Assembly: GCF_004217095.1 (NCBI RefSeq)
Contig: NZ_SHKO01000002.1
Location: forward strand, 682,001-746,000
Length of the DNA: 64,000 nucleotides
From: Advenella incenata
GTDB lineage: Bacteria; Pseudomonadota; Gammaproteobacteria; Burkholderiales; Burkholderiaceae_B
Direction of reading: 5' to 3'
Shown: in pieces, positions 1-64,000 of the stretch
How the letters are laid out: each line of letters begins with the position of its first letter
How positions within the stretch are numbered: position 1 is the first letter of the stretch
Position numbers and translations under genes: made by a program
Notes under the pieces: generated by a model
The model's database searches: none
Seen by the model: only the letters and a program-made list of their open reading frames with translations
Told to the model about the DNA's origin: nothing

Positions 1-761
1 CCCCACCACACCAGGGCCTCGAAGTTGTCCAGTCCCTGCTCCGCAATGGTCGGTGTGTCGGGAGCAGAGTGTAGTCGCGCTCGTCCCGAGGTACCCAGCA
101 GCTTGACTCGTTTGTCATCCAGTTGCGCCTTGATTTGCGACAAACCGGTAAACGTCATGTCTACATGCCCGCTTGCTACATCCAGCAAGGCCGGCCCGGC
201 CCCACGATAGGGCACTTTCAGCAAATTCAATTGTGTGGCTTCACGAAAGAGCTCTGCAGCCAGGTCGCTCGCCGAGCCCGCTCCCGATGTCGCAATCGTC
301 AATTGTTTGGGGCTCGTTTTGGCGTTGGCAAGAAGGGCTTGAATATTGTCGGCTTGCAGGGTTGAGCGCGCAGCCAGTCCCATGGCATAGGTAATGACCA
401 ATCCTACCGGCGTAAAATCTTCTGGGGTTTTGTAGGGCAGAGTGGGCAACAGGGTGGGGTTGGTCGCAAAGCTTGGGCTAACGATGAGCAGGGTATAGCC
501 GTCAGGGGCTGCTTTGGCGACGGCTTCGGTTCCGATCACGGTATTGCCGCCACCGCGATTGTCGACAATAACCGGTTGCTTGACCATGGCGGAGAATTTA
601 TCAGCCCACGCGCGCACGATAAAGTCGCCACCGCCGCCGGCAGCAAACGGAACGATAATACGTATTGGCTTATTGGGGTAGTCGCCTGCGCTGGCCGCAT
701 AACTTGGGGCGGCGGCCAGAGCGCTTGCCAACAGTGCAGCTTTGATCAGATGTTTCATCAT
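1..761 (-). CDS. Bug/TctC-family tripartite tricarboxylate receptor, 3' end cut by the window edge
   Basis: The reverse strand is open from the window edge back to two adjacent ATGs at 759-761 and 756-758, preceded by a GGAGAGAG ribosome site. The product starts MMKHLIKAALLAS, a signal peptide cleaved after an A-S-A-G-like region, then shows the Bug hallmarks: YPNKPIRIIVPFAAGG near residue 30, VDNRGGGNTVIG near 65, DGYTLL near 90, VPYRGAGPALLD near 170 and DTPTIAEQG at the visible end. Bug proteins are periplasmic receptors that hand carboxylates or other small solutes to TctAB-type permeases. About 253 codons are visible of a usual 320. No tctA or tctB lies nearby, so it is an orphan receptor. 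It is divergent from the acyl-CoA ligase that starts at 900; the 138-bp gap between them should hold both promoters. Confidence 0.9.
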   Translation of the reverse strand, partial: MMKHLIKAALLASALAAAPSYAASAGDYPNKPIRIIVPFAAGGGGDFIVRAWADKFSAMVKQPVIVDNRGGGNTVIGTEAVAKAAPDGYTLLIVSPSFATNPTLLPTLPYKTPEDFTPVGLVITYAMGLAARSTLQADNIQALLANAKTSPKQLTIATSGAGSASDLAAELFREATQLNLLKVPYRGAGPALLDVASGHVDMTFTGLSQIKAQLDDKRVKLLGTSGRARLHSAPDTPTIAEQGLDNFEALVWW

Positions 762-899
762 GTCTCTCTCCATTGAATGGATTGGAATTGTCATTTCTTG
801 TAGAGTGATCAAACTTAAAGGATCCAACAGTATACTATTGTGCACTAATGTGTATTTAAAGTAAACTGCGGGTATTCTCCCATGCTGAGGGGTAGTTTC

Positions 900-2495
900 A
901 TGAAAAGTCCGATTGACGTTTTGCGCAGCTATCGCCCTCACAACGGGACGCTTAATGACGCGTTTTCCAGTCGCTGCCAGCACCGGACAGACGATGTCTT
1001 TATTATCCAGTCGGGCGCATCGCTTACCTGGGGGCAATTCGGGGCGCGCTATGACAGGCTGGCACGTGCGTTGAAGGCGCGAGGCGTTGGCCGGGGCGAT
1101 CGGGTTGCCGTCGTGGGGCGCAATGACATGACTCATCTGCTGGCGCTATTTGCCCTGGCTCGTCTGGGCGCGGTCATGGTGCCGATGAATCCGGATTACA
1201 GTACGCGCGAATTAACCTATGCCTTTAACCATGCCGACGTCAAAGGCATTATCGCTCAGGCCGAACTTCTGCAATCGATTGAGCAGGCCACGCAGGCGAT
1301 GGTGCAAAAGCCATGGACATTGCTGTGGGGGCAAAGTCCGGCCGGCAACGCCGCCTCTGTCGAACAGGCTATTGATAATGCGCCAGATCTTCCTCTTTCG
1401 GACGAGGGGAGAGCCACCGACACCTGCGTCATTATCTATACCTCGGGCACTACCGGATATCCGAAAGGTGTGATGCACAGCCAGCATAATTTATTGCTGG
1501 CAGGAGAAGCGAATGTGGCGCGTTTGCATATGCAGCCGGATGATCGGGTGATGATTATTCTTCCCTTTTTCCATGTCAATGCCTTGTTTTATTCCATGTG
1601 CGGCGTGCTGGCTGCAGGCGCCAGTATGATCATCGAACCGCGGTTTTCGGCTACGCACTTTTGGAATACGGCAGCCGATCAAGGCGCGACCATCGTCAAT
1701 ATTATCGAAGCGATTGGCACGATCCTGTGCGCGCGCGACCGGTCTGAATATCGCCCGGACCATCGTTTGCGGGTTGTGTATGGCGTGCGCAAGAAGGCGG
1801 CCGAAGTATTCCGACGCGAATTTGGCATCGATCATTTGTTCTCGGGTTTTGGGATGACTGAAATCCCGGGGGTAACCTGCAATCCCTACGATGGGCCGGA
1901 TAAAGCCGGCAGCATGGGGGTGATCGGCGCCCATCCGGATCCGGACAGGCCGTGGGCCGTATGCCGGGTGGTTGATGATGACGGTTGTGATGTCGGCACG
2001 GACCAGGCTGGTGAGTTGTGGGTGAAATCGCCCATTGTCATGCAAGGATATTTTCGCGATCCCGAGCAGACCGAGCTGGCCTTTCATGACGGCTGGCTCA
2101 AGACAGGCGATTTGGTGCGGCGTGATGCCGAAGGCTTTTATTTTCACATCTCCCGCAAGAAAGACATTATCAGACGGCGCGGTGAGAACATCGCTGCAGC
2201 CGAACTTGAAATGGTGATTGGCGAACATCCGAACGTCTTTCAGGTCGCTGCGTTGGCGGTGCCTTCTGAAATGGGCGAGGACGATATCTTTGTGGCCGTG
2301 GTTGCCAAGCCGGGCCTGGCGCTAAGCGAATCTGAGGTGGCTGCTTGGTGCGCGGACCGGCTTGCCGCTATCAAGGTGCCGCGTTATGTTGTTTTACTTG
2401 AAACCTTGCCGCTTACTCCCACTCACAAAATCGCCAAGGCAGTGTTGCGTAACGATGCGCAAATACGCGCCAGGGCGGTGGATTTGCAAGGATGA
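900..2495 (+). CDS. AMP-dependent acyl-CoA synthetase/ligase
   Basis: Member of the adenylate-forming ANL superfamily, which activates a carboxylic acid with ATP and joins it to CoA. Visible motifs are the phosphate-binding loop YTSGTTGYPKGV near residue 180, GFGMTE (motif A5) near 315, WLKTGDLV near 398, the hinge region KKDIIRRRGENI just after it, and the C-terminal lysine in PTHKIAK near 508. A start at 882 is also possible, but the ATG at 900 has a GAGGGG ribosome site seven bases upstream, giving 531 residues, normal for the family. The general look resembles CaiC-like medium or short-chain ligases, but the substrate cannot be read from sequence. It is followed by a citryl-CoA-lyase-like gene, suggesting that the acyl-CoA made here is cleaved by the next enzyme, and is divergent from a Bug receptor that may bring in the acid. 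Confidence 0.9.
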   Translation: MKSPIDVLRSYRPHNGTLNDAFSSRCQHRTDDVFIIQSGASLTWGQFGARYDRLARALKARGVGRGDRVAVVGRNDMTHLLALFALARLGAVMVPMNPDYSTRELTYAFNHADVKGIIAQAELLQSIEQATQAMVQKPWTLLWGQSPAGNAASVEQAIDNAPDLPLSDEGRATDTCVIIYTSGTTGYPKGVMHSQHNLLLAGEANVARLHMQPDDRVMIILPFFHVNALFYSMCGVLAAGASMIIEPRFSATHFWNTAADQGATIVNIIEAIGTILCARDRSEYRPDHRLRVVYGVRKKAAEVFRREFGIDHLFSGFGMTEIPGVTCNPYDGPDKAGSMGVIGAHPDPDRPWAVCRVVDDDGCDVGTDQAGELWVKSPIVMQGYFRDPEQTELAFHDGWLKTGDLVRRDAEGFYFHISRKKDIIRRRGENIAAAELEMVIGEHPNVFQVAALAVPSEMGEDDIFVAVVAKPGLALSESEVAAWCADRLAAIKVPRYVVLLETLPLTPTHKIAKAVLRNDAQIRARAVDLQG

Positions 2496-2586
2496 AAACC
2501 TCGCTGGCAGCTTGCTTGCCGGTTAAGTGCAACTGGACTGGCGCATGCTGCGCCCCCTAATCTATCAGCGCAAAGGACAATGACAC

Positions 2587-3360
2587 ATGGCTAAACGCAA
2601 ACAGCTTAGAACCGATATCAGTTGGAGTACCGAAGATACGATCACCATCAAGGGCCTGGACCTTTGCCGGGACATCATGGGCAAGGTCTCGCTGGGCGAT
2701 ATGGCCTTTCTGGAATTGACCGATCGCCTGCCCGACGAACGGGAGTCCCGGGTATTCAATGCGCTGGCTGTCATTTTGGTGGAGCATGGCATGACGCCTA
2801 GTGCAATCGTGACCCGCATGACCATTTGCGGTGCACCTGAGGCCATGCAGGCCGCAGTGGCTGCCGGCTTGAATGGACTTGGCAGTGTGTTTGTTGGCAG
2901 TATGGAGAATGCGGCGCGATTGCTGCAAACCGCGTTGCCGGATCCGGCCGCAGAGGTAGATATTGCTGCGCTTGCCAGGCAGATTGTTGAGCAGGAGCGC
3001 AGTAATGGCAGAACCATTCCCGGGATCGGCCATCACATTCATAAACCTGTGGATCCGCGTGCACCGCGCTTATTCGACATAGCCCAAGAAAATGGTTTTT
3101 CGGGGCCGTATGTCGCGTTAATGAAGGCGGTGGCCGATGAAGCCGGCAGGCAACTGGGCAAGAGCCTGCCCGTGAATGCGACAGGGGCGATTGCCGCTGT
3201 GGCCAGTGAACTGCAGATTCCGTGGAATATTGTTCGGGGAATTGGCGTGATGGCTCGCGCAATTGGGTTGGTGGCACATGTCCTGGAAGAGCTGCGTGAT
3301 CCCATGGCGCGGGAAATCAAAGCCATGGTGGAGGAGCAGGCCACCGCGCATCATCGCTGA
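2587..3360 (+). CDS. citryl-CoA lyase-like protein (short citrate synthase family)
   Basis: 257 residues, much shorter than citrate synthase (about 430) and matching the free-standing citryl-CoA lyase-like branch of that fold. The central PGIGHHIHKPVDPR near residue 145 corresponds to the GHxxYKxxDPR histidine block of citrate synthases. The segment where citrate synthases and ATP-citrate lyases carry the catalytic aspartate (NVD) reads NATGAI here, so that residue appears replaced. The family cleaves or forms citryl-CoA-like thioesters in a retro-Claisen reaction. The gene lies 91 bp downstream of the acyl-CoA ligase on the same strand, with AAAGGACAATGACAC before the ATG, so activation followed by cleavage is a reasonable inference. 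A paralogue lies at 27028-27846. The function name is tentative because of the substituted residue. Confidence 0.75.
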   Translation: MAKRKQLRTDISWSTEDTITIKGLDLCRDIMGKVSLGDMAFLELTDRLPDERESRVFNALAVILVEHGMTPSAIVTRMTICGAPEAMQAAVAAGLNGLGSVFVGSMENAARLLQTALPDPAAEVDIAALARQIVEQERSNGRTIPGIGHHIHKPVDPRAPRLFDIAQENGFSGPYVALMKAVADEAGRQLGKSLPVNATGAIAAVASELQIPWNIVRGIGVMARAIGLVAHVLEELRDPMAREIKAMVEEQATAHHR

Positions 3361-3512
3361 ATGCTGGCCGGGTAGATAGTGATGATGGCTGCTATTGCTG
3401 TAGCCGCGCGTCGGGTGCTACAGCCGGTCACAAACCGGCGCCGGACAGATACTCGAATATCTAAAGACCAAGGCGTTATCACTTTAATAATGATGATGCG
3501 TTTATCATTATG

Positions 3513-3528
3513 TCAATATCGATATTGA
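3513..3528. promoter_or_regulatory. perfect 16-bp palindrome upstream of the nitroreductase
   Basis: TCAATATCGATATTGA is a perfect inverted repeat in the 230-bp gap before the nitroreductase gene at 3591, about 63 bp from its ATG. Its length and position suit a dimeric repressor or activator site. No other function for the stretch 3361-3590 was seen. Confidence 0.4.
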
Positions 3529-3590
3529 TGATGAGCGCCACGGTGAGCGTGGTGTAGCCAGTCATCCCTATTTGGAGTTGTATTCAAACT

Positions 3591-4442
3591 ATGAGTAAAG
3601 ATTCTTCAATTCATGCATCGGCCCCCGGCGCTGCACAAGATCTTGTGCAGGCACGTTATCAGCAGGCTGCATTCATTCCAGACGAAGTCAATGCAACCAT
3701 AGAGACGCTGTTTAACCATCGTTCGGTGCGCGCCTATACGGACGAGGCGCTCAAGCCAGGCACCCTGGAGTTGCTGGTTGCGGCTGCGCAGTCAGCCTCC
3801 ACCTCGTCCAATTTGCAGACCTGGAGCGTGGTCGCAGTTCAGGATGCCGCACGCAAGGACCGGTTGGCGCAACTGGCCGGCAACCAGGAGCACATACGAC
3901 GCTGCCCGCTATTTCTGGTCTGGGTGGCCGACCTGTCGCGCCTGAAGATGCTAGGCGTCAAGCGCGGCGTGGCGCATGATGGCCTGACGTATATGGAGGC
4001 GTTCCTTGTTGCCGCCATCGATTCGGCGCTGGCGGCGCAGAATGCGGCGGTTGCTGCCGAATCAATGGGGTTGGGCGTGGTCTATATCGGTGGGATGCGC
4101 AATCATCCCGAGCAAGTGGCCAAAGAGCTTGGTTTGCCCGAGTATGCATTCGCGACTTTCGGTATGTGCATTGGCTATCCGGATCCGCTTAAACCAGCGT
4201 CGGTCAAACCACGCCTTCCTCAGGCGGCGGTACTGCACAAAGAGCAATACGATGCCTCTGCCCTGGAGGCGTCGGCGCAAAGTTATAACGCGACCATGGA
4301 TGAGTTCTATAAGGCGCAGGGCATGAAGAACAACGGGCCGTGGGATCTGCATTCTCTGAACCGGATCCGCGGACCGGAAGCGCTGACCGGCCGCCATCGG
4401 CTGGTTGAGGCGCTGAATAATCTGGGGTTCAAGCTGCGATAA
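3591..4442 (+). CDS. nitroreductase family protein (NfsA-like FMN oxidoreductase)
   Basis: 283 residues of the flavin-containing nitroreductase fold. The N-terminal FNHRSVRAYTDEAL near residue 45 is the typical FMN-phosphate-binding HRSxRxY motif, SASTSSNLQTWSVV near 75 is the second FMN contact, and GLGVVYIGGMRNHPEQVAKELGLPE near 160-190 is the loop typical of NfsA-type enzymes. These soluble NADPH-dependent enzymes reduce nitroaromatics, quinones or related electrophiles. The nearest GGAG is 13 bases from the ATG, so translation may be modest. It precedes the merR gene at 4551 by 108 bp on the same strand. Both the nitroreductase and the MerR/decarboxylase pair would fit a response to reactive electrophiles, but co-regulation is only inferred. 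Confidence 0.88.
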   Translation: MSKDSSIHASAPGAAQDLVQARYQQAAFIPDEVNATIETLFNHRSVRAYTDEALKPGTLELLVAAAQSASTSSNLQTWSVVAVQDAARKDRLAQLAGNQEHIRRCPLFLVWVADLSRLKMLGVKRGVAHDGLTYMEAFLVAAIDSALAAQNAAVAAESMGLGVVYIGGMRNHPEQVAKELGLPEYAFATFGMCIGYPDPLKPASVKPRLPQAAVLHKEQYDASALEASAQSYNATMDEFYKAQGMKNNGPWDLHSLNRIRGPEALTGRHRLVEALNNLGFKLR

Positions 4443-4513
4443 GGGTATCCTGAGGGCCGGCAGGCGGGTGCGCTGCGGGCTCTTGCACTCCAGTTCCTGC
4501 AAATAAAAAGTGC

Positions 4514-4551
4514 TTGACTTAGAGCGCACTCTAACTTCTACCATTACGCCA
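4514..4551 (+). promoter_or_regulatory. MerR-type promoter with 19-bp spacer and internal palindrome
   Basis: A -35 TTGACT (4514-4519) and -10 TACCAT (4539-4544) are separated by 19 bp, the over-long spacing typical of promoters activated by MerR proteins through DNA distortion. The spacer carries the inverted repeat TTAGAG-CGCA-CTCTAA (4519-4534), the classic place for a MerR dimer. The expected transcription start, seven bases after the -10, falls on the A of the merR ATG at 4551, so the message may be leaderless. Confidence 0.7.
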
Positions 4552-5006
4552 TGGAATCCTATCTGACCATCGACGAAGTCGCCAAGCGCACGGGCCTGAC
4601 GGCCTACACCTTGCGCTACTACGAGCGCATCGGCCTGATTGCTTCAATCGCCCGAACAACGGGCGGGCAACGGCGCTATGCGGCATCGGACATGGCCTGG
4701 ATTGAATTTCTGCTACGGTTGCGGACGACGAATATGCCAATCGGCAAGATGCAGACGTTCGCAAGACTGCGTGGCGTTGGGGACTCTACGGTATCGGATC
4801 GTCGCCAGATGCTGGAAGAACACTTGACAGACGTTCTTTCGGAAATCGAGGCATTGCGCCAATCGGCAGATGCTTTGCAGGCAAAAATCGACTATTACCG
4901 CTCACTTGAGCATCCCTCGGCGCCGGATTCACCCTCTGATGAAGGACATGGTAATGAAGAACGAAAGCCGCTACGAACGAGGTCTCGCAAAGCTGCGGGA
5001 GATTGA
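4551..5006 (+). CDS. MerR family transcriptional regulator (AdhR/NmlR-like)
   Basis: 151 residues. LTIDEVAKRTGLTAYTLRYY at residues 5-24 is the MerR helix-turn-helix and wing entry; GGQRRYAASD near 43 is the wing; a coiled coil spans about residues 85-120 (LEEHLTDVLSEIEALRQSAD). The last 30 residues are polar and probably disordered. It most resembles the AdhR/NmlR group, which in Bacillus controls a carboxymuconolactone decarboxylase gene in response to aldehydes and other electrophiles; here such a gene overlaps downstream. The protein contains no cysteine at all, so the thiol-based sensing described for that group cannot apply unchanged. Its own promoter carries the palindrome described at 4514-4551, so autoregulation is likely. 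Confidence 0.9.
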   Translation: MESYLTIDEVAKRTGLTAYTLRYYERIGLIASIARTTGGQRRYAASDMAWIEFLLRLRTTNMPIGKMQTFARLRGVGDSTVSDRRQMLEEHLTDVLSEIEALRQSADALQAKIDYYRSLEHPSAPDSPSDEGHGNEERKPLRTRSRKAAGD

Positions 5007-5337
5007 TGGGAAGGCCGGTGAGCACGTCCTGGAAAGTCTCGATGGGATTGCCCCGGACTTTGCGCGATATCTGATCGAATTCCCCTTCGGGGATATTTAT
5101 AGCCGGCCTGGTCTGGACCTCAAAAGCCGGGAGATTGCGGTCGTGGCCGCGCTTACCGCGCTGGGCAATGCAGCGCCTCAGCTCAAGGTGCATATTCAGG
5201 CCGCACTCAATGTGGGCGTGACAAGGACGGAAATTGTCGAAACCATTATGCAGATGGCAGTCTACGCCGGATTTCCTGCAGCGCTCAATGGACTGGCAGT
5301 CGCAAAGGAAGTGTTTGCACAGGAAGCCGAGCAATGA
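4954..5337 (+). CDS. carboxymuconolactone decarboxylase family protein
   Basis: 127 residues of the all-helical CMD/AhpD fold. The core LKSREIAVVAALTALGNAAPQLKVHI near residues 45-70 and the following GVTRTEIVETIMQMAVYAGFPAALN match the gamma-carboxymuconolactone decarboxylase branch. The CxxC pair of AhpD peroxidases is absent, so it is not an alkylhydroperoxidase. Upstream ATGs at 4939 and 4948 exist, but the one at 4954 has AAGGA seven bases before it. The start overlaps merR by 53 bp in another frame, so the two genes are almost certainly co-transcribed and probably translationally coupled. True 4-carboxymuconolactone decarboxylation is unlikely from context, since no protocatechuate genes adjoin; a stress-related role like that of the AdhR-controlled homologue in Bacillus fits better. 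Confidence 0.85.
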   Translation: MKNESRYERGLAKLREIDGKAGEHVLESLDGIAPDFARYLIEFPFGDIYSRPGLDLKSREIAVVAALTALGNAAPQLKVHIQAALNVGVTRTEIVETIMQMAVYAGFPAALNGLAVAKEVFAQEAEQ

Positions 5338-5545
5338 AGCCGATAGTGGTTCATACTGCCCTTGCCATGGGCTTGGGCAAGAACTGCGTGAATGTCAGGC
5401 TTAATGAATCTGGCATGCCTGCCGCTTCAGCAACTGAACATATAAGGGGCTGGCGCCGTACTCTGGATATAATGGTCCGTTCCTTACCTCATCCATTTTC
5501 GGCAGTGCGCGAACAATGAAATCTAAAAACGCGAATGATTGACTT

Positions 5546-6442
5546 ATGCAAAAACGTTTGACGCCTTCCATCACTGCTTTACAGTGTTTTGAAGCGGTAG
5601 CGCGACATATGAGCTTTACGCGTGCCGCCGAAGAAATGCACTTGACGCAAAGTGCGGTCAGCAAGCAGATCGCACAGCTCGAATCAATCCTGAAACACCC
5701 ATTGTTTCGCCGCGTCAGACAGCGCTTACAGTTGACGCCTGCCGGACTGCTGTATCAGTCTGAAGTCAAAGAAATACTGACACGAATTGATATGTCCTCA
5801 CGCTATATCCTCTCTTATGGCAGCGAAACCGAGGTTCTGACGATCGGTACGCAGCCGACGTTCGGCGCGCGCTGGCTCATACCACGCCTGAATCGGTTCA
5901 TGAAAGAAAATCCGAGTATTCATATCAAGGTACAAAGCGAGCTCAAGCCATTTGATCTCGTGCAGGCCAATATTGATATCGCTTTTTTTTACGGACGGGG
6001 AACATTGCCCGGGGCGGAATGCAAGGAGATGTTCGAAGCGGGGATGGTACCGGTGTGCCATCCTGATCTGATGCCGCAAGAAGGTATCGGCGAACTGGCC
6101 AGTCTGGCAGATATGAGTCTGATTCAATGCGCGTCGCGTCCGGAGGCATGGCACGATTGGTTTTTTCATCAGAATTTTCATACAAACAGTAGCTATAACG
6201 GCCCCAGATTCGACACGTTCTATATGTGCATGAGGGCAGCGCAGGCCGGTTGCGGCATTGCCATGGTACCGCGCTTGCTGGTTGACGAAGAATTGCGTGA
6301 TGGCAAATTGATTATTCCCTGGCATTATGAACAGCCCAGTGATGGATCGTACTTTGTTGCCTATTCGGAGCACTCTGCAGAAGTGCCGAAAATCAAAGCC
6401 TTTGTGGCATTTGTCCAATCAGAGGTCGCCAGTGGCCTGTAA
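5546..6442 (+). CDS. LysR family transcriptional regulator (GcvA-like)
   Basis: 298 residues. The N-terminal winged helix covers about residues 5-65, with SFTRAAEEMHLTQSAVSKQI near 24-43 as the recognition region; the periplasmic-binding-like effector domain begins near 95 (TIGTQPTFGARWLIPRLNRF). The form of the effector domain entry is that of the GcvA/AmpR group. The gene stands alone: 208 bp after the CMD gene and 257 bp before the 2-hydroxyacid oxidase on the same strand. It could control that oxidase and its Bug receptor, but no divergent partner shows this directly. Confidence 0.9.
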   Translation: MQKRLTPSITALQCFEAVARHMSFTRAAEEMHLTQSAVSKQIAQLESILKHPLFRRVRQRLQLTPAGLLYQSEVKEILTRIDMSSRYILSYGSETEVLTIGTQPTFGARWLIPRLNRFMKENPSIHIKVQSELKPFDLVQANIDIAFFYGRGTLPGAECKEMFEAGMVPVCHPDLMPQEGIGELASLADMSLIQCASRPEAWHDWFFHQNFHTNSSYNGPRFDTFYMCMRAAQAGCGIAMVPRLLVDEELRDGKLIIPWHYEQPSDGSYFVAYSEHSAEVPKIKAFVAFVQSEVASGL

Positions 6443-6460
6443 GTGCAAGCGCACGGGTTC

Positions 6461-6496
6461 ATGAAAAAAAGGAATGATGGGGTCATATTTTTTCAT
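6461..6496 (+). terminator. possible rho-independent terminator after the LysR gene
   Basis: ATGAAAAAA (6461-6469) and TTTTTTCAT (6488-6496) form a 9-bp inverted repeat 19 bp after the lysR stop, with a short additional TGA/TCA pairing inside. The stem is AT-rich, so the call is weak. The rest of 6497-6699 shows only an imperfect GC-rich inverted repeat around 6550-6580 (TGACCCGGG against CCCGGTCA). Confidence 0.35.
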
Positions 6497-6699
6497 TTGG
6501 CTGACACTATCGAACGTGCTTTAATGGCTGTCTTTGTTGCTTGCCTTCCGGGTTGACCCGGGGAAACGGCACCCGGTCAGCGCGGTCAAAGCACCCAAAG
6601 GGTTTGCACCTGCTGTTCCGGATATTCTCACCTTTGTAATCCCGGTGTCCTGCATACCGTGTGAGTGAGATTTCAGAAGTCATAACAGCAGAGAAGCAT

Positions 6700-7872
6700 A
6701 TGAAGAACGTTGATCGCTACTATTCCATATCCGACTTTGAAAAGAAAGCCAGGAAACGTTTGCCTCGTTGCGTGGCGGGTTACGTGTGTGGCGGCACCGA
6801 GGATGAAGCCTCTTTATCCGAGAGTCTGTCTGTCATGAAGCGCATCGGGTTCAGGCATCGAGGCCTGCAGCCGGTCGAGCAGCGTTCGAGCGAGATATCC
6901 ATTTTCGGGCATACCTATGCAATGCCCGTGGGATTTGCTCCTACAGGCTTTTCCGCTATCGTGATGCATGAATGTGATCTGGCGCTTGCCACAGTGGCAA
7001 TGCAGGCCCGGATTCCGTTTGTGATCAGCGGAGCGTCGAACGTGCCGCTGGAACAATTGCAACAGGCCACCGGGAATCGGTGCTGGTATCAGGCATATCT
7101 TCCTGGTGATACTCCGCGTATCGACAAACTGCTGACACGGTTGAAGCGGGCACAAATTCCGGTGCTAGTTGTGACCGTCGACACCTGCGTTGCCGGCAAT
7201 CGCGAGAACATCAAGCGACTGGATTTTACCGTGCCCTTCAAGATAAGTCCCAGACTGATCCTGGACGGGATATTGCATCCGCAATGGAGTGTGAATGTTT
7301 TCATGCGAACGCTGATCAAAAGCGGTGTTCCCAGATTCTCCAATCTTTACGAGGAAATTGGCCCGCCCATTACGGAAGATCCGCCTAACGGATTTCGTGG
7401 CGGCCGCGATAAGCTGTCCTGGGAGCACATACGCTGGATACGGGAAAACTGGGATGGCAAGCTGGTGCTCAAAGGCGTGATGCATCCGGAAGATGCCCGG
7501 GCGGCAGTAGCGGCAGGTGTTGACGGGCTGATTGTATCGAACCACGGCGGAAGGCAATTGGACGGATCTATCTCACCGTTGCAGGCGTTGCCTGATATTG
7601 TCGATGCTGTTTCAGGCACGATGCCGGTCATGATCGATGGTGGATTCAGACGTGGTGCCGACGTACTTAAGGCAGTTGCGCTGGGCGCCAGTATGGTATT
7701 TACGGGCAGGCCACAGTTATACGGAGCAGCCGTGGCTGGTACAACAGGCATTCGTAAAGTGGTCGATATTTTTCTTTCTGAAATTGATACCAATATGGCT
7801 TTGCTAGGCTGCAGCCGTCTGCCAGAGCTGACATCCGATTGCCTGCAGAAGATCGATGCCCCACGGCTATAA
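6700..7872 (+). CDS. FMN-dependent alpha-hydroxy-acid oxidase/dehydrogenase
   Basis: 390 residues from the ATG at 6700 (a GTG at 6661 would add 13 residues without a better ribosome site). Family hallmarks: RLPRCVAGYVCGGTEDE near the N-terminus, MPVGFAPTGFSAI for FMN binding, the active-site segment SNHGGRQLDGS near residue 281 with the catalytic His and substrate Arg, and DGGFRRGADVLKAVALGAS plus TGRP for the FMN phosphate. Members (lactate, glycolate, mandelate and lactate-2-monooxygenase types) oxidise L-2-hydroxyacids to 2-oxoacids. The protein has no signal peptide; some relatives bind the inner membrane. A Bug receptor starts 83 bp downstream, which suggests an imported hydroxyacid as substrate. 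Which acid cannot be told. Confidence 0.9.
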   Translation: MKNVDRYYSISDFEKKARKRLPRCVAGYVCGGTEDEASLSESLSVMKRIGFRHRGLQPVEQRSSEISIFGHTYAMPVGFAPTGFSAIVMHECDLALATVAMQARIPFVISGASNVPLEQLQQATGNRCWYQAYLPGDTPRIDKLLTRLKRAQIPVLVVTVDTCVAGNRENIKRLDFTVPFKISPRLILDGILHPQWSVNVFMRTLIKSGVPRFSNLYEEIGPPITEDPPNGFRGGRDKLSWEHIRWIRENWDGKLVLKGVMHPEDARAAVAAGVDGLIVSNHGGRQLDGSISPLQALPDIVDAVSGTMPVMIDGGFRRGADVLKAVALGASMVFTGRPQLYGAAVAGTTGIRKVVDIFLSEIDTNMALLGCSRLPELTSDCLQKIDAPRL

Positions 7873-7955
7873 CGATTGTGATCAAACGCTAAATAGAGCA
7901 CGAAAATAATACGGCCCCGGCGCTGTCGGGCGATGATACTTTATTGGATGGAACC

Positions 7956-8948
7956 ATGAAGAAATTACAACACCAACTCACGCACCTGGCTGCCATATTG
8001 GGACTGTTGGCCGCGCCATTGTCCTATGCGGCGGACGCTGCGACTAATTATCCGACCAAACCTGTCAAGCTGGTTGTCGGCTACGCGCCAGGTGGCACGA
8101 CGGATATCAGCGCGCGATTAATGGCCGATATGCTTTCCAAAGAACTGGGTCAGCCGTTCATCGTGGAAAACAAGCCCGGTGCAAACAGTAATATTGGGGC
8201 CGAGTATGTTGCAAAGTCCAAGGCTGACGGCTATACGCTGCTGGTTGGGTCAATTTCAACTGCAATTAATGCCTCCCTGTATTCCAAGCTGGGGTATGAC
8301 CCATTGAAGGATTTTGCAGCGGTCGGACTGCTCAATATTGTGCCCAATATCATGGCCGTCAATCCCAAGGTGCCGGTCAAGACAGTAAAAGAGTATATTG
8401 AATATGCGAAAAAGAACCCCGATGCGCTGACGTGTGCCTCGCCGGGTAACGGCTCCTCTGCTCATCTTGGTTGCGAATTGTTCAAAATCAAGTCAGGCAT
8501 TTCCATTCTGCATGTACCCTATCGTGGAAGTGGCCCTGCAGTAGCCGATCTGCTGGGCGGGCAGGTGTCTTCCATTTTTGATAATCTGCCGCCTTTACTG
8601 CCCCATGTCCGCTCAGGCAAATTGACGGGACTGGCGGTCACGACAGCCGAGCGCGTGCCATTTGCTCCTGACATTCCTACGATCGCCGAGTCTGGAGTCG
8701 AGGGCTTTGACGTGGCTGCCTGGTTCGGTGTGTTCGCACCGGCAGAAACGCCACCTGCGATTATCGAGAAAGTGAATGTGGCGCTCAATAAGGCGCTTGC
8801 TGACCCGGCATTGATTAAAAATTACAGCGCGAATGGCTTTTTGATGCCTACAGCGCCCAACACAACGGCTTCGTTCAGGGCATTTGTCGAGAGCGAAGTG
8901 AGCAAATGGGGCGAGGTCGTCAAGGCGACAAACCTGAAAATAGACTAA
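7956..8948 (+). CDS. Bug/TctC-family solute receptor
   Basis: 330 residues from the ATG at 7956, with GGATGGA just upstream; a TTG at 7944 is an alternative. A signal peptide (about residues 1-27, ending LSYAADA) is followed by YPTKPVKLVVGYAPGGTTDI, ENKPGANSNIGAEYV, ADGYTLLVG and VPYRGSGPAVADLLGG, the standard Bug landmarks. There is a cysteine pair, LTCASPGNGSSAHLGC, unusual among the receptors in this window and possibly a disulfide. It follows the 2-hydroxyacid oxidase and is closed by a strong terminator, so the two form a likely oxidase-receptor unit. Confidence 0.92.
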   Translation: MKKLQHQLTHLAAILGLLAAPLSYAADAATNYPTKPVKLVVGYAPGGTTDISARLMADMLSKELGQPFIVENKPGANSNIGAEYVAKSKADGYTLLVGSISTAINASLYSKLGYDPLKDFAAVGLLNIVPNIMAVNPKVPVKTVKEYIEYAKKNPDALTCASPGNGSSAHLGCELFKIKSGISILHVPYRGSGPAVADLLGGQVSSIFDNLPPLLPHVRSGKLTGLAVTTAERVPFAPDIPTIAESGVEGFDVAAWFGVFAPAETPPAIIEKVNVALNKALADPALIKNYSANGFLMPTAPNTTASFRAFVESEVSKWGEVVKATNLKID

Positions 8949-8993
8949 AGGGATTGGGCTGGCGGTTTCGCTGAGATATTCCAGAAGAGCCGA

Positions 8994-9038
8994 AAAAGAC
9001 GCAGTTGCAAGGCTAAGTGCCCGGCTTCTGCGTCTTTT
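8994..9038 (+). terminator. rho-independent terminator after the Bug gene
   Basis: AAAAGACGCAG (8994-9004) and CTGCGTCTTTT (9028-9038) make a perfect 11-bp stem, followed by TGTTTATATAG. It lies 46 bp after the Bug stop codon. A-tracts and T-tracts on both sides mean it could act in both directions. Confidence 0.8.
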
Positions 9039-9294
9039 GTTTATATAGTTACATCCAAGTTCGTTTTTTGAATCGTCTGCAACGATTAAGAAAAATGCAT
9101 TCGCTTAATGCAACGCTACATTCGCAATAACTCCTTGGCGTAGTGGGATGAGTCGTTGCGGCTCCTTGCCGTACTCCCGGTTGCGATGAGCGGGTAATTC
9201 ACAGATATTCACCTGCCAAATAGAGAATACAAGGGATTACCCTGTAAAAAACGACCTGAATATCCATTGCTACGTAGGAAAAATACACATATAC
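9039..9294. other. intergenic stretch without a recognised gene
   Basis: About 256 bp between the terminator and the GntR operator. No ORF with a plausible ribosome site and no repeat or RNA fold was recognised. It probably contains the promoter of the GntR gene. Confidence 0.5.
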
Positions 9295-9312
9295 TTGTAT
9301 ACAGGTATACAA
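9295..9312. promoter_or_regulatory. 18-bp palindrome, probable GntR operator
   Basis: TTGTATACAGGTATACAA: two GTATAC-containing half sites, TTGTATAC and GTATACAA, arranged as a perfect inverted repeat around AG. It ends 12 bp before the gntR ATG and overlaps its ribosome-site region. TTGTATACAA-like sequences are typical operators of FadR-subfamily GntR regulators, so autorepression is likely. Confidence 0.65.
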
Positions 9313-9324
9313 AAAGGAAGAAAG

Positions 9325-9990
9325 ATGGTCGTTTATCTGGAACACGCTTTTGATCCCCTTTGGGTCAAGGTTGCTAATGCCTTGCGAGATCAAATCCTGC
9401 AGGGTCACATTAAGCACGGAGAGTTGCTTTCCGAAAACAAGCTTGCCAGTGAGTTCGATGTAAGCCGAACCCCGGTACGGGAAGCGTTGCGTCTGCTCAT
9501 GGAAGAGGGCTTGGTCGAAATGCTGGCCGGGCGCAAGGTCAGAGTGATTATCCCACGCCTGGAAGATATCACCGAAATCTACCAAATACGCTGGATCCTG
9601 GAGTCAGCAGCATTGCATGAGTTGGGTCAAAATCCCGTGCTCGCCAAGAAAGTGTCGGGGGAGCTCAGAGTATGTCTTGAGCAGGCGCGTCAGGCACTGG
9701 ATAACAAGAACGTCATGCAATTGGCGACAGCGAACGAAAAATTCCATGGAGTGCTTATTTCTGCTCTAAGGAATCAGCGCATCAGCGCGCAATTTAAGAC
9801 GATACACAATTTGATTACGCTGTATCGACGACAAACTTTGGAAAGTGACAGTTGGGCAGTGACAGGCGATGAGGAGCATATCCAATTAGTGCAATTCATT
9901 GAGCAAGGTGCCATTGATCAGGCATTGGATCTGCTCAAACGGCACTTGTGCGAAGCCAAGAAAGTATTGCGGGAGTATTTGGAGCAATAA
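9325..9990 (+). CDS. GntR family regulator, FadR/FCD subfamily
   Basis: 221 residues from the ATG at 9325, which has AGGAAG (9315-9320) before it; a TTG at 9295 would start inside the operator and is unlikely. The winged HTH occupies about residues 10-75, with SENKLASEFDVSRTPVREAL as the conserved GntR signature. The C-terminal all-helical FCD ligand domain (about 85-215) shows EIYQIRWILES near 82, the entry to the metal- or acid-binding pocket. FCD regulators typically respond to carboxylic acids. It sits directly in front of a Bug receptor, an FAD oxidoreductase and a DsbA-fold isomerase on the same strand, the obvious targets. Confidence 0.9.
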   Translation: MVVYLEHAFDPLWVKVANALRDQILQGHIKHGELLSENKLASEFDVSRTPVREALRLLMEEGLVEMLAGRKVRVIIPRLEDITEIYQIRWILESAALHELGQNPVLAKKVSGELRVCLEQARQALDNKNVMQLATANEKFHGVLISALRNQRISAQFKTIHNLITLYRRQTLESDSWAVTGDEEHIQLVQFIEQGAIDQALDLLKRHLCEAKKVLREYLEQ

Positions 9991-10023
9991 CTTGCAAACA
10001 TAAAAAAATCAAGGAGACAAGCC

Positions 10024-10992
10024 ATGATTAGACTAAGACATAGTATGGGAATACTTCTGGCGACACTGTTGGTTCAGACGCCAGCCTGGAGCGAGGAGTT
10101 TCCAAAACGTCCCGTGACATTTCTTGTGCCTTTCCCTGCAGGGACAGCAACTGATGTGATTGCACGAATCGTTGGCAACGAACTTAGCAATAAATGGGGA
10201 CAAAGCGTTGTTGTGGATAACCGGCCGGGAGCCGGTGGCAATATCGGCAGCGAATCAGCCGCCAAGGCGAAGGCCGATGGATATACGGTTCTGTGGGCTA
10301 CGGTGGCCAACTCCATAAGCACGACACTGTATAAAAATCTCCAATACAACTTTCGTGACGATTTTGATGCGGTAACTTTAGTGACAAAGCTGCCGCTAGT
10401 CTTGGTCACTAACCAGAGCCGCAACTATGGAACGGTACCGGACATGGTCGAGTTCTCCAAAGGGCATAAGGAAGCGCTAACTTTTGGCTCGGGCGGTGTG
10501 GGCACGAGTAATCACCTGGCTGGTGAGATGTTGAATGCGCTAAGTGGGACCGAGATGGTGCATGTTCCTTATAAGGGAACGCCCAATGCCTATTCTGATT
10601 TGATTGCTGATCGAATATCGGTAATGTTCGACAATATTGTACCTGCGATGGTGCAGATCAAGACCGGCAAGCTTAAGCCACTGGCTGTGGCCAGCCTTGA
10701 TCGCAGTCCTCAGTTGCCCAATGTGCCGACCATGAATGAATCGGGCTACCCGGGCTTTGAGGCTGTGTCGTGGCTGGCGATGGTGGTACCTCACGGAACG
10801 CCCGTGGATATCGTTGAAAAAATCAATCGAGATGCTGTAGCGGTTCTTAACGATCCCAAAGTGCAGGAAAAAATGACTACTTTTGGGGCTGAGGCCGAAC
10901 CGGGTACGCCTGCCGAGCTCGATGCCTTTATTGACAATGAAATTACAAAGTGGGCAAAGGTCATCAAGCAGGCAAATGTGACGGTTCAGTAG
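10024..10992 (+). CDS. Bug/TctC-family solute receptor
   Basis: 322 residues, with AAGGAGACA before the ATG. Signal peptide about residues 1-23 (ends TPAWSEE), then FPKRPVTFLVPFPAGTATDV, DNRPGAGGNIGSESAAKA, ADGYTVL and VPYKGTPNAYSDLI. It starts 34 bp after the GntR gene and 60 bp before the FAD oxidoreductase, so the four genes 9325-13064 look like one operon for uptake and oxidation of an organic acid. Confidence 0.92.
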   Translation: MIRLRHSMGILLATLLVQTPAWSEEFPKRPVTFLVPFPAGTATDVIARIVGNELSNKWGQSVVVDNRPGAGGNIGSESAAKAKADGYTVLWATVANSISTTLYKNLQYNFRDDFDAVTLVTKLPLVLVTNQSRNYGTVPDMVEFSKGHKEALTFGSGGVGTSNHLAGEMLNALSGTEMVHVPYKGTPNAYSDLIADRISVMFDNIVPAMVQIKTGKLKPLAVASLDRSPQLPNVPTMNESGYPGFEAVSWLAMVVPHGTPVDIVEKINRDAVAVLNDPKVQEKMTTFGAEAEPGTPAELDAFIDNEITKWAKVIKQANVTVQ

Positions 10993-11052
10993 CTACAGTC
11001 GCCTTGTTATTAGCCAGAATTTAATTAAAAAACAATGAGAGATGAGGTTTGT

Positions 11053-12447
11053 ATGAGTATCAAGGATGTTCAAGAAGATTATGTCGAACCCGCCAAGCGG
11101 ATCCCCACGTTGATGCAGGTTGACGTAGTGGTGGTCGGTGGCGGTACGACCGGCCCCTTTGCTGCCATCAGTGCGGCACGGCAGGGTAAAACGGTCGCAC
11201 TGATAGAAAGGTTTGGATCGCTCGGTGGAAATCTTACCTTGGGGTTAAATACCAAACCTTCGGGGGCGCTCATAGGAGGACTGCCTCTGGAAGTGTGGAA
11301 TCTGGCCCGTACTGAAGGGGGTGCGGGTGACGATTACATGGCACTAACCAAGACCGGAGGCATGAAAATAGCCTCGCCGTGCGATCCGGAGATAATGAAA
11401 ATACTGCTCACACGATTGTGTGTTGATGCCGGGGTACAGATTCTGTTCGAGACTTTCGTTTCTGCACCGATCATCAATGGAGATGCCGTTGAAGGGGTAG
11501 TTATTGAAAGTAAGGCAGGTCGCCAATGCATACGGTCCAAGATCGTGATTGACTGCTCGGCCGATGCGGACATGGCTTATAAAGCGGGTGCGCCATTTGT
11601 AATGGGCTCCGGCGGTAAAGAAGAAAAAATGCAGCCAGTCTCAATGTACTTCACAATGTCAAATGTAGACTTGCGCCGCCTGGCTCAGTGGGCTAAGACA
11701 ACAGACGATGTACCGGCGCAGGCTATTCCTGATACTGATGAGGGTCTGGAGTATGGACTTTGGCTGACGGGTTTTAACAAATTACTGAAGAAATTCCAGG
11801 ACGAAGAAGGCATTGTCCTTCAGCGCGACAATATTACGCTGAAGACGGCCAACGGTGTCTTGTATGTTAACGGTACACGCGTGCTGGGTGTCGATGTGTT
11901 TTCGCCTAAGGAATTTAGTGATGCGCTGATCGAATGCTATCGGCAGATTGAAGGCGTAGCCAAGTTTCTGAAAGATAGAATTCCAGGGTTTGAACAGGCT
12001 GGCATCGGACAGATTGCACCGGTCCTTGGCGTGAGGGAAACGCGTCACATCCAAGGCGAATACACGCTGACCGGGAAAGATTCTATTGAAGGCACGCGCT
12101 TTGAGGACAGCATCGCAGCAGACGTATCCGCTCTGGATATCCACGACCCCAAAGGCGGAGACGTCGACTTCCAGGGGATGAAGCCTTACGAAATTCCATA
12201 CCGAAGTCTGATCCCGTTAGGTATCGAGCAGTTGCTGGTGGCGGGCCGGGCGATCTCGGCCGACCATGATGCACATGCCCGCTCCAGAAATATGCCGGCA
12301 TGTATGGCGATGGGCCAGGCGGCGGGGATTGCGGCATCGGTGGCGATTGATGATGGCGTGTCGGTTCGTAAAGTGGATGTAACCAAGGTCCAATCGATCT
12401 TGTCGAAGATGGACATGCCGTTGCATGCTGAAGATGTCGTGCAATAA
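11053..12447 (+). CDS. FAD-dependent oxidoreductase
   Basis: 464 residues from the ATG at 11053, chosen over 11035 because GATGAGG lies five bases upstream. The dinucleotide-binding segment VVVVGGGTTGPFAAISAARQ near residue 20, followed by ALIERFGSLGGN, is the Rossmann FAD site of the FAD_oxidored group; DCSADADMAY near 170 and LLVAGRAISADHDAHARSRN near 400 are the second FAD contacts, the latter followed by MPACMAMGQAAGIAAS. No signal peptide, no Fe-S cysteine cluster. Members act on diverse substrates, including tricarballylate-like acids and halogenated compounds, so the reaction is unknown. It follows a Bug receptor and precedes a DsbA-fold isomerase by 14 bp. Confidence 0.85.
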   Translation: MSIKDVQEDYVEPAKRIPTLMQVDVVVVGGGTTGPFAAISAARQGKTVALIERFGSLGGNLTLGLNTKPSGALIGGLPLEVWNLARTEGGAGDDYMALTKTGGMKIASPCDPEIMKILLTRLCVDAGVQILFETFVSAPIINGDAVEGVVIESKAGRQCIRSKIVIDCSADADMAYKAGAPFVMGSGGKEEKMQPVSMYFTMSNVDLRRLAQWAKTTDDVPAQAIPDTDEGLEYGLWLTGFNKLLKKFQDEEGIVLQRDNITLKTANGVLYVNGTRVLGVDVFSPKEFSDALIECYRQIEGVAKFLKDRIPGFEQAGIGQIAPVLGVRETRHIQGEYTLTGKDSIEGTRFEDSIAADVSALDIHDPKGGDVDFQGMKPYEIPYRSLIPLGIEQLLVAGRAISADHDAHARSRNMPACMAMGQAAGIAASVAIDDGVSVRKVDVTKVQSILSKMDMPLHAEDVVQ

Positions 12448-12461
12448 GGGGGCGCCTATCA

Positions 12462-13064
12462 ATGACGAGCCATGTCGACTACTATTTCAGTGTCGCCAGT
12501 CCGTGGACGTATCTTGGCCATGAGCGGTTCAGTAAGCTGGCCGAGAGACATGATCTTGATGTGTCTTTTCGGCCGGTGGATTTTACGCGTGTACTTCATG
12601 CGTCGGGGGGCTTGCTGTATCAACATCGCTCCGAGCAGCGCAGACGGTATCGGCAGGTAGAGCTGGACCGCTGGCGCCATTATCTGGATATTGCGCTGAC
12701 GCTTGAGCCTGCGTATTATCCCGTAGACAGGACGCCAGCCGGTTTGTTGATGGTAGCTTGCAGACATTTGCCTCAGCAAACACGCTTTGGTTTACTGCAA
12801 GCGATCCTAGCGTCAATTTGGCGTGACAACCTTGATATTTCAAATTGGCAAGTGCTAACCAGTTTGCTAAACAATGAGGGCCTTGATGCCGATGCTATTC
12901 TTGCTGAGACCCGGCAACCAGCATGCCAGCATCTACTGGAGCGACACACGGACGATGCCATAGAGGCAGGCGTATTTGGTGTCCCGAGTTATGTGCTTGA
13001 AGAAGAAATTTTTTGGGGGCAGGATAGGCTCGATTTGCTGGCGCGTGCGTTAGAAGCAGGGTAA
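12462..13064 (+). CDS. DsbA-fold protein, 2-hydroxychromene-2-carboxylate isomerase family
   Basis: 200 residues. VDYYFSVASPWTYLGHERF at residues 5-23 is the thioredoxin-fold start with the serine that binds glutathione in kappa-class/HCCA isomerases instead of a CxxC; RPVDFTRVLHASGGLLYQ follows, and GVFGVPSYVLEEEIFWGQDRLDLL near 170 is the family's cis-proline and C-terminal signature. These enzymes catalyse glutathione-dependent isomerisations in aromatic degradation. An AAGGGGGC site precedes the start and the upstream gene ends 14 bp before, so it belongs to the same operon as the FAD oxidoreductase. Confidence 0.88.
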   Translation: MTSHVDYYFSVASPWTYLGHERFSKLAERHDLDVSFRPVDFTRVLHASGGLLYQHRSEQRRRYRQVELDRWRHYLDIALTLEPAYYPVDRTPAGLLMVACRHLPQQTRFGLLQAILASIWRDNLDISNWQVLTSLLNNEGLDADAILAETRQPACQHLLERHTDDAIEAGVFGVPSYVLEEEIFWGQDRLDLLARALEAG

Positions 13065-13247
13065 GTATGTGCGCACATGTTTGCTCGGACGACATGTTGT
13101 TGCTGCGAGTTCATATCTAACCATATCAGCCCCGATTTTTCTGGTATTACCCCTGCAATTCCATTCAGTGAAATTGCACTTGTAATTGTCAGTCAGGTGG
13201 AAGGTAGAATCCTTGAATAATTAGACGACAATGACAAGGAGACAACA

Positions 13248-14249
13248 ATGAAGGTGAATGATAAGCGTAGAGCAATGCTGATTCAAGGCGCGGCGGCAAT
13301 GGCCGGCCTGCCTTTCGCTGCACGGGTACTTGCCGCCACGCCTGAGGCAGGCAGCTATCCTGAAAAACCGATAAAGATCGTGGTGCCATTTGCGCCCGGT
13401 GGCCCGACTGATTTGATGGCCCGGGCGATTTCCAGGCCCATGAGCGAGAGCTTGGGGCAGACCATTGTGGTCATCAATAAGCCGGGCGGCACTGGTGTGA
13501 TTGCGTTGAGCGAAGTGCGCAACGCACCTGCCGATGGTTATACCCTGGCTTTTCCCTCTATCCAGGCCGTGACGACGCCGGCGCTGCGTTCTGATTTCCC
13601 ATTTGATATGACCACTGACTTTACCGGCGTCTCTGTGGTGGGTTATATCTCGCATCTGTTGGTGATCAATGTAAAAACGCCGGTAAACACCTTGGGCGAA
13701 TTCATTGACATGGTCAAGGCCAAGCCCTCTGCCTATTTCTATGGCTCTTCGGGCAATGGATCGTCTGGGCATCTGGCAATGGAAATGCTCAAGGACCGGG
13801 CGGGTATCGCACTGGAGCACACGCCGTATAAGGGCGCTGCTCCCGCTATCCAGGACCTTCTGTCGGGCAGGATCCACGCCATTTTCCTGGATACCACGGT
13901 TGCCTTGCCCTTGTTGAAAGACAATAAAATCAAGGCGTTGGCCGTGCCTACGGCAAAACGGTCACCAGTGGTGCCCGATGTGCCCACGATTGCCGAGCAA
14001 GGTTTTCCCGGATTTGAGATTCATCCCTGGTATGGCTTGCTGGCCCGGGCTGGAACTGATCCGGCCATCATCAGCAAGCTGAATGAGCATGTAAAAAAAG
14101 CGCTGGCCGACACCCGAGTGGCAGAGACATTTAAATCGATGGGTATCGAGTCGGGCGGCAATAGTGTAGAGGAGTTCAATCAAGTCATCAGGGAAGATCT
14201 GAAAACCTGGGATGGTATTGCCAAAAAGCTTAATCTGAAAATTCAATAG
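13248..14249 (+). CDS. Bug/TctC-family solute receptor with a Tat-like signal
   Basis: 333 residues, with CAAGGAGACAACA before the ATG. The N-terminus reads DKRRAMLIQGAAAMAGLPFA followed by A-rich sequence and a cleavage region near residue 33; twin arginines ahead of a mild hydrophobic core suggest Tat export, unlike the Sec-type signals of the other Bug proteins here. Then YPEKPIKIVVPFAPGGPTDL, INKPGGTGVIALSEV, ADGYTLAF and TPYKGAAPAIQDLLSGR. A D-2-hydroxyacid dehydrogenase follows after seven bases. The pair probably forms an uptake and oxidoreduction unit. Confidence 0.92.
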   Translation: MKVNDKRRAMLIQGAAAMAGLPFAARVLAATPEAGSYPEKPIKIVVPFAPGGPTDLMARAISRPMSESLGQTIVVINKPGGTGVIALSEVRNAPADGYTLAFPSIQAVTTPALRSDFPFDMTTDFTGVSVVGYISHLLVINVKTPVNTLGEFIDMVKAKPSAYFYGSSGNGSSGHLAMEMLKDRAGIALEHTPYKGAAPAIQDLLSGRIHAIFLDTTVALPLLKDNKIKALAVPTAKRSPVVPDVPTIAEQGFPGFEIHPWYGLLARAGTDPAIISKLNEHVKKALADTRVAETFKSMGIESGGNSVEEFNQVIREDLKTWDGIAKKLNLKIQ

Positions 14250-14256
14250 ACCTATT

Positions 14257-15198
14257 ATGCACATCATCATTCCTGAAGATTACCAAGATTGCGTTCGTGA
14301 TCTGGACTGTTTCACGAAACTACAATCGCATGAAGTGACTGTCTACAATGACAGTTGTAAAGATCCGGATGAACTGGTGCGACGTTTTGCGCAAGCCGAT
14401 GCGCTGGTGCTGACCAGGGAAAGAACGGTGTTGACAGAAGATATGCTCAGGCAGTTGCCCCGGTTAAAGCTCATCAGTCAAATAGGCAAGGTGGCAGGGC
14501 ACATTGATCTTGCGGCCTGCCGTCGCCTGGACATCGCTGTGGCTCAGGGAGCCGGGTCAGGCACCGCGACCGCAGAACTTACCTGGGCGTTGATTCTGGC
14601 CAGCCGCCGGCATATCGTGGCCGAGGCCAATCGTCTTAAGCAGGGCTTGTGGCAGGGAAGTCTTGGTCAGAAATTACAGGGCCACAGGTTGGGCATATGG
14701 AGCTATGGCAGAATCGGCGAGCAGGTTGCGCGATATGGTCGTGCCTTCGGCATGAATGTCTGGGTGTGGGGCAGGTCGGGATCGACGGATAAAGCCCGAT
14801 CCGACGGTTTTGAAGTGGCGTCATCCCGGGAAGACTTTTTTGCACAAAGCGATATCGTTTCCCTGCATATCCGTCTTAATGATGAGACGCAGGGCATTGT
14901 AAAAGAAGCCGATCTGGCCAGAATGGGTGCCCACGCGTTGATCGTCAACACCAGCAGGGCAGAGCTGATTGAAACCGGCGCGCTGCAGAATGCGCTGGCT
15001 AACGGCGCTCCCGGCTTTGCAGCCGTTGACGTCTATGAGGAGGAACCGGCTACCGCCTCGCCGCTGCTTGATATGCCAAATGTATTATGCACCCCGCACC
15101 TGGGGTATGTAGAACGAGATAATTACGAAAGTTATTTCGCAACTGCGTTTGATAATATCAATCACTTTTTTGCGGGCGAACCAACCAACCTGGTGTGA
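14257..15198 (+). CDS. D-isomer-specific 2-hydroxyacid dehydrogenase
   Basis: 313 residues. The NAD-binding domain begins near 135 with LGIWSYGRIGEQVARYG; the canonical GxGxxG of the family is SxGxxG here because the first glycine is serine. Catalytic residues are visible: Arg in IVNTSRAELIETGAL, Glu in DVYEEEPA and His in TPHLGY. The family interconverts 2-oxoacids and D-2-hydroxyacids, including 3-phosphoglycerate, glyoxylate and D-lactate. It starts seven bases after the Bug stop and is therefore co-transcribed. A housekeeping SerA role is unlikely: there is no ACT domain and the context is catabolic. Confidence 0.9.
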   Translation: MHIIIPEDYQDCVRDLDCFTKLQSHEVTVYNDSCKDPDELVRRFAQADALVLTRERTVLTEDMLRQLPRLKLISQIGKVAGHIDLAACRRLDIAVAQGAGSGTATAELTWALILASRRHIVAEANRLKQGLWQGSLGQKLQGHRLGIWSYGRIGEQVARYGRAFGMNVWVWGRSGSTDKARSDGFEVASSREDFFAQSDIVSLHIRLNDETQGIVKEADLARMGAHALIVNTSRAELIETGALQNALANGAPGFAAVDVYEEEPATASPLLDMPNVLCTPHLGYVERDNYESYFATAFDNINHFFAGEPTNLV

Positions 15199-15319
15199 GT
15201 GCACGCAAACTTTCGGATTGGTCTCAGGATTTGCCTTAGGCATTCTACGGATAATCCGTCTTTCCTTGAATGCCTTGATACGCCAGAATGACTCTCGTAC
15301 AAACCAACGGGAGATAAAT

Positions 15320-15757
15320 ATGGCATCAACACATTCATTAGATACGCGAGCCAATCTTGTCTCGGTATCTCGCAAAGGTTGGACCACGGTGGTGCTTGCG
15401 TTTGCGACTTATGCAACACCAATATCGGCGCTGGCCAACGGGGCCATTTCACCCGGGCAGACGTTTCAGTTGGCGCTCGAAGCCCAGACCGCAGGTCATT
15501 ATGAGCAGATGCTGACGTTATTGCGATCCGCAGGAGAGGCCGATCATTTGGCGGCGCAGGAAATGCTTGGCATGGCGCTTTTGGTTGGACCAACGCTTTA
15601 TGGCGATGCGGTTAAAGCGGATCGGTGCGAGGCCGGGCAATGGATTGGGCGGGCGCTTGCCCAGGGAAGCGAAGTGGCACGGTATCAATGGGCGTTTCTT
15701 GGACGGGTGCGGCAAGTGCCGCCGGGAGATCGGCCTTGTGATTCCGCTGCCGGATAA
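15320..15757 (+). CDS. small exported protein with Sel1-like repeats
   Basis: 145 residues from the ATG at 15320, preceded by ACGGGAGA; a longer frame upstream overlaps the dehydrogenase region and lacks a good site. A signal peptide is plausible (hydrophobic TTVVLAFATYATPISALANG, residues 22-41). The mature part contains helical segments of the Sel1/TPR type: AAQEMLGMALLVGPTLYGD and AGQWIGRALAQGSEVARYQW. Such proteins usually mediate protein contacts in the periplasm. It is a monocistron 121 bp after the dehydrogenase; its role is unknown. Confidence 0.6.
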   Translation: MASTHSLDTRANLVSVSRKGWTTVVLAFATYATPISALANGAISPGQTFQLALEAQTAGHYEQMLTLLRSAGEADHLAAQEMLGMALLVGPTLYGDAVKADRCEAGQWIGRALAQGSEVARYQWAFLGRVRQVPPGDRPCDSAAG

Positions 15758-16147
15758 TCGGGCAGGAAAAAGCGGGCATAGGCGCCTGGATTTTAATATC
15801 GATAAGACTGACGCTTCGTCTAGCGCGACCCGGTTTGAAGGACAGTCCAGAATGGAGCGGCCAAAGCTTGTGCTTCGTGCCCCAGTAGCGGCTTCTGTGC
15901 GTGACTGACGACAGCCAGCGGCGCTGTGGAATCATATTTTCGGTCAGGTTTATGCGGAGATTGCCAGATGTAATCACCGCAGTTTTTGCGGTGATTATGT
16001 GGCGTTCTCATGTGATCGTCAATTTTTGATGGTTATGCCATGACCAGACGATCGAGATTGGCTACTGCTGGGGGAAACGAGGTTGCATAACGAGTTTATT
16101 GAATATCGGTATGACAAGAATCAATCGCTAGCTGAGCCAGCCAATAA
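15758..16147. other. 390-bp intergenic stretch with one hairpin
   Basis: Between the small Sel1-like gene and the convergent tetR gene. Apart from the hairpin at 15971-15997 nothing was recognised. Open frames crossing it are continuations of shadow frames without ribosome sites. Confidence 0.5.
15971..15997. terminator. perfect 11-bp hairpin, probable bidirectional terminator
   Basis: TAATCACCGCA (15971-15981) and TGCGGTGATTA (15987-15997) form a perfect stem with a five-base loop GTTTT. It lies between convergent genes. A run of T directly after the stem is missing on the plus strand, so efficiency is uncertain. Confidence 0.55.
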
Positions 16148-16750
16148 TCATCCCGCCTGATCAGGCCAGGCCGCCATGGCCGTTTGCACCACTTTTTCCA
16201 GTACTGCGCGCGGCACGCCGTCCCGCATCTGAATGGCAAGGCCGTTCATCAGCGTTGCATAAAAACTGGCCAGCGCAGCCGTGTCAACGGTGTCCGACAA
16301 TTCCTTTTCGGCCTGGGCCTTGCGCAAACGCTGATGCACGGCTTCGTAGTTGCCCTGGCGCAGTCCCTTCAGAAAATCATCGACCTCGCGGTGTTCCTCG
16401 GCACAATTGGTGGCACCCAGCACCACCAGGCAGCCGTGGGTTTTGTTCGTGTTTGCAACTGGCCCCAGCGCCTCATGCAGCATGATTTCAATTGCCTTGC
16501 GTGCTGTTGGTTGCTCGCGCAGGGCACGGGCGGTCGCACTGCCGTCATGTGTGACGTAGTACTGCACCGTTTCCTTAAATAATCCTTCCTTGTTGCCGAA
16601 TGCGTTGTACAGGCTGGGCGCAGGAATACCCATGGCCGCAGTCAGATCGGCCATGGACGTGCCTTCGTAGCCGTGAGCCTGAAACAGCTGCATGGCGGCG
16701 CGCAGCACAGCATCTCTGTCGAAGGAGCGAGGTCGGCCTCTGGTTACCAT
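16148..16750 (-). CDS. TetR/AcrR family transcriptional regulator
   Basis: 200 residues. N-terminal HTH: RDAVLRAAMQLFQAHGYEGT then MADLTAAMGIPAPSLYNAFG and NKEGLFKETV, about residues 10-60. The C-terminal ligand domain includes a cysteine in KTHGCLVVLGATNC near 108-120. It is divergent from an SDR and an MFS exporter gene, the usual arrangement of a repressor with its targets, and near-identical 23-bp direct repeats in the shared 95-bp promoter region are probable operators. Confidence 0.92.
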   Translation of the reverse strand: MVTRGRPRSFDRDAVLRAAMQLFQAHGYEGTSMADLTAAMGIPAPSLYNAFGNKEGLFKETVQYYVTHDGSATARALREQPTARKAIEIMLHEALGPVANTNKTHGCLVVLGATNCAEEHREVDDFLKGLRQGNYEAVHQRLRKAQAEKELSDTVDTAALASFYATLMNGLAIQMRDGVPRAVLEKVVQTAMAAWPDQAG

Positions 16751-16756
16751 AACTAA

Positions 16757-16835
16757 ATTATATAACGATTACTCAAAAAATATGTTGACGGCGTGTGACA
16801 CTTCAATTTAGGATTATATAACGATCATTCAAAAA
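16757..16835. promoter_or_regulatory. two 23-bp direct repeats, probable TetR operators
   Basis: Copies at 16757-16779 and 16813-16835 share 21 of 23 bases (ATTATATAACGAT, then TACT or CATT, then CAAAAA), 56 bp apart. Each contains an imperfect palindrome around AACGATCATT. One copy sits next to the tetR start, the other ends just before the SDR ribosome site, so a single repressor could shut both promoters. Confidence 0.65.
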
Positions 16836-16845
16836 GGAAATTGAT

Positions 16846-17616
16846 ATGTTGCAGCTTACAGGAAAAACAGCCCTGGTCACCGGCGGCTCCCGTGGTATTG
16901 GCGCAGCCATTGTGCGTCACCTGGCAAAGGAGGGCGCGAATGTTGCCTTTACCTATTCCAGCTCGAGCGAGGCGGCGCAAAAATTGGTCGCAGAGATTGA
17001 ATCGCTGAAAAGCACCTCTGGCGAGGCGTCCCCAGCCGCGCCTGTAACGCTGGCCTTGCAAGTGGACAGCCTTGACCCCATCGCAGTGCAAGAGGCTGTT
17101 TCTACGGTCTTTAAGCATTTCGGCAAGCTGGATATTCTGGTCAATAACGCGGGAATCTTTGAATTGAAGCCAACTGGGGAATTCACGCTGGACGATTACG
17201 AACGCCAGATGGGCGTGAATGCCCGTGCAGTCTTTGCCGCCATTCAGCGCGCCGCGCAGGTCATGACCGACGGTGGGCGCATCATCAATATCGGCAGCAG
17301 CCTGGCCGAACGGGTACCCAGCCCGGATATGTCGCTCTATGCCATGAGCAAGGCGGCAGTGTGGGGGCTGACCAAAGGCGCCGCGCGCGACCTGGGGCCG
17401 CGTGGCATCACGGTCAACATTATCCAGCCGGGTTCGACCGACACCGACATGAACCCGGCCAACAGCCCGCATGCTGACGGTCAACGCAGCCTGCGCGCCA
17501 TCTCCAGTTACAACACACCGGACGAGATTGCCGCCATGGCTGTGTATCTGGCCAGCGATGCGGCACGCTCGATTACCGGCGCCAGCCTGTTGATTGATGG
17601 CGGCGCAAATGTCTAA
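16846..17616 (+). CDS. SDR family NAD(P)-dependent oxidoreductase
   Basis: 256 residues. Cofactor motif TGGSRGIGAAI (TGxxxGIG) near residue 11, NNAG near 100, catalytic Ser in INIGSSLAERV near 150 and YAMSK (YxxxK) near 165, with the C-terminal SITGASLLIDGG typical of classical SDRs. AAAGGAAATTGAT precedes the ATG. The MFS gene overlaps its stop codon, so the two are one operon under the divergent TetR. Reductase or dehydrogenase on a small carbonyl or alcohol is all that can be said. Confidence 0.9.
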   Translation: MLQLTGKTALVTGGSRGIGAAIVRHLAKEGANVAFTYSSSSEAAQKLVAEIESLKSTSGEASPAAPVTLALQVDSLDPIAVQEAVSTVFKHFGKLDILVNNAGIFELKPTGEFTLDDYERQMGVNARAVFAAIQRAAQVMTDGGRIINIGSSLAERVPSPDMSLYAMSKAAVWGLTKGAARDLGPRGITVNIIQPGSTDTDMNPANSPHADGQRSLRAISSYNTPDEIAAMAVYLASDAARSITGASLLIDGGANV

Positions 17617-18823
17617 GATTCAAGAGCAACAAACCATGCCTGTGATTGTCTACTTCCTGGCGCTCGCTGTTTTTGCCCTGACCACCTCCGAGTTCATGGT
17701 GGCGGGCATGATGCCTTCGCTTGCACAGGCGCTGAATGTTTCGGTTCCTGAAGTTGGCTATCTGATTTCCTATTACGCGGCGGGCATGGTCATTGGCGGG
17801 CCGGTCTTGATGCTGGCGCTGCTGAACGTGCCGCGCAAGCGTGCACTGCTTGTACTTATCGGGGTCTATACGATTGGACAGTCGGTTGCTGCTGCGGCAA
17901 CCACATATGAAATCATGGTCGTGGGGCGCATATTGTGCGGCGTTGCTGCATCGGCCTGTTTCGGCCTGGCGCTGGCAATTTGCGCCCAAATGGTTGCGCC
18001 CGGCAAGGTGGCCCGCTCGGCCGCTATCGTTATCAGCGGCCTGATGTTTGCAACTGTGTTCGGCGTGCCGGCAGCCACTGCGCTGGAACAGGCGTTCGGC
18101 TGGCGCTTCGTATTCTGGCTGGTGGCCGCAATGACGGCAGCATCGGGCGTCTTGCTTGCCTTTACGTTACCAGCCTCGCGAATTGAACAGCGCACCAGTG
18201 CGCTGGCAGAATTGGTCTCGCTCAATAATGGCCGCCTATGGGCCGCATACGGCACCAGCGCTTTGATTATTGGTGCAACCTTTGCCGCGTTCAGCTATTT
18301 TTCCCCTATTCTGCTCAACGTGAGTGGGTATGACGCTTCAACCATTCCCTTGTTGCTCATGCTTTATGGTGCAGCAACCGTTATTGGCAATTTCATTGTG
18401 GGACGACTTGCCGATCGTCATGCTATGCAGGTTCTGTTCTGGGGCCAGATTGTCCTGACAGCAGCGCTCATTGCATTCGCGCTTTTCGGACAACTGCAGC
18501 CTGTCGCTCTGGGCGCCCTGATACTGATCGGGCTGACTGGTGTTGCACTGAACCCGGCCATGGTGGCACGCGTGATCAAGACCGCAAATGCAAGCCCGCT
18601 GGTGAATACCGTCCACGCTTCTGTGATTAATATCGGCTTGTTTGCGGGCTCGGCGCTGGGTGGATTGGGCATCAGCCTGGACTTTGGCATGCGTGCCCCG
18701 CTGTGGGTAGGTGCGGCGCTGGCGGTGGTCGGAGTGCTGAGTGTGGTGCCATTGGTGCTGAAAGAAAAGGCTGGTAGGCAGACCGTGAAAGTGGCGGGTG
18801 CGTTGCAGTCGGAGTGTGCATAG
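17609..18823 (+). CDS. MFS transporter, DHA1/AraJ-type exporter
   Basis: 404 residues from the ATG at 17609, which overlaps the SDR stop by eight bases and suggests translational coupling; an in-frame ATG at 17597 is an alternative. About twelve hydrophobic segments alternate with short loops, starting VIVYFLALAVFALTTSEFMV. AGMMPSLAQALNVSVPEVGY after helix 1 and the LCGVAASACFGLA segment are characteristic of the AraJ/PbuE drug:proton antiporter group. A TetR-controlled exporter next to an SDR suggests expulsion or detoxification of a small hydrophobic molecule. Confidence 0.9.
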   Translation: MSKIQEQQTMPVIVYFLALAVFALTTSEFMVAGMMPSLAQALNVSVPEVGYLISYYAAGMVIGGPVLMLALLNVPRKRALLVLIGVYTIGQSVAAAATTYEIMVVGRILCGVAASACFGLALAICAQMVAPGKVARSAAIVISGLMFATVFGVPAATALEQAFGWRFVFWLVAAMTAASGVLLAFTLPASRIEQRTSALAELVSLNNGRLWAAYGTSALIIGATFAAFSYFSPILLNVSGYDASTIPLLLMLYGAATVIGNFIVGRLADRHAMQVLFWGQIVLTAALIAFALFGQLQPVALGALILIGLTGVALNPAMVARVIKTANASPLVNTVHASVINIGLFAGSALGGLGISLDFGMRAPLWVGAALAVVGVLSVVPLVLKEKAGRQTVKVAGALQSECA

Positions 18824-18855
18824 ACAGTACCATTGTCTGGCTAATGAACGCAGAC

Positions 18856-19596
18856 CTACATCTCCCGCTTTGCATCCAGCAGCAATGAAAACCGGCCGCT
18901 TGGATGCAAAGTGATGCTGATCTCCACCACTTCGTCGTTATTGTCTATATACCGTCTAATCACTTTCAGGGCCGGGGCAGGAGAGGGCGCTTGCAGCACG
19001 GCCTCCAGCGCTTCCGGCAAAAGGATAGAGTCTATCTCCTGACTCACCGCCTTGAGCGTCACGTTAAATTCTTCCTCCAGTATTGCGCTGACCAATACAT
19101 CCGGCTTTGCTTTGACCCTGTCGGCCAGTAATGCCAGATCAAGACCGGTTAACACAACATAAATATCGGTCCACCCGATCGGCAATTTGTCCCCGGCCTT
19201 GCCATAGCGCATTGTGGATATTTTCAATGCATGCAGCCCCGGCTCCAGCCCCAGCGTTGCGGCCAGTTGTTTGTCCAGCACAATCTGTTCTATCGCCTGC
19301 ACCACTTTTTTATTCTCATTGCTAAACTGCACCAGATCGTTGATTGAGTCAAGCCGGTGCAGATACATGTTTTGCGGCAGCGCAGATTCTACGCGTGTGC
19401 CCAGTTTTTTGGTGCGACTGACAAATCCCTGGCGAGCCAGTTCCGCAATGGCCGATCTGATGGTTTGCCGGCTTGCACTGTACATAGCCGATAGCTCGAA
19501 TTCCGTCGGCAACAGACTGCCAATTCCGTATTTTCCGGAGGCAATGTCGTCTTTCAGGCTCAGCGCAATTTCGTTGTATTTGGTCAGTTTTTTCAT
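18856..19596 (-). CDS. GntR family regulator, HutC/UTRA subfamily
   Basis: 246 residues. The winged HTH is at about 5-70, with LPTEFELSAMYSASRQTIRS as the GntR signature; the UTRA ligand domain covers about 95-240 (LEPGLHALKISTMRYGKAGD near 135). HutC-type regulators bind small metabolites through UTRA. It is divergent from the lyase/Bug/fumarase operon at 19705, and two palindromes lie between them. Several polar residues at the C-terminus (HPSGRFSLLLDAKREM) are normal for the family. Confidence 0.9.
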   Translation of the reverse strand: MKKLTKYNEIALSLKDDIASGKYGIGSLLPTEFELSAMYSASRQTIRSAIAELARQGFVSRTKKLGTRVESALPQNMYLHRLDSINDLVQFSNENKKVVQAIEQIVLDKQLAATLGLEPGLHALKISTMRYGKAGDKLPIGWTDIYVVLTGLDLALLADRVKAKPDVLVSAILEEEFNVTLKAVSQEIDSILLPEALEAVLQAPSPAPALKVIRRYIDNNDEVVEISITLHPSGRFSLLLDAKREM

Positions 19597-19648
19597 GCTG
19601 GAAATTATACGGGCAATTCACCAGATGAGGGTTATTACCGATATTTAA

Positions 19649-19690
19649 TATGTACGTACATAATATATTATATTAATATGTTCGTACATA
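19649..19690. promoter_or_regulatory. two TATGTACGTACATA palindromes, probable GntR/UTRA operators
   Basis: TATGTACGTACATA at 19649-19662 is a perfect 14-bp palindrome; TATGTTCGTACATA at 19677-19690 is the same with one change, 28 bp downstream. Both lie in the 108-bp divergent region between the GntR/UTRA gene and the lyase operon, the second 14 bp before the lyase ATG. Confidence 0.65.
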
Positions 19691-19704
19691 ATGGAAATGA
19701 CCTC

Positions 19705-21066
19705 ATGCTGTCTGCCTCTGCATCCACTGTTTTTGATTCCCTGCTGTTTCGCGATACGTTTGGTACACCCGCCATGCGCAATGTGTTCTCGGATGCCAGC
19801 CTTATCCGCAAGTACATTACAGTTGAAATAGCCCTGGCAAAGGCCCAATCGCGCCTGAATGTGATTCCGGCAACGGCCGCGGCCGAAATCGAGGGCCAAA
19901 TAAAGTTTGAGCAACTCGATTTTGAACGACTTAAGCACGAAACGGAAAATGTGGGCTATCCCATACTGCCGCTGGTGACCCAGCTTGCAGAGCAATGCGA
20001 AGAAGCGGGCAAGTACATCCACTGGGGAGCGACCACCCAGGACATTATGGATACCGCTAATGCGCTGCAGATCAAGGAGGCGCTGGCTTTGGTGGAGGCG
20101 GATATTCGCGCGCTCAGGAAAATCCTGCAAGAATTGGCATCAACGTATAAAGACACCCCGATGGCAGGGCGCACGCACTTGCAACAGGCGCTTCCCATTA
20201 CGTTCGGCTATAAGTGTGCGATCTGGCTAGGCATGTTTGACCGGCACGAGCAGCGTTTGCGCGAACTGAAACCGCGTGTAGAGGTTGGCCAGCTTGCCGG
20301 GGCTGCCGGTACGCTTGCTTCGCTCGGCGATATGGGTCTGGAGGTGCAGGCTGAAATGATGCGGGAGCTTGGCCTGGGCATCCCGGTAACAACCTGGCAT
20401 GTGGCACGAGACAATTTTGCAGAAGCGCTTAATTTTCTTGCCCTGGTCACTGGCTCTTTGGGCAAGATCGCCCTGGACATCATGCTGATGGCATCGACCG
20501 AGTATGCAGAAGTGTATGAGCCCTTTGTTAAAGGACGCGGGGCAAGCAGCACCATGCCGCAGAAAAGAAACCCGATTTCAAGTGAAATTATGCTGGCCTG
20601 CGCCAAGGGTGTGCGACAGCATGCCGGGCTGATGCTCGATGCCATGGTCCAGGATTTTGAACGGGCTACCGGCCCCTGGCATGCAGAGTGGATCGCCATT
20701 CCTGAGAGCTTTTTGCTGACGGCAAGTGCGCTTGCCCAGGCCCGTTTCGCGCTGGGCGGGTTGGAAGTGGATGCGGCGCAAATGCAGAAGAACCTGGGTA
20801 TTTCCAAAGGCCTGATCGTGGCCGAGTCAGTCATGATGGCCTTGGCTGCCCATGTAGGAAAACACCAGGCCCATGAGGTTGTGTACGACGCCTGCCGCAA
20901 GGTCAACAGCGGCAGCCAGACGCTGGCCGACGTACTCATGCAAACACCGGCCGTCACGCAGCACTTATCTGACGAGCAAATCCAGGCATTGACCAACCCC
21001 GCCAATTACCTGGGCAAGGCACCGGAAATGGTCGCCCAAGCCCTGAACGCTTCAGCACGTATCTGA
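19705..21066 (+). CDS. fumarase/aspartase superfamily lyase (PcaB / adenylosuccinate lyase-like)
   Basis: 453 residues from the ATG at 19705 (GGAA eight bases before); a start at 19678 would lie within the operator. The superfamily signature SSTMPQKRNPISSE is near residue 285, TTQDIMDTANAL near 112 and AGRTHLQQALPITFG near 155 are the other two conserved regions. The catalytic serine sits in the first signature. Length and regions match 3-carboxy-cis,cis-muconate cycloisomerase and adenylosuccinate lyase. No protocatechuate pathway gene accompanies it. Most members release fumarate from a succinyl adduct, and a class I fumarase lies in the same operon, so cleavage of an imported N-succinyl or similar compound to fumarate is a reasonable guess. 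Confidence 0.85.
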   Translation: MLSASASTVFDSLLFRDTFGTPAMRNVFSDASLIRKYITVEIALAKAQSRLNVIPATAAAEIEGQIKFEQLDFERLKHETENVGYPILPLVTQLAEQCEEAGKYIHWGATTQDIMDTANALQIKEALALVEADIRALRKILQELASTYKDTPMAGRTHLQQALPITFGYKCAIWLGMFDRHEQRLRELKPRVEVGQLAGAAGTLASLGDMGLEVQAEMMRELGLGIPVTTWHVARDNFAEALNFLALVTGSLGKIALDIMLMASTEYAEVYEPFVKGRGASSTMPQKRNPISSEIMLACAKGVRQHAGLMLDAMVQDFERATGPWHAEWIAIPESFLLTASALAQARFALGGLEVDAAQMQKNLGISKGLIVAESVMMALAAHVGKHQAHEVVYDACRKVNSGSQTLADVLMQTPAVTQHLSDEQIQALTNPANYLGKAPEMVAQALNASARI

Positions 21067-21086
21067 ATGCCAACTAGGAATCCTTT

Positions 21087-22061
21087 ATGAAAACTACCTA
21101 TCTATTAATCACAACTGTGGCAGCATTGACTTGCGCCAACCCCTCTTTTGCCCAGTCCTATCCGGAGCGGCCAGTAACGTGGATTGTCCCCTTTGCCGCA
21201 GGCGGCCCGACCGATGGCATGGCGCGGATGGTTGCTGCTGAAGTATCAAAAGAGCTGAAGCAGCCCATCGTGGTTGAGAACGTCGGTGGTGCCGGCGGGC
21301 AAATTGGTGCAGCGAAGGCCTCGAACGCCAAGCCGGACGGTTATACCTTTTTGGTGGGCCATTTCGGTTATATGGCCGCAGCCCCTTCGTTGTACAAAAC
21401 AATGAAGTATGACCCTATCAAGGATTTTGACGCGGTCTTTCGCTTTCCCGACACGCCACTGGTGTTGCTGGTTGGCGCGGGTTCGAAATACAAGACGGTG
21501 GACGAGATGATCGCGTTTGCCAAGGCCAACCCGGGCAAGATCAATTTTGGCAATGCCGGTGTTGGCTCCAGCTCTCACCTGGTGGCCGAATTGTTTGCCG
21601 CCAAGGCAAAAATCAAGATCATGCAGATTTCGTACAAGGGAGCGGGGCCCGCGCTGAACGATGTGATGGGTGGGCAGGTTGACGCCATGTTCGATCAAAC
21701 CAATACCGCCTTGCCCCAGACCAAAGGAGACAAGATCCGGGCGCTGGCTTTGACTGCCTCGCGAATCATGCCGCAATTTCCCAATGTGCCCACAATTTCA
21801 AGCACGATGCCGGGTCTTGAAGCGTCAACCTGGTATGGTATTTATGCACCAAAGGGCACGCCGCGCGCCATGATCGATACCACGTATAAGGCCTATCAGA
21901 AGGTCATGCAGAACAAGGCCTTCACCGACAAAATGGAACAACAGGGAATCTTCCTGTTGCCAGAGGACGATTACGCGCCGGATGCGTTCCAGAAGTTCAC
22001 CCAGTCGGAAATCGGCAAATGGGCAGACGTTATCAAGCAAGCCGGCATCGAGCCTCAGTAA
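21087..22061 (+). CDS. Bug/TctC-family solute receptor
   Basis: 324 residues with a clear signal peptide (residues 1-22, ending NPSFAQS). Landmarks: YPERPVTWIVPFAAGGPTDG, VENVGGAGGQIGAAKA, PDGYTFLVG, ISYKGAGPALNDVMGGQ. It lies 20 bp after the lyase and five bases before the fumarase, so it is part of that operon, probably capturing the lyase substrate. Confidence 0.92.
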   Translation: MKTTYLLITTVAALTCANPSFAQSYPERPVTWIVPFAAGGPTDGMARMVAAEVSKELKQPIVVENVGGAGGQIGAAKASNAKPDGYTFLVGHFGYMAAAPSLYKTMKYDPIKDFDAVFRFPDTPLVLLVGAGSKYKTVDEMIAFAKANPGKINFGNAGVGSSSHLVAELFAAKAKIKIMQISYKGAGPALNDVMGGQVDAMFDQTNTALPQTKGDKIRALALTASRIMPQFPNVPTISSTMPGLEASTWYGIYAPKGTPRAMIDTTYKAYQKVMQNKAFTDKMEQQGIFLLPEDDYAPDAFQKFTQSEIGKWADVIKQAGIEPQ

Positions 22062-22065
22062 AAAA

Positions 22066-23580
22066 ATGAATACCATACGCCTGGAAGACCTGGAAAAAAG
22101 TATTGCCAGCGCATTGCAATATGTCAGTCATCATCATCCGCCTGACTACGTTCGTGCCCTGAAGCAGGCCTATATTGAAGAAGACAACCGCTATGCAAAA
22201 AACGCCATTTTGCAGATTCTGATCAATAGCAAGCTGAGTGCGTCGGCCAGGCGGCCGATCTGCCAGGACACGGGTATTGCACATGTATTCCTGCAAATCG
22301 GCATGGATGTGCGTTTTTCATCCGACGCGCAGCCCATGCCGTCATTGCAGGAAGTGGCCGACAATGCGGTTATTGCAGCTTACACCCACCCAGACAATCC
22401 CTTGCGGGCGACCACGGTGGGCGAGCCGCTGGGTGCGCGCAAAAATACGGGCAATAACGCGCCGGCAGTGCTGCATATCACCATGTGTCGGGGCGACGCC
22501 TTGCGCGTTACCGTGAGCGCCAAGGGGGGCGGGGGCGACGTCAAGGCCCGGTTTGCCATGTTGAACCCGAACGAATCCGTAGAGGACTGGGTGCTGGAAC
22601 AAATGCCGACACTGGGCGCGGGCTGGTGCCCGCCCGGCGTATTGGGCATTGGCCTGGGCGGCAGCCCTGAGCAGGCGATGCAAATGGCCAAGGAGTCGCT
22701 GCACCAGCCCATTGATATTCAGCAACTGAAGCACAAGAGCACGCTTGATGATTACGAACGCTTGCGGCTCTCGCTATACGAGCGTATCAATAACGAACTG
22801 AATATCGGTGCCCAGGGGTTAGGTGGCAAGTCCACGGTGCTGGATATCAAACTGCGCCATGCACCGTGCCATGCCGCCATGCTTCCCGTTGCCATTGTTC
22901 CCAATTGCGCCGCCACTCGCTATATGACATTTGAATTGGATGGAAGCGGGGCGGCGTGTCTGCCGGTTCATGACGAAAGCCTGTGGGCGGATATTCCGGA
23001 TACGGTCAATGTCGCCGAGTCTATTGCTGTCAATCTGGATACGCTGACCAAAGAAGAGGTGAGAAGCTGGAGGGCAGGGGACATGTTGCTGCTATCGGGC
23101 AAAATGCTCACGGCGCGCGATGCTGCGCATAAACGTATTGCGAATTTGCTGCATCACAACCAGCCTCTGCCTGTGTCATTGAGCGGGCGTGCTGTTTACT
23201 ATGTGGGGCCCGTAGATGCCACCGGCGATGAAGTGGTGGGACCGGCCGGCCCGACGACGTCCAACCGCATGGATGCCTATCTGGAAGACTTCATCGAAAA
23301 GGCGGGGCTGCTCATTTCAATTGGCAAGGCCGAACGTAGCAGGCAGGCCATTGACGTGATCAAAAAGACTGGCACTGCTTATTTGAGCGCGGTAGGCGGC
23401 GCAGCGTACCTGATCGCCAAAACCATTACACGTTCTCGTGTTGTTGCTTTCGAGGACCTTGGCATGGAAGCCATTTATGAGTTTGAAGTCCGCGACTTTC
23501 CGGCGACGGTTGCCATAGATAGTACGGGCGATTATATACACAAGGGGGTTGTGCCGATTATTCCGATGATCCAAGAGTAA
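22066..23580 (+). CDS. class I (iron-sulfur) fumarate hydratase
   Basis: 504 residues from the ATG at 22066. The alpha part carries ICQDTGIAHVF near residue 65 and VPNCAATRYM near 275, supplying cysteine ligands of the 4Fe-4S cluster, with GWCPPGVLGIGLGGS between. The beta part starts near 345 and includes GPVDATGDEVVGPAGPTTSNRM and SRVVAFEDLGMEAIYEFEV. The two-domain chain is normal for the fused class I form. The enzyme hydrates fumarate to L-malate; relatives act on L-tartrate or mesaconate. It closes the lyase-Bug operon and would pass the released fumarate to the TCA cycle. Spacing to the Bug gene is five bases. Confidence 0.9.
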   Translation: MNTIRLEDLEKSIASALQYVSHHHPPDYVRALKQAYIEEDNRYAKNAILQILINSKLSASARRPICQDTGIAHVFLQIGMDVRFSSDAQPMPSLQEVADNAVIAAYTHPDNPLRATTVGEPLGARKNTGNNAPAVLHITMCRGDALRVTVSAKGGGGDVKARFAMLNPNESVEDWVLEQMPTLGAGWCPPGVLGIGLGGSPEQAMQMAKESLHQPIDIQQLKHKSTLDDYERLRLSLYERINNELNIGAQGLGGKSTVLDIKLRHAPCHAAMLPVAIVPNCAATRYMTFELDGSGAACLPVHDESLWADIPDTVNVAESIAVNLDTLTKEEVRSWRAGDMLLLSGKMLTARDAAHKRIANLLHHNQPLPVSLSGRAVYYVGPVDATGDEVVGPAGPTTSNRMDAYLEDFIEKAGLLISIGKAERSRQAIDVIKKTGTAYLSAVGGAAYLIAKTITRSRVVAFEDLGMEAIYEFEVRDFPATVAIDSTGDYIHKGVVPIIPMIQE

Positions 23581-23770
23581 GTTGCCGAAGAGAAACACAC
23601 GTTATGCACTTGAAGATCAGGAGCTTGATTGATTTCTGTACTTGGCCTCAAGGCGATCAAGCACTTCGCTCGCATCTTTTTCATCACCGCTTTGCATGCC
23701 AGTGGCGATAGAGTGGCGATTTTTGCCATGTTGCTCATGGTCTTACGATTGCGCCATACCGGCATGGCTG

Positions 23771-24682
23771 TTACGCGGGCGTGGCCCCCAGTTCGCTGGC
23801 TTTGGCCTTGGTCTGCTTGCGGATCAGGGAGATCAGGGCCATGCTGGCTGGCGTCTGAACGTGCCTGTCCATAAACAGCAGGCCATGGGTACGGATGGGT
23901 GTCGGCCCCTCTAGCGGAATGACGCGCAGGGGCTTATTATGTTCCGCCACGGCGCTAGGCGCGGCGATAAAGCCGACGTTGTCACGCATAACCAGGCCCA
24001 GCATGGCCGGGATCGTATTCATTTCGGCAACAATATTGGGTTGGGCGCCAGCGGCGTTAAAACACTCATCAAGCAGGCGGCGCGTTGAAAAGCTTGATGG
24101 TAATAAAACCAGCGATTCTCGATGCAGCTCAGCAATACGCAAGCGCTTGCGCTTGGCCAGCGGATGGGTCTTTGCCACGATCAGGGCCAGCTCCTCATTA
24201 AACAACGGCTCAAAGCGTATCTCCTTTTGCAGTTCAGGGCGATAGCCGATACCCACATCCAGTTGTTCTGCCTTCAGGCCATCCGTGATGGCGTCCCCCG
24301 ATAATTCCTCAATGACGATCTTGACCGTCGGATTGTGCTTCAGAAACAGGGCAATGCAGTCTGGCAGGAACCCCAGGTTGAATGTATGTGTTGTGCCTAT
24401 ACGCACCGTACCGGTCATGGGGGCAACCGTTTGCTTTAACTCACTCAGGCCCTGGTCAATGACAGTCAGGGCGCGAGCAGCATAGATCAGGAACGATTCA
24501 CCAGCTTCGGTCAGTACCACGCGCTTGCTACTGCGATCGAACAAATGCTGGCCAATTTCTTCCTCCAACTGGCGGATCTGGTGCGACAGCGTGGACTGGG
24601 TCACATGAACGCGTTCAGCCGCACGCGTGAAGTTCAGCGAGCTTGCCAGGGCGATGAAATATCGTAAGTGTCTGAGTTCCAT
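23771..24682 (-). CDS. LysR family transcriptional regulator
   Basis: 303 residues from MELRHLRYF; an ATG at 24706 would begin within the ATCGAT repeat. HTH at residues 1-60 (SLNFTRAAERVHVTQSTLSH), effector domain from about 90 (VRIGTTHTFNLGFLPDCIA). The form is close to CynR/CbbR-like regulators. It is divergent from the Bug gene at 24828 and the maleylacetate reductase operon, which are probably its targets. Confidence 0.92.
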   Translation of the reverse strand: MELRHLRYFIALASSLNFTRAAERVHVTQSTLSHQIRQLEEEIGQHLFDRSSKRVVLTEAGESFLIYAARALTVIDQGLSELKQTVAPMTGTVRIGTTHTFNLGFLPDCIALFLKHNPTVKIVIEELSGDAITDGLKAEQLDVGIGYRPELQKEIRFEPLFNEELALIVAKTHPLAKRKRLRIAELHRESLVLLPSSFSTRRLLDECFNAAGAQPNIVAEMNTIPAMLGLVMRDNVGFIAAPSAVAEHNKPLRVIPLEGPTPIRTHGLLFMDRHVQTPASMALISLIRKQTKAKASELGATPA

Positions 24683-24695
24683 AGGTATTCTATCT

Positions 24696-24710
24696 ATCGA
24701 TAACATCGAT
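24696..24710. promoter_or_regulatory. ATCGAT-N3-ATCGAT repeat, candidate LysR site
   Basis: ATCGAT at 24696-24701 and 24705-24710 separated by AAC lie 14 bp upstream of the lysR start in the divergent promoter region. Because each unit is itself a palindrome the site is both a direct and an inverted repeat. Confidence 0.4.
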
Positions 24711-24827
24711 CATATCAGACGAAAACAATCATTTCTATCTTTTCATCAGGTCAGCTAGACTTGATCGTGCAATAAGTCATATACCAATAATCAATACAGT
24801 GCGAAAAGCACTACACAGGACGAGACA

Positions 24828-25832
24828 ATGATAAATTTTTTTAAGAATGCGCGAGATAGTCGCGCTGTGCGACGCCTGCTTGTCACACTGGTTTGTGTGC
24901 CCTTGTTATGTGCGGTGGCCACAGCCCAGTCCGAGGAATACCCCTCCAAAGCGGTACGCATGGTCGTGCCATTTGGCCCGGGCACAACGACCGACACGAT
25001 TGCCAGGCTGGTTTCCGACAGAATGTCCAAAGCACTGGGGCAGTCGATCATTATCGAGAACAAGGCCGGTGCGGGCGGAACGATCGGGACCGCGCAGGTG
25101 AGCCGAAGTGCGCCAGATGGCTATACGATCATCATGGGTACGGTAGGCACGCACGCGATCAACAAAGAACTGTACTCAAAGCGTGGCTACGATCCCGAGA
25201 AGGATTTCGAGCCCATCGCTTTTGTTGGACAAACCCCTACCATTCTGGTGGTAGGTGGAAAATCTCCGTATCACTCGGTCGAAGATCTGGGAAAGGCAGC
25301 GGCAACGCCTCCGGGGATAACGTTTTCTTCGGCGGGCAGTGGTACGTCGGGACATCTTGCCGGTGAATTGCTGAAAGACCGGTTGGGCGGCACGATGCTG
25401 CATGTGCCCTACAAGGAAGGGAGTATGGCTTTGCAGGATGTGATGTCCGGACAAGTGCAGTTCATGTTCTATCACCCCGCCGCGGTATTGTCACATGTGA
25501 AGGCAGGCAAGTTGCGCGCTATTGGCGTCTCAAGCAGCCAGCGCAGCAGCGCAGCCCCTGATGTAGCCAGTATTGCAGAGCAGACCAAAAGCGAGTTCGA
25601 TCTGGTGGCGTGGTTCATGATGTACGCTCCGGCAGGTACGCCAGCGCCGGTCATGGCCAAGCTGAAAGAGGCCGCTGACGTAGCGCTGGCTGATCCCGAT
25701 CTGGCGGCAAAGCTCAAGACACAGGGCGTTGAGCCAGGCGGAGAGTCAACCCGGGATTTGGCCAGGTTCGAAGCGGCTGAAATCGACAAGTGGGCTGAGC
25801 TGGTGAAAAAATCCGGTGCAAAGGTCAACTGA
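24828..25832 (+). CDS. Bug/TctC-family solute receptor
   Basis: 334 residues. The N-terminus (MINFFKNARDSRAVRRLLVT then a hydrophobic VCVPLLCAVATAQS) is a long signal peptide cleaved near residue 36. Landmarks: YPSKAVRMVVPFGPGTTTDT, ENKAGAGGTIGTAQVS, PDGYTIIMG, VPYKEGSMALQDVMSGQ. It heads the operon with maleylacetate reductase, starting four bases before that gene. Confidence 0.92.
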   Translation: MINFFKNARDSRAVRRLLVTLVCVPLLCAVATAQSEEYPSKAVRMVVPFGPGTTTDTIARLVSDRMSKALGQSIIIENKAGAGGTIGTAQVSRSAPDGYTIIMGTVGTHAINKELYSKRGYDPEKDFEPIAFVGQTPTILVVGGKSPYHSVEDLGKAAATPPGITFSSAGSGTSGHLAGELLKDRLGGTMLHVPYKEGSMALQDVMSGQVQFMFYHPAAVLSHVKAGKLRAIGVSSSQRSSAAPDVASIAEQTKSEFDLVAWFMMYAPAGTPAPVMAKLKEAADVALADPDLAAKLKTQGVEPGGESTRDLARFEAAEIDKWAELVKKSGAKVN

Positions 25833-25836
25833 CGTG

Positions 25837-26901
25837 ATGCAAACGTTCATATATACCGCGCAGCCAGTACGAGTGGTATTTGGTACGGATGCCTGGAGCA
25901 CGCTGAAGGATGAGGCCGGTCTGCTTGGTGTTCGCAAAGTACTGGTGCTCTGCACTCCGCGTCAGCGTGCGCTGGCGCACCAGGCTGTGGATGCGCTTGC
26001 CGAGCGCGGCGTCGGTATCTATGACCAGGCAGTCATGCATGTGCCCGTTGCCACAGTACGCAATGCGCAGGAGGCCGTGCGCAGGGAGAATGCCGATTGT
26101 ATTGTGGCACTGGGTGGCGGTTCTACCATAGGACTAGCCAAGGCATTGGCTATTGAAAGTGGCCTGCCCATACTGGCAGTGCCTAGCACCTATTCGGGAT
26201 CGGAGATGACCAGCATTTATGGCATCACCGCGGATGGTTTAAAGAAAACCGGTAAAGATGCGCGAGCATTACCGCGCACCGTCATCTACGATCCATCGCT
26301 TACCTTGAAGTTGCCTTTTGATATTTCTGTCGTGAGCGGCATGAATGCCATTGCACATGCCGCAGAAGGACTGTATGCCCAAGAGGGAAATCCGGTGCTG
26401 GCACTAATGGCAGAAGAGGGCATACGCGCCATGTCTAACGGTTTGCGTCAACTCGGTCAGAACGCCAACTCGCTTGCCGCGCGGTCTGAATGCCTGTACG
26501 GCGCCTGGCTTTGCGGCATGGTGCTTGCCGGTGCGGGCATGGCTTTGCATCACAAGCTTTGCCATACCGTGGCCGGCAGCTTTGATCTGCCGCATGCGCA
26601 GACCCACTCCATTATCTTGCCGCATGCGATGGCCTACAACGCGAGTGCTGCACCAGAGGCCATGCAACGGATAGCCCGCGCCCTTGGTCAGGAAACGGTT
26701 CCCGCTGCCCGTGCCTTGTACGATCTGGCCCAGTCGCTTGGCGTGTCAATGGCATTGCAAGACATCGGGATGCGTGAGAGTGATCTGGACAGGGCGGCCG
26801 ATATCGCAATTGCCACACCGTATTGGAACCCTCGTCCTATAGCGCATCACGGCATACGCATGTTGCTTCAAGCTGCATTTGAAGGGTATCGGCCCACATA
26901 A
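25837..26901 (+). CDS. maleylacetate reductase (iron-type alcohol dehydrogenase family)
   Basis: 354 residues from MQTFIYT; an in-frame start at 25816 would overlap the Bug gene. GGGSTIGLAKALA near residue 92 is the NAD(P) phosphate loop, VPSTYSGSEMTSIYGIT near 115 and HHKLCHTVAGSFDLPHAQTH near 236 are typical of maleylacetate reductases. The enzyme reduces maleylacetate, from hydroxyquinol or chlorocatechol cleavage, to 3-oxoadipate. No ring-cleavage dioxygenase is in the window, so the natural substrate here could be an imported dicarboxylate relative of maleylacetate. Between it and the next gene, 126 bp contain nothing recognised. Confidence 0.85.
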   Translation: MQTFIYTAQPVRVVFGTDAWSTLKDEAGLLGVRKVLVLCTPRQRALAHQAVDALAERGVGIYDQAVMHVPVATVRNAQEAVRRENADCIVALGGGSTIGLAKALAIESGLPILAVPSTYSGSEMTSIYGITADGLKKTGKDARALPRTVIYDPSLTLKLPFDISVVSGMNAIAHAAEGLYAQEGNPVLALMAEEGIRAMSNGLRQLGQNANSLAARSECLYGAWLCGMVLAGAGMALHHKLCHTVAGSFDLPHAQTHSIILPHAMAYNASAAPEAMQRIARALGQETVPAARALYDLAQSLGVSMALQDIGMRESDLDRAADIAIATPYWNPRPIAHHGIRMLLQAAFEGYRPT

Positions 26902-27027
26902 GCGGTTCTGTTCGAGACATCGATCACGATGAATTTTTCAACAAGCTCTAATTTATTCAATGCATTCATCCGGTTATAGGTGCGTACCTGCATGCGTAAC
27001 TGCGTGAATGCTTCTCATTGGAACGTT

Positions 27028-27846
27028 ATGAAAATCGGTAAAGAAACCATTCCTCACTCAGCCATCTGTACATCTAACAGCGAGACCATTGTCGTTAGAG
27101 GCAAAGATCTTGCGGTCGAACTGATCGGCAATATGTCTTTCACAGACTATTTTCACTTGCTGGTGACAGGGCAGCCACCTACCCCGGCAGCAACAGCGGT
27201 ATTAAATGCCACATTGGTGGCCATTGCGGAACACGGCCTGGTCCCTAGCGTGCAGGCCAGTCGCATGACACTGGCGGCAGCGCCCGACGCCTTGCAGGGC
27301 GCGGTCGCGGCAGGCATCCTGGGTTGCGGTTCGGTCATTCTGGGAGCCTCTGAAACCAGCGGTATTTTTCTTGAGGAGATTCGTGTACGTGCCGGCGACG
27401 GGAAAGACTATGTTGAAGCAGCCAGGCAAGTGGTCGGCGAGTACCGTGCCGCCAGACGCGCCATACCCGGTTACGGGCACCCCCTGCATAAAGCGCGTGA
27501 TCCGCGCGTGACCGCGCTGTTTGCAGTCGCCGAGCGCGCCGCGGCGGATATGACTTATGTGCACATTGCTGATGCGGTAGAAAAAGTGATCCCAGAGGTT
27601 GTCGGCAAGCCTCTTATGCTCAATGTATCTGCAGCCATTCCAGCCGTACTGCTGGGCGTAGGTTTTCCCATGACTGCCTTGCGAGGCGTGCCGATTCTTG
27701 CTCGTACTGCGGGTCTTATCGGCCATCTGACAGAGGAGTTCCAAAAACCCATCGGCTTTGCCTTGTCGTATCAGGCGACACGCAATTACGTCTACGACGG
27801 TGAGTTGCCCGACAACTTTACCCCCGATCACGCCGAGACCCCCTGA
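27028..27846 (+). CDS. citryl-CoA lyase-like protein (short citrate synthase family), second copy
   Basis: 272 residues from MKIGKETIPH, with TTGGAACGTT before the ATG (a start at 26980 gives an unconserved, Cys-rich leader). IPGYGHPLHKARDPRV near residue 145 is the citrate-synthase histidine block; the region expected to hold the catalytic aspartate reads LNVSAAIPA, so Asp is replaced by Ser, as it is replaced by Thr in the paralogue at 2587. VAAGILGCGSVILGASETSG matches the paralogue's VAAGLNGLGSVFVGSMENAA. Thirteen bases separate it from a CaiB-type CoA transferase, so the transferase probably makes the CoA thioester this protein cleaves. Confidence 0.75.
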   Translation: MKIGKETIPHSAICTSNSETIVVRGKDLAVELIGNMSFTDYFHLLVTGQPPTPAATAVLNATLVAIAEHGLVPSVQASRMTLAAAPDALQGAVAAGILGCGSVILGASETSGIFLEEIRVRAGDGKDYVEAARQVVGEYRAARRAIPGYGHPLHKARDPRVTALFAVAERAAADMTYVHIADAVEKVIPEVVGKPLMLNVSAAIPAVLLGVGFPMTALRGVPILARTAGLIGHLTEEFQKPIGFALSYQATRNYVYDGELPDNFTPDHAETP

Positions 27847-27858
27847 TGGAGTTTTATC

Positions 27859-29010
27859 ATGATTAAAGTACTTAATGGCATCCGTGTACTGGAGCAAGGT
27901 ACGTTCATTACGGGTCCCGCAGCGGGCATGCTGTTGGGAGACCTGGGGGCCGATGTGATCAAGATTGAGCAGCCGGGTACGGGCGATCCGTTTCGCGCCT
28001 TTAAAGGCGGCCTGTACAGCCCGCACTTTCAGACATATAACCGGAACAAGCGCAGTGTCACACTCAATACCAAGGACGCCGCCGATCTGGCCACTTTCGA
28101 TGAACTGATTAGTACAGCAGATGTATATATTCAGAACTTTCGGCCGGGCGCGGCCGAACGGCTAAATGTAGGTGAAGAGCGGCTGCGTAAAATCAACCCG
28201 AGGCTGATCTACTGCTCAATTAGTGGGTTCGGACCAACCGGCCCGGCAGCAGGACGGCCTGCCTATGATTCGGTAGCGCAAGCCGCCAGTGGCTTCCTGG
28301 GGCTGCTGATCAACCCAGAGAACCCCCGCGTTGTAGGTCCGGCGCTGGCCGATTCCATTACTGGTTTCTACGCCGCATACGGCATTCTAGGCGCCTTGCA
28401 TGAGCGCAATAGCACGGGAGTGGGTCGCAAAGTAGAGGTGTCCATGCTGGAAGCCATGAGTCACTTCAACCTGGATGCTTTTACGCATTATTATTCGGCG
28501 GGCGAAATCATGGGGCCCTATAGCCGCCCGAGCGTATCCCAGTCTTATGTCTTGAAATGCGCCGACCAAAAGTGGATCGCCCTGCATATGTCCTCGCCCG
28601 AGAAATTCTGGCAAGGCCTGGCAAGAGCGATTGAACAACCCTTGCTCTTTGACGATCCGCGCTTTTCCGACCGTAACGGACGTATCCAGAATCAGGAAGC
28701 ACTGATCCAGATTCTGGGGGGGATCTTCGTGAAGCACTCACGCGATGAGTGGTGCCGCCGCCTGGAGTCTGAAGATGTGCCGCATGCGCCCATGTACGAC
28801 ACCAGCGAGGCGCTGGAAGATCCGCAGGCCCGGCATCTGCAAATCCTGGTTTCTGCCAGACACAAGACTATGGGTGACTTTCATACTGTGCGTCCGCCGG
28901 TTTCGTTCGATGGGCAAAGAAGCACCGAGGTTATACCGCCGCCTGTACTGGGCGAGCACAATGAAGAGGTGCTGAGTTCATTAACTACAGCCCCGACAAC
29001 GCCTCGTTAA
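27859..29010 (+). CDS. CaiB/BaiF family (class III) CoA transferase
   Basis: 383 residues. GTFITGPAAGMLLGDLGADV near residue 14 and IKIEQPGTGDPFR near 36 are the CoA-binding start; ISGFGPTGPAAGRPAYDSVAQAASG near 120-145 carries the catalytic aspartate (AYDSVAQA). The family moves CoA between carboxylic acids through an aspartyl-CoA intermediate. It follows the citryl-CoA-lyase-like gene in the same operon. The coding end overlaps the convergent DUF4202 gene by 26 bp. Confidence 0.9.
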   Translation: MIKVLNGIRVLEQGTFITGPAAGMLLGDLGADVIKIEQPGTGDPFRAFKGGLYSPHFQTYNRNKRSVTLNTKDAADLATFDELISTADVYIQNFRPGAAERLNVGEERLRKINPRLIYCSISGFGPTGPAAGRPAYDSVAQAASGFLGLLINPENPRVVGPALADSITGFYAAYGILGALHERNSTGVGRKVEVSMLEAMSHFNLDAFTHYYSAGEIMGPYSRPSVSQSYVLKCADQKWIALHMSSPEKFWQGLARAIEQPLLFDDPRFSDRNGRIQNQEALIQILGGIFVKHSRDEWCRRLESEDVPHAPMYDTSEALEDPQARHLQILVSARHKTMGDFHTVRPPVSFDGQRSTEVIPPPVLGEHNEEVLSSLTTAPTTPR

Positions 29011-29575
29011 TCACCGCAAGCCCGGCAGGACTGTAATCCAGCGTCAGTGCCTGCTGGCGTCCTGCGTCATCCATCTTGAGCAATGACTTCTGAATGATGC
29101 TCACGATTTTCTTTTCATTTTCCAGCCGGAATGCTTCGAACTGATATTGCAGAAAGACCAGGCACAAGGCATTTTCCATGACCTGTACATCGGCATCCTG
29201 CTTGATACCGCGTTTGAGAACAATCGCTTTTACCCGCTCGATCGTTGGAGCATCGTATGCTAATTCACTTAGCATACGCGCTGCCATGTCGGCATGGTGC
29301 TGGGCCAGGGCCTTGCGCCAGGTCAGGTAACCATTACGTCCTTCCGGATACTCACGGCGGGGGATCTGCCAGCGACCGATATGCTGGCAGCGCGCGGCCA
29401 GTTGCAGGGGTTCGGACGCATTTGGGGCCAGTTTTTGGACCCACTCGGTCAGTTTCGTGGCCAGGAACAACTCACGTGGCCAGTCTTTCCCCTGCCAGTT
29501 GAAAATATTGGGGTCGGTTCTGTTGACAGCATCAAAGGCGCTGTAAGCCTGGTCCAGCCTGCAAGAGGAAGTCAT
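28985..29575 (-). CDS. DUF4202 family protein
   Basis: 196 residues. AARCQHIGRWQIPRREYPEG near residue 62, then RNGYLTWRKALAQHHAD, is the conserved core of the DUF4202 family, whose histidines and acidic residues recall HD-type metal sites (H-I-x-R-W and HHAD). The biochemical role is unknown. It is convergent with the CoA transferase, overlapping its 3' end by 26 bp, and marks the border of the competition island that follows. Confidence 0.85.
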   Translation of the reverse strand: MTSSCRLDQAYSAFDAVNRTDPNIFNWQGKDWPRELFLATKLTEWVQKLAPNASEPLQLAARCQHIGRWQIPRREYPEGRNGYLTWRKALAQHHADMAARMLSELAYDAPTIERVKAIVLKRGIKQDADVQVMENALCLVFLQYQFEAFRLENEKKIVSIIQKSLLKMDDAGRQQALTLDYSPAGLAVINEALSGL

Positions 29576-29730
29576 TGTCTTGTCTTTGGAGGTTGCTTGT
29601 TAATGAGTATGGATTTGACCACATTGATGATCATAACGCCAACGGTGTCGGCCAGGGAGCAAGCAAATACGTTGCATATTGAGTTTGAAAGCGATTGTAA
29701 AAAAGTATATCGCTGGCTGCCGCGGTTCTT

Positions 29731-29736
29731 TATAAT
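29731..29736 (+). promoter_or_regulatory. consensus -10 box upstream of vgrG
   Basis: A perfect TATAAT lies 82 bp before the vgrG ATG in a 242-bp gap. The -35 region is poor. The remaining gap (29576-29817) shows no other feature, and no clear Shine-Dalgarno site precedes the vgrG start. Confidence 0.35.
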
Positions 29737-29817
29737 GGCTGTAAGTGGCTGTTTCTAAATAAATAAGAACATTTCTACATAAAAAGGGGTGGGTGCAACG
29801 CAGGCCCGCCACGCTAG

Positions 29818-31977
29818 ATGTCTGCGAATATAAATATATCGAACATAATCAACCCTGACCGGTTGATCAGGGTCTCCATTGCGGCGGATAATGCCGAATT
29901 CCTGTTTGACGCCATGCAAGGCACCGACGGGATGTCTACTCTTTCCGACTATACCGTACGCCTGCTGCATCGCTCGATGCAGGTCGATGTGCGGGCATTG
30001 CTTGGCAAGTCTCTCACGCTGACCATCAACACGGCGGCAGCGCCCCGGCATATCAATGGCGTGATCGCCAGTTTTGCGCTGGTAGGGCAGGAAGGCGACG
30101 TAGATCGTTACTTTGTTTACGAAGCGCGCGTAGTGCCCTGGTTCTGGCTGGCGACACACAAAAAAGAATTCCGCATCTACCAGAACCAGTCTGTGCCAGA
30201 GACCATCAAACAGGTGCTGGCGCCCTATGGCTATGCGTTTGAGTTCGACTTGGTAGAAAGTTACACGCCGCGTGTCTATTGCGTGCAATATGACGAAACT
30301 GATTTTCAGTTTGTGAGCAGGCTGCTGGAGGCCGAAGGCATTCATTATTACTTTCGTCATGAGCAGGAAAAGCACACGCTGGTCATGAGCGACGAAATCC
30401 AGAGCCACAAGCCGGTAGACGGTTACGAACACGTACCGTATTTCACTGAAGACAAACTGACGCTGCCACAGCAGGACTATATGACACATGTGGCGGTGTT
30501 TCAGGACCTGAGGCCAGGGCAATACACCACCAACGACTATAACTTCACCACACCCCGCGCAGACCTGGCGGCGCGCCAGCAAATCAAGCTGGATCACGCG
30601 CACAATGAAGCGGAAGTGTATGAATGGCCAGGCAATTACGGGGATGATCCGCTGGGCGAGCGTTATGCGCGCCAGCGCATGCAGGAACAACACCATGTTC
30701 GAGATACCAGGACGCTGCGCAGCACGGCGCGGGGCGTAGCCACCGGTTCGTTGTTCAACCTGGTTCGCTGCCCCCGTACAGAAGAAAACCGCGAATACGT
30801 GGTGCTGGGCACCAGTTATAATCTGAAAGAGAACAACTACCATTCAGTCGGCTCGCCAGAGGAGGCTGCCCAAAACGGCCGTCGTTGCGTGTTCGATCTG
30901 ACCGTGCAATGCGCTACCTTGCCGTTCAGGCCACCGCGTATTACGCGCAAGCCTCGTACCCAGGGCCCGCAGACGGCGGTGGTCGTCGGCCCCCAGGGTA
31001 AAGAGATCTGGACCAATGAATATGGCCAGGTCAAGGTGCACTTTCATTGGGACCGATACGACAAAAAAGACGAGAACAGTTCATGCTGGATTCGGGTTTC
31101 GAGCAGTTGGGCCAGTAGTAACTTCGGGGCGATCCAGGTACCGCGCATTGGTGATGAAGTCATTGTAGATTTCCTGAACGGGGATCCTGATGCGCCGATT
31201 ATTACAGGCCGGGTGTACAACGCGGCGATGATGCCGCCGTGGAAACTGCCGGAGAACGAGACCCAGATGGGGATTTATTCACGCTCCAGTCCTGGCGGCC
31301 ACTATTACACTGCCAATGCCTTCCGGTTCGAAGACAAAACAGGACGTGAAGAGATTTATATACACGCGCAGAAGGATCGAAACGAGAAGACCAAAAACAA
31401 CCATACCGAGAGAATTGACAATAACTGGGTTCAATCAGTGGGGCATCATAAGGTCATCGAAGTTGATGGAAACCACAGTGAATCCGTGCATGGGAACATG
31501 ACCTTGCACGTGGGGCCCAGCGGAATCGGTCGAGTGCTCTCCAAATCGTTCCGAAAGCTGGTAGAAGGTATCTCCGACATCGCAAAATCGTTGCCCATTC
31601 CCGGCATCAATCAACTGGGGCGCGGGGTGTACTCGCTTTTTGCGGATCAGGCGATCAACGAGGCGACAGCCGGCGTGAAAACGCAATTTGTCGGGATATC
31701 AAAAACGGTATCGGTCGGCAGCACCATCGTTGAGCAGGCCGGACATTCTATTCAACTTGTTTCCGGTTCGCACTTGTCAGGGGATGCGGGTGATACAGTG
31801 GCTTTTACGTCTAACGGCGAGTTTCATGTTCAAGTCGGAAAATCGGAATTGCGCTTAACTTCCGATGGATTCATCAGGTTGAGTGGAGATACTCTCTTTT
31901 TGAATTTCGAGAATGGCATTGAGATGCAAGCCAAGAACGAAATCGCGATGTCATCCGCGAAAATTAACCTCAACTGA
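29818..31977 (+). CDS. vgrG: type VI secretion tip protein VgrG
   Basis: 719 residues. The first 370 or so form the gp27-like base (RLLEAEGIHYYFRHEQEKHT near 165, typical of VgrG); the gp5-like OB domain begins near 380 (VVVGPQGKEIWTNEYGQVKV) with HFHWDRYDKKDENSSCWIRV and GDEVIVDFLNGDPDAPIITG; the repeat-rich beta-helix (THAQKDRNE-like TERIDNN, VGHHKVIEVDGNHSES) follows. The end ALRLTSDGFIRLSG-like region and MSSAKINLN is a normal VgrG tail with no toxin domain, so cargo must be separate. VgrG trimers cap the Hcp tube and carry effectors. No tss core genes are in the window; it is an orphan vgrG heading a cargo cluster. Confidence 0.95.
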   Translation: MSANINISNIINPDRLIRVSIAADNAEFLFDAMQGTDGMSTLSDYTVRLLHRSMQVDVRALLGKSLTLTINTAAAPRHINGVIASFALVGQEGDVDRYFVYEARVVPWFWLATHKKEFRIYQNQSVPETIKQVLAPYGYAFEFDLVESYTPRVYCVQYDETDFQFVSRLLEAEGIHYYFRHEQEKHTLVMSDEIQSHKPVDGYEHVPYFTEDKLTLPQQDYMTHVAVFQDLRPGQYTTNDYNFTTPRADLAARQQIKLDHAHNEAEVYEWPGNYGDDPLGERYARQRMQEQHHVRDTRTLRSTARGVATGSLFNLVRCPRTEENREYVVLGTSYNLKENNYHSVGSPEEAAQNGRRCVFDLTVQCATLPFRPPRITRKPRTQGPQTAVVVGPQGKEIWTNEYGQVKVHFHWDRYDKKDENSSCWIRVSSSWASSNFGAIQVPRIGDEVIVDFLNGDPDAPIITGRVYNAAMMPPWKLPENETQMGIYSRSSPGGHYYTANAFRFEDKTGREEIYIHAQKDRNEKTKNNHTERIDNNWVQSVGHHKVIEVDGNHSESVHGNMTLHVGPSGIGRVLSKSFRKLVEGISDIAKSLPIPGINQLGRGVYSLFADQAINEATAGVKTQFVGISKTVSVGSTIVEQAGHSIQLVSGSHLSGDAGDTVAFTSNGEFHVQVGKSELRLTSDGFIRLSGDTLFLNFENGIEMQAKNEIAMSSAKINLN

Positions 31978-31986
31978 ATTTAAATT

Positions 31987-32454
31987 ATGAAAGTAAGCCA
32001 ACGCCTTATTTCAACCGGAATAATATTTTTATTGTTTGCCGTACTATTGGGCACGGCACTTTTGGCAGGAAAAAAGAGCGAAGCCGCCCTTGTGTCGGAA
32101 AATGGTCAGCTTTCCTGCTCCAAAGAGCAATTTGACGACTACACCAAGAATATGCTTCTGGCAGGCGAAATGACGCTTTCCCAACAGCCGGACTCCGGCA
32201 CTCTGGCGCAGCAGCAAAAGCTGATTGATGCTTTTGCTGCCATGTCGCTGCCCAAGGATAAAACGGTCATTGCTGCGGGTCACACCGAGAGTGGGAAAGT
32301 TTATACAACGACGTGCGAAAGCGAAAAATGCACACTGAACGAAATGGCACAACCTGAACAGGCGTGCCTGAAAGCACATTGGAATGATTGTCCTTATGTG
32401 GGAATGCAGTTCAGAGAGAAAAAATATTGTTTTTTAGCTCCCGCCGGTCAATAA
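31987..32454 (+). CDS. uncharacterised exported Cys-rich protein of a VgrG cluster
   Basis: 155 residues. A hydrophobic segment at about 8-28 (LISTGIIFLLFAVLLGTALL) is a signal peptide or membrane anchor; the rest is hydrophilic with six cysteines (SCSKEQ, TTCESEKC, QACLKAHWNDC, KYCF), consistent with disulfides in the periplasm. I do not recognise the family. It lies nine bases after vgrG and one base before the next gene. An exported disulfide-bonded protein in this position could be an immunity protein for a periplasm-acting effector, but this is only inferred from position. Confidence 0.65.
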   Translation: MKVSQRLISTGIIFLLFAVLLGTALLAGKKSEAALVSENGQLSCSKEQFDDYTKNMLLAGEMTLSQQPDSGTLAQQQKLIDAFAAMSLPKDKTVIAAGHTESGKVYTTTCESEKCTLNEMAQPEQACLKAHWNDCPYVGMQFREKKYCFLAPAGQ

Positions 32455-32455
32455 C

Positions 32456-33286
32456 ATGAGCGATAACAAGTTCCCTTTTGGCAATGACATAACCAAGCCT
32501 GATCAATGGGTTGGCAATATGGCCACCAAATCGCAAAGATGGCTTGTTTCATATGAAGGCAGTTTTGCGATAGGTTGTGGATACCACAGCTTCATTTTCC
32601 TCGGGCTCGATAGCATGAGCATTGGAATTGCGAATATTTTGAATTGCGGGCTATCGGCCAGTCTGCCCATTGGCAAGCTTTTCAAAGCAGTGGGAGGTGG
32701 TGCCAGGGAGGCGCTTGCGCTCGATAAAGCAAATGATCTGGTTGGTAATGGCAAAAAGTCATACGATGCCGCCAAAATGGAGAGCGAACAGAGTAATGTG
32801 ACTTCCGGCATGGCGCTTTACGAAAGAATGAAGAAGGCCATCCCGCAGTACATGCGATCTGTTGTTCCGTTCTCATTGGAAGACCTGGCCGGAATGCCCG
32901 GGGGGATTGCTGGTGCCGAGGTGGAGGTAGTTGGCGCAGCGAGCATATACAGGATTGAAGGCTATGACAGTGTAAGGGGAGCGCTGAACAGCGAATTCAT
33001 CTTCGGCCCGGTTCATGTTGCTAATGCCGGTACTGGCCTGGTTTCCGCAGGAGTCAGTCTCGCTGTTGGGGTATGGAGTCTCGAGTCCAGTCATAATCTT
33101 TACTGGGAGCTGGGCAGAGCGGCGCAGGCGCGTTGTATCGTTGAAAACTCCTCGCCCGGCTACGATCAACCCTATCTGCAAATTCCTAACCTTCACCCGT
33201 ACTTGCAATCGCTGCCGCCGGCGGGTTGCTCTCCTTTGGACACGCATTTCAGTCCATCGAGAATGATTCCTCAGCCTTTTGATTAA
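32456..33286 (+). CDS. uncharacterised protein, candidate T6SS cargo
   Basis: 276 residues, no signal peptide, unrecognised. The middle has two glycine-rich hydrophobic stretches, FAIGCGYHSFIFLGLDSMSI with following IGIANILNCGLSASLP (about 37-72) and VHVANAGTGLVSAGVSLAVG (about 185-204), which could insert into membranes; the last 60 residues are proline-rich. No GxSxG, NlpC or HNH motif is visible. Position directly behind vgrG and an exported small protein, four bases before the next gene, is typical of a T6SS effector or its chaperone. Pore-forming activity is speculation from the hydrophobic segments. Confidence 0.6.
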   Translation: MSDNKFPFGNDITKPDQWVGNMATKSQRWLVSYEGSFAIGCGYHSFIFLGLDSMSIGIANILNCGLSASLPIGKLFKAVGGGAREALALDKANDLVGNGKKSYDAAKMESEQSNVTSGMALYERMKKAIPQYMRSVVPFSLEDLAGMPGGIAGAEVEVVGAASIYRIEGYDSVRGALNSEFIFGPVHVANAGTGLVSAGVSLAVGVWSLESSHNLYWELGRAAQARCIVENSSPGYDQPYLQIPNLHPYLQSLPPAGCSPLDTHFSPSRMIPQPFD

Positions 33287-33289
33287 ACG

Positions 33290-33883
33290 ATGACTTCCAG
33301 CCGTGATTCTCACCCTAACGCTCCCGCTTTAGCAGGCGCCATCCTTTCTGAGGGTGGTCAAAGCATGCCCGATTTGTGGCGTATCGTCCATTCAAACGCC
33401 AATCTTTGTGTGCGATTCATCAAGAGTGGCCGTACGAATCGAGAAGTAACCATTGCCGAGCTGATAGGGGAAGCACAAGATAAAATCAGGAGTCAATTTC
33501 AAAGCCTCGAGGCGCAGGCCTGGATAAAGCTCTGCACAGCGGCAGGAAATACTCAGATCGGTGCCGCCATGGTCTCATGGTGCATGAACGCGACCCCTGC
33601 CCAGGTTTGGGCGGCTTGGAAAGAGCTGGAACGCTCGATGCCTTTCGACGAGATCTTCTTTTTGGCAGCGCGCAATATGAATCAAGAGTTTTTGTTCGTC
33701 GAGAGAAAATTGTCTGCTTATGTGTCTCATTACTACGCCGACAGACTGAAAATGTATGTCTCTTTGGCTGCACACCCAAATGAGATTGAGTGCAACATGA
33801 CGCCCGCGCAATTGAGTTCGCTTCCGCGAGAGCTGGCCGATTTCCTGGCCCACCCGGCCGTGAACATTGTTGGGCGGGTATGA
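33290..33883 (+). CDS. uncharacterised protein of a VgrG cluster
   Basis: 197 residues, cytosolic by appearance, mostly helical, with tryptophan-containing segments (LEAQAWIKLCTAAGNT, PAQVWAAWKELERSMPFDEI). No family recognised. It follows the 276-residue gene by three bases, so the two are probably translated together. Possible roles are chaperone or immunity partner of the preceding protein. Confidence 0.55.
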   Translation: MTSSRDSHPNAPALAGAILSEGGQSMPDLWRIVHSNANLCVRFIKSGRTNREVTIAELIGEAQDKIRSQFQSLEAQAWIKLCTAAGNTQIGAAMVSWCMNATPAQVWAAWKELERSMPFDEIFFLAARNMNQEFLFVERKLSAYVSHYYADRLKMYVSLAAHPNEIECNMTPAQLSSLPRELADFLAHPAVNIVGRV

Positions 33884-33923
33884 TTGTTTCAGTGTAAGCC
33901 TCACCTTTGGTGGAGGCGTTCAG

Positions 33924-34043
33924 GTGTCTGACGGAGATAAAGCAATGCCAAAAACCGTGAGGTTAAAGGATATGGCGTTTGATCAGGATCGCTCTCCGCT
34001 CACCACGGCCAGTGAAGCGTCGCCAAAACGATTAGACGGATAA
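33924..34043 (+). CDS. very small ORF between the cargo genes and the HEAT-like gene
   Basis: 39 codons from a GTG with GGAGG seven bases upstream (33912-33916), or 32 codons from an ATG at 33945 that also has GGAGA in front. The peptide (SDGDKAMPKTVRLKDMAFDQ and so on) is hydrophilic and starts like small MPKxVRLxD proteins, but no family is recognised. Two good ribosome sites in the same frame and tight packing (40 bp after, six before the neighbours) favour a real or recently truncated gene. Confidence 0.4.
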   Translation: MSDGDKAMPKTVRLKDMAFDQDRSPLTTASEASPKRLDG

Positions 34044-34049
34044 ATCTGC

Positions 34050-35288
34050 ATGACAAAAACTATGGCCATTTCCAGAGGATTCAAAGCGTTGATCAAACTT
34101 CCCGTGCTACTCAAATGCCTTTTTGTGATTTTATTGGCAGGCAATACTATCTGCTTCGCAGCCACAGTTGACGAAAAAATCCAAACCGCTTTCGACACGA
34201 TGGCGTCAACAGAAAACCAGAATGATTTCTACGCTGCGGTACGCAGTATAGCTGCACTTGGAAACGATGCTGTTCCTGTGCTGACAAAACGCTTGATTGC
34301 CGCCGCAGACGATGAGCAGCGGGTACAGATTAGCTATGTACTCGGAACAATCCTGGGTCAGGCGAAGTTCAAGCGCGAAACGGTGAACGTGCCTGCTGAA
34401 CTGGTTGAGTATACGGGCCAGGCGTTGCTGGCGTCGCAGGAACTGGCATTCGAAGCCAATCTGGCGAATCTGGCCGTGTCTATCGCCCCTCACCCGGCCG
34501 AACTTGTCCCGGGATTGCTTGCCCTGCTGGAACGAACTGAAAACGAAGGGCTGGGAGCGACAACCTCGGTAGCCATTGGCTCACAAGGTGATGGCATGCT
34601 GCCGCTGGTGCGACAGGCGCTGTTGAACACCGATAATGACAGGTTCGCCGGCGACCTTGCATGGATTCTTTACGATACGGAACTGCCGGAAAACGTGATC
34701 GTCAAACTGCAATCTTTGCTGAAATCTGACATTGCCTCTGGTCGAAAAAATGCGGCTCGCACGCTTGGGCGCGCTGGTAAAACCGAGGGACTGCTGCAGG
34801 CCGCACTGCTTGATCTCGCTTCTGCGAAGAAGGGGATGGATCTGAATGTGGCCGCCGGGGCTGTGAAAAAATATACGGATGGCAGCGTGCAAGTTGCCCA
34901 GGCGCTCGCAGAGGCTTTTGGTCGGGCAAATCGAATGGAAGAGCGGATGACAATCATCGATGCGTTAATTGCGACAGGAGAGCCGGGAAAGCGCAAAGTG
35001 TTCGAGCTTATTGAAGCGGCCAGCGATTCTGAAATTGTCCGCGATCTGATGATGAGTACGAACAGCCGCTTGAAGGATGATGTTCGCCTGCCGCAGGCTT
35101 ATCTGACACTCCTGAACAGATCGGACAATGACAACTTGAGTAAGGTAGCGATACAAGCCCTTGTCATGACGGGAGAAACCGGGCGTGCGGTTGTTGCCGC
35201 CAAGATCAAAGATCAAAGCATTGACGACGGATTAGGTCAGAAATTACTGCGCGGTTTTGATTCTAAAACTGCGCCTAATCCCCAATAA
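34050..35288 (+). CDS. exported HEAT-repeat-like protein
   Basis: 412 residues. A long N-terminus ends in the hydrophobic VLLKCLFVILLAGNTICFAA, a signal peptide cleaved near residue 38. The mature part is all-helical with HEAT-like units, for example SIAALGNDAVPVLTKRLIAA, ARTLGRAGKTEGLLQAALLD and VAIQALVMTGETGRAVVAAK. Such scaffolds usually bind other proteins. Within a VgrG cluster it could be a periplasmic immunity or accessory protein. Family not recognised beyond the repeat type. PAAR follows after 30 bp. Confidence 0.6.
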   Translation: MTKTMAISRGFKALIKLPVLLKCLFVILLAGNTICFAATVDEKIQTAFDTMASTENQNDFYAAVRSIAALGNDAVPVLTKRLIAAADDEQRVQISYVLGTILGQAKFKRETVNVPAELVEYTGQALLASQELAFEANLANLAVSIAPHPAELVPGLLALLERTENEGLGATTSVAIGSQGDGMLPLVRQALLNTDNDRFAGDLAWILYDTELPENVIVKLQSLLKSDIASGRKNAARTLGRAGKTEGLLQAALLDLASAKKGMDLNVAAGAVKKYTDGSVQVAQALAEAFGRANRMEERMTIIDALIATGEPGKRKVFELIEAASDSEIVRDLMMSTNSRLKDDVRLPQAYLTLLNRSDNDNLSKVAIQALVMTGETGRAVVAAKIKDQSIDDGLGQKLLRGFDSKTAPNPQ

Positions 35289-35318
35289 ACACCATAGCTG
35301 ACTCGGAGGAATATAAAA

Positions 35319-35684
35319 ATGCCAGCAGCAACACGTCAAGGAGATGTCGGTTCCGGTCACGGTTGTCATTTTCCTGCAACCAATGCAAGCGGGGGTAGCC
35401 CGACAGTTTTTATCAATGGCAAACCAATAATGCGTTTGGGCGATAGTTACGAGTCTCATGCCTGCTCTGCGGGACATGCTGGCTCACACGAGCGTGCCTT
35501 AAGCGAAGGGTCAGCGAGTGTATTCATCGAGGGCCGGCCTGCTGGAAGAGTGGGAGATGCTATTGATTGCGGCGGTGCCGCGCAAACGGGTTCCTCGGAT
35601 GTGTTCATCGGCGATGAAGGGCCAGGCGGAACCGAATGTCAGATGAAACAGGCCAAGCAAGCTTCGCCCGCGACAAAAGGTTAG
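35319..35684 (+). CDS. PAAR domain protein
   Basis: 121 residues with GGAGGA before the ATG. MPAATRQGDVGSGHGCHFPA at the start and VFINGKPIMRLGDSYESHAC, VFIEGRPAGRVGDAIDCGG further on are the PAAR repeats; the His and Cys residues (HGCH, HAC, DCGG) can bind the zinc at the tip. PAAR proteins form the sharp cone on VgrG and can carry fused or adaptor-bound effectors. It is followed by a DUF4123 adaptor after five bases. Confidence 0.92.
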   Translation: MPAATRQGDVGSGHGCHFPATNASGGSPTVFINGKPIMRLGDSYESHACSAGHAGSHERALSEGSASVFIEGRPAGRVGDAIDCGGAAQTGSSDVFIGDEGPGGTECQMKQAKQASPATKG

Positions 35685-35689
35685 TCAAT

Positions 35690-36712
35690 ATGCAAGATTC
35701 GGCGGTAGTTGATTATTTGCCGGATGAGTATCCACGGTTGCGTGATTACCTTTTTGCGCTAATAGCGGATCCAGATACCCGGGTGTATGCCGTCATGGAT
35801 GGTGCTTTTTTTCAGAACATCGCAGCAAAACTACGGGATGCCGGATTGGCGCGTCGGTCGCTCTATCGCTATGGTGGTGATTATTCAGTCGTTATGGGTG
35901 GACCGTGGTTAATTGATCCTTACCAGCAAGAGAATTCGGGCAATCTCTCCATTGAAACAGGAAATGTGTCAAACGAACAAAGAATTACTGAGATCACCTC
36001 ACGATTCGAAGCCATACTGCAGCTTGCCGCAGATACATCTGGCCTGGTGTTTTGGGTTGGAGACGCATCGCTCACGGAAGCTGCTCTTTATGACCATTTG
36101 CGCAGACTCAATCAGATAGAAGTCCCAAAGAGTTCTTCTGAGAGCAACGAGTCAGCAAATTCAGGCGGCTATGAACTCGTGACATTTCGGCATGCGGATG
36201 CCAATGTGATGGCGCAAGTGTTGCCTTCCCTGGATGCCAGTCAACTATCCCGGTTGTTTGGCTCGTGTCGACAGATTTTTTTTAAGCCTGAACCGGACTG
36301 GAGTAAAAGCGCCATGCGTATGGTAAGGCCAGATGATCTACCTGAGCCACCTGGCGGGCCATTGCGGTGGACGCATCAAACTATATGCGCGATAGAAGGT
36401 ATGCGTTTTAACTGGCTTACAACACGAACCATGAAATACCTGCACAAAGTAGCGGACCAGCGCGTTAGGGGTATATCAGACGAGATGTTGAGGACAGACG
36501 TGCACAAATGGCTAAAAGCAGCTGCTGCGCATGGGGTGAATCAAGAGTCCGCCTTTAGAAGATGGGCTTATTTGCAGGTTGTTACGGGAGGAAGATTGGA
36601 AGTGGCTCCAGGACTGAGCGATTTTATGATTTCGGCTGAGCTGACTTCCGACCCGAACGAAAGGGTAAGGATTCTGATGCGAGAAACTATTAAATATTTG
36701 AAGGGAGTTTGA
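35690..36712 (+). CDS. DUF4123 T6SS effector adaptor protein
   Basis: 340 residues from the ATG at 35690; an upstream in-frame start at 35636 would overlap PAAR by 49 bp. The DUF4123 domain spans about residues 20-150: RVYAVMDGAFFQNIAAKLRD, SLYRYGGDYSVVMGGPWLID, and SGLVFWVGDASLTEAALYDHLRRL. The C-terminal part is variable. DUF4123 proteins (Tap/TEC) load a specific effector on VgrG or PAAR and are usually encoded just before it. The next gene, starting two bases after, encodes the toxin-like 152-residue protein, so that is the probable client. Confidence 0.88.
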   Translation: MQDSAVVDYLPDEYPRLRDYLFALIADPDTRVYAVMDGAFFQNIAAKLRDAGLARRSLYRYGGDYSVVMGGPWLIDPYQQENSGNLSIETGNVSNEQRITEITSRFEAILQLAADTSGLVFWVGDASLTEAALYDHLRRLNQIEVPKSSSESNESANSGGYELVTFRHADANVMAQVLPSLDASQLSRLFGSCRQIFFKPEPDWSKSAMRMVRPDDLPEPPGGPLRWTHQTICAIEGMRFNWLTTRTMKYLHKVADQRVRGISDEMLRTDVHKWLKAAAAHGVNQESAFRRWAYLQVVTGGRLEVAPGLSDFMISAELTSDPNERVRILMRETIKYLKGV

Positions 36713-36713
36713 T

Positions 36714-37172
36714 ATGCCAGCTCCTGCCATTCCATTGGTGATCTGGGGGATCGGCGGCCTTCTTTTGGGCGGTGCCGCTCATGAACTTACACCTGGCAAG
36801 GAACAGCGAGAACACGATTTGGAAAATCTCGGTGGTGCTATCTTTGGGAGTAACGCCACGCAGATGGAGCAAGCGGATGAGGGGGCAGAAGACGATTCAC
36901 TGCCAGGTACTGTTATCGATGCATGCTCAACATGCGAGCCCCCAGATGATGAGGACGAGCAAGCGGCCAAAGATTCCAAAAGAATGTCGAAAAAAGAGCT
37001 GGAAAGCGCAGCTAAGAAGAATGGTTATGAAGATGCCCATGCCTTGAAACGAGATTATGGCCTGGATTCCAGAAGCGATATTTTTGTTGATAAGCAAGGT
37101 AACATGTATGCGGGACCGAGACAAGGAACCGGAACGCCTCAACGACTAGGAATAAATATTAATGGATTATAA
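36714..37172 (+). CDS. small toxin-like effector, probable T6SS cargo
   Basis: 152 residues. A glycine-rich hydrophobic segment at 7-21 (PLVIWGIGGLLLGGA) is followed by an acidic linker with CSTC, and a C-terminal module from about 88: KNGYEDAHALKRDYGLDSRS, DIFVDKQGNMYAGPR, then TPQRLGININ. That module resembles short C-terminal domains seen on polymorphic toxins, where E-DAHxLK and D-x-F-x-D are conserved, but I cannot name its activity with certainty. It follows the DUF4123 adaptor by one base and overlaps a DUF4279 gene, the arrangement of an effector and its immunity gene. Confidence 0.65.
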   Translation: MPAPAIPLVIWGIGGLLLGGAAHELTPGKEQREHDLENLGGAIFGSNATQMEQADEGAEDDSLPGTVIDACSTCEPPDDEDEQAAKDSKRMSKKELESAAKKNGYEDAHALKRDYGLDSRSDIFVDKQGNMYAGPRQGTGTPQRLGININGL

Positions 37173-37542
37173 GATGCAAATAGATTTATGCTTATATGGA
37201 AATTCGATACCGCCGAAAGAAATAACGGATATGCTCGGAGTCGAACCAGATACGGCATTATTGAAAGGAGAGAGAAACAAAGAACGTGATCTGCCACGCC
37301 AAAACCTTTGGTCTTTACGTTCGGATCCAAATGGAGATAGCGTTGAGAAGCAGTGGTATTCCATTATTCAGAGATTGGGAAATAAATGGGATCAGTTCGT
37401 TGATGTTTCAAAACGCGGTGATGTAAAGATTACTATTATTGTTAATGTAGATGAATATATTCCATCAATCATGATTCCTCCAAACATGGCATTCGCTGCG
37501 GCGACTCTGAATGCGTATATTGATATAGATCACTATAAATAG
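37162..37542 (+). CDS. DUF4279 family protein, probable immunity protein
   Basis: 126 residues; the ATG at 37162 overlaps the toxin-like gene by 11 bp (a second ATG at 37174 is possible). SIPPKEITDMLGVEPDTALL near 15 and NLWSLRS near 48, followed by LGNKWDQFVDVSKRGDVKI, match the DUF4279 family, commonly found beside toxins of polymorphic systems. The stretch is visibly more AT-rich than the vgrG region, typical of exchangeable toxin-immunity pairs. Protection against the 152-residue protein is inferred from the overlap. Confidence 0.8.
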   Translation: MDYKMQIDLCLYGNSIPPKEITDMLGVEPDTALLKGERNKERDLPRQNLWSLRSDPNGDSVEKQWYSIIQRLGNKWDQFVDVSKRGDVKITIIVNVDEYIPSIMIPPNMAFAAATLNAYIDIDHYK

Positions 37543-37567
37543 GGTATTTACCCTGATTACAGTTCTG

Positions 37568-37721
37568 GAGGGTGTAAATAATTCTGTGTAACCGCCTGAG
37601 TTATACATGATCGCTGATGCGATCTTCGAATTCAATGATAAACCGATTCAGTGCAGGCTTCCAATCTTTACCCGGTCTGGGTGTAATAATAGACGGTTTA
37701 CACAGTTTTATTTACAGACTC
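37568..37721. mobile_element. 154-bp deletion remnant of an IS256-family element
   Basis: The left end GAGGGTGTAAATAA (37568 on) and, inverted, the right end GAGTCTGTAAATAA (ending 37721) match in 20 of the first 24 bases and continue CTGTGTAA in both, the form of IS256-family terminal repeats. Between them only the last codons of a transposase remain. No 8-bp target duplication flanks it (CAGTTCTG left, GGGCGGTG right), so ends were probably rearranged. It separates the T6SS cargo cluster from the CDI remnant. Confidence 0.75.
37601..37696 (-). pseudogene. C-terminal fragment of an IS256-family transposase
   Basis: On the reverse strand the frame ending at 37601 reads TPRPGKDWKPALNRFIIEF then EDRISDHV and stop. 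W-x-x-ALNRF-x-I-x-FEDR is the characteristic C-terminus of IS256 transposases. About 30 codons are left of some 400; there is no start and no DDE residue, so it is dead. Confidence 0.7.
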
Positions 37722-38112
37722 GGGCGGTGCAATATCGCGCCCATGTCCTGATAGATGGGGACCAGCCTGATATGCTAGCTATGTAAGCGCTGTTTCTGAA
37801 TACGGACCTATCTTTTTTTCTAGCGCGGCTGGCTCTCTTGATTGTCGTCGCAATTGCGATAGCTCTTTATCGCAAGACTATTGCCGATATCGCTTATTCG
37901 GTGCTAATGGTTGTAGTATTGGTTTTTTTTTTGGCCAACTTGCTGTCGGTCACTGTTTATCGGATATTGTCCTGAGAACGCCAAACATAACCGTACTGCA
38001 AATATCACGCTTGAAGCCAGCTTTCTGCGTGATTTTTTTGATCTATGTAAATTACTTTTGACCGCTGTACTCTTAGAATGCTCGCAAATAGTCGTCACGT
38101 TTGCAGGCAGCG
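37722..38112. other. stretch holding a startless two-helix membrane ORF
   Basis: A frame ending at the TGA at 37973-37975 encodes about 60 residues with two strongly hydrophobic segments (LARLALLIVVAIAIALY and SVLMVVVLVFFLANLLSV). It is open back to a TAA near 37786 but has no ATG; only CTG, TTG or internal GTG codons. It contains runs of seven T (about 37808) and ten T (37923-37932). It may be a broken or unusual small membrane protein of the toxin island. Nothing else was seen here. Confidence 0.35.
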
Positions 38113-38823
38113 ATGGTGTATTGGTCAATTCTCAGGCTTCATAATTGGCAGCCGCCAGGAAAGCGGGAACGTCCCTTTTCTTCACTTCGTACACGCCATA
38201 GGCATTATAGGTTGCGGCTTGTCTGCATCATGCCAATGCTCAGCGTGCTTGCAGCAGCCAACATCAGCGCGCAAACGCTTCGTGCAGACTTGCTGGATGC
38301 CCAGCACATTCAACGGCAGCAACAACAGCAACAATCCCTTAAAAGCCGCTTGCCATCGGCAGACGTCACCCCGTTCATTCCCACCATTTCCCCTATCGAT
38401 CGCACGCATTATCCCGCCGAGACACCTTGCTTTCCAATCACGCATGTTACCTTGAATGGCGATTCGGCCACGCGTTTTGCATGGGCGCTGGATGCGGCCC
38501 TTGCTCCCAGGAACACGACGGGCCATTTACCGTCGCCCATAGGGCAGTGCCTTGGCGCGCAGGGCATTGAATTGTTGGCCAGCCAGGTGCAGAACTCAAT
38601 CATGGCTGCTGGGTATATTACCAGCCGTGTGATGGTCGAGCCCCAGAATATCGGCGCCGGACATCTGGCACTGTCGCTTATCCCAGGGCGAGTCCATGAG
38701 ATTCGTTTTTCGGGGGCAGCCTGGATGCCGACAACCATGCGACGGGTACAGCCTCTTCGATCGTCAATAACGGTTCGATCATTGAAATTGCGGGCTCCGC
38801 GACGGTTCATACCGAGAAACTGA
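38113..38823 (+). pseudogene. truncated TpsB/CdiB two-partner secretion transporter
   Basis: The frame starts with an Arg-rich leader and signal region (LRLVCIMPMLSVLAAANISA), a poly-Gln stretch and then the POTRA domain of ShlB/FhaC/HecB proteins: ETPCFPITHVTLNG near residue 110, GQCLGAQGIELLASQVQN, and AGYITSRVMVEPQNI to LIPGRVHEIRFS. A complete protein would continue with a second POTRA and a 16-strand barrel to about 560 residues. Here homology stops at about 38712 and the frame runs out of register into cdiA sequence, ending at 38823. Without the barrel it cannot export a partner. Confidence 0.75.
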
Positions 38824-38828
38824 ACAAT

Positions 38829-41800
38829 GTGAATGCGGATTATCGGACTCAATTGCAGCAGGTGGGTCCCATTCAAAAGGTCGTAGAGTTCGAACCCATT
38901 ATCGGTGGGGCGATCACGGCAGAACAGGCACTCAAGCTGCAGGCAGGTCGCGATATTGATATTGCCAGTACGCTGACCCATTCGGACAGCCGTTCCGGCC
39001 AGGACCGGTACCAATATACGGGCATTGATCGCCTGGCCGGCCTATACGTAACCGGAGCGCAGCAACCCGGTCAACTGCATGTGCAGGCGGGGCGCAATCT
39101 GACACTGACCGCCGTTGCTGTTGCGAATGCCGGCAAGGCTGATGAGAGCAGTACCACCTTGCAAGCCGGCAATGACCTTGCATTGAAGACCCTGACCACG
39201 AGTAAAAGCGACCTGGTGGTGAGCGATGCCAGGAACTTTGTCAAAAGCGCGTCTTCACAAGAGGTGGGCACGCAGATCGCCAGCGAGGGCGACATCCGGC
39301 TGCAGTCGGCCAATGACGTCACGCTTAGGGCGGCCGATGTCACCAGCCAGCAGGGCGCTGTGGTGGTTCAGGCAGGGCGCGACATTGGTATCCAGGCCGG
39401 TTCGTTTGAGCTTTCCGGAACCTTGCAAAATTACGAGAGTAAGCGTAGCGGTCTGGCCACCAAATCATCGGTCATCAAGAGCGACGTACAGCGGCAAACG
39501 TTGCAGGGCAGCGCTGTCAGCGGCGACACAGTAAGCCTGCTGGCCGGGCGCGACCTGAGCATTGTTGCCAGCGATGTGGTCTCGGATAATAACACCACTC
39601 TGGCCGCCAAAAACAACGTTCGGGTTGAAGCTGGGACCGAGAGAAGCCGCGAGCACGATTACCGCAAGACTACTAAATCGGGAATATTAAGCGGTGGCAC
39701 ACTGGGCTTTACCATCGGCTCGCAAAGCAGCACCTACCGGATGGATGCCGAGGGCGCCATGCAAAGTCAGGCGCGCAGCAGCGTGGGCAGCCTCAACGGC
39801 GATACCAGGCTGTTTGCGGGAGAACAGCTCACGGTTCGCGGTTCAGACGTATTGGCCCAGGGCGATGTACTGCTCAAAGGCAAGGCCGTGGTCATAGACC
39901 CGGGCACAGACCAGCGGCAGAGTAAAGAAGTACATGAGTTCCAGAAAAGCGGCCTGACTATTGGCGTAGAAGTGCCGGTTGTTGAGGCTGTGCAGGCGGC
40001 GGTGCGTGCAGCCGAGCAGAATGGCAAAAGCAAAAATGCACGCGTCAATGCGATGGCGGCGGCCAATACCGGATGGTCTAGCTACAAGGCCGCGCAGCAA
40101 ATGGGCAATATGGGGCAGGCCATGGCTCAGCTACAGGCCGGGGACGCCAAGGGCGCCGCCAGCACCTCTGGTATTAAAGTGTCCATCACCTATGGCAACC
40201 AACGCAGCCGCAGCAGTACCGAGGTGCAGCAGACACAGACCAGCGGCAGTCAGGTGCTGGCACAGAACACTGTCACCGTGCTGGCAGCGGGTGGGGGTGC
40301 AGACTCTGACATTACAGTCACCGGTTCCGACATTGCCGGCAAAAAAGGCACCATTCTGATAGCGGATGATGCCATCAGCCTTGCTGCTGCAGCACAAACC
40401 TATAAAGAGCGCAGCAAAAACAGCTCAGCTGGCGGCAAAATTGGCGTGTCTGCCGGCTACGAAAATGGCTCTGCGGCAATAGGCATTACGGTGGGCGCGA
40501 ATGTTGGCAAGGGTCATGGCAAGGGCGATGAAACCCGCTATGAATATACCCATGTGGGCGATCGCAATAGCCGGACCGTGCTGCACAGCGGCGGTGGCAC
40601 CACCCTGAAAGGCGCACAGGTGGCCGGCTCGCAGGTGGTGCTGCAGGCATCGGATCTGTCCATCGAAAGTCTGCAAGATACCTCGACCTACAAGGGCAAG
40701 CAGTTGAACGCCCAGGGCGAAGTCACCATTGGTTACGGGGCATCCGGATCGGGCAGCGCGTCCAAATCCAAAATCTCGGCCGACTACGCCAGCGTCAATG
40801 AACTATCGGGCATTTTTGCGCAGGATCTGGGTTACCAGATCGACGTTGATGGCCATACCGATCTGACGGGGGCAGTCATTACCTCCAGTGCCCAGGCTGA
40901 GGCAGCAGGCCGAAATCGCCTGACCACTGGTACGCTGGCCGCACGCGACATCAAAAACTACAGTCGCGTCAAGGCCAGTAGCGTAGGCATTGGCGGGGAT
41001 GGTGGCTTCATGGGCGGTTCGGGACTGGGCGGAGCAAAAGGCCTGCAGGCAAGCATGGGCTTCGGCTCGGTCAGCAGCAATGAGAGCAGCGTAACGAAAA
41101 GCGGCATCAATACCGCCAATATCAACATCACTCGGCCAAAAGCGCAGCAGGAGAAGACTGGAAAATCCGTTGCCGAGACTATCGTCGCCATTAACAACCC
41201 GCTCACGAGCGACGAGGCGCTGACGTATGCGGGTCTGGGAAACAGTTTCGACAAAGAAGCGGTACAAAACGAAATCGATCTGCAACGCGACGTGTCGCAG
41301 GCCTTCAGCAAAAACAGCCAGGAGGCATCCGCCGAACTGAAAAAACGCATCGCCAGCAACGATGCCCTGTTCGAGGTTGGGCTGATCAGCGAACAAGAGC
41401 GCGATACGCGCAACGCCTCGCTGCGCAACTATGCCTGGATACTGGAAACGGTGGCTGCGGGTCTGGCAACTCCATCCGACAGCCTGACCGGCTCGCTGGT
41501 GGCAGCCGCCAGCCCAACCATTGCCAAGGAAATAGGCCAGCAGTTCAAGCAGACTGGTCAGGAAGGCTCAACCGGACATTATCTGGCGCATGCGGGGCTT
41601 GGTGCGCTGGTAGCTGCTGCGACGGGGAACAGCATCGCCGGCAACGCACTTGCCGCAGCGGGTTCCGAAGCGACGGCACCCGTGGCAGCCAACCTGATCT
41701 TCGGTAAAGACGTGAGCCAGTTGACACCGGATGAGAAAGCGACGGTGAGCTCGATTGCGGGTCTGGCTGGGGCTAGACTGTCCGGAGCCGCGGGCGGGGA

Positions 41801-42752
41801 CGGTAGAAGTCTAGTCAGCGGCAGTGTGGCGGGGCGTACGTCGGTGGAGAATAACTATCTGACTGCCGAGCAGCTGGATAATTTTGCGCAACGGGCGAAG
41901 AATTGTTCTGGAGCGTCATGCAAGAAAGTCATTCAGGACATGGTGGATACCAATGTTCAACAGCAGGAGGAAATTAAAGCCGTGTGCTCAGCATCGCCTG
42001 AGCAGTGCCAGCAAAAATATGGTTATTTGATTGAACAGTGGGATGTTTTTGATAAAGCGATAAAGAAACTAGCAGCGGATAAAACATTGCCAGGTGGGTT
42101 CCGAGACTATATGCCTGCTGTTTATATGATGGATACTGAAGCGCAAGGTATTGCGGTTCAGTATGGCTGGACTAAGCGCTTTGAGACGATGGGGCTTGAT
42201 AGGGAAACGGCTGAAATGATGGCAGTAACTCTTCCGGCAATACTAAATGAAGGACGTGGAAAAGGTAGTAAAGGTGGTAAGGTAATCACAGATAAAAAAA
42301 CAAAAATTGCTGGATTTGAAGGCGAGCAAAAAGAATCAAATAAATTAAGTGCAAACTCTAAAAAGACAAAAAATCTCAGCCAAAACGAAGTTAACTCAAT
42401 TTATAACCAGCAACTGATTAAGGATGCAGAAAAAATTTCAACGGCTAAACCAGGGAAACAAGCAGTTGTACCGAGAGATCTTAATGAACAAATGTTCTGG
42501 CAGTCCGTTCAATCTAAACCATTACAAGGTAAAGAGTTGCCTGGATTAAATAATGATCCTCGTTTTCCGACATCAGCAGGCTTTCAAAAGATGGAAGCAA
42601 AACACAGACTTCCAGATGGTCAAACTATAACCATACATTATCAGTACAATTCAACTACTGGTAAAGTTTATGATATGAAAATTGCTACACCACAAAGGGT
42701 TCAACAAGATCCGAAAAAAGTTGTAGACACAATAAAGGATAAAGTTAAATGA
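38829..42752 (+). CDS. cdiA: CdiA/FhaB-type hemagglutinin repeat protein, N-terminally truncated, with toxin C-terminus
   Basis: 1307 codons from a GTG at 38829; cdiA-like coding (SLDADNHATGTASSIVNNGS) actually extends upstream to about 38715, where it abuts the tpsB fragment in another frame. There is no signal peptide or TPS domain, so half of a usual 3000-residue protein is gone. Visible parts: hemagglutinin repeats (QAGRDIDIAS, LLAGRDLSIVASDVV, FAGEQLTVRGSDVLAQGD), the pretoxin region (HAGLGALVAAATGNSIAGNA, DEKATVSSIAGLAGA) and VENN at 41844-41855. The 299 residues after VENN form the CT toxin, visibly AT-rich over its last 500 bp; its activity is not recognised. Overlap with a putative immunity gene follows. 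Secretion would need an unlinked CdiB and an N-terminus, so it is probably an inactive relic or recombination donor. Confidence 0.8.
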   Translation: MNADYRTQLQQVGPIQKVVEFEPIIGGAITAEQALKLQAGRDIDIASTLTHSDSRSGQDRYQYTGIDRLAGLYVTGAQQPGQLHVQAGRNLTLTAVAVANAGKADESSTTLQAGNDLALKTLTTSKSDLVVSDARNFVKSASSQEVGTQIASEGDIRLQSANDVTLRAADVTSQQGAVVVQAGRDIGIQAGSFELSGTLQNYESKRSGLATKSSVIKSDVQRQTLQGSAVSGDTVSLLAGRDLSIVASDVVSDNNTTLAAKNNVRVEAGTERSREHDYRKTTKSGILSGGTLGFTIGSQSSTYRMDAEGAMQSQARSSVGSLNGDTRLFAGEQLTVRGSDVLAQGDVLLKGKAVVIDPGTDQRQSKEVHEFQKSGLTIGVEVPVVEAVQAAVRAAEQNGKSKNARVNAMAAANTGWSSYKAAQQMGNMGQAMAQLQAGDAKGAASTSGIKVSITYGNQRSRSSTEVQQTQTSGSQVLAQNTVTVLAAGGGADSDITVTGSDIAGKKGTILIADDAISLAAAAQTYKERSKNSSAGGKIGVSAGYENGSAAIGITVGANVGKGHGKGDETRYEYTHVGDRNSRTVLHSGGGTTLKGAQVAGSQVVLQASDLSIESLQDTSTYKGKQLNAQGEVTIGYGASGSGSASKSKISADYASVNELSGIFAQDLGYQIDVDGHTDLTGAVITSSAQAEAAGRNRLTTGTLAARDIKNYSRVKASSVGIGGDGGFMGGSGLGGAKGLQASMGFGSVSSNESSVTKSGINTANINITRPKAQQEKTGKSVAETIVAINNPLTSDEALTYAGLGNSFDKEAVQNEIDLQRDVSQAFSKNSQEASAELKKRIASNDALFEVGLISEQERDTRNASLRNYAWILETVAAGLATPSDSLTGSLVAAASPTIAKEIGQQFKQTGQEGSTGHYLAHAGLGALVAAATGNSIAGNALAAAGSEATAPVAANLIFGKDVSQLTPDEKATVSSIAGLAGARLSGAAGGDGRSLVSGSVAGRTSVENNYLTAEQLDNFAQRAKNCSGASCKKVIQDMVDTNVQQQEEIKAVCSASPEQCQQKYGYLIEQWDVFDKAIKKLAADKTLPGGFRDYMPAVYMMDTEAQGIAVQYGWTKRFETMGLDRETAEMMAVTLPAILNEGRGKGSKGGKVITDKKTKIAGFEGEQKESNKLSANSKKTKNLSQNEVNSIYNQQLIKDAEKISTAKPGKQAVVPRDLNEQMFWQSVQSKPLQGKELPGLNNDPRFPTSAGFQKMEAKHRLPDGQTITIHYQYNSTTGKVYDMKIATPQRVQQDPKKVVDTIKDKVK

Positions 42753-43069
42753 GAATAAAAGAATCGAATGGTGAATCTATTGATGTATTTGCTATTTATT
42801 GGATAAATAATAAATCGCTATGCCTTGGGTTGCCTAAAGGATATGGAGGCCTATCTGTTTATGACCTATCGGAAGTCGATTTAATAGAGTCAGAACTGAA
42901 TGGCAAGCTGATCTACTTCCAAAATGAAGGAGCTGGTTCTGGTGTATATCATTGGGCCCTAATCGAAGAGTCATTATTAGATGGCTTACTTGAATTAGAT
43001 GAAACTGCCTATAAAAGGTTTTTAGATATATTAAACGCTGAAGGTCAATTAGACGATGACTTTTATTGA
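42749..43069 (+). CDS. cdiI: probable CdiI-type immunity protein
   Basis: 106 residues, overlapping cdiA by the four bases ATGA. Acidic (IESELNGKLIYFQNE, LLELDETAYKRFLDI, ending GQLDDDFY) and AT-rich like the toxin part before it. No family is recognised; the assignment rests on position directly behind a CdiA C-terminus and on overlap, the standard arrangement in which the product binds and neutralises the cognate toxin. The intact frame suggests continued selection or recent arrival. Confidence 0.65.
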   Translation: MRIKESNGESIDVFAIYWINNKSLCLGLPKGYGGLSVYDLSEVDLIESELNGKLIYFQNEGAGSGVYHWALIEESLLDGLLELDETAYKRFLDILNAEGQLDDDFY

Positions 43070-43157
43070 TAATTACGATCCTAAACCTCTTTAGTCTTTT
43101 CACTACCCTTTTATCAGCCTGATAAATTAAAACGTCCAAGCAACGGAGAATCCGAAA
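43070..43157. other. short gap between cdiI and the cdiA scrap
   Basis: Contains CTTTAGTCTTTTCACTACCC and an AT-rich stretch but no gene or clear terminator. Confidence 0.4.
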
Positions 43158-43271
43158 TTGATATTGGAAAAGATCTTGGCGACGGTGAGTTCGCTCGCGG
43201 GACTTGCCGTAGCAGGGCTTGCGGGAGCTGTCGGTGACGATGGCAAGAGCGTACAACGCCAAGACCAATAG
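43158..43271 (+). pseudogene. orphan fragment of a cdiA pretoxin region
   Basis: The frame KLILEKILATVSSLAGLAVA, continuing GLAGAVGDDGKSV and a stop at 43269-43271, repeats the cdiA segment LIFGKDVSQLTPDEKATVSS with IAGLAGA, GAAGGDGRSL, with about eleven residues missing between LI-GKD and ATVSS. It is a leftover of a second, displaced cdiA-CT unit, as in orphan cdiA-CT/cdiI arrays. It lacks VENN and any toxin. From 43272 to 43390 nothing further was recognised. Confidence 0.65.
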
Positions 43272-43390
43272 TCATTTGAAAATTGCTTTACAGATCTAAC
43301 AGTAATAACAATATAGTCAGAGTGTATTGGTAGCCTAAGGCGGCACGGCATAGACTACCCGGTTTGCTGCACCTGAATTCTGGCTATGTA

Positions 43391-44734
43391 ATGACAAAAG
43401 AAATACGCCTTAATGCGTTCCTGATGAACTGCGTCGGTCATCTGGCGCCTGGCCAGTGGACGAATCCTGAAGATACATCCTCCGACTATCTGAATGCCCA
43501 GTACTGGGTTGATCTGGCCGAGCTGCTGGAGCGGGGGTTGTTCGATACGCTGTTTCTAGGTGATGTTACCGGTGTGTACGATGTGGACGGCGGCACGGCT
43601 GAAAACGCGTTGACAAACGCCGCGCAGACCCCCATGAATGACCCGTTTCCTCTGATTTCGCTTATGGCGCATGCAACCCGACACCTGGGTTTTGGCGTGA
43701 CGGCGTCTGTCGCCTACGATCCGCCGTACCTGTTGGCGCGCCGGTTTACCACGCTGGATCACCTGACAAAAGGCCGAGTGGCCTGGAACATTGTCACGTC
43801 CTATCTTGAGAGCGGCGCCCGCAGCCTGGGGCAGGAAAACCTGCTTGGTCATGATGAACGCTATGATCGCGCCGACGAATACCTGGACTTATGTTATCGG
43901 TTCTGGGAAGACAGCTGGGATGACGGCGCCGTCTCGCGTGATGCTCAGGCGGGCAAGTATGTCGACCCTGCCGGTATACACGCCGTTAATCACGAGGGGC
44001 GCTATTTTCGATCTCACGGTATTTTCCAATGTGAGCCGTCGCCACAGCGCACACCGCTTATTTTCCAGGCGGGCGGGTCGCAGCGCGGTGGCCAGTTTGC
44101 GGCGCGCCATGCCGAATGCGTATTCGTTGGTGCGCCAACGCGCGAGGGCGTCAGGCGCAGTGTTGCGCAATTGCAAGATCAGTTGCATGCGGCAGGGCGC
44201 AAGCGGGACGATGTCCGGATATTCGCCATGTTCACCGTGATTGTTGAAGAAACCGCGGCGCTGGCTCGCCAGCGACATCAGGAGTACCTGGCTCGTGCCA
44301 ACCTGGATGGCGCCCGTGCACTGCTTTCCGGATGGACTGGTATTGATCTGTCTCGCTATAGCCTGGACGATGAGTTGGTCTATGTGGATACGAATGCCGG
44401 GCAATCGGCGCTGGCGTCGTTCAGCAAGCTGGATCCGTCACGAACCTGGACCTTGCGCGACGCGCTTGAATTTGTTGCCCTTGGCGGCAGAGGGCCGGTG
44501 GTGGTCGGCGACGCCCGTGAAGTGGCGGACGAACTGCAGGGCTGGGTCAACGACACTGGCATTGACGGATTCAATCTGGCCTATATAGAGATGCCGCGCA
44601 CGTTTCGCAATATTGTTGATTATCTGGTGCCCGAATTACAGCGTCGTGGCGCGTACAAGCGCCAATATGCCGACGGCGTGCTTCGCGAGAAGTTGCTCTC
44701 GGCTGGCCCGTACCGCACCACGGTTTCCCCTTAG
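43391..44734 (+). CDS. LLM-class flavin-dependent monooxygenase (NtaA/SnaA/DszA type)
   Basis: 447 residues from the ATG at 43391 (a TTG at 43364 is less likely). MTKEIRLNAFLMNCVGHLAP and GQWTNPED, AELLERGLFDTLFLGDVTGV near 40, FGVTASVAYDPPYLLARRFT near 100, and GRVAWNIVTSYLESGARSLG near 125 are the landmarks of the NtaA/DszA branch of bacterial luciferase-like enzymes, which use FMNH2 from a separate reductase to oxidise chelators, sulfones or similar molecules. No reductase gene is visible. An AhpD-like protein and a complete ABC importer follow, which probably supply the substrate. Confidence 0.9.
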   Translation: MTKEIRLNAFLMNCVGHLAPGQWTNPEDTSSDYLNAQYWVDLAELLERGLFDTLFLGDVTGVYDVDGGTAENALTNAAQTPMNDPFPLISLMAHATRHLGFGVTASVAYDPPYLLARRFTTLDHLTKGRVAWNIVTSYLESGARSLGQENLLGHDERYDRADEYLDLCYRFWEDSWDDGAVSRDAQAGKYVDPAGIHAVNHEGRYFRSHGIFQCEPSPQRTPLIFQAGGSQRGGQFAARHAECVFVGAPTREGVRRSVAQLQDQLHAAGRKRDDVRIFAMFTVIVEETAALARQRHQEYLARANLDGARALLSGWTGIDLSRYSLDDELVYVDTNAGQSALASFSKLDPSRTWTLRDALEFVALGGRGPVVVGDAREVADELQGWVNDTGIDGFNLAYIEMPRTFRNIVDYLVPELQRRGAYKRQYADGVLREKLLSAGPYRTTVSP

Positions 44735-44756
44735 TTTTTTGGAAGAAGAGAACGCT

Positions 44757-45302
44757 ATGCCCCGTATTTCAGAACTCCCTGTCGATAGCCTGAGCCCCGC
44801 GCTGCAGGCGCTTTTCCCGCGCTATACCGGCAACGGCTCGCATTTTGCGGACCAATTCCAGGTGCTGTCCCACGTGCAGCCCGCAGCCGAACATCTGTTT
44901 GACATGCTGCTAACGCTCAAGCAGCAACAGAATGTCCCATCCCGATATATTGAGCTGGCCATCGTAGTGGTATCGCAACTGAATCGTTGTCTTTACTGCG
45001 TGGAAAATCACAATCCGCGCTTGCAAGTCGAGGGACTGGCCGTGGATGACCCGCAAGCACTGATCGATGGCACTGCCAAGGGCCAGCTGACCGACACGGA
45101 TCAACTGGTGGTCGATTATGCGATTGCCGTCACACAGGCGGCAGAACGCATTCCCGAGGCGTTGTTTGACCGTCTGCGCCAGGTGTTTACCGAAGCCCAG
45201 ATTGTTGAATTGACCTTGCGCATCTCCCTTTGCGGTTTCTTTAATCGTTTCAACCAGGCGTTGCAGATTGGCGAAAGCAGCACAGCGGCACACCCGGTCT
45301 GA
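44757..45302 (+). CDS. AhpD-like carboxymuconolactone decarboxylase family protein
   Basis: 181 residues from the ATG at 44757, with GGAAGAAGAG before it. PSRYIELAIVVVSQLNRCLY then CVENHNPRL near 65-92 gives the Glu, CxxC and His pattern of AhpD peroxidases, unlike the CMD protein at 4954. Such proteins detoxify peroxides with thiol recycling and often accompany flavin monooxygenases that leak peroxide. It lies 22 bp after the monooxygenase and 26 bp before the ABC binding protein. Confidence 0.88.
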   Translation: MPRISELPVDSLSPALQALFPRYTGNGSHFADQFQVLSHVQPAAEHLFDMLLTLKQQQNVPSRYIELAIVVVSQLNRCLYCVENHNPRLQVEGLAVDDPQALIDGTAKGQLTDTDQLVVDYAIAVTQAAERIPEALFDRLRQVFTEAQIVELTLRISLCGFFNRFNQALQIGESSTAAHPV

Positions 45303-45328
45303 TCCATTTCAATTGTAATTTGCACATC

Positions 45329-46585
45329 ATGGCACCTCTTATGTCTCGTATTATCGGCCCCGGCCGCCGGCTTTTGTCCCGTTTCGTATTGGCATCGATC
45401 ACGGGTGCCGCTGCTATCTCGTCCATTGCGCCAGCTGTTGCGCAGGAGGCGCTGGCGCCCATACGCATTGGCGTTCTTGTTCCGCTAAGCGGTGCCGGTG
45501 GCGCGTACGGGCCGGGCATGGCGGATGCGGCAAAGCGCGCAGCCGAGTTCATTAACAGCGAAGCCGGTGGTGTGCTCAACGGGCGCAAGCTGGAGATTGT
45601 TGTTGCCGATAGCGAAACGAACCCGACTGCGGGTGTGGCCGCTGCCCGCAAGCTGTTGGATGTCAGCAAGGTGTCTGCGATTGCCGGGTTGTGGAGCAGT
45701 TCCGTGGCTCTGGCCGTCAAGCCGCTAACGCTGGAGCGGGGCATTCCGTTGCTGGTGACCGGTACGGGTGACGAAGTCACCCAGGGCGACAACAAAGGAC
45801 TGGTATGGCGATTCCAGGCCCGTGGCAGCGATTGGGGTAGGGTTTTTGCCCGCGCTGCCTATCACGACGGGGCTCGTACGGCCTCGGTCATGGTCCAGCA
45901 GGCGCCAGCCTGGACGATTATGGTAGATCCCTTTGTCACCGAGTTTCGTAAACTGGGCGGCAAGATCGTAGATGTTGTTTATTACAATCCGGGCCAGTCT
46001 TCCTATCGTGCCGAAGTGGAAAAGGTTTTTGCCAAAGAACCCGATGCCGTGTTTCTGCCAAGTTATCTGCCTGAACTGTCCGCGATTGCGCGCGAGGTTT
46101 TCCGCAGTGGCTTTACCAGCAAAATCTATTCAAACTCATCGGCTGCGGATGCCGAAGGGGCGTTCATCAAAAATGTAGGCGCCGAGGTTGCCGAGGGTAT
46201 TAATCATATCCAGTCGATTCCACCAGCAGAATCAACCGCTTACAAAACCTTTTCCCAGCATACCAAAACGCCCGAGAATACGCTGGCCATATTCCCGTCC
46301 AATATGTGGGATGAGGTCTCAGTGCTTGCGCTGGCCATGGAAAAGTCCGGCAGCGCCGACCCCGCCGTTTTCAGCAAATCCATTTTGGATGTCGTTAACG
46401 GCCCGGGCACGGTAGTCGAAAACCCGGTTGACGGACTCAAAGCCCTTCGCGCTGGCAAGCCAATTTCCTACAGCGGGGCAGGAGCGCAATTTAAGTTCAC
46501 GCCAACGGGAGACCAGTTGCATCGTTCCTACGGCCGTTTCATTATCAAGGACGGCGCCAACCATCAGCAGGGATTGATAGAGTGA
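45329..46585 (+). CDS. branched-chain amino acid-type ABC transporter substrate-binding protein
   Basis: 418 residues from the ATG at 45329; another ATG at 45341 is possible, neither with a strong ribosome site. Signal peptide through about residue 40 (ends APAVAQEAL). PIRIGVLVPLSGAGGAYGPG near 45, AAEFINSEAGGVLNGRKLEI and VVADSETNPTAGVAAARKLL are the typical LivJ/Periplasmic_Binding_6 start. Such receptors bind amino acids, amides, aromatic acids and others. Genes for two ATPases and two permeases follow without gaps. Confidence 0.92.
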   Translation: MAPLMSRIIGPGRRLLSRFVLASITGAAAISSIAPAVAQEALAPIRIGVLVPLSGAGGAYGPGMADAAKRAAEFINSEAGGVLNGRKLEIVVADSETNPTAGVAAARKLLDVSKVSAIAGLWSSSVALAVKPLTLERGIPLLVTGTGDEVTQGDNKGLVWRFQARGSDWGRVFARAAYHDGARTASVMVQQAPAWTIMVDPFVTEFRKLGGKIVDVVYYNPGQSSYRAEVEKVFAKEPDAVFLPSYLPELSAIAREVFRSGFTSKIYSNSSAADAEGAFIKNVGAEVAEGINHIQSIPPAESTAYKTFSQHTKTPENTLAIFPSNMWDEVSVLALAMEKSGSADPAVFSKSILDVVNGPGTVVENPVDGLKALRAGKPISYSGAGAQFKFTPTGDQLHRSYGRFIIKDGANHQQGLIE

Positions 46586-47376
46586 ATGCGACCGCAAGTG
46601 CGGGAACGCAAGCTGATACAGGCCTGTACGCCAGAGATATCCAGCTGTCCTATGGTGGCTTGAAGGTATTGAAGGGCGTCTCTATCAGTATCGAGCGCGG
46701 TCAGATTACTGGTATCGTCGGGCCAAATGGCGCTGGAAAATCTTCGCTGTTCAATGTGCTGGCGGGCAACGCCGCACCGGATCACGGTCGTGTCTGCCTT
46801 GGCTCGCAAGACATTACCCGGCTTGCCGTGCATGATCGCGCCCGTGCCGGCATTGCACGCACCTTTCAGCTGGCGCGCGAACTCGACAGCCTGACGGTAC
46901 TTGAAAACCTGCTGCTGGCCTGGCCCGACCAGGCGGGCGATACGTTATGGCGCATTTTTTTGCAGCGCGATGGCATCCGGAAAACGCAGGAACAGGCCGT
47001 CGAACATGCACTGGCCCTGCTAGAGCGCACGCGGCTGACGCGGTTAGCCGATAGCCAGGCAGGGGGCCTGTCCGGTGGTCAGAAAAAGCTGCTCGAACTG
47101 TGCCGCGCGCTCATGCTGAACGCGCCCATTATCCTGCTGGATGAACCCGCGGCTGGCGTAAACCCGGCCTTGATGGACGAGCTGGCCGGGTTTATCAGCG
47201 AATTGCGCAATGAGGGCAAGACGTTTGCTATTGTTGAACATAATATGGATCTGATTGCCGCGCTGTGCGATACCGTGTATGTGCTGGCTGACGGTGCGGT
47301 GCTGACCCAAGGCACCTTTGCCCAGGTCGTTGCCGACAGCCGGGTCCAGGATGCTTACCTTGGAGTGACACTATGA
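46582..47376 (+). CDS. ABC transporter ATP-binding protein, LivG type
   Basis: 264 residues from a GTG that overlaps the binding-protein stop by four bases. Walker A GPNGAGKSSLFNVL near residue 50, signature LSGGQKKLLELCRALM near 156, Walker B IILLDEPAAGVNP near 176, and the C-terminal VLADGAVLTQGT and DAYLG of the LivG branch. It energises the importer together with the LivF-type subunit downstream. Confidence 0.93.
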   Translation: MNATASAGTQADTGLYARDIQLSYGGLKVLKGVSISIERGQITGIVGPNGAGKSSLFNVLAGNAAPDHGRVCLGSQDITRLAVHDRARAGIARTFQLARELDSLTVLENLLLAWPDQAGDTLWRIFLQRDGIRKTQEQAVEHALALLERTRLTRLADSQAGGLSGGQKKLLELCRALMLNAPIILLDEPAAGVNPALMDELAGFISELRNEGKTFAIVEHNMDLIAALCDTVYVLADGAVLTQGTFAQVVADSRVQDAYLGVTL

Positions 47377-48128
47377 CCGCCGCGCTGACAGTGTCGGGAT
47401 TGCAGGCGGGGTATGGCGGCAAACCTGTTCTGCATGGTGTGGATCTGACCGTAGCCCAGGGCAGTGCGCTGACGATTGTGGGGCCCAATGGATCGGGTAA
47501 ATCCACTTTGCTCAAAGCCATCGCCGGTCAGATTCCGGCGCAGGCAGGCACGATAAAAATGGGTGAGGTTGACCTGACGCGAATGAGCGCGCAGGCGCGC
47601 ACGCGCACGGGCCTGGTCTTTGTGCCGCAGGAAGGGAACGTTTTCCGAAATATGACCGTCCGGGAAAATTTGCGTCTTGGCTGGGATTTTCATCATCATG
47701 GGCCAGCGGGCAGATTGGCGCCAAAACTGGACGAAGTCTTGCAGTTATTCCCCGAGATCAAGCCCCATCTGCACACGTCGGCAGGGTTGCTCAGCGGTGG
47801 GCAGCGCCAGATGGTGGCTGTGGCTAGCGCCATGATGCTTGACCCACGCGTCCTGGTGCTGGATGAGCCTTCGGCCGGGTTATCGCCGCGCAACGCACAA
47901 CTGCTGTTTGACATTATCGACCGTATTCGCCAGACCGGCCTGACGCTGCTGATGATCGAGCAAAACGTACAGCTGGGCCTGTCGGTGGCAGAGCAGGGGC
48001 TGGTTCTGGTCATGGGGCGTGTTCGGCATCGTGCGCCGGCAAGCGAACTGGCGCAGGATAAATCGCTGGCGGCGCTTTTCCTGGGCGCATCCGGTTCCCA
48101 TGATGCGCATTCCCCCGACGTTTTTTGA
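47373..48128 (+). CDS. ABC transporter ATP-binding protein, LivF type
   Basis: 251 residues, overlapping livG-like by ATGA. Walker A GPNGSGKSTLLKAI near 37, VFVPQEGNVFRNMTVRENL near 84, signature LLSGGQRQMVAVASAMM, Walker B VLVLDEPSAGLSPR. The VPQxxNVFxxxTVxENL loop is characteristic of LivF. Confidence 0.93.
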   Translation: MTAALTVSGLQAGYGGKPVLHGVDLTVAQGSALTIVGPNGSGKSTLLKAIAGQIPAQAGTIKMGEVDLTRMSAQARTRTGLVFVPQEGNVFRNMTVRENLRLGWDFHHHGPAGRLAPKLDEVLQLFPEIKPHLHTSAGLLSGGQRQMVAVASAMMLDPRVLVLDEPSAGLSPRNAQLLFDIIDRIRQTGLTLLMIEQNVQLGLSVAEQGLVLVMGRVRHRAPASELAQDKSLAALFLGASGSHDAHSPDVF

Positions 48129-48138
48129 TTGAGTGACC

Positions 48139-48996
48139 ATGCAAATTCTATTTAATGGACTGATTACCGGCATGCTGGTTGCTTTGCCTGCCCTGGCGGT
48201 CGCGTTGACCTTCAGTGTCTTGCGGTTTGCCAACTTCGCCATTGGCGCCATGATCACCAGTGGCGCTTATCTGGCATATGCATTTAATGTGGTGCTGGGC
48301 TTGCCACTTTGGCTATCGGGCATCATCGCCGTGGCGCTGTCCGCAGCCCTGGCAGTCTTGGTGGACCTGCTGGCGTTTCGCCCTTTAAGAAATCGTTCGG
48401 CGGTTACCCTCATGGTCGCGTCCATGGGTGTCTCATTTATTCTGGAAAATATCATTCGGTTCGTTGCCGGCAATACTTCGGTCGGCTATGACGTGGCATT
48501 GTCGCGTCCGTGGCGATGGGCGGGGCTGCGCATCAATGTCGAACAGGTGCAGGCGCTGGTCATCTGCCTGCTGGTGCTGCTGTCTGTCTGGGCGCTTTTT
48601 CGATGGTCCCGGCTGGGCCGGGCGATGCGCGCGGTGGCCGATAATGCGGCGCTGGCGGCTTCCCGCGGCGTCTCGCAGCAGTATGTTATTTCCATTACCT
48701 GGGCCCTGGCCGGCGGGCTGGCTGCCCTGTCGGGCATGTTGATCGGGCTGGACGCCACAGTGGATCCGCAAATGGGCTGGACTTATGCCTTGCCTGCGTT
48801 TGCTGCCGCGATCCTGGGCGGGCTGACGCATCCGTTGGCCGCGATTCCGGGGGCGCTGGTGATGGGCGTGTTATCCGAAGCGGCCACGCTGGTGCTGCCT
48901 TCGCACTATCGTTCCCTGGTGGCCTTTGTCGTCATGAGTGTGTTGCTGGCATTGCGCCCGGCAGGATTGTTTGGCAAGCGCTGGCTCACCCGATAG
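48139..48996 (+). CDS. branched-chain-type ABC permease, LivH type
   Basis: 285 residues from MQILFNG (an in-frame start at 48133 adds two). About eight membrane segments; LTFSVLRFANFAIGAMITSG near 26 matches LivH (LxLIYGVLRxINFAHG). GRAMRAVADNAALAASRGVS near 165 is the coupling loop that contacts the ATPases. Confidence 0.92.
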   Translation: MQILFNGLITGMLVALPALAVALTFSVLRFANFAIGAMITSGAYLAYAFNVVLGLPLWLSGIIAVALSAALAVLVDLLAFRPLRNRSAVTLMVASMGVSFILENIIRFVAGNTSVGYDVALSRPWRWAGLRINVEQVQALVICLLVLLSVWALFRWSRLGRAMRAVADNAALAASRGVSQQYVISITWALAGGLAALSGMLIGLDATVDPQMGWTYALPAFAAAILGGLTHPLAAIPGALVMGVLSEAATLVLPSHYRSLVAFVVMSVLLALRPAGLFGKRWLTR

Positions 48997-49008
48997 GAAA
49001 ATGATTTC

Positions 49009-49887
49009 ATGACAGCATACCTACTCTCGCTGCTCGCATTGGCGATGATGGCCGGCATTACCGGCCTGGCACTCAACATACAATGGGGCATGGCTGGCCT
49101 GGTCAACTTCGGGCTTTTCGGGTTCTATATGATTGGCGCGTATGCGTGCGCGCTGCTCACCACCCAACTGGGATGGTCTCCCTGGCTGGCCATGCCGGTC
49201 ACGGTTATTCTGACTGTCGCGGTAAGCGCCCTGGTGTGCCTGATCTCTGTGCGCCTGGCGGATGACTATTTTGCCATCGTGACGCTGGCCTTCGCAGAAA
49301 GCGTCAAGCTGCTGATCAACAATGAAGAATGGCTGACTCGGGGCAGCATTGGCATCCCGAATATTCCCCGACCCGTTGCCAGCGATACCGGCTTGTTGGT
49401 GCTGGCTGCGGTGATGCTGCTGGTGGTTTTTGTCGTTTTTGAGATTATCACCCGCTCACCACTGGGCCGCACTGCCCGCGCGTTGCGCGATGATCCGCTG
49501 GTGGCGCAAAGTGTCGGCAAAAACGTCCTGGGCGTGCGGTTGCGTTTTTTCGCCCTGGGCGGCGCAGCACTTGGCCTTGCCGGCTGCTTGCACGCTTTTT
49601 ATTATCGATATATTGATCCGTCGCAATTCAGTGTTGCCATGACGGCTTCTGCGTTCATGCTGGTCATTCTGGCCGGGCGCGGCAGCCATCGCGGCGTGCT
49701 CCTGAGCAGCCTGACGGTTGTGTTATTGCTGGAAGGCACGCGTTTTCTGGACGATTACATTTCCTGGCTGGCGCCGCATCAATTGGCTGCCCTCAGATTG
49801 ATTCTGATCGGGCTGATCCTGATTCTGTTGCTGATTTTCAAGCCGCAGGGCTTTGCCAAAGAATATCGGTTTATGCGGAATCGGTGA
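49009..49887 (+). CDS. branched-chain-type ABC permease, LivM type
   Basis: 292 residues, about nine membrane segments. LALNIQWGMAGLVNFGLFGF near 22 is the LivM counterpart of the LivH signature; GRTARALRDDPLVAQSVGKN near 155 is the coupling loop. It completes the five-gene importer 45329-49887, followed after 160 bp by a strong terminator. Together with the monooxygenase and AhpD-like genes it forms one likely catabolic operon. Confidence 0.92.
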   Translation: MTAYLLSLLALAMMAGITGLALNIQWGMAGLVNFGLFGFYMIGAYACALLTTQLGWSPWLAMPVTVILTVAVSALVCLISVRLADDYFAIVTLAFAESVKLLINNEEWLTRGSIGIPNIPRPVASDTGLLVLAAVMLLVVFVVFEIITRSPLGRTARALRDDPLVAQSVGKNVLGVRLRFFALGGAALGLAGCLHAFYYRYIDPSQFSVAMTASAFMLVILAGRGSHRGVLLSSLTVVLLLEGTRFLDDYISWLAPHQLAALRLILIGLILILLLIFKPQGFAKEYRFMRNR

Positions 49888-50046
49888 CGGCTGTCGATAT
49901 AAGGCAACCCATGTCAACCTGTCCGAGGCGGCTGAGAGATCTGAAGCGGATAATGGCCCTTCGGCGCAGATTTAGATCGAAGATCGAATATCTGATTTCA
50001 AATACTGAATATAGCAAGCTTGCTTTCGTGCCGAGAGGCAGACGAA

Positions 50047-50085
50047 AAAACGCCGACCACTGGGACTGCCCACGGTCGGCGTTTT
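50047..50085. terminator. strong bidirectional rho-independent terminator
   Basis: AAAACGCCGACC (50047-50058) and GGTCGGCGTTTT (50074-50085) form a perfect 12-bp stem with A and T tracts, between the convergent livM-like and alpha/beta hydrolase genes; the latter ends at 50098. It probably serves both. Confidence 0.85.
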
Positions 50086-50097
50086 GTTGCGATCCCC

Positions 50098-51051
50098 TTA
50101 GTTCTGCAGAAATTGCAGCAGATCCTGGTTAAAGCGTTCTTTATGAGTATCGGTCAGACCGTGCGGTGCACCGGAATAAACGATAAGCTTGGCCCCTTTG
50201 ATTTGCGCGGCCGATGCCTTGCCGGCGGTGTCTATCGGCACAATCTGGTCGTCATCTCCATGAATCACCAAAGTAGGCACATCGAATTTTTTCAGATCCT
50301 CACGAAAATCCGTGGCCGAGAAGGCCGCGATTGAGTCGTAGGTGTTCTTGTGTCCAGCCTGCATGCCCTGCGCCCACCAGCTATTGATCAGGCCTTGCGA
50401 TACCTTGGCGCCTTTACGGTTAAAACCGTAGAAGGGACCGGATGCCAGATCAAGATATAACTGCGAGCGGTTCTCCAGCGATGCCTTGCGCAAGCCATCG
50501 AAAACCTCCAGCGGCACACCTTGCGGATTATCTGCCGTTTGCAGCATCAGCGGCGGCACCGCGCTCACCAGTACGGCTTTCTTGATGCGGCTGGTGCCAT
50601 GGCGACCGATATAGCGCGCCACTTCGCCGCCGCCCGTGGAAAAGCCCACCGCGATCACGTCTTTCAGATCAAGTGTGTCAATCACAGCGGCCAGATCGTC
50701 AGCGTAGTGGTTCATATTATTGCCGTCCCAGGGCTGGCTGGAGCGGCCATGACCGCGACGGTCGTGGGCGATCACCCGGTATCCATGGTCGGCCAGGAAA
50801 ATCATCTGCGATTCCCAGCTGTCCGAACTAAGCGGCCAGCCATGGCTTAAGGTCACGACCGGGCCGTCCTTTGGCCCCCAGTCTTTGTAGTACAAGCGCA
50901 CGCCGTCGGTCGTGGTGATGTAGTTGCCGTCTACTGTGGCATGGGTTGCCGCTTGCGCGGCAGTGGCAGGTTGTGCTGCATGGGCGGCGACGCCAGCTTG
51001 CAGAGAGGCGGCCAGCAGGCCGGTAGCGATTGCACGGGAAGTCTTGTTCAT
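50098..51051 (-). CDS. exported alpha/beta hydrolase (non-haem chloroperoxidase type)
   Basis: 317 residues from [11 protein letters not shown], with AGGAG seven bases ahead; two upstream in-frame ATGs are less well placed. Signal peptide to about residue 27. [11 protein letters not shown] near 80 is the oxyanion-hole region, [14 protein letters not shown] near 148 the nucleophile elbow with Ser, HGDDDQIVP near 262 the acid, and [19 protein letters not shown] the histidine. This set is typical of cofactor-free haloperoxidases/perhydrolases and related esterases. Next to an Ohr peroxidase and an AraC regulator, a role in oxidant or xenobiotic response fits. Confidence 0.9.
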
Positions 51052-51146
51052 GGTCATACTCCTGGATTGAGTCAGATGAAATAAAAAGTCAGACAAAAGA
51101 AAAAGGACAAATGAAATAAAAAGCGGCGAAATACAAAAGCGCGATA

Positions 51147-51575
51147 TCAGTTGCCGAGCACCAGCGTTACGTCGATGTTGCCGCGCGTCGCATTGGAATA
51201 CGGGCAGACAACATGGGCCTGGTCGACCAGCGCCTGCAGCGTGTCGCGGTCGATCCCGGGGGCGGCAATGGTCAGTTGTGCCTGGATGCCGAAGCCGGTG
51301 GGGATCTGGCCGATACCAACCTGGCCAGTTACGGTTGTGTCTGCGGGCAGGGCAACCTTTTGTTTGGCGGCGACGAATTTGAGCGCACCCAGAAAGCAGG
51401 CCGAATAACCGGCGGCAAACAATTGTTCCGGATTGGTGCCGGGGCCGCCGGCGCCGCCCAGCTCGCGTGGAGTGGACAATTGCACGTCAAGCACGTTGTC
51501 GGAGGAAGTGGCGCGACCTTCCCTGCCTCCTGTGGCAGTTGCAGTGGCGGTGTAGAGAACTTTTTCGATAGACAT
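51147..51575 (-). CDS. ohr: Ohr/OsmC family organic hydroperoxide reductase
   Basis: 142 residues from [27 protein letters not shown] carries the peroxidatic cysteine near 60 and [20 protein letters not shown] the resolving cysteine near 125; the conserved Arg lies in STPRELGG. Ohr reduces organic and fatty-acid hydroperoxides with lipoylated partners. It lies 95 bp upstream of the hydrolase on the same strand and is divergent from the AraC gene. Confidence 0.92.
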
Positions 51576-51700
51576 AATGAGGGGTCCTGGTAAGTGAGTT
51601 GCTTGGTTGGGGAAAGTGTTATCCCGTAAGACGTATTCTGCCCGCACCGGAAGGACGTTGGGTGATGTAAAATCCTGAAAACTTGACTAGGAGTATTAAA

Positions 51701-52522
51701 ATGGCTGACAGGCTTGCCGCGCTGATGGCGCATTTCCCTGTAACCGCGCAGGTTTTCAATACCAGCGCGCTGTGTGGCATTAATACGGTGCAAAGCGATG
51801 GCGCCAACGGACAATTGCATTTGGTGCGCAGTGGTACGGTCCAGGTGCAATACGGCAGCCAAGTGCTGCAGGTAGATCGCCCCAGCCTGTTGCTGTTCCC
51901 AAGGCCGATGACCCATCACTTTGTGACCGACTCCGAGCTGGGGGCGGACATGGTCTGCGCCAACCTGGCTTTCGAAGGCGGCGCAGGCAATCCGATCGCC
52001 TCGGCGCTGCCCGACCTTGTCTGCCTGCCGCTGGCAGATGTTGATGGCGCCGAGCCGATATTGGCGCTGTTGTTCGAAGAAGCGTTCGAGCAGCGTTGCG
52101 GGCGCGTCGCGCTGGTTGAGCGGCTGTTCGAGGTGGTAATGATCCAGGTATTGCGCCAGCTGATGGAAAGCGGTCAAATCCATGGCGGCCTGCTGTCCGG
52201 CCTGTCGCACGCCCGCCTGCGCAATGCGCTGGTAGCGATGCATGAGGCGCCGGCGCAGGAGTGGACCCTGGACGAGCTGGCGACGGTCGCGGGCATGTCG
52301 CGCAGCGTTTTTGCCGCGACGTTTCGTGAGACGGTGGGTATCACGCCGGGCCAGTATCTGCAGGGCTGGCGCGTGCGGCTGGCACAAAAGGCCCTGCGCC
52401 GCGGGCGCCCCTTGAAGATGATTGCGGCCGAGGTCGGCTACGGCAGCGAAGCGGCGCTATCCCGTGCGTTCAAGGCGCAGGCGGGGCAGTCACCGCGGCA
52501 GTGGAAGGCGGGGTATATGTAG
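51701..52522 (+). CDS. AraC family regulator with cupin_6 domain
   Basis: 273 residues from MADRLAALM, with AGGAG seven bases ahead. Cupin-like N-terminal domain about 1-170 (LHLVRSGTVQVQYGSQVLQV, LLLFPRPMTHHFVTD), double HTH at 185-270 (WTLDELATVAGMSRSVFAAT, FRETVGITPGQYLQGWRVRL, EVGYGSEAALSRAFKAQAGQ). It is divergent from ohr across 125 bp and probably activates ohr and the hydrolase gene. Confidence 0.92.
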   Translation: MADRLAALMAHFPVTAQVFNTSALCGINTVQSDGANGQLHLVRSGTVQVQYGSQVLQVDRPSLLLFPRPMTHHFVTDSELGADMVCANLAFEGGAGNPIASALPDLVCLPLADVDGAEPILALLFEEAFEQRCGRVALVERLFEVVMIQVLRQLMESGQIHGGLLSGLSHARLRNALVAMHEAPAQEWTLDELATVAGMSRSVFAATFRETVGITPGQYLQGWRVRLAQKALRRGRPLKMIAAEVGYGSEAALSRAFKAQAGQSPRQWKAGYM

Positions 52523-52673
52523 AGGAGGGGTTGGCCCTGATTATCACATCCGTGTTTTCAAAAAATAAAAATTGCAGTAGTATTATGACCACTGGCGCAT
52601 AACACCGCGCCTGGCTTAGCATCACATGACATCACAGTTGTATTCCCAAATAACTCGAATATCGGAGATTTAC

Positions 52674-53015
52674 ATGAGTGGAAGCTATGACTTGAAGCGC
52701 AGTGGCGAGCAGTACATGTTCAATCTGAAGGCTGGAAATGGACAAACTGTTCTGACCAGCGAGCGATATGCCGCCAAGGCAGGTGCGTTGGATGGCATCG
52801 AATCGGTCCGCAAGAATTCTCCGATAGACGAAAGGTACGAGCGAAAAACAGCCAAGGATGGCTCGCCTTTTTTTACATTATCAAGTGCCAATGGCCAGGT
52901 AATCGGGCGTAGCGAAATGTATTCCAGCGCCACCGCCCGCGACAACGGGATTGCTTCGTGCAAAACCAACGGCCCGACGGGGACAACAAAGGACAATACC
53001 GCTACTGGTGCATAG
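52674..53015 (+). CDS. YegP family protein (DUF1508)
   Basis: 113 residues from MSGSYDLK, with CGGAG before the ATG; an upstream start at 52626 is unsupported. Two DUF1508 repeats are visible: GEQYMFNLKAGNGQTVLTSE and DGSPFFTLSSANGQVIGRSE, each followed by A-KAGALDGIESV or ATARDNGIASC. Small cytosolic proteins of unknown function. Confidence 0.9.
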   Translation: MSGSYDLKRSGEQYMFNLKAGNGQTVLTSERYAAKAGALDGIESVRKNSPIDERYERKTAKDGSPFFTLSSANGQVIGRSEMYSSATARDNGIASCKTNGPTGTTKDNTATGA

Positions 53016-53208
53016 CGCCAACGGCTCTTGTTCGTCTCCGGATAGCGTCGTTCGATCGGGTCGGTGAAAATTGATCATGGTAAAATAAAAGGCCTGCATC
53101 GTTAGCCAATTGTGGTGGTGTTTCATGCTTTGGCTGATCGATGTGTCGCGCGTCATAGCGATGCCTATACGCCGTTTTTGCTGTGTATTTTTGCCGGACC
53201 CAATTCGA

Positions 53209-53862
53209 ATGACAGAAAAAAAGATAGTGGATTTTCGGGTGTATACCATGCGCTCTGGTGGTGTTGACGAATTTCTTCGTTTGGCGAAACTTCACATGTT
53301 GCCGGTACAATCGCGCCACCTCGGCCAGCCGTTGGCCTTTTACAAGACCGAAATCGGGCAGCAGGAAGAAGTGATGCATTTATGGGGCTTTGACTCTCTG
53401 GCGGACATGGAACGCAGAAGGGCTTTTAGAGATGCAGATTCTCAATGGGGTACCTATTTGAGCGAATCCGATGGCCTGATAGAGCGACAGGAAAACACCG
53501 TTCTGAAGCAGGTGCCCATAAAAATAAACCACGACGATACGCGACGCGACGATTTGACCGTCATGCAAATCAAGGTGTCGACGGTAAAGAGGGGGCGCAT
53601 GTCGGAGCTGCTTTCTGCGTATGAGAAGAGGGGGCTACCGGTGCTCCAGAAAAATCGGGTCGGCATTGCTGGTATTTATACGTCTGAAGTCGGGAGCCTG
53701 AACAAATTTATCCAGATCACAGCTCACGACAATTATGCCGCAATAGAAGCGCTTAATCAGAAACTGGCAGCAAATGCTGAGTGGCGCGCCTTTCGTAATC
53801 ATGCAGATGATCTTGTTGTTTCCCAAACCACGAAAATAGCCCGACAAATACAAATGTCATAA
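53209..53862 (+). CDS. NIPSNAP family protein
   Basis: 217 residues from MTEKKIVDFRVYTMRSGG; earlier in-frame starts (53110, 53161) add an unlikely Cys/Trp-rich leader. Two tandem dimeric alpha-beta-barrel domains: VDFRVYTMRSGGVDEFLRLA and MQIKVSTVKRGRMSELLSAY. LWGFDSLADMERRRAFRDAD is the conserved NIPSNAP segment. The function of bacterial members is unknown; some accompany degradation genes. A GC-rich hairpin (about 53876-53899) follows and may end transcription from either side. Confidence 0.85.
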   Translation: MTEKKIVDFRVYTMRSGGVDEFLRLAKLHMLPVQSRHLGQPLAFYKTEIGQQEEVMHLWGFDSLADMERRRAFRDADSQWGTYLSESDGLIERQENTVLKQVPIKINHDDTRRDDLTVMQIKVSTVKRGRMSELLSAYEKRGLPVLQKNRVGIAGIYTSEVGSLNKFIQITAHDNYAAIEALNQKLAANAEWRAFRNHADDLVVSQTTKIARQIQMS

Positions 53863-53947
53863 GGGCGTTCGTGAACCGGGCGGTGATTGACCGCCCCGGC
53901 ACCGTGCCCTACTTCACAAAGCAGATCGACTCAACATCAATTCGGGC

Positions 53948-55537
53948 TTAGCATCTGCGAACTGCAGTACCCGCAAGATCGCCAGTCGCCACTCCATCTG
54001 CCAAAGTGGGACGTCCATTCACAAATACCCATTCGATACCACTGGCGAATTGTCGCGGATTTTCATAAGTGGCGTTCGCTTGTACGTTGGCGGGGTCAAA
54101 GACGGTGATGTTAGCCCGATAACCTTGTTTGAGCAGCCCCATATCACCGAGCCTGAATGTGCGCGCCGTGTAGCCGGTCATTTTGAATATACTTTCTTCA
54201 AGCGTCATCCAGCCCTTGTCGCGCACGAGTTCCCCCAGAACTTTCGGGAACGTTCCGTATTGGCGCGGATGAGGGTGATCTCCCACGTCCAGGCCGTCGC
54301 TTCCTATCATGCTGTGTGCATGGGTGAGCACATTGCGTAGGTCCTCTTCACACGAGTTCTGCATGATCTGGCCCACCTCGCCTTGTTCTGCCAGCATCAG
54401 ATCAAAGACAAAGTCACAGACCTCCTGGCCTGCCTGTTGCGCGGCTTCGAGTACCGTCAGGCCGACATATACCTGACGTTCGGCATGCTTGAGGTAGGAA
54501 ATGGTAATGTTCTGCCAGCCCAGGGCCGCAATTCGGTTTTCCCAACCGGGGATGCCATGCGTCCAGTCGTGCCTGATGCGCGCGCGGCATTCGTTCGATG
54601 CCAGTCTTTCCATCATTGCGTCCCGCCCGCCATCGAGCACCCAGGGTGGAAACAGCATGGATAGTGTAGTGCTGCCGGCCAGGTACGGGTACATATCGGA
54701 ATAGGTGGTTAGGCCGTGTTGGCGGGCCTCGTCCAGCTTGGCAAGCGACAGGCGTGTCTTGCCGTAGTTTCTCGCACCGCTGGTCTTGTGATGAGAGATC
54801 AGCAACGGAATGTGTGCACGCAGGGCAACATCCAGGGACTCGTCTACGGATTGGAGCAGCCCATCTACCTGATCCCGCATATGGGTTGCGTACAACCCGC
54901 CATAGTCATTGACGATGCCTGCCAGAGCAACGAGTTCGTCCGAATCGGCGTAGACGCCGGGTACATAACACAGGCCTGATGATAAACCCAGCGAGCCTTG
55001 CTGCATTGTCTGATGAAGCAGGGTCTTCATGGATTCCAGTTCGGCCAGGGTTGGCGCTCGCGCCTCCAGTCCCATAACCGCAGCACGCAGTGCGCCGTGT
55101 CCAGTCAGCGTGGCGACGTTGACGGCGGCGCCTTGCTTGAATACGCGCTCGAAGTACCCGTTAAGGTCCACCCAGTTCCACTCAATGGTGGGGTGGCCGA
55201 AGATGGGTGAAGCCTGTTCACGGAACGCAGCCGCGTTCGCACCAGCCAATGGAAAAGTAGACCATCCGCAGTTTCCTAGCACCTCTGTGGTTACGCCCTG
55301 ACGAACTTTGCTTTCAGCGCCGGGGTTGGCAATCAGGGACAGTTCCGAGTGGCAGTGGCAGTCGATGAATCCGGGCGAAATGATCCGCTCACTGCAGTCG
55401 ATTCGCCTTGCGGCCGATTCGTCTGTCAAATCGCCGATTGCGGATATACGACCGTCTTTTAAGGCAACATCGCCGGTCACGCGCGGCTTGCCGCTGCCAT
55501 CAATGATTGAACCGTGAGAGAGAATGAAGTCGTGCAT
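53948..55537 (-). CDS. D-aminoacylase-type amidohydrolase (N-acyl-D-amino-acid deacylase family)
   Basis: 529 residues. ISPGFIDCHCHSELSLIANP near 55 provides the HxH metal motif, VRQGVTTEVLGNCGWSTFPL near 78 the GVTTxxxGNCG signature of D-aminoacylases, GSLGLSSGLCYVPGVYADSD near 180 and LLISHHKTSGARNYGKTRLS near 245 further metal and substrate regions, and MIGSDGLDVGDHPHPRQYGT near 415 the catalytic Asp. The enzyme removes acyl groups from N-acyl-D-amino acids; relatives hydrolyse hydantoin-like or dipeptide substrates. It is the last gene of the minus-strand unit with a Bug receptor, D-cysteine desulfhydrase and ABC binding protein. Confidence 0.88.
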   Translation of the reverse strand: MHDFILSHGSIIDGSGKPRVTGDVALKDGRISAIGDLTDESAARRIDCSERIISPGFIDCHCHSELSLIANPGAESKVRQGVTTEVLGNCGWSTFPLAGANAAAFREQASPIFGHPTIEWNWVDLNGYFERVFKQGAAVNVATLTGHGALRAAVMGLEARAPTLAELESMKTLLHQTMQQGSLGLSSGLCYVPGVYADSDELVALAGIVNDYGGLYATHMRDQVDGLLQSVDESLDVALRAHIPLLISHHKTSGARNYGKTRLSLAKLDEARQHGLTTYSDMYPYLAGSTTLSMLFPPWVLDGGRDAMMERLASNECRARIRHDWTHGIPGWENRIAALGWQNITISYLKHAERQVYVGLTVLEAAQQAGQEVCDFVFDLMLAEQGEVGQIMQNSCEEDLRNVLTHAHSMIGSDGLDVGDHPHPRQYGTFPKVLGELVRDKGWMTLEESIFKMTGYTARTFRLGDMGLLKQGYRANITVFDPANVQANATYENPRQFASGIEWVFVNGRPTLADGVATGDLAGTAVRRC

Positions 55538-55591
55538 AATTGAGAGGGTGACCTTGGGGTTAGGTGAGGGCGATCAAGTACGCGGCCCGCA

Positions 55592-56569
55592 TTATTGTTT
55601 TTCGATTTTGGCGCTTTCGATAAGCTGCGCCCATTTGCGCTGCTCCTGGGCGATCAACGCGCTGTACTCTTGCTGGGTTCCCGGGGTGGGCGTGGCAAAG
55701 GATTGCGTGAGCGTTGCCTGTACCGTGGGTGAACGCATTGCGGTGTTAAGCGTTTCACTTATTTTCATGATAATGTCTTTGGGCGTACCGGCCGGGGCGA
55801 TCAGTCCTCCCCAGGCGCTGTTTTCATAATCTTTGAGGCCGCTTTCCGCAAGGGTCGGTATTGAGGGATCCATCTGCACGCGCTCGCTGGTTGTAATTGC
55901 CAGTGCACGCAACTTGCCGCTTTTAATCATTGGGTATGCGACCGTGGCATTGGTGAACGTATAGTCAAGCCGGCCGCCCACCAGGTCTGTCAGTGATTGC
56001 GGATCGCCGTTATACGGAATGAATTGGGTATCAACGCCACTGAGATCTTTGAAGAGCTCACCGCCCATATGGCCGCTGCTTCCAAGGTTGGAGGCTGCCC
56101 ATGTCAACTGGCCCGGTGATTTTTTTGCGGCGGCAATCAGATCGGCGATCGTTTTGTAGGGGGAGTCTTTTCGCACCACTAATAGATTGGGTACGGTATA
56201 CATCGGGCCAGCGGGGACAAAGTCTCGATTCGCGTCGTATGCGAGTTTCTTGAACAGCGCGGGATTGATCGCCAGGTTATTGATATTTCCATAACTTAAC
56301 GTGTAGCCATCAAGGGCTGAGCGTTTCAAATGTGATAGCGCGATCGCGCCTGCGGCACCCGGCCGATTCTCGATGATAAAAGATTGGCCGGTGATTTTGG
56401 CCAATTCGGCGGCGACGGCACGCGTCAATACGTCAGATGCCGCGCCAGGTGTCGACGGCAGCACAATGGTGACCGCCTTTGTCGGCCAGGCAGTCTCGGT
56501 AGCGTGGCTGTATTGCAAGCTTGATATTACACCCAAGGCGGCAATAAACGCGCAACTTATTTTGTTCAT
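55592..56569 (-). CDS. Bug/TctC-family solute receptor
   Basis: 325 residues from MNKISCAFI, with AAAAGGAAAAATC before the ATG. Signal peptide to about 24 (QYSHATE). Landmarks: WPTKAVTIVLPSTPGAASDV, ENRPGAAGAIALSHL, DGYTLSYG, IPYNGDPQSLTDLVGGR. It is within the unit that encodes D-cysteine desulfhydrase and D-aminoacylase, so an N-acyl-D-amino acid or similar acid could be its ligand. Confidence 0.92.
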   Translation of the reverse strand: MNKISCAFIAALGVISSLQYSHATETAWPTKAVTIVLPSTPGAASDVLTRAVAAELAKITGQSFIIENRPGAAGAIALSHLKRSALDGYTLSYGNINNLAINPALFKKLAYDANRDFVPAGPMYTVPNLLVVRKDSPYKTIADLIAAAKKSPGQLTWAASNLGSSGHMGGELFKDLSGVDTQFIPYNGDPQSLTDLVGGRLDYTFTNATVAYPMIKSGKLRALAITTSERVQMDPSIPTLAESGLKDYENSAWGGLIAPAGTPKDIIMKISETLNTAMRSPTVQATLTQSFATPTPGTQQEYSALIAQEQRKWAQLIESAKIEKQ

Positions 56570-56597
56570 GATTTTTCCTTTTAGAATGGAAAACAAG

Positions 56598-57584
56598 CTA
56601 GAGCAAGGCGGCGTAAGCAGACAGTACTGCTGCGCCACCGGTGTGCAGAAAAACAATGTTCTGGTCCGCAGCAAACCTGCCCGAATGAATATCGGCGATC
56701 AAGCCTGCCATGGCCTTGCCTGTGTACACAGGATCCAGCAGGATGCCTTCTTGTCGTCCCAGGAGCTTGATGGCATCCAGGGCTTCTGGGGTTGCGATAC
56801 CATATCCGTCGCCGATATGAGCGTCATCGACCTCTATCTGGTCAGCGGGTACGGAGGCCTCCATCAGGCCCGCAGTCTGGTTGGCGATGGCATGAACGAT
56901 TTCTGACATGCGATTGGAGTCGAACCGCACGCTATAGCCTCGCACCCGGGTATGTTTGCCACGGGACAGTGCGGCAACCAGGCCCGCTTGCGTTCCGCCG
57001 CTTCCGGCCGCATGCACAATGTAGTCGACCTTAATGCCCAGATCAGAGGCCTGGGCGGCGATCTCATGAGCACAGCCCACATATCCCATCGCGCCCAGTG
57101 GACTTGAGCCTCCACCGGCGATGATGTAGGGTTTGCGCCCTTGTCGGATCAGTTGCGTTTCCAGCTCGGCAACCGCTTCCGCAATGTTTGCGCCTGCAGG
57201 CAACGCCTCGCAGAGCGTTGCGCCGAGCACTCGGTTCAAGAGCGCGTTGCCTGCCCGGTAATATTCGGCGGGTTGCCCTTCCAGACGTCGTTCCAGCAGC
57301 AATACGCAACTGAGGCCCAACTGGGCAGCGGCGGCTGCGGTTTGCCGGGCATGATTCGACTGGGTCGCGCCCGTTGCGATCAAGGTATCGGCGCCCTTGG
57401 CGAGCGCGTCGGCTGCCAGATACTCCAGTTTGCGCGCCTTGTTGCCGCCGCCGGCCAGACCAGTGAGGTCATCTCGCTTCATGAATATCTTCGGCCCGCC
57501 CAGATAGGCCGACAGTCGCAGAAGCGGCTGCAGGGGCGTTGCATGTTCAGTGAAGCTGATTCTGGGAAATGCATTCCATTCCAT
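56598..57584 (-). CDS. D-cysteine desulfhydrase / ACC deaminase family PLP enzyme
   Basis: 328 residues from MEWNAFPRI (AAGGAG upstream). GLAGGGNKARKLEYLAAD holds the PLP lysine at residue 49; ATGATQSNHARQTAAAAAQL near 70 binds substrate; HAAGSGGTQAGLVAALS near 195 is the phosphate loop. It matches DcyD-type D-cysteine desulfhydrases, which turn D-cysteine into pyruvate, ammonia and sulfide by way of an aminoacrylate; the ACC deaminases are close relatives. Position beside an amino-acid ABC receptor and, across the divergent promoter, a RidA protein fits a D-amino-acid role. Confidence 0.88.
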   Translation of the reverse strand: MEWNAFPRISFTEHATPLQPLLRLSAYLGGPKIFMKRDDLTGLAGGGNKARKLEYLAADALAKGADTLIATGATQSNHARQTAAAAAQLGLSCVLLLERRLEGQPAEYYRAGNALLNRVLGATLCEALPAGANIAEAVAELETQLIRQGRKPYIIAGGGSSPLGAMGYVGCAHEIAAQASDLGIKVDYIVHAAGSGGTQAGLVAALSRGKHTRVRGYSVRFDSNRMSEIVHAIANQTAGLMEASVPADQIEVDDAHIGDGYGIATPEALDAIKLLGRQEGILLDPVYTGKAMAGLIADIHSGRFAADQNIVFLHTGGAAVLSAYAALL

Positions 57585-57597
57585 TTGGCCGCGCTCC

Positions 57598-58497
57598 TTA
57601 TTGGTATGAGGCAGCGTCGGTGCTGTCGGTAGGATTGGCAATGGCGCGTCGCAGTGCTGGACTCATGGGAACCCGCAGATTGATGGATTTGGGTGGAATC
57701 GCAGACTCGAACCATTTGGCGTAAATGCCGTTGATGGCACCGCTTGCAAATGTGGATTTGAGCGCACCATCCACCAGTGCCTTGAAGGAGGAGTCCCCCT
57801 TTCTCATCATCAGGGCGTACGGCTCAACCGACAGGGGGGCCTTGGAAATCACGTATGCATCCGGCGTTTTTGCGTTGGCCACCAGACCGGCAAGTGTAAT
57901 GTCGTCCAGGAAGAATGCAGCGGCCCTGTCGGTTTCCATCATCAGGAAGCCTTCGGCAAAATCGCGTGCCGGTGCGATACGCATACCGTATTTGTGCGCG
58001 ACGTTCAGTGCCATGATCTGCCGAATATTTGACGAGCCAGCTGTGGCGACTACTGACTTGCTCGCCAGTGAACTCAGATCAGCAAGGTTGGTGCTTTTCT
58101 TGGAGACAAATCGTGTGCTGGATACGAAGATGGTGGATGAAAAGGCGACCTGTTTCTGGCGCTCGACTGTATTCGAGGTGGTGCCGCACTCCAGGTCGAT
58201 TGTGCCATTGGCCATGAGCGGGATACGGTTGGAAGAGGCTATGGGCACCATCCTGATCTTGAGATCGGGCTGATTGAGGTGGGTCTTTATTTCTTCCACG
58301 ACTTTAAGGCAGAGATCCACCGAATAGCCGACAAACTGGTGTGATGCATCGAGATAGGAAAAGGGTTGTGCGGTTTCCCGAACGCCGAGCGCGATCTCGT
58401 TCTTTTGTTTGATTTTGCTGAGTGTGTCGGTTGGCTGGGCGGTTGCGCACGTGCTGGCGACCAGCGTAAGGGCTGCGACAAACATTGAAGTTTTCAT
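57598..58497 (-). CDS. amino-acid ABC transporter substrate-binding protein (SBP_bac_3, GltI-like)
   Basis: 299 residues, with GGAGAAGACACCC before the ATG. Signal peptide to about 20 (TCATAQP). EIALGVRETAQPFSYLDASH near 35 and FVGYSVDLCLKVVEEIKTHL near 55 are the family start; DLECGTTSNTVERQKQVAFS near 118 binds the amino-acid moiety. Permease and ATPase genes are not adjacent but lie at 61517-63691 on the other strand, beyond the MocR gene, in what looks like a split importer. Confidence 0.9.
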   Translation of the reverse strand: MKTSMFVAALTLVASTCATAQPTDTLSKIKQKNEIALGVRETAQPFSYLDASHQFVGYSVDLCLKVVEEIKTHLNQPDLKIRMVPIASSNRIPLMANGTIDLECGTTSNTVERQKQVAFSSTIFVSSTRFVSKKSTNLADLSSLASKSVVATAGSSNIRQIMALNVAHKYGMRIAPARDFAEGFLMMETDRAAAFFLDDITLAGLVANAKTPDAYVISKAPLSVEPYALMMRKGDSSFKALVDGALKSTFASGAINGIYAKWFESAIPPKSINLRVPMSPALRRAIANPTDSTDAASYQ

Positions 58498-58543
58498 GGG
58501 TGTCTTCTCCGGTGCCGCAGCGTAAATCGCTCACGGACTTCTT

Positions 58544-58561
58544 ATTGTATCGTTACAAAAT
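58544..58561. promoter_or_regulatory. ATTGTATCGTTACAAAAT palindrome, probable MocR site
   Basis: This imperfect palindrome lies 47 bp upstream of the ABC binding-protein start and matches the core of the perfect palindrome at 60111-60136 (TTGTATCG, G or T, TACAAAA). It probably places the minus-strand operon under the MocR regulator encoded just upstream. Confidence 0.65.
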
Positions 58562-58621
58562 AATGAAATCCAATTATCAATCGATACATAAAGAAAGTCA
58601 ATGGTATATATTGCAGGCGAA

Positions 58622-60034
58622 CTAGGGGAATATACCAATGGAGGGGGCGTGTGGTTCTTCAGCCAGCATGTCTGCAATCAGTATTCCAAAATTGCGCAGC
58701 TCGGCTGTATCCTGTGCTGCGCTGACGCTGATGCGCACGGCGTTATCTACACCGGGCGGGTTGGTGGCAAAGGCTTCTGAGGGAGCAGCCCGATAGCCCA
58801 TCGTTTCTATTCGTCGGCAAAACTGGCCGGCAGTCCATGGGTCGGGAAGTCGCAGCCAAGCGTGGGGGCTAAACGTGCTTGTCTGCAGATCGAATCCGGC
58901 AAGTGCCTGAGTAAGTGCGTTGTTTCGTTCGCCCAGCTCAAGCCGGTTCTCTTGCAGTACTCGTTCGGCGCTCCCTGAGGTGACAAGCTGGGCTGCCACC
59001 TCGGCTGAGATCGGCGAGGCCATCCAGGTCGTGGCACGCACTGCCTCGATGACTGCCGCTGTCAGTTGGCGTGGCGTTTGCATGTAGCCCACGCGCAATC
59101 CAGGGCCAAGGGATTTGGAAAAGCTGGTAATCCTGATAGTCAATTCCGGAGCCAGGGATGCCAGGGTAGGCAGTGGTACTTCCGACAGGCAGCCGTACAC
59201 ATCATCTTCCAGCAGAAAGATGCCAGCCTGCTTTGCAATGTCGGCAATTTCCATGCGCCGGTCTGGCGGGATGGTTGCCGTCGTTGGATTGTGGATGTTG
59301 GGCACGCAGACAAGGCCTTTGATGGGGTGGGTTGCGATTGCTTTACGCAGGGAGTCTGGCACCAGGCCGTGCTCGTCAATGTCGATCGGCACTAAGTTGA
59401 GTCCGAGCCGAGGCGCCAGGGTTCTCAAGCCGGTGTAGGTCAGTTGCTCTGTGGCGACATAGTCGCCAGCCTTGCTGCATGCCAGCAAACCGCACAAAAG
59501 CGCGTGTTGTGCGCCATCGGTCACGACTACCCGGGCAGGGTCAACGGGGGGTTCGGTGTTGCGACTGAGCCACTGGGCGCCGGCCTGTCTATGGGTGGAG
59601 CGTCCTGCCGGATCATCGTAGCGCAGCAGCTCGCCAAAGGCAGGTGATTGGTGCAGCTGTGATAGCGCCTGCCCAATGTCGTCTCCCCAGCTTTTCAATG
59701 CTGCCTGATGGCCGCGCAGGTCCACTATTCGATGTCTTGCGGAGGCTGCACCTGCTGTCGCGTCGACCGCATCTGCTGCGGCCGGATCCTTCACGCGTGT
59801 TCCGCGGCGCGCGCCGGTCTCCAGCAGTCTCGCTCTTACAACTTCGCCGAATGCGCGAGATACAGTCCCTACGGTCACGCCAAGCTGGGATGACAATTGG
59901 CGGTTGGGCGGCAACTGGTCGCCGGGCTTGAGTTTGCCGCTACGGATGTCCTGGATGAGAGCCTGGGCGATTCTCTTATACATCGGTCCACTGGTTGCAG
60001 ACAGATCTGGTGCCCAGTCGTTTGAGCTTTGCAT
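58622..60034 (-). CDS. MocR/PdxR-type regulator (GntR HTH fused to aminotransferase domain)
   Basis: 470 residues from MQSSNDWAP with AAAAAGGCAATAT before the ATG; the frame continues upstream without a better start. GntR winged HTH at about 17-85 (KPGDQLPPNRQLSSQLGVTV, GTVSRAFGEVVRARLL), then a fold-type I aminotransferase domain from about 110. ITSFSKSLGPGLRVGYMQTP near 305 contains the PLP lysine. MocR regulators use PLP or a PLP-amino-acid adduct as signal and usually control the neighbouring genes. Flanked by two copies of the same palindrome, it is the central regulator of 53.9-63.7 kb. Confidence 0.92.
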   Translation of the reverse strand: MQSSNDWAPDLSATSGPMYKRIAQALIQDIRSGKLKPGDQLPPNRQLSSQLGVTVGTVSRAFGEVVRARLLETGARRGTRVKDPAAADAVDATAGAASARHRIVDLRGHQAALKSWGDDIGQALSQLHQSPAFGELLRYDDPAGRSTHRQAGAQWLSRNTEPPVDPARVVVTDGAQHALLCGLLACSKAGDYVATEQLTYTGLRTLAPRLGLNLVPIDIDEHGLVPDSLRKAIATHPIKGLVCVPNIHNPTTATIPPDRRMEIADIAKQAGIFLLEDDVYGCLSEVPLPTLASLAPELTIRITSFSKSLGPGLRVGYMQTPRQLTAAVIEAVRATTWMASPISAEVAAQLVTSGSAERVLQENRLELGERNNALTQALAGFDLQTSTFSPHAWLRLPDPWTAGQFCRRIETMGYRAAPSEAFATNPPGVDNAVRISVSAAQDTAELRNFGILIADMLAEEPHAPSIGIFP

Positions 60035-60110
60035 ATATTGCCTTTTTTCGATTCGAAGCCTTAGCGCGAGGCTTGACAGGAATAAATGTACCCGTCTATT
60101 ATCGGAACAA

Positions 60111-60136
60111 TCTATTTTGTATCGGTACAAAATAGA
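60111..60136. promoter_or_regulatory. perfect 11-bp inverted repeat, probable MocR operator
   Basis: TCTATTTTGTA (60111-60121), spacer TCGG, TACAAAATAGA (60126-60136). It lies midway between the divergent mocR and ridA genes. A further partial site, TTTGTGATACAAAA, follows at 60141-60154. Confidence 0.7.
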
Positions 60137-60184
60137 TCTATTTGTGATACAAAATTATTTAACCTATTTTACATGGAAAATAAC

Positions 60185-60586
60185 ATGCTGCAGATGATCC
60201 ATACGCCGCGCGATAAGGCTTGCGGTGGCCACTACTCACACGCGGTTCGCGCCGGGGACTTTATCTTTGTGTCGGGACAGACGCCACGCAACGACTTGCG
60301 TGCTGTAGTTGGCAAGACAATTGAAGAACAAACAGCAGTTACGCTTGAAAATGTACGTCTGACGCTCGAGGCCGCCGGCGGTGCGCTGGAGGATGTGGTC
60401 AAGGTTGGCGTTTTTCTGAGTAACCTTGCAGATGCCGCTCGTTTCGATCAGGTTTACGCCAGCCATTTTCCGACCTTCCGGCCGGCACGAACCACGGTAG
60501 GCTGCGCGCTCAACGGTGTGCAGGTGGAGATCGATGTGGTGGCTTACGTCCCCTTGTCGGCCCGTAAGCAGGAGGTGGTGCTATGA
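60185..60586 (+). CDS. RidA family (YjgF/UK114) enamine/imine deaminase
   Basis: 133 residues from MLQMIHTPR, with GGAAAATAAC before it; an ATG at 60173 would add four residues. AGDFIFVSGQTPRNDLRAVV near 25, TLENVRLTLEAAGGALEDVV near 56, VGVFLSNLADAARFDQVY near 78, and FRPARTTVGCAL near 103 carry the conserved Arg and Cys of RidA. The family hydrolyses 2-aminoacrylate and other enamines or imines released by PLP enzymes, which fits the D-cysteine desulfhydrase on the other side of MocR. It overlaps the next gene by four bases. Confidence 0.92.
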   Translation: MLQMIHTPRDKACGGHYSHAVRAGDFIFVSGQTPRNDLRAVVGKTIEEQTAVTLENVRLTLEAAGGALEDVVKVGVFLSNLADAARFDQVYASHFPTFRPARTTVGCALNGVQVEIDVVAYVPLSARKQEVVL

Positions 60587-61506
60587 ACCCGATTCTTCAT
60601 GGCGTGATTCCCGCCGTACCGACGCCATTGGGTGCGGATGGCCAGCCGGATACAGCAAAGCTTGTGGCGTTCATCGGCGATCTGTTCGATGCCGGTTGCC
60701 AGGGGGTGAATTTGCTGGGAACGACCGGAGAGGCGACGTCTTTTGACCAAGCGACTCGTTTGCAGGTCATGGAAGCGGTGGCAACGGCCGGCCTGGCGCC
60801 GCGGATGATGGTCGGCACCGGTGGCGCGGCATTGGCCGACGCGGTTGCCTTGACCCAAGCGGCCGACACGATGGGCTTTGCCGGCGCGCTCTTGCTTCCT
60901 CCTTTTTATTACAAGGGTGTTGGCGACAGCGCGTTGGTGCAGTATGTTGAGGCCCTGGCAGAGAGGGCGAGCCTGCAGCGCAGCAGATTGTATCTCTACA
61001 ACATCCCGCAATTTACCGGCCTGAAGTACTCGCTGGAGGTCATCGAACAACTGACACGCAGTCTTGGCGCATTGCTGGCAGGCATAAAGGATAGCTCAGG
61101 CGATTTGCTGTATGCCGAGGCCGTGGCGACAAATTTCAGCCAGCTCGCGGTGTTTCCGAGTGATGAAGCGACGCTCAGGGATGGTGCCCGGAAAAAATTT
61201 GCCGGCTGCATATCTGCTTCGGTGAATGTATTCCCGAATCTGGCATGCGCGGCCTATCGGTCCGGTGTGGATACACCAGATGACATCTATAGCCCGATGG
61301 TCAATGCGCGCAAGGCCTTGACCAGTGTCCCCCTGGTGCCGGCAGTGAAGGCTGCGTTGGCCTTGCAGCGCCAAGATGAAAGTTGGGCAACGATGAAACT
61401 GCCTCTGGTCCCCCTCAATTCAATGCAGCTTGCCCAGTTGCAAAACGGACTGGCGGCAGTCCAGGCTCACCGGCACAACAGCGGCCAAGACCGTCTGGCC
61501 ATCTAG
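60583..61506 (+). CDS. dihydrodipicolinate synthase/N-acetylneuraminate lyase family protein
   Basis: 307 residues, overlapping ridA by ATGA. GVNLLGTTGEATSFDQATRL near 42, LYLYNIPQFTGLKYSLEVIE near 137 with the conserved Tyr, and LLAGIKDSSGDLLYAEAV near 165 with the Schiff-base lysine define the DapA/NanA family. Members condense pyruvate with, or release it from, an aldehyde. Genuine lysine-pathway DapA is unlikely given the catabolic neighbours; pyruvate from D-cysteine or D-serine-type substrates may be connected. Confidence 0.9.
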   Translation: MNPILHGVIPAVPTPLGADGQPDTAKLVAFIGDLFDAGCQGVNLLGTTGEATSFDQATRLQVMEAVATAGLAPRMMVGTGGAALADAVALTQAADTMGFAGALLLPPFYYKGVGDSALVQYVEALAERASLQRSRLYLYNIPQFTGLKYSLEVIEQLTRSLGALLAGIKDSSGDLLYAEAVATNFSQLAVFPSDEATLRDGARKKFAGCISASVNVFPNLACAAYRSGVDTPDDIYSPMVNARKALTSVPLVPAVKAALALQRQDESWATMKLPLVPLNSMQLAQLQNGLAAVQAHRHNSGQDRLAI

Positions 61507-61516
61507 AGAGGCGACA

Positions 61517-62281
61517 ATGAACTACCACTGGAACTGGATGATTTTTGGAGACCCCGCACCGGATGGAACAGGCACCTATATGGACAGCCTGTTGTCGGGA
61601 TTGGGTTGGACGCTCACCACCGCATTGCTGGCCTGGGCCATTGCAATGGTGTTGGGCGTGATCGTAGGCGTTCTTAAAACCACAGAGTCAGCGACGGCGC
61701 GTCGACTGGCCTTTGCCTACATTGAACTGTTTCGCAATATTCCGCTATTGGTCCAGATGTTTGTCTGGTACTTTGTGATTCCCGAGCTCTTGCCTGGTGC
61801 GATGGGTTACTGGATAAAAACCTTGTCTAACGGTCCCTTTGTCGCCGCTGTTGTGTGTCTTGGGTTCTTTACGTCGGCCCGGGTTGCGGTCCAGGTGTCT
61901 GCGGGTATCGACGCCTTGCCACGTGGTCAGCGGGCGGCAGCCAAAGCGCTTGGACTGCGGACATGGCAAATTTACCGCTATGTGCTTTTGCCTGTGGCCG
62001 GACGGCGGATGCTGTTGCCGTTGACGAACGAATTTCTGAACAATATCAAGAACACCTCGGTGGGGCTGACCATCGGCCTGATTGAACTGACCGCCACCGC
62101 CCGAGCAATGCAGGAGTTCTCGTTTCAGGTCTTTGAGGCTTTCACCGCTGCAACGCTGATCTATCTGGTGGTGAACCTGTCTGCTGTAGGGGTTATGCGA
62201 CTGATCGAGTCAGCCGTGATACCTGGGCGCTCGTTCAGAAGCCTGCTGCAGCGTAACCGACGGGTGAATCGCCATGCTTGA
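61517..62281 (+). CDS. amino-acid ABC transporter permease (GltJ-like)
   Basis: 254 residues from MNYHWNWMIF, with AGAGAGGCGAC before the ATG. YMDSLLSGLGWTLTTALLAW near 22 starts the membrane part (about five helices); IELFRNIPLLVQMFVWYFVI near 74 and the EAA loop AAAKALGLRTWQIYRYVLLP near 138 are typical of His/Glu/Gln permeases. Eight-base overlap with the second permease. Confidence 0.92.
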   Translation: MNYHWNWMIFGDPAPDGTGTYMDSLLSGLGWTLTTALLAWAIAMVLGVIVGVLKTTESATARRLAFAYIELFRNIPLLVQMFVWYFVIPELLPGAMGYWIKTLSNGPFVAAVVCLGFFTSARVAVQVSAGIDALPRGQRAAAKALGLRTWQIYRYVLLPVAGRRMLLPLTNEFLNNIKNTSVGLTIGLIELTATARAMQEFSFQVFEAFTAATLIYLVVNLSAVGVMRLIESAVIPGRSFRSLLQRNRRVNRHA

Positions 62282-62960
62282 CTCATTCGACTTTAGCGTG
62301 ATCGTCCAGGCCTTGCCGTTTCTATTTGGCGTAGGCATGGTCTTCACTGTCAAATTGACGCTCCTGGCGATGGTGGGTGGGTTGATATTGGGAACGCTGC
62401 TGGCGCTCATGAGGCTGTCGCACTCAGCTACCCTGCGCACCGTCGCCGGCGTTTATGTCAACGTTATTCGCTCTATCCCGCTGGTGTTGGTAATTTTCTG
62501 GTTCTTCTTTCTGGTGCCGTATATCGGAGGCTGGATAATGGGTTCGAACACGCCTATCGAAGTGGGCGCGTTCAGTTCGGCACTGGTCACATTCGTTATG
62601 TTCGAGGCTGCATATTACTGCGAAATCATACGGGCTGGCATCCTGGGTGTTTCACGCGGACAAGTGCAGGCGGCACAGGCGTTGGGCATGAACCACCGCA
62701 TGGCCATGACATACGTGATTCTTCCGCAGGCAATAAAAAGCATGCTGCCCCTGCTGTTAACGCAATCCATTATTCTTTTGCAAGAGGTTTCGCTTGTGTA
62801 CGTGGTTTCCATCACCGATTTTGTGGGCGCCGCCGCCGCGATTGCACAGCGCGATGGGCGATTGCTGGAAATGTATCTGTTCGTGGCGGTGGTCTATTTC
62901 TGCATCTGCTTTACGCTTTCATCCCTTGTCAGACGCATGCGTCAATTTCAAAATGGCTAA
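62274..62960 (+). CDS. amino-acid ABC transporter permease (GltK-like)
   Basis: 228 residues, about five helices. VYVNVIRSIPLVLVIFWFFF near 60 and the EAA loop VQAAQALGMNHRMAMTYVIL near 131 identify the second permease of a polar-amino-acid importer. Start overlaps the first permease by eight bases. Confidence 0.92.
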   Translation: MLDSFDFSVIVQALPFLFGVGMVFTVKLTLLAMVGGLILGTLLALMRLSHSATLRTVAGVYVNVIRSIPLVLVIFWFFFLVPYIGGWIMGSNTPIEVGAFSSALVTFVMFEAAYYCEIIRAGILGVSRGQVQAAQALGMNHRMAMTYVILPQAIKSMLPLLLTQSIILLQEVSLVYVVSITDFVGAAAAIAQRDGRLLEMYLFVAVVYFCICFTLSSLVRRMRQFQNG

Positions 62961-62965
62961 AAAAT

Positions 62966-63691
62966 ATGATCGAAATAAATAATATTTCCAAGTGGTACGG
63001 CAATTTCCAGGTACTCAATCAATGTAGCGCGTCCGTCAGCAAGGGCGAAGTGGTGGTTGTATGCGGGCCTTCCGGCTCGGGCAAATCGACCCTGATTAAG
63101 ACAGTAAACGGTTTGGAACCTATTGATCAGGGCACCATCTTGATCGATGGCGTTTCGGTTGCGGCGAAGGATACGAATCTGCCGCAACTGCGCGCTCGCA
63201 TTGGCATGGTGTTCCAGGGCTTCGAGTTATTTCCCCACCTGAGTGTTCTTGACAATATGCTTCTGGGTCAGATGAAAGTGCTTAAACGCGATCGCGCACT
63301 GGCCGCCAGCAAGGCACTTGAATATCTGGATCGGGTAGGTCTGGCGGGGCACGCATCCAAATTGCCTGCCCAGCTCTCAGGCGGACAGCAACAACGCGTC
63401 GCAATTGCGCGGGCGCTGGCAATGGATCCCATCGCGATGCTATTCGATGAACCTACCTCTGCATTGGATCCAGAGATGATCAACGAAGTGCTGGACGTCA
63501 TGGTCGGGCTGGCGCGTGACGGCATGACCATGATGGTGGTGACGCACGAAATGGGTTTCGCTAAAAAAGTGGCCGACCGGGTTATTTTCATGGATGGCGG
63601 CGCCATTGTCGAGGACTGCGACAAGGCTGCATTCTTTAATGAGCCGCGGTCCCGGCGAGCACAGGACTTTCTGGGGAAGATTATCCATTAG
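62966..63691 (+). CDS. amino-acid ABC transporter ATP-binding protein (GltL-like)
   Basis: 241 residues. Walker A GPSGSGKSTLIKTVNGLEP near 34, GMVFQGFELFPHLSVLDNML near 78, signature QLSGGQQQRVAIARALAMDP near 134, Walker B MLFDEPTSALDPEM near 155, H-loop VVTHEMGFAKKVADRVIFMD. A near-perfect GltL/GlnQ sequence. With the two permeases and the binding protein at 57598 it makes a complete importer. Confidence 0.94.
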   Translation: MIEINNISKWYGNFQVLNQCSASVSKGEVVVVCGPSGSGKSTLIKTVNGLEPIDQGTILIDGVSVAAKDTNLPQLRARIGMVFQGFELFPHLSVLDNMLLGQMKVLKRDRALAASKALEYLDRVGLAGHASKLPAQLSGGQQQRVAIARALAMDPIAMLFDEPTSALDPEMINEVLDVMVGLARDGMTMMVVTHEMGFAKKVADRVIFMDGGAIVEDCDKAAFFNEPRSRRAQDFLGKIIH

Positions 63692-63777
63692 GCATGATGC
63701 TGTGAGCAACTTGCTGCGCCAGCGTATTGGGCGCCGCGTAAAAATGTGAGTACGTTGATGAGGTTAATGGTACTGCG

Positions 63778-63814
63778 CGTTAAGCGGGGGGTATGCGTCG
63801 TTAGCCGGGGGGTA
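63778..63814. repeat. two 16-bp direct repeats at 21-bp spacing
   Basis: CGTTAAGCGGGGGGTA (63778-63793) and CGTTAGCCGGGGGGTA (63799-63814) differ at two positions and start 21 bp apart, two helical turns. They lie in the gap between the ABC ATPase gene and the convergent hxlR gene, about 45 bp beyond the hxlR stop. No gene or clear terminator was found in 63692-63855. Confidence 0.5.
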
Positions 63815-63855
63815 AAAATATGATGTGTGGATTAGTTCTTTCGCCACCGGCCTTT

Positions 63856-64000
63856 TCAGACGCTCACCGAGTCATCTTTGTTTGCGGAATGGGCACGGGA
63901 GAATTCCCTGGCGGCCATTAGAACCGGCATGAGGCGACGCCCCGAGTCAGTAAGGCTATACTCGACACGGGGCGGCTGCTCGCCGAAGTCTCTCCTTGCG
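63856..64000 (-). CDS. HxlR family regulator, 5' part beyond the window
   Basis: The last 47 codons of a reverse-strand gene: PPRVEYSLTDSGRRLMPVLM is the strand-turn-helix end of the HxlR winged helix (PxVEYxLTxxG), followed by a short polar tail (AAREFSRAHSANKDDSVSV) and TGA at 63856-63858. HxlR/MarR-like regulators usually respond to electrophiles or redox signals. Target unknown since the start and upstream neighbour are outside. Confidence 0.85.
   Translation of the reverse strand, partial: ARRDFGEQPPRVEYSLTDSGRRLMPVLMAAREFSRAHSANKDDSVSV

Follow-up and report, generated by a model that had tools for sequence, protein, structure and literature searches.

A CDI locus of Advenella incenata that has very probably decayed through two deletions, with loss of its export parts

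How does the front of a cdiB gene come to lie directly against the later part of cdiA, in a different reading frame, and what can such a locus still do? The question is raised by a stretch of 64,000 nucleotides from Advenella incenata (hereafter the window; contig NZ_SHKO01000002.1, positions 682,001 to 746,000), in which all features of the locus lie on the forward strand. As discussed below, the locus is very probably a decayed contact-dependent inhibition (CDI) locus (two-partner secretion, cdiBAI) from which two deletions have removed the parts needed for export.

The 5′ remnant of cdiB, a TpsB gene, occupies 38113-38709 within an open reading frame at 38101-38823, and the ATG at 38113 is its probable start. 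It comprises a signal region, a Q-rich stretch and a POTRA_2 domain (Pfam, E 1.2e-12; about 38503-38688), and is preceded by a leader (38025-38112) that is conserved in the intact loci of relatives. Next to this stub, about 1300 codons of cdiA are kept. The open reading frame at 38829-42752 encodes hemagglutinin repeats (Fil_haemagg_2, best match about 40194-40712) and a PT-VENN domain (41712-41864), with the VENN motif itself at 41844-41855 and a toxin tip (CT) at about 42402-42749. The two frames differ and the switch is located in GTTTTTCGGGGG; past this point, the cdiB frame continues for about 37 codons out of frame, up to a stop at 38821-38823. Thus, the Pfam domains and the change of frame bear out the first-pass annotation, made from the letters alone, in its claim that the POTRA part of cdiB abuts hemagglutinin-repeat coding in another frame.

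Among nine other genomes of the same genus, three (G003, G006 and G004) carry this locus. In all three, cdiB is intact, with 613, 618 and 614 codons from stop to stop, respectively, and it is followed by cdiA on DNA orthologous to the window, which places the locus within CDI/two-partner secretion ancestry. A single frame encodes CdiA in G006 (3152 codons) and in G004 (3208 codons). The intact CdiB of G006 carries POTRA_2, POTRA_3 and ShlB domains, and its CdiA carries ESPR, TPS, Fil_haemagg, Fil_haemagg_2 and PT-VENN. The cdiA of G003 (locus L014) is broken up into several frames, and opposite window position ~40616 it has a single-base indel; these breaks are due either to decay or to errors in sequencing. 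Downstream of its intact cdiA, G006 (locus L015) has another, partial stretch of cdiA (reverse strand, 15969-17359), which is probably an orphan module. The conserved leader of the window aligns with both L014 and L015.

When the window is aligned to each of these relatives, three separate pieces are obtained (~38007-38709, 38708-38900 and 38899 onward), and the losses are therefore two deletions and not one. The alignment with intact cdiBA loci that had been proposed as a check places the breakpoints at 38708-38709 and 38899-38900. The cdiB remnant has 85% DNA identity to the intact cdiB of G003. At junction 1, the relatives' cdiB homology stops at 38709 and their cdiA homology starts at 38708; the DNA absent here amounts to 4644 bp relative to G003, 5155 bp relative to G006 and 5111 bp relative to G004. 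This deletion takes POTRA_3, the ShlB barrel, the ESPR signal, the TPS domain and the front part of the CdiA stalk. An island of about 190 bp of mid-cdiA follows (38710-38900; DNA identity of 90% to G003, 78% to G006 and 74% to G004). At junction 2, 1710 bp (G003) or 1704 bp (G006 and G004) are absent, all divisible by three, so that about 570 further stalk codons are missing in frame; the retained 3′ part of cdiA then extends over 38901-42752. Because the frame is kept at junction 2, this deletion could not be seen by the first-pass annotation, which had proposed a single deletion fusing cdiB to the later part of cdiA: the fusion stands, the single deletion does not. At both junctions, the parent sequences overlap by 2 bp (TT). 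Within 60 bp of the break ends, the words in common reach at most 8 and 7 bp, no longer than those shared by random pairs, and deletion mediated by repeats was rejected on this ground. These breakpoints probably reflect illegitimate recombination, and not recombination between stalk repeats.

The missing parts are not found elsewhere in the genome. A stretch of G003 spanning both losses matches it only at the retained pieces. No ShlB domain (PF03865) was found in the whole genome by a search that was positive in all five sister genomes, and no TPS domain (PF05860) by one that was positive in four of the five. POTRA_2 occurs once, in the cdiB remnant (38113-38709), and no full-length cdiA was found in the genome. 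Thus, the search for another cdiB, also proposed beforehand, returned no other TpsB barrel, and export in trans is not available; the two components by which functional two-partner secretion is recognised, a TpsB with a ShlB β-barrel and a CdiA with a TPS secretion domain, are both missing. Together with the domains of G006, these searches agree with the earlier list of lost parts (barrel, signal, TPS domain and front of CdiA). By contrast, the suggestion of a sequencing or slippage effect misses the main matter: a base error could shift the frame at junction 1, but it could not remove at least 6.3 kb that is absent from the whole genome. In effect, a one-base error would have no bearing on function, because the barrel, the signal, the TPS domain and a large share of the stalk would be absent all the same.

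The history that best fits these observations would begin with a cdiB-cdiA-cdiI operon, as in the sister species, that lost two stretches, probably via illegitimate recombination at 2-bp matches. The first loss would have joined cdiB at codon ~199, out of frame, to mid-cdiA, and the second would have stripped about 570 more codons from cdiA while keeping its frame. The products would be a transporter stub with the first POTRA only and no barrel, and a cdiA fragment with neither signal nor TPS domain; therefore, nothing should be exported. The remnant most likely makes no working weapon, while the CdiA-CT coding region and cdiI would have come through intact. Expression of cdiI may still be driven by the upstream region that is left, and its product may give protection from neighbours with the same toxin.

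In the assembled sequence, both the CT coding region and cdiI (42749-43069), whose start overlaps the end of cdiA, are indeed intact, complete and full length. A polymorphic CT with an adjoining immunity gene, as well as hemagglutinin repeats with PT-VENN, are marks of CDI loci, and both are present here. The DNA homology with G003, G006 and G004 stops before the CT. Instead, the CT matches plasmid-encoded proteins of Arsenophonus nasoniae (70% over 148 residues) and also Duffyella gerundensis; direct alignment puts its last ~116 residues at about 92% identity to Arsenophonus, with the linker accounting for the lower overall figure. CdiI is 91.5% identical over its full length (106/106 residues) to the product of an Arsenophonus gene adjoining the related CT, and 48% identical to that of Duffyella, with the same gene order in both. 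In both genes, dN falls well short of dS. In the PDB, neither the toxin tip nor CdiI had a convincing relative, and no Pfam family points to an activity of the predicted tip. The CT-cdiI pair (42402-43069) thus has a counterpart with ~92% identity on a plasmid of an insect symbiont from another order, which suggests that the pair was transferred horizontally. Between cdiI and the next gene, at 43130-43253, short stretches resemble (by tblastx) the CdiA CT of G006 (L015) and the window's own pre-VENN coding at 41739-41813, and are read as the scar left behind when one or two cdiA-CT ends were displaced. Stepwise replacement of CT modules has been described in Acinetobacter (PMC6336857) and in E. 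coli and Yersinia (PMC3150448), and scars of this kind would be expected where it has occurred.

The age of the losses may be judged from the retained 3′ part. Over 38904-42230, the window is 90% identical to G003, has no stop codon and shows a dN/dS of 0.106, with 15 nonsynonymous and 77 synonymous substitutions on the window branch and 10 and 61 on the sister branch. Since this part is open and dN/dS is about 0.11, the decay is probably recent, with most of the divergence probably older than the deletions. Nevertheless, a low dN/dS and an open frame would also fit a cdiA fragment that is still under selection. It is thus a tentative possibility, compatible with the deletions, that the cdiA fragment and cdiI form a retained, selected module, with cdiI serving for immunity and cdiA-CT as a reserve. 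Both cdiA-CT and cdiI are open over their full length, the high identity with the Arsenophonus copies given above covers all of CdiI and the last ~116 residues of the CT, and the orphan cdiI of E. coli EC93 is expressed and functional (PMC3150448). Against this, the conservation relative to Arsenophonus is mostly older than the deletions, so it gives no sign of later selection. That the main CDI locus has as a whole turned immunity-only, with the strain disarmed and cdiI (with the CT in reserve) kept under selection, seems rather unlikely.

An assembly artefact, in which the true cdiBA would be intact and the assembler would have collapsed it at two points, is much harder to sustain. In its favour, genes for CdiA are long and rich in repeats, and the assembly consists of 10 contigs. 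However, this assembly is rated 100% complete and the absent sequence occurs nowhere in it, and both barrel and TPS domain are missing; in addition, the break ends have no more than 2 bp in common and no repeat that could mislead the assembler, and both junctions lie well within their contig (C2). A natural, functional POTRA-hemagglutinin architecture is close to untenable: both parts are open reading frames, but they are read in different frames, the order is complete in all relatives, neither barrel nor signal is left, and none of 150 other genomes from the family has the junction. With no intact copy in the genome either, neither of the two outcomes named beforehand as speaking against a deletion, homologues of the same architecture or an intact cdiB/cdiA, was encountered.

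The surroundings of the locus also differ from those in G003, whose matches to window positions 32000-32476 and 38007 onward are only about 166 bp apart, while ~5.5 kb separate them in the window. The region between (about 32476-38007) encodes PAAR, DUF4123, Ntox33 and DUF4279 proteins, a VgrG-like gene at 29818 lies upstream, and the region resembles a type VI secretion effector cassette that has been inserted beside the CDI locus. No relatives were found when the cdiA remnant was searched against a genome contig collection (which may omit near genomes) or when window positions 38000-39500 were searched against plasmid DNA. Scans for promoters and terminators gave nothing above chance, and a literature search for CDI in Advenella gave nothing relevant.

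The decay through two deletions described here is an ordinary fate of a well-known system and changes no general idea. Nonetheless, it offers a clean example of the loss of CDI, with both break ends readable to a precision of 2 bp, and it cautions against reading a working system into the cdiB and cdiA annotations of this genome.

Among known systems, the window resembles the cdiBAI CDI loci (type Vb) in its cdiB-cdiA-cdiI order, its POTRA_2, hemagglutinin repeats, PT-VENN and VENN motif, and its variable CT with an overlapping immunity gene. Unlike them, it lacks the transporter barrel, the signal and TPS domain of CdiA, and a large part of the CdiA stalk. It also resembles orphan cdiA-CT/cdiI modules (PMC3150448; in Acinetobacter, PMC6336857), as it combines a 5′-truncated cdiA that has no export signal with an intact immunity gene. 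However, orphan modules are displaced copies 3′ of an intact, full-length cdiA, whereas here the main locus is truncated in place. Finally, a 3,557-bp deletion is described in the cdi locus of Yersinia pestis Microtus 91001 (PMC3150448); like those in the window, it is of kilobase scale and is recognised through relatives. The Yersinia deletion joined an orphan CT to the cdiA upstream of it, whereas those in the window would destroy export.
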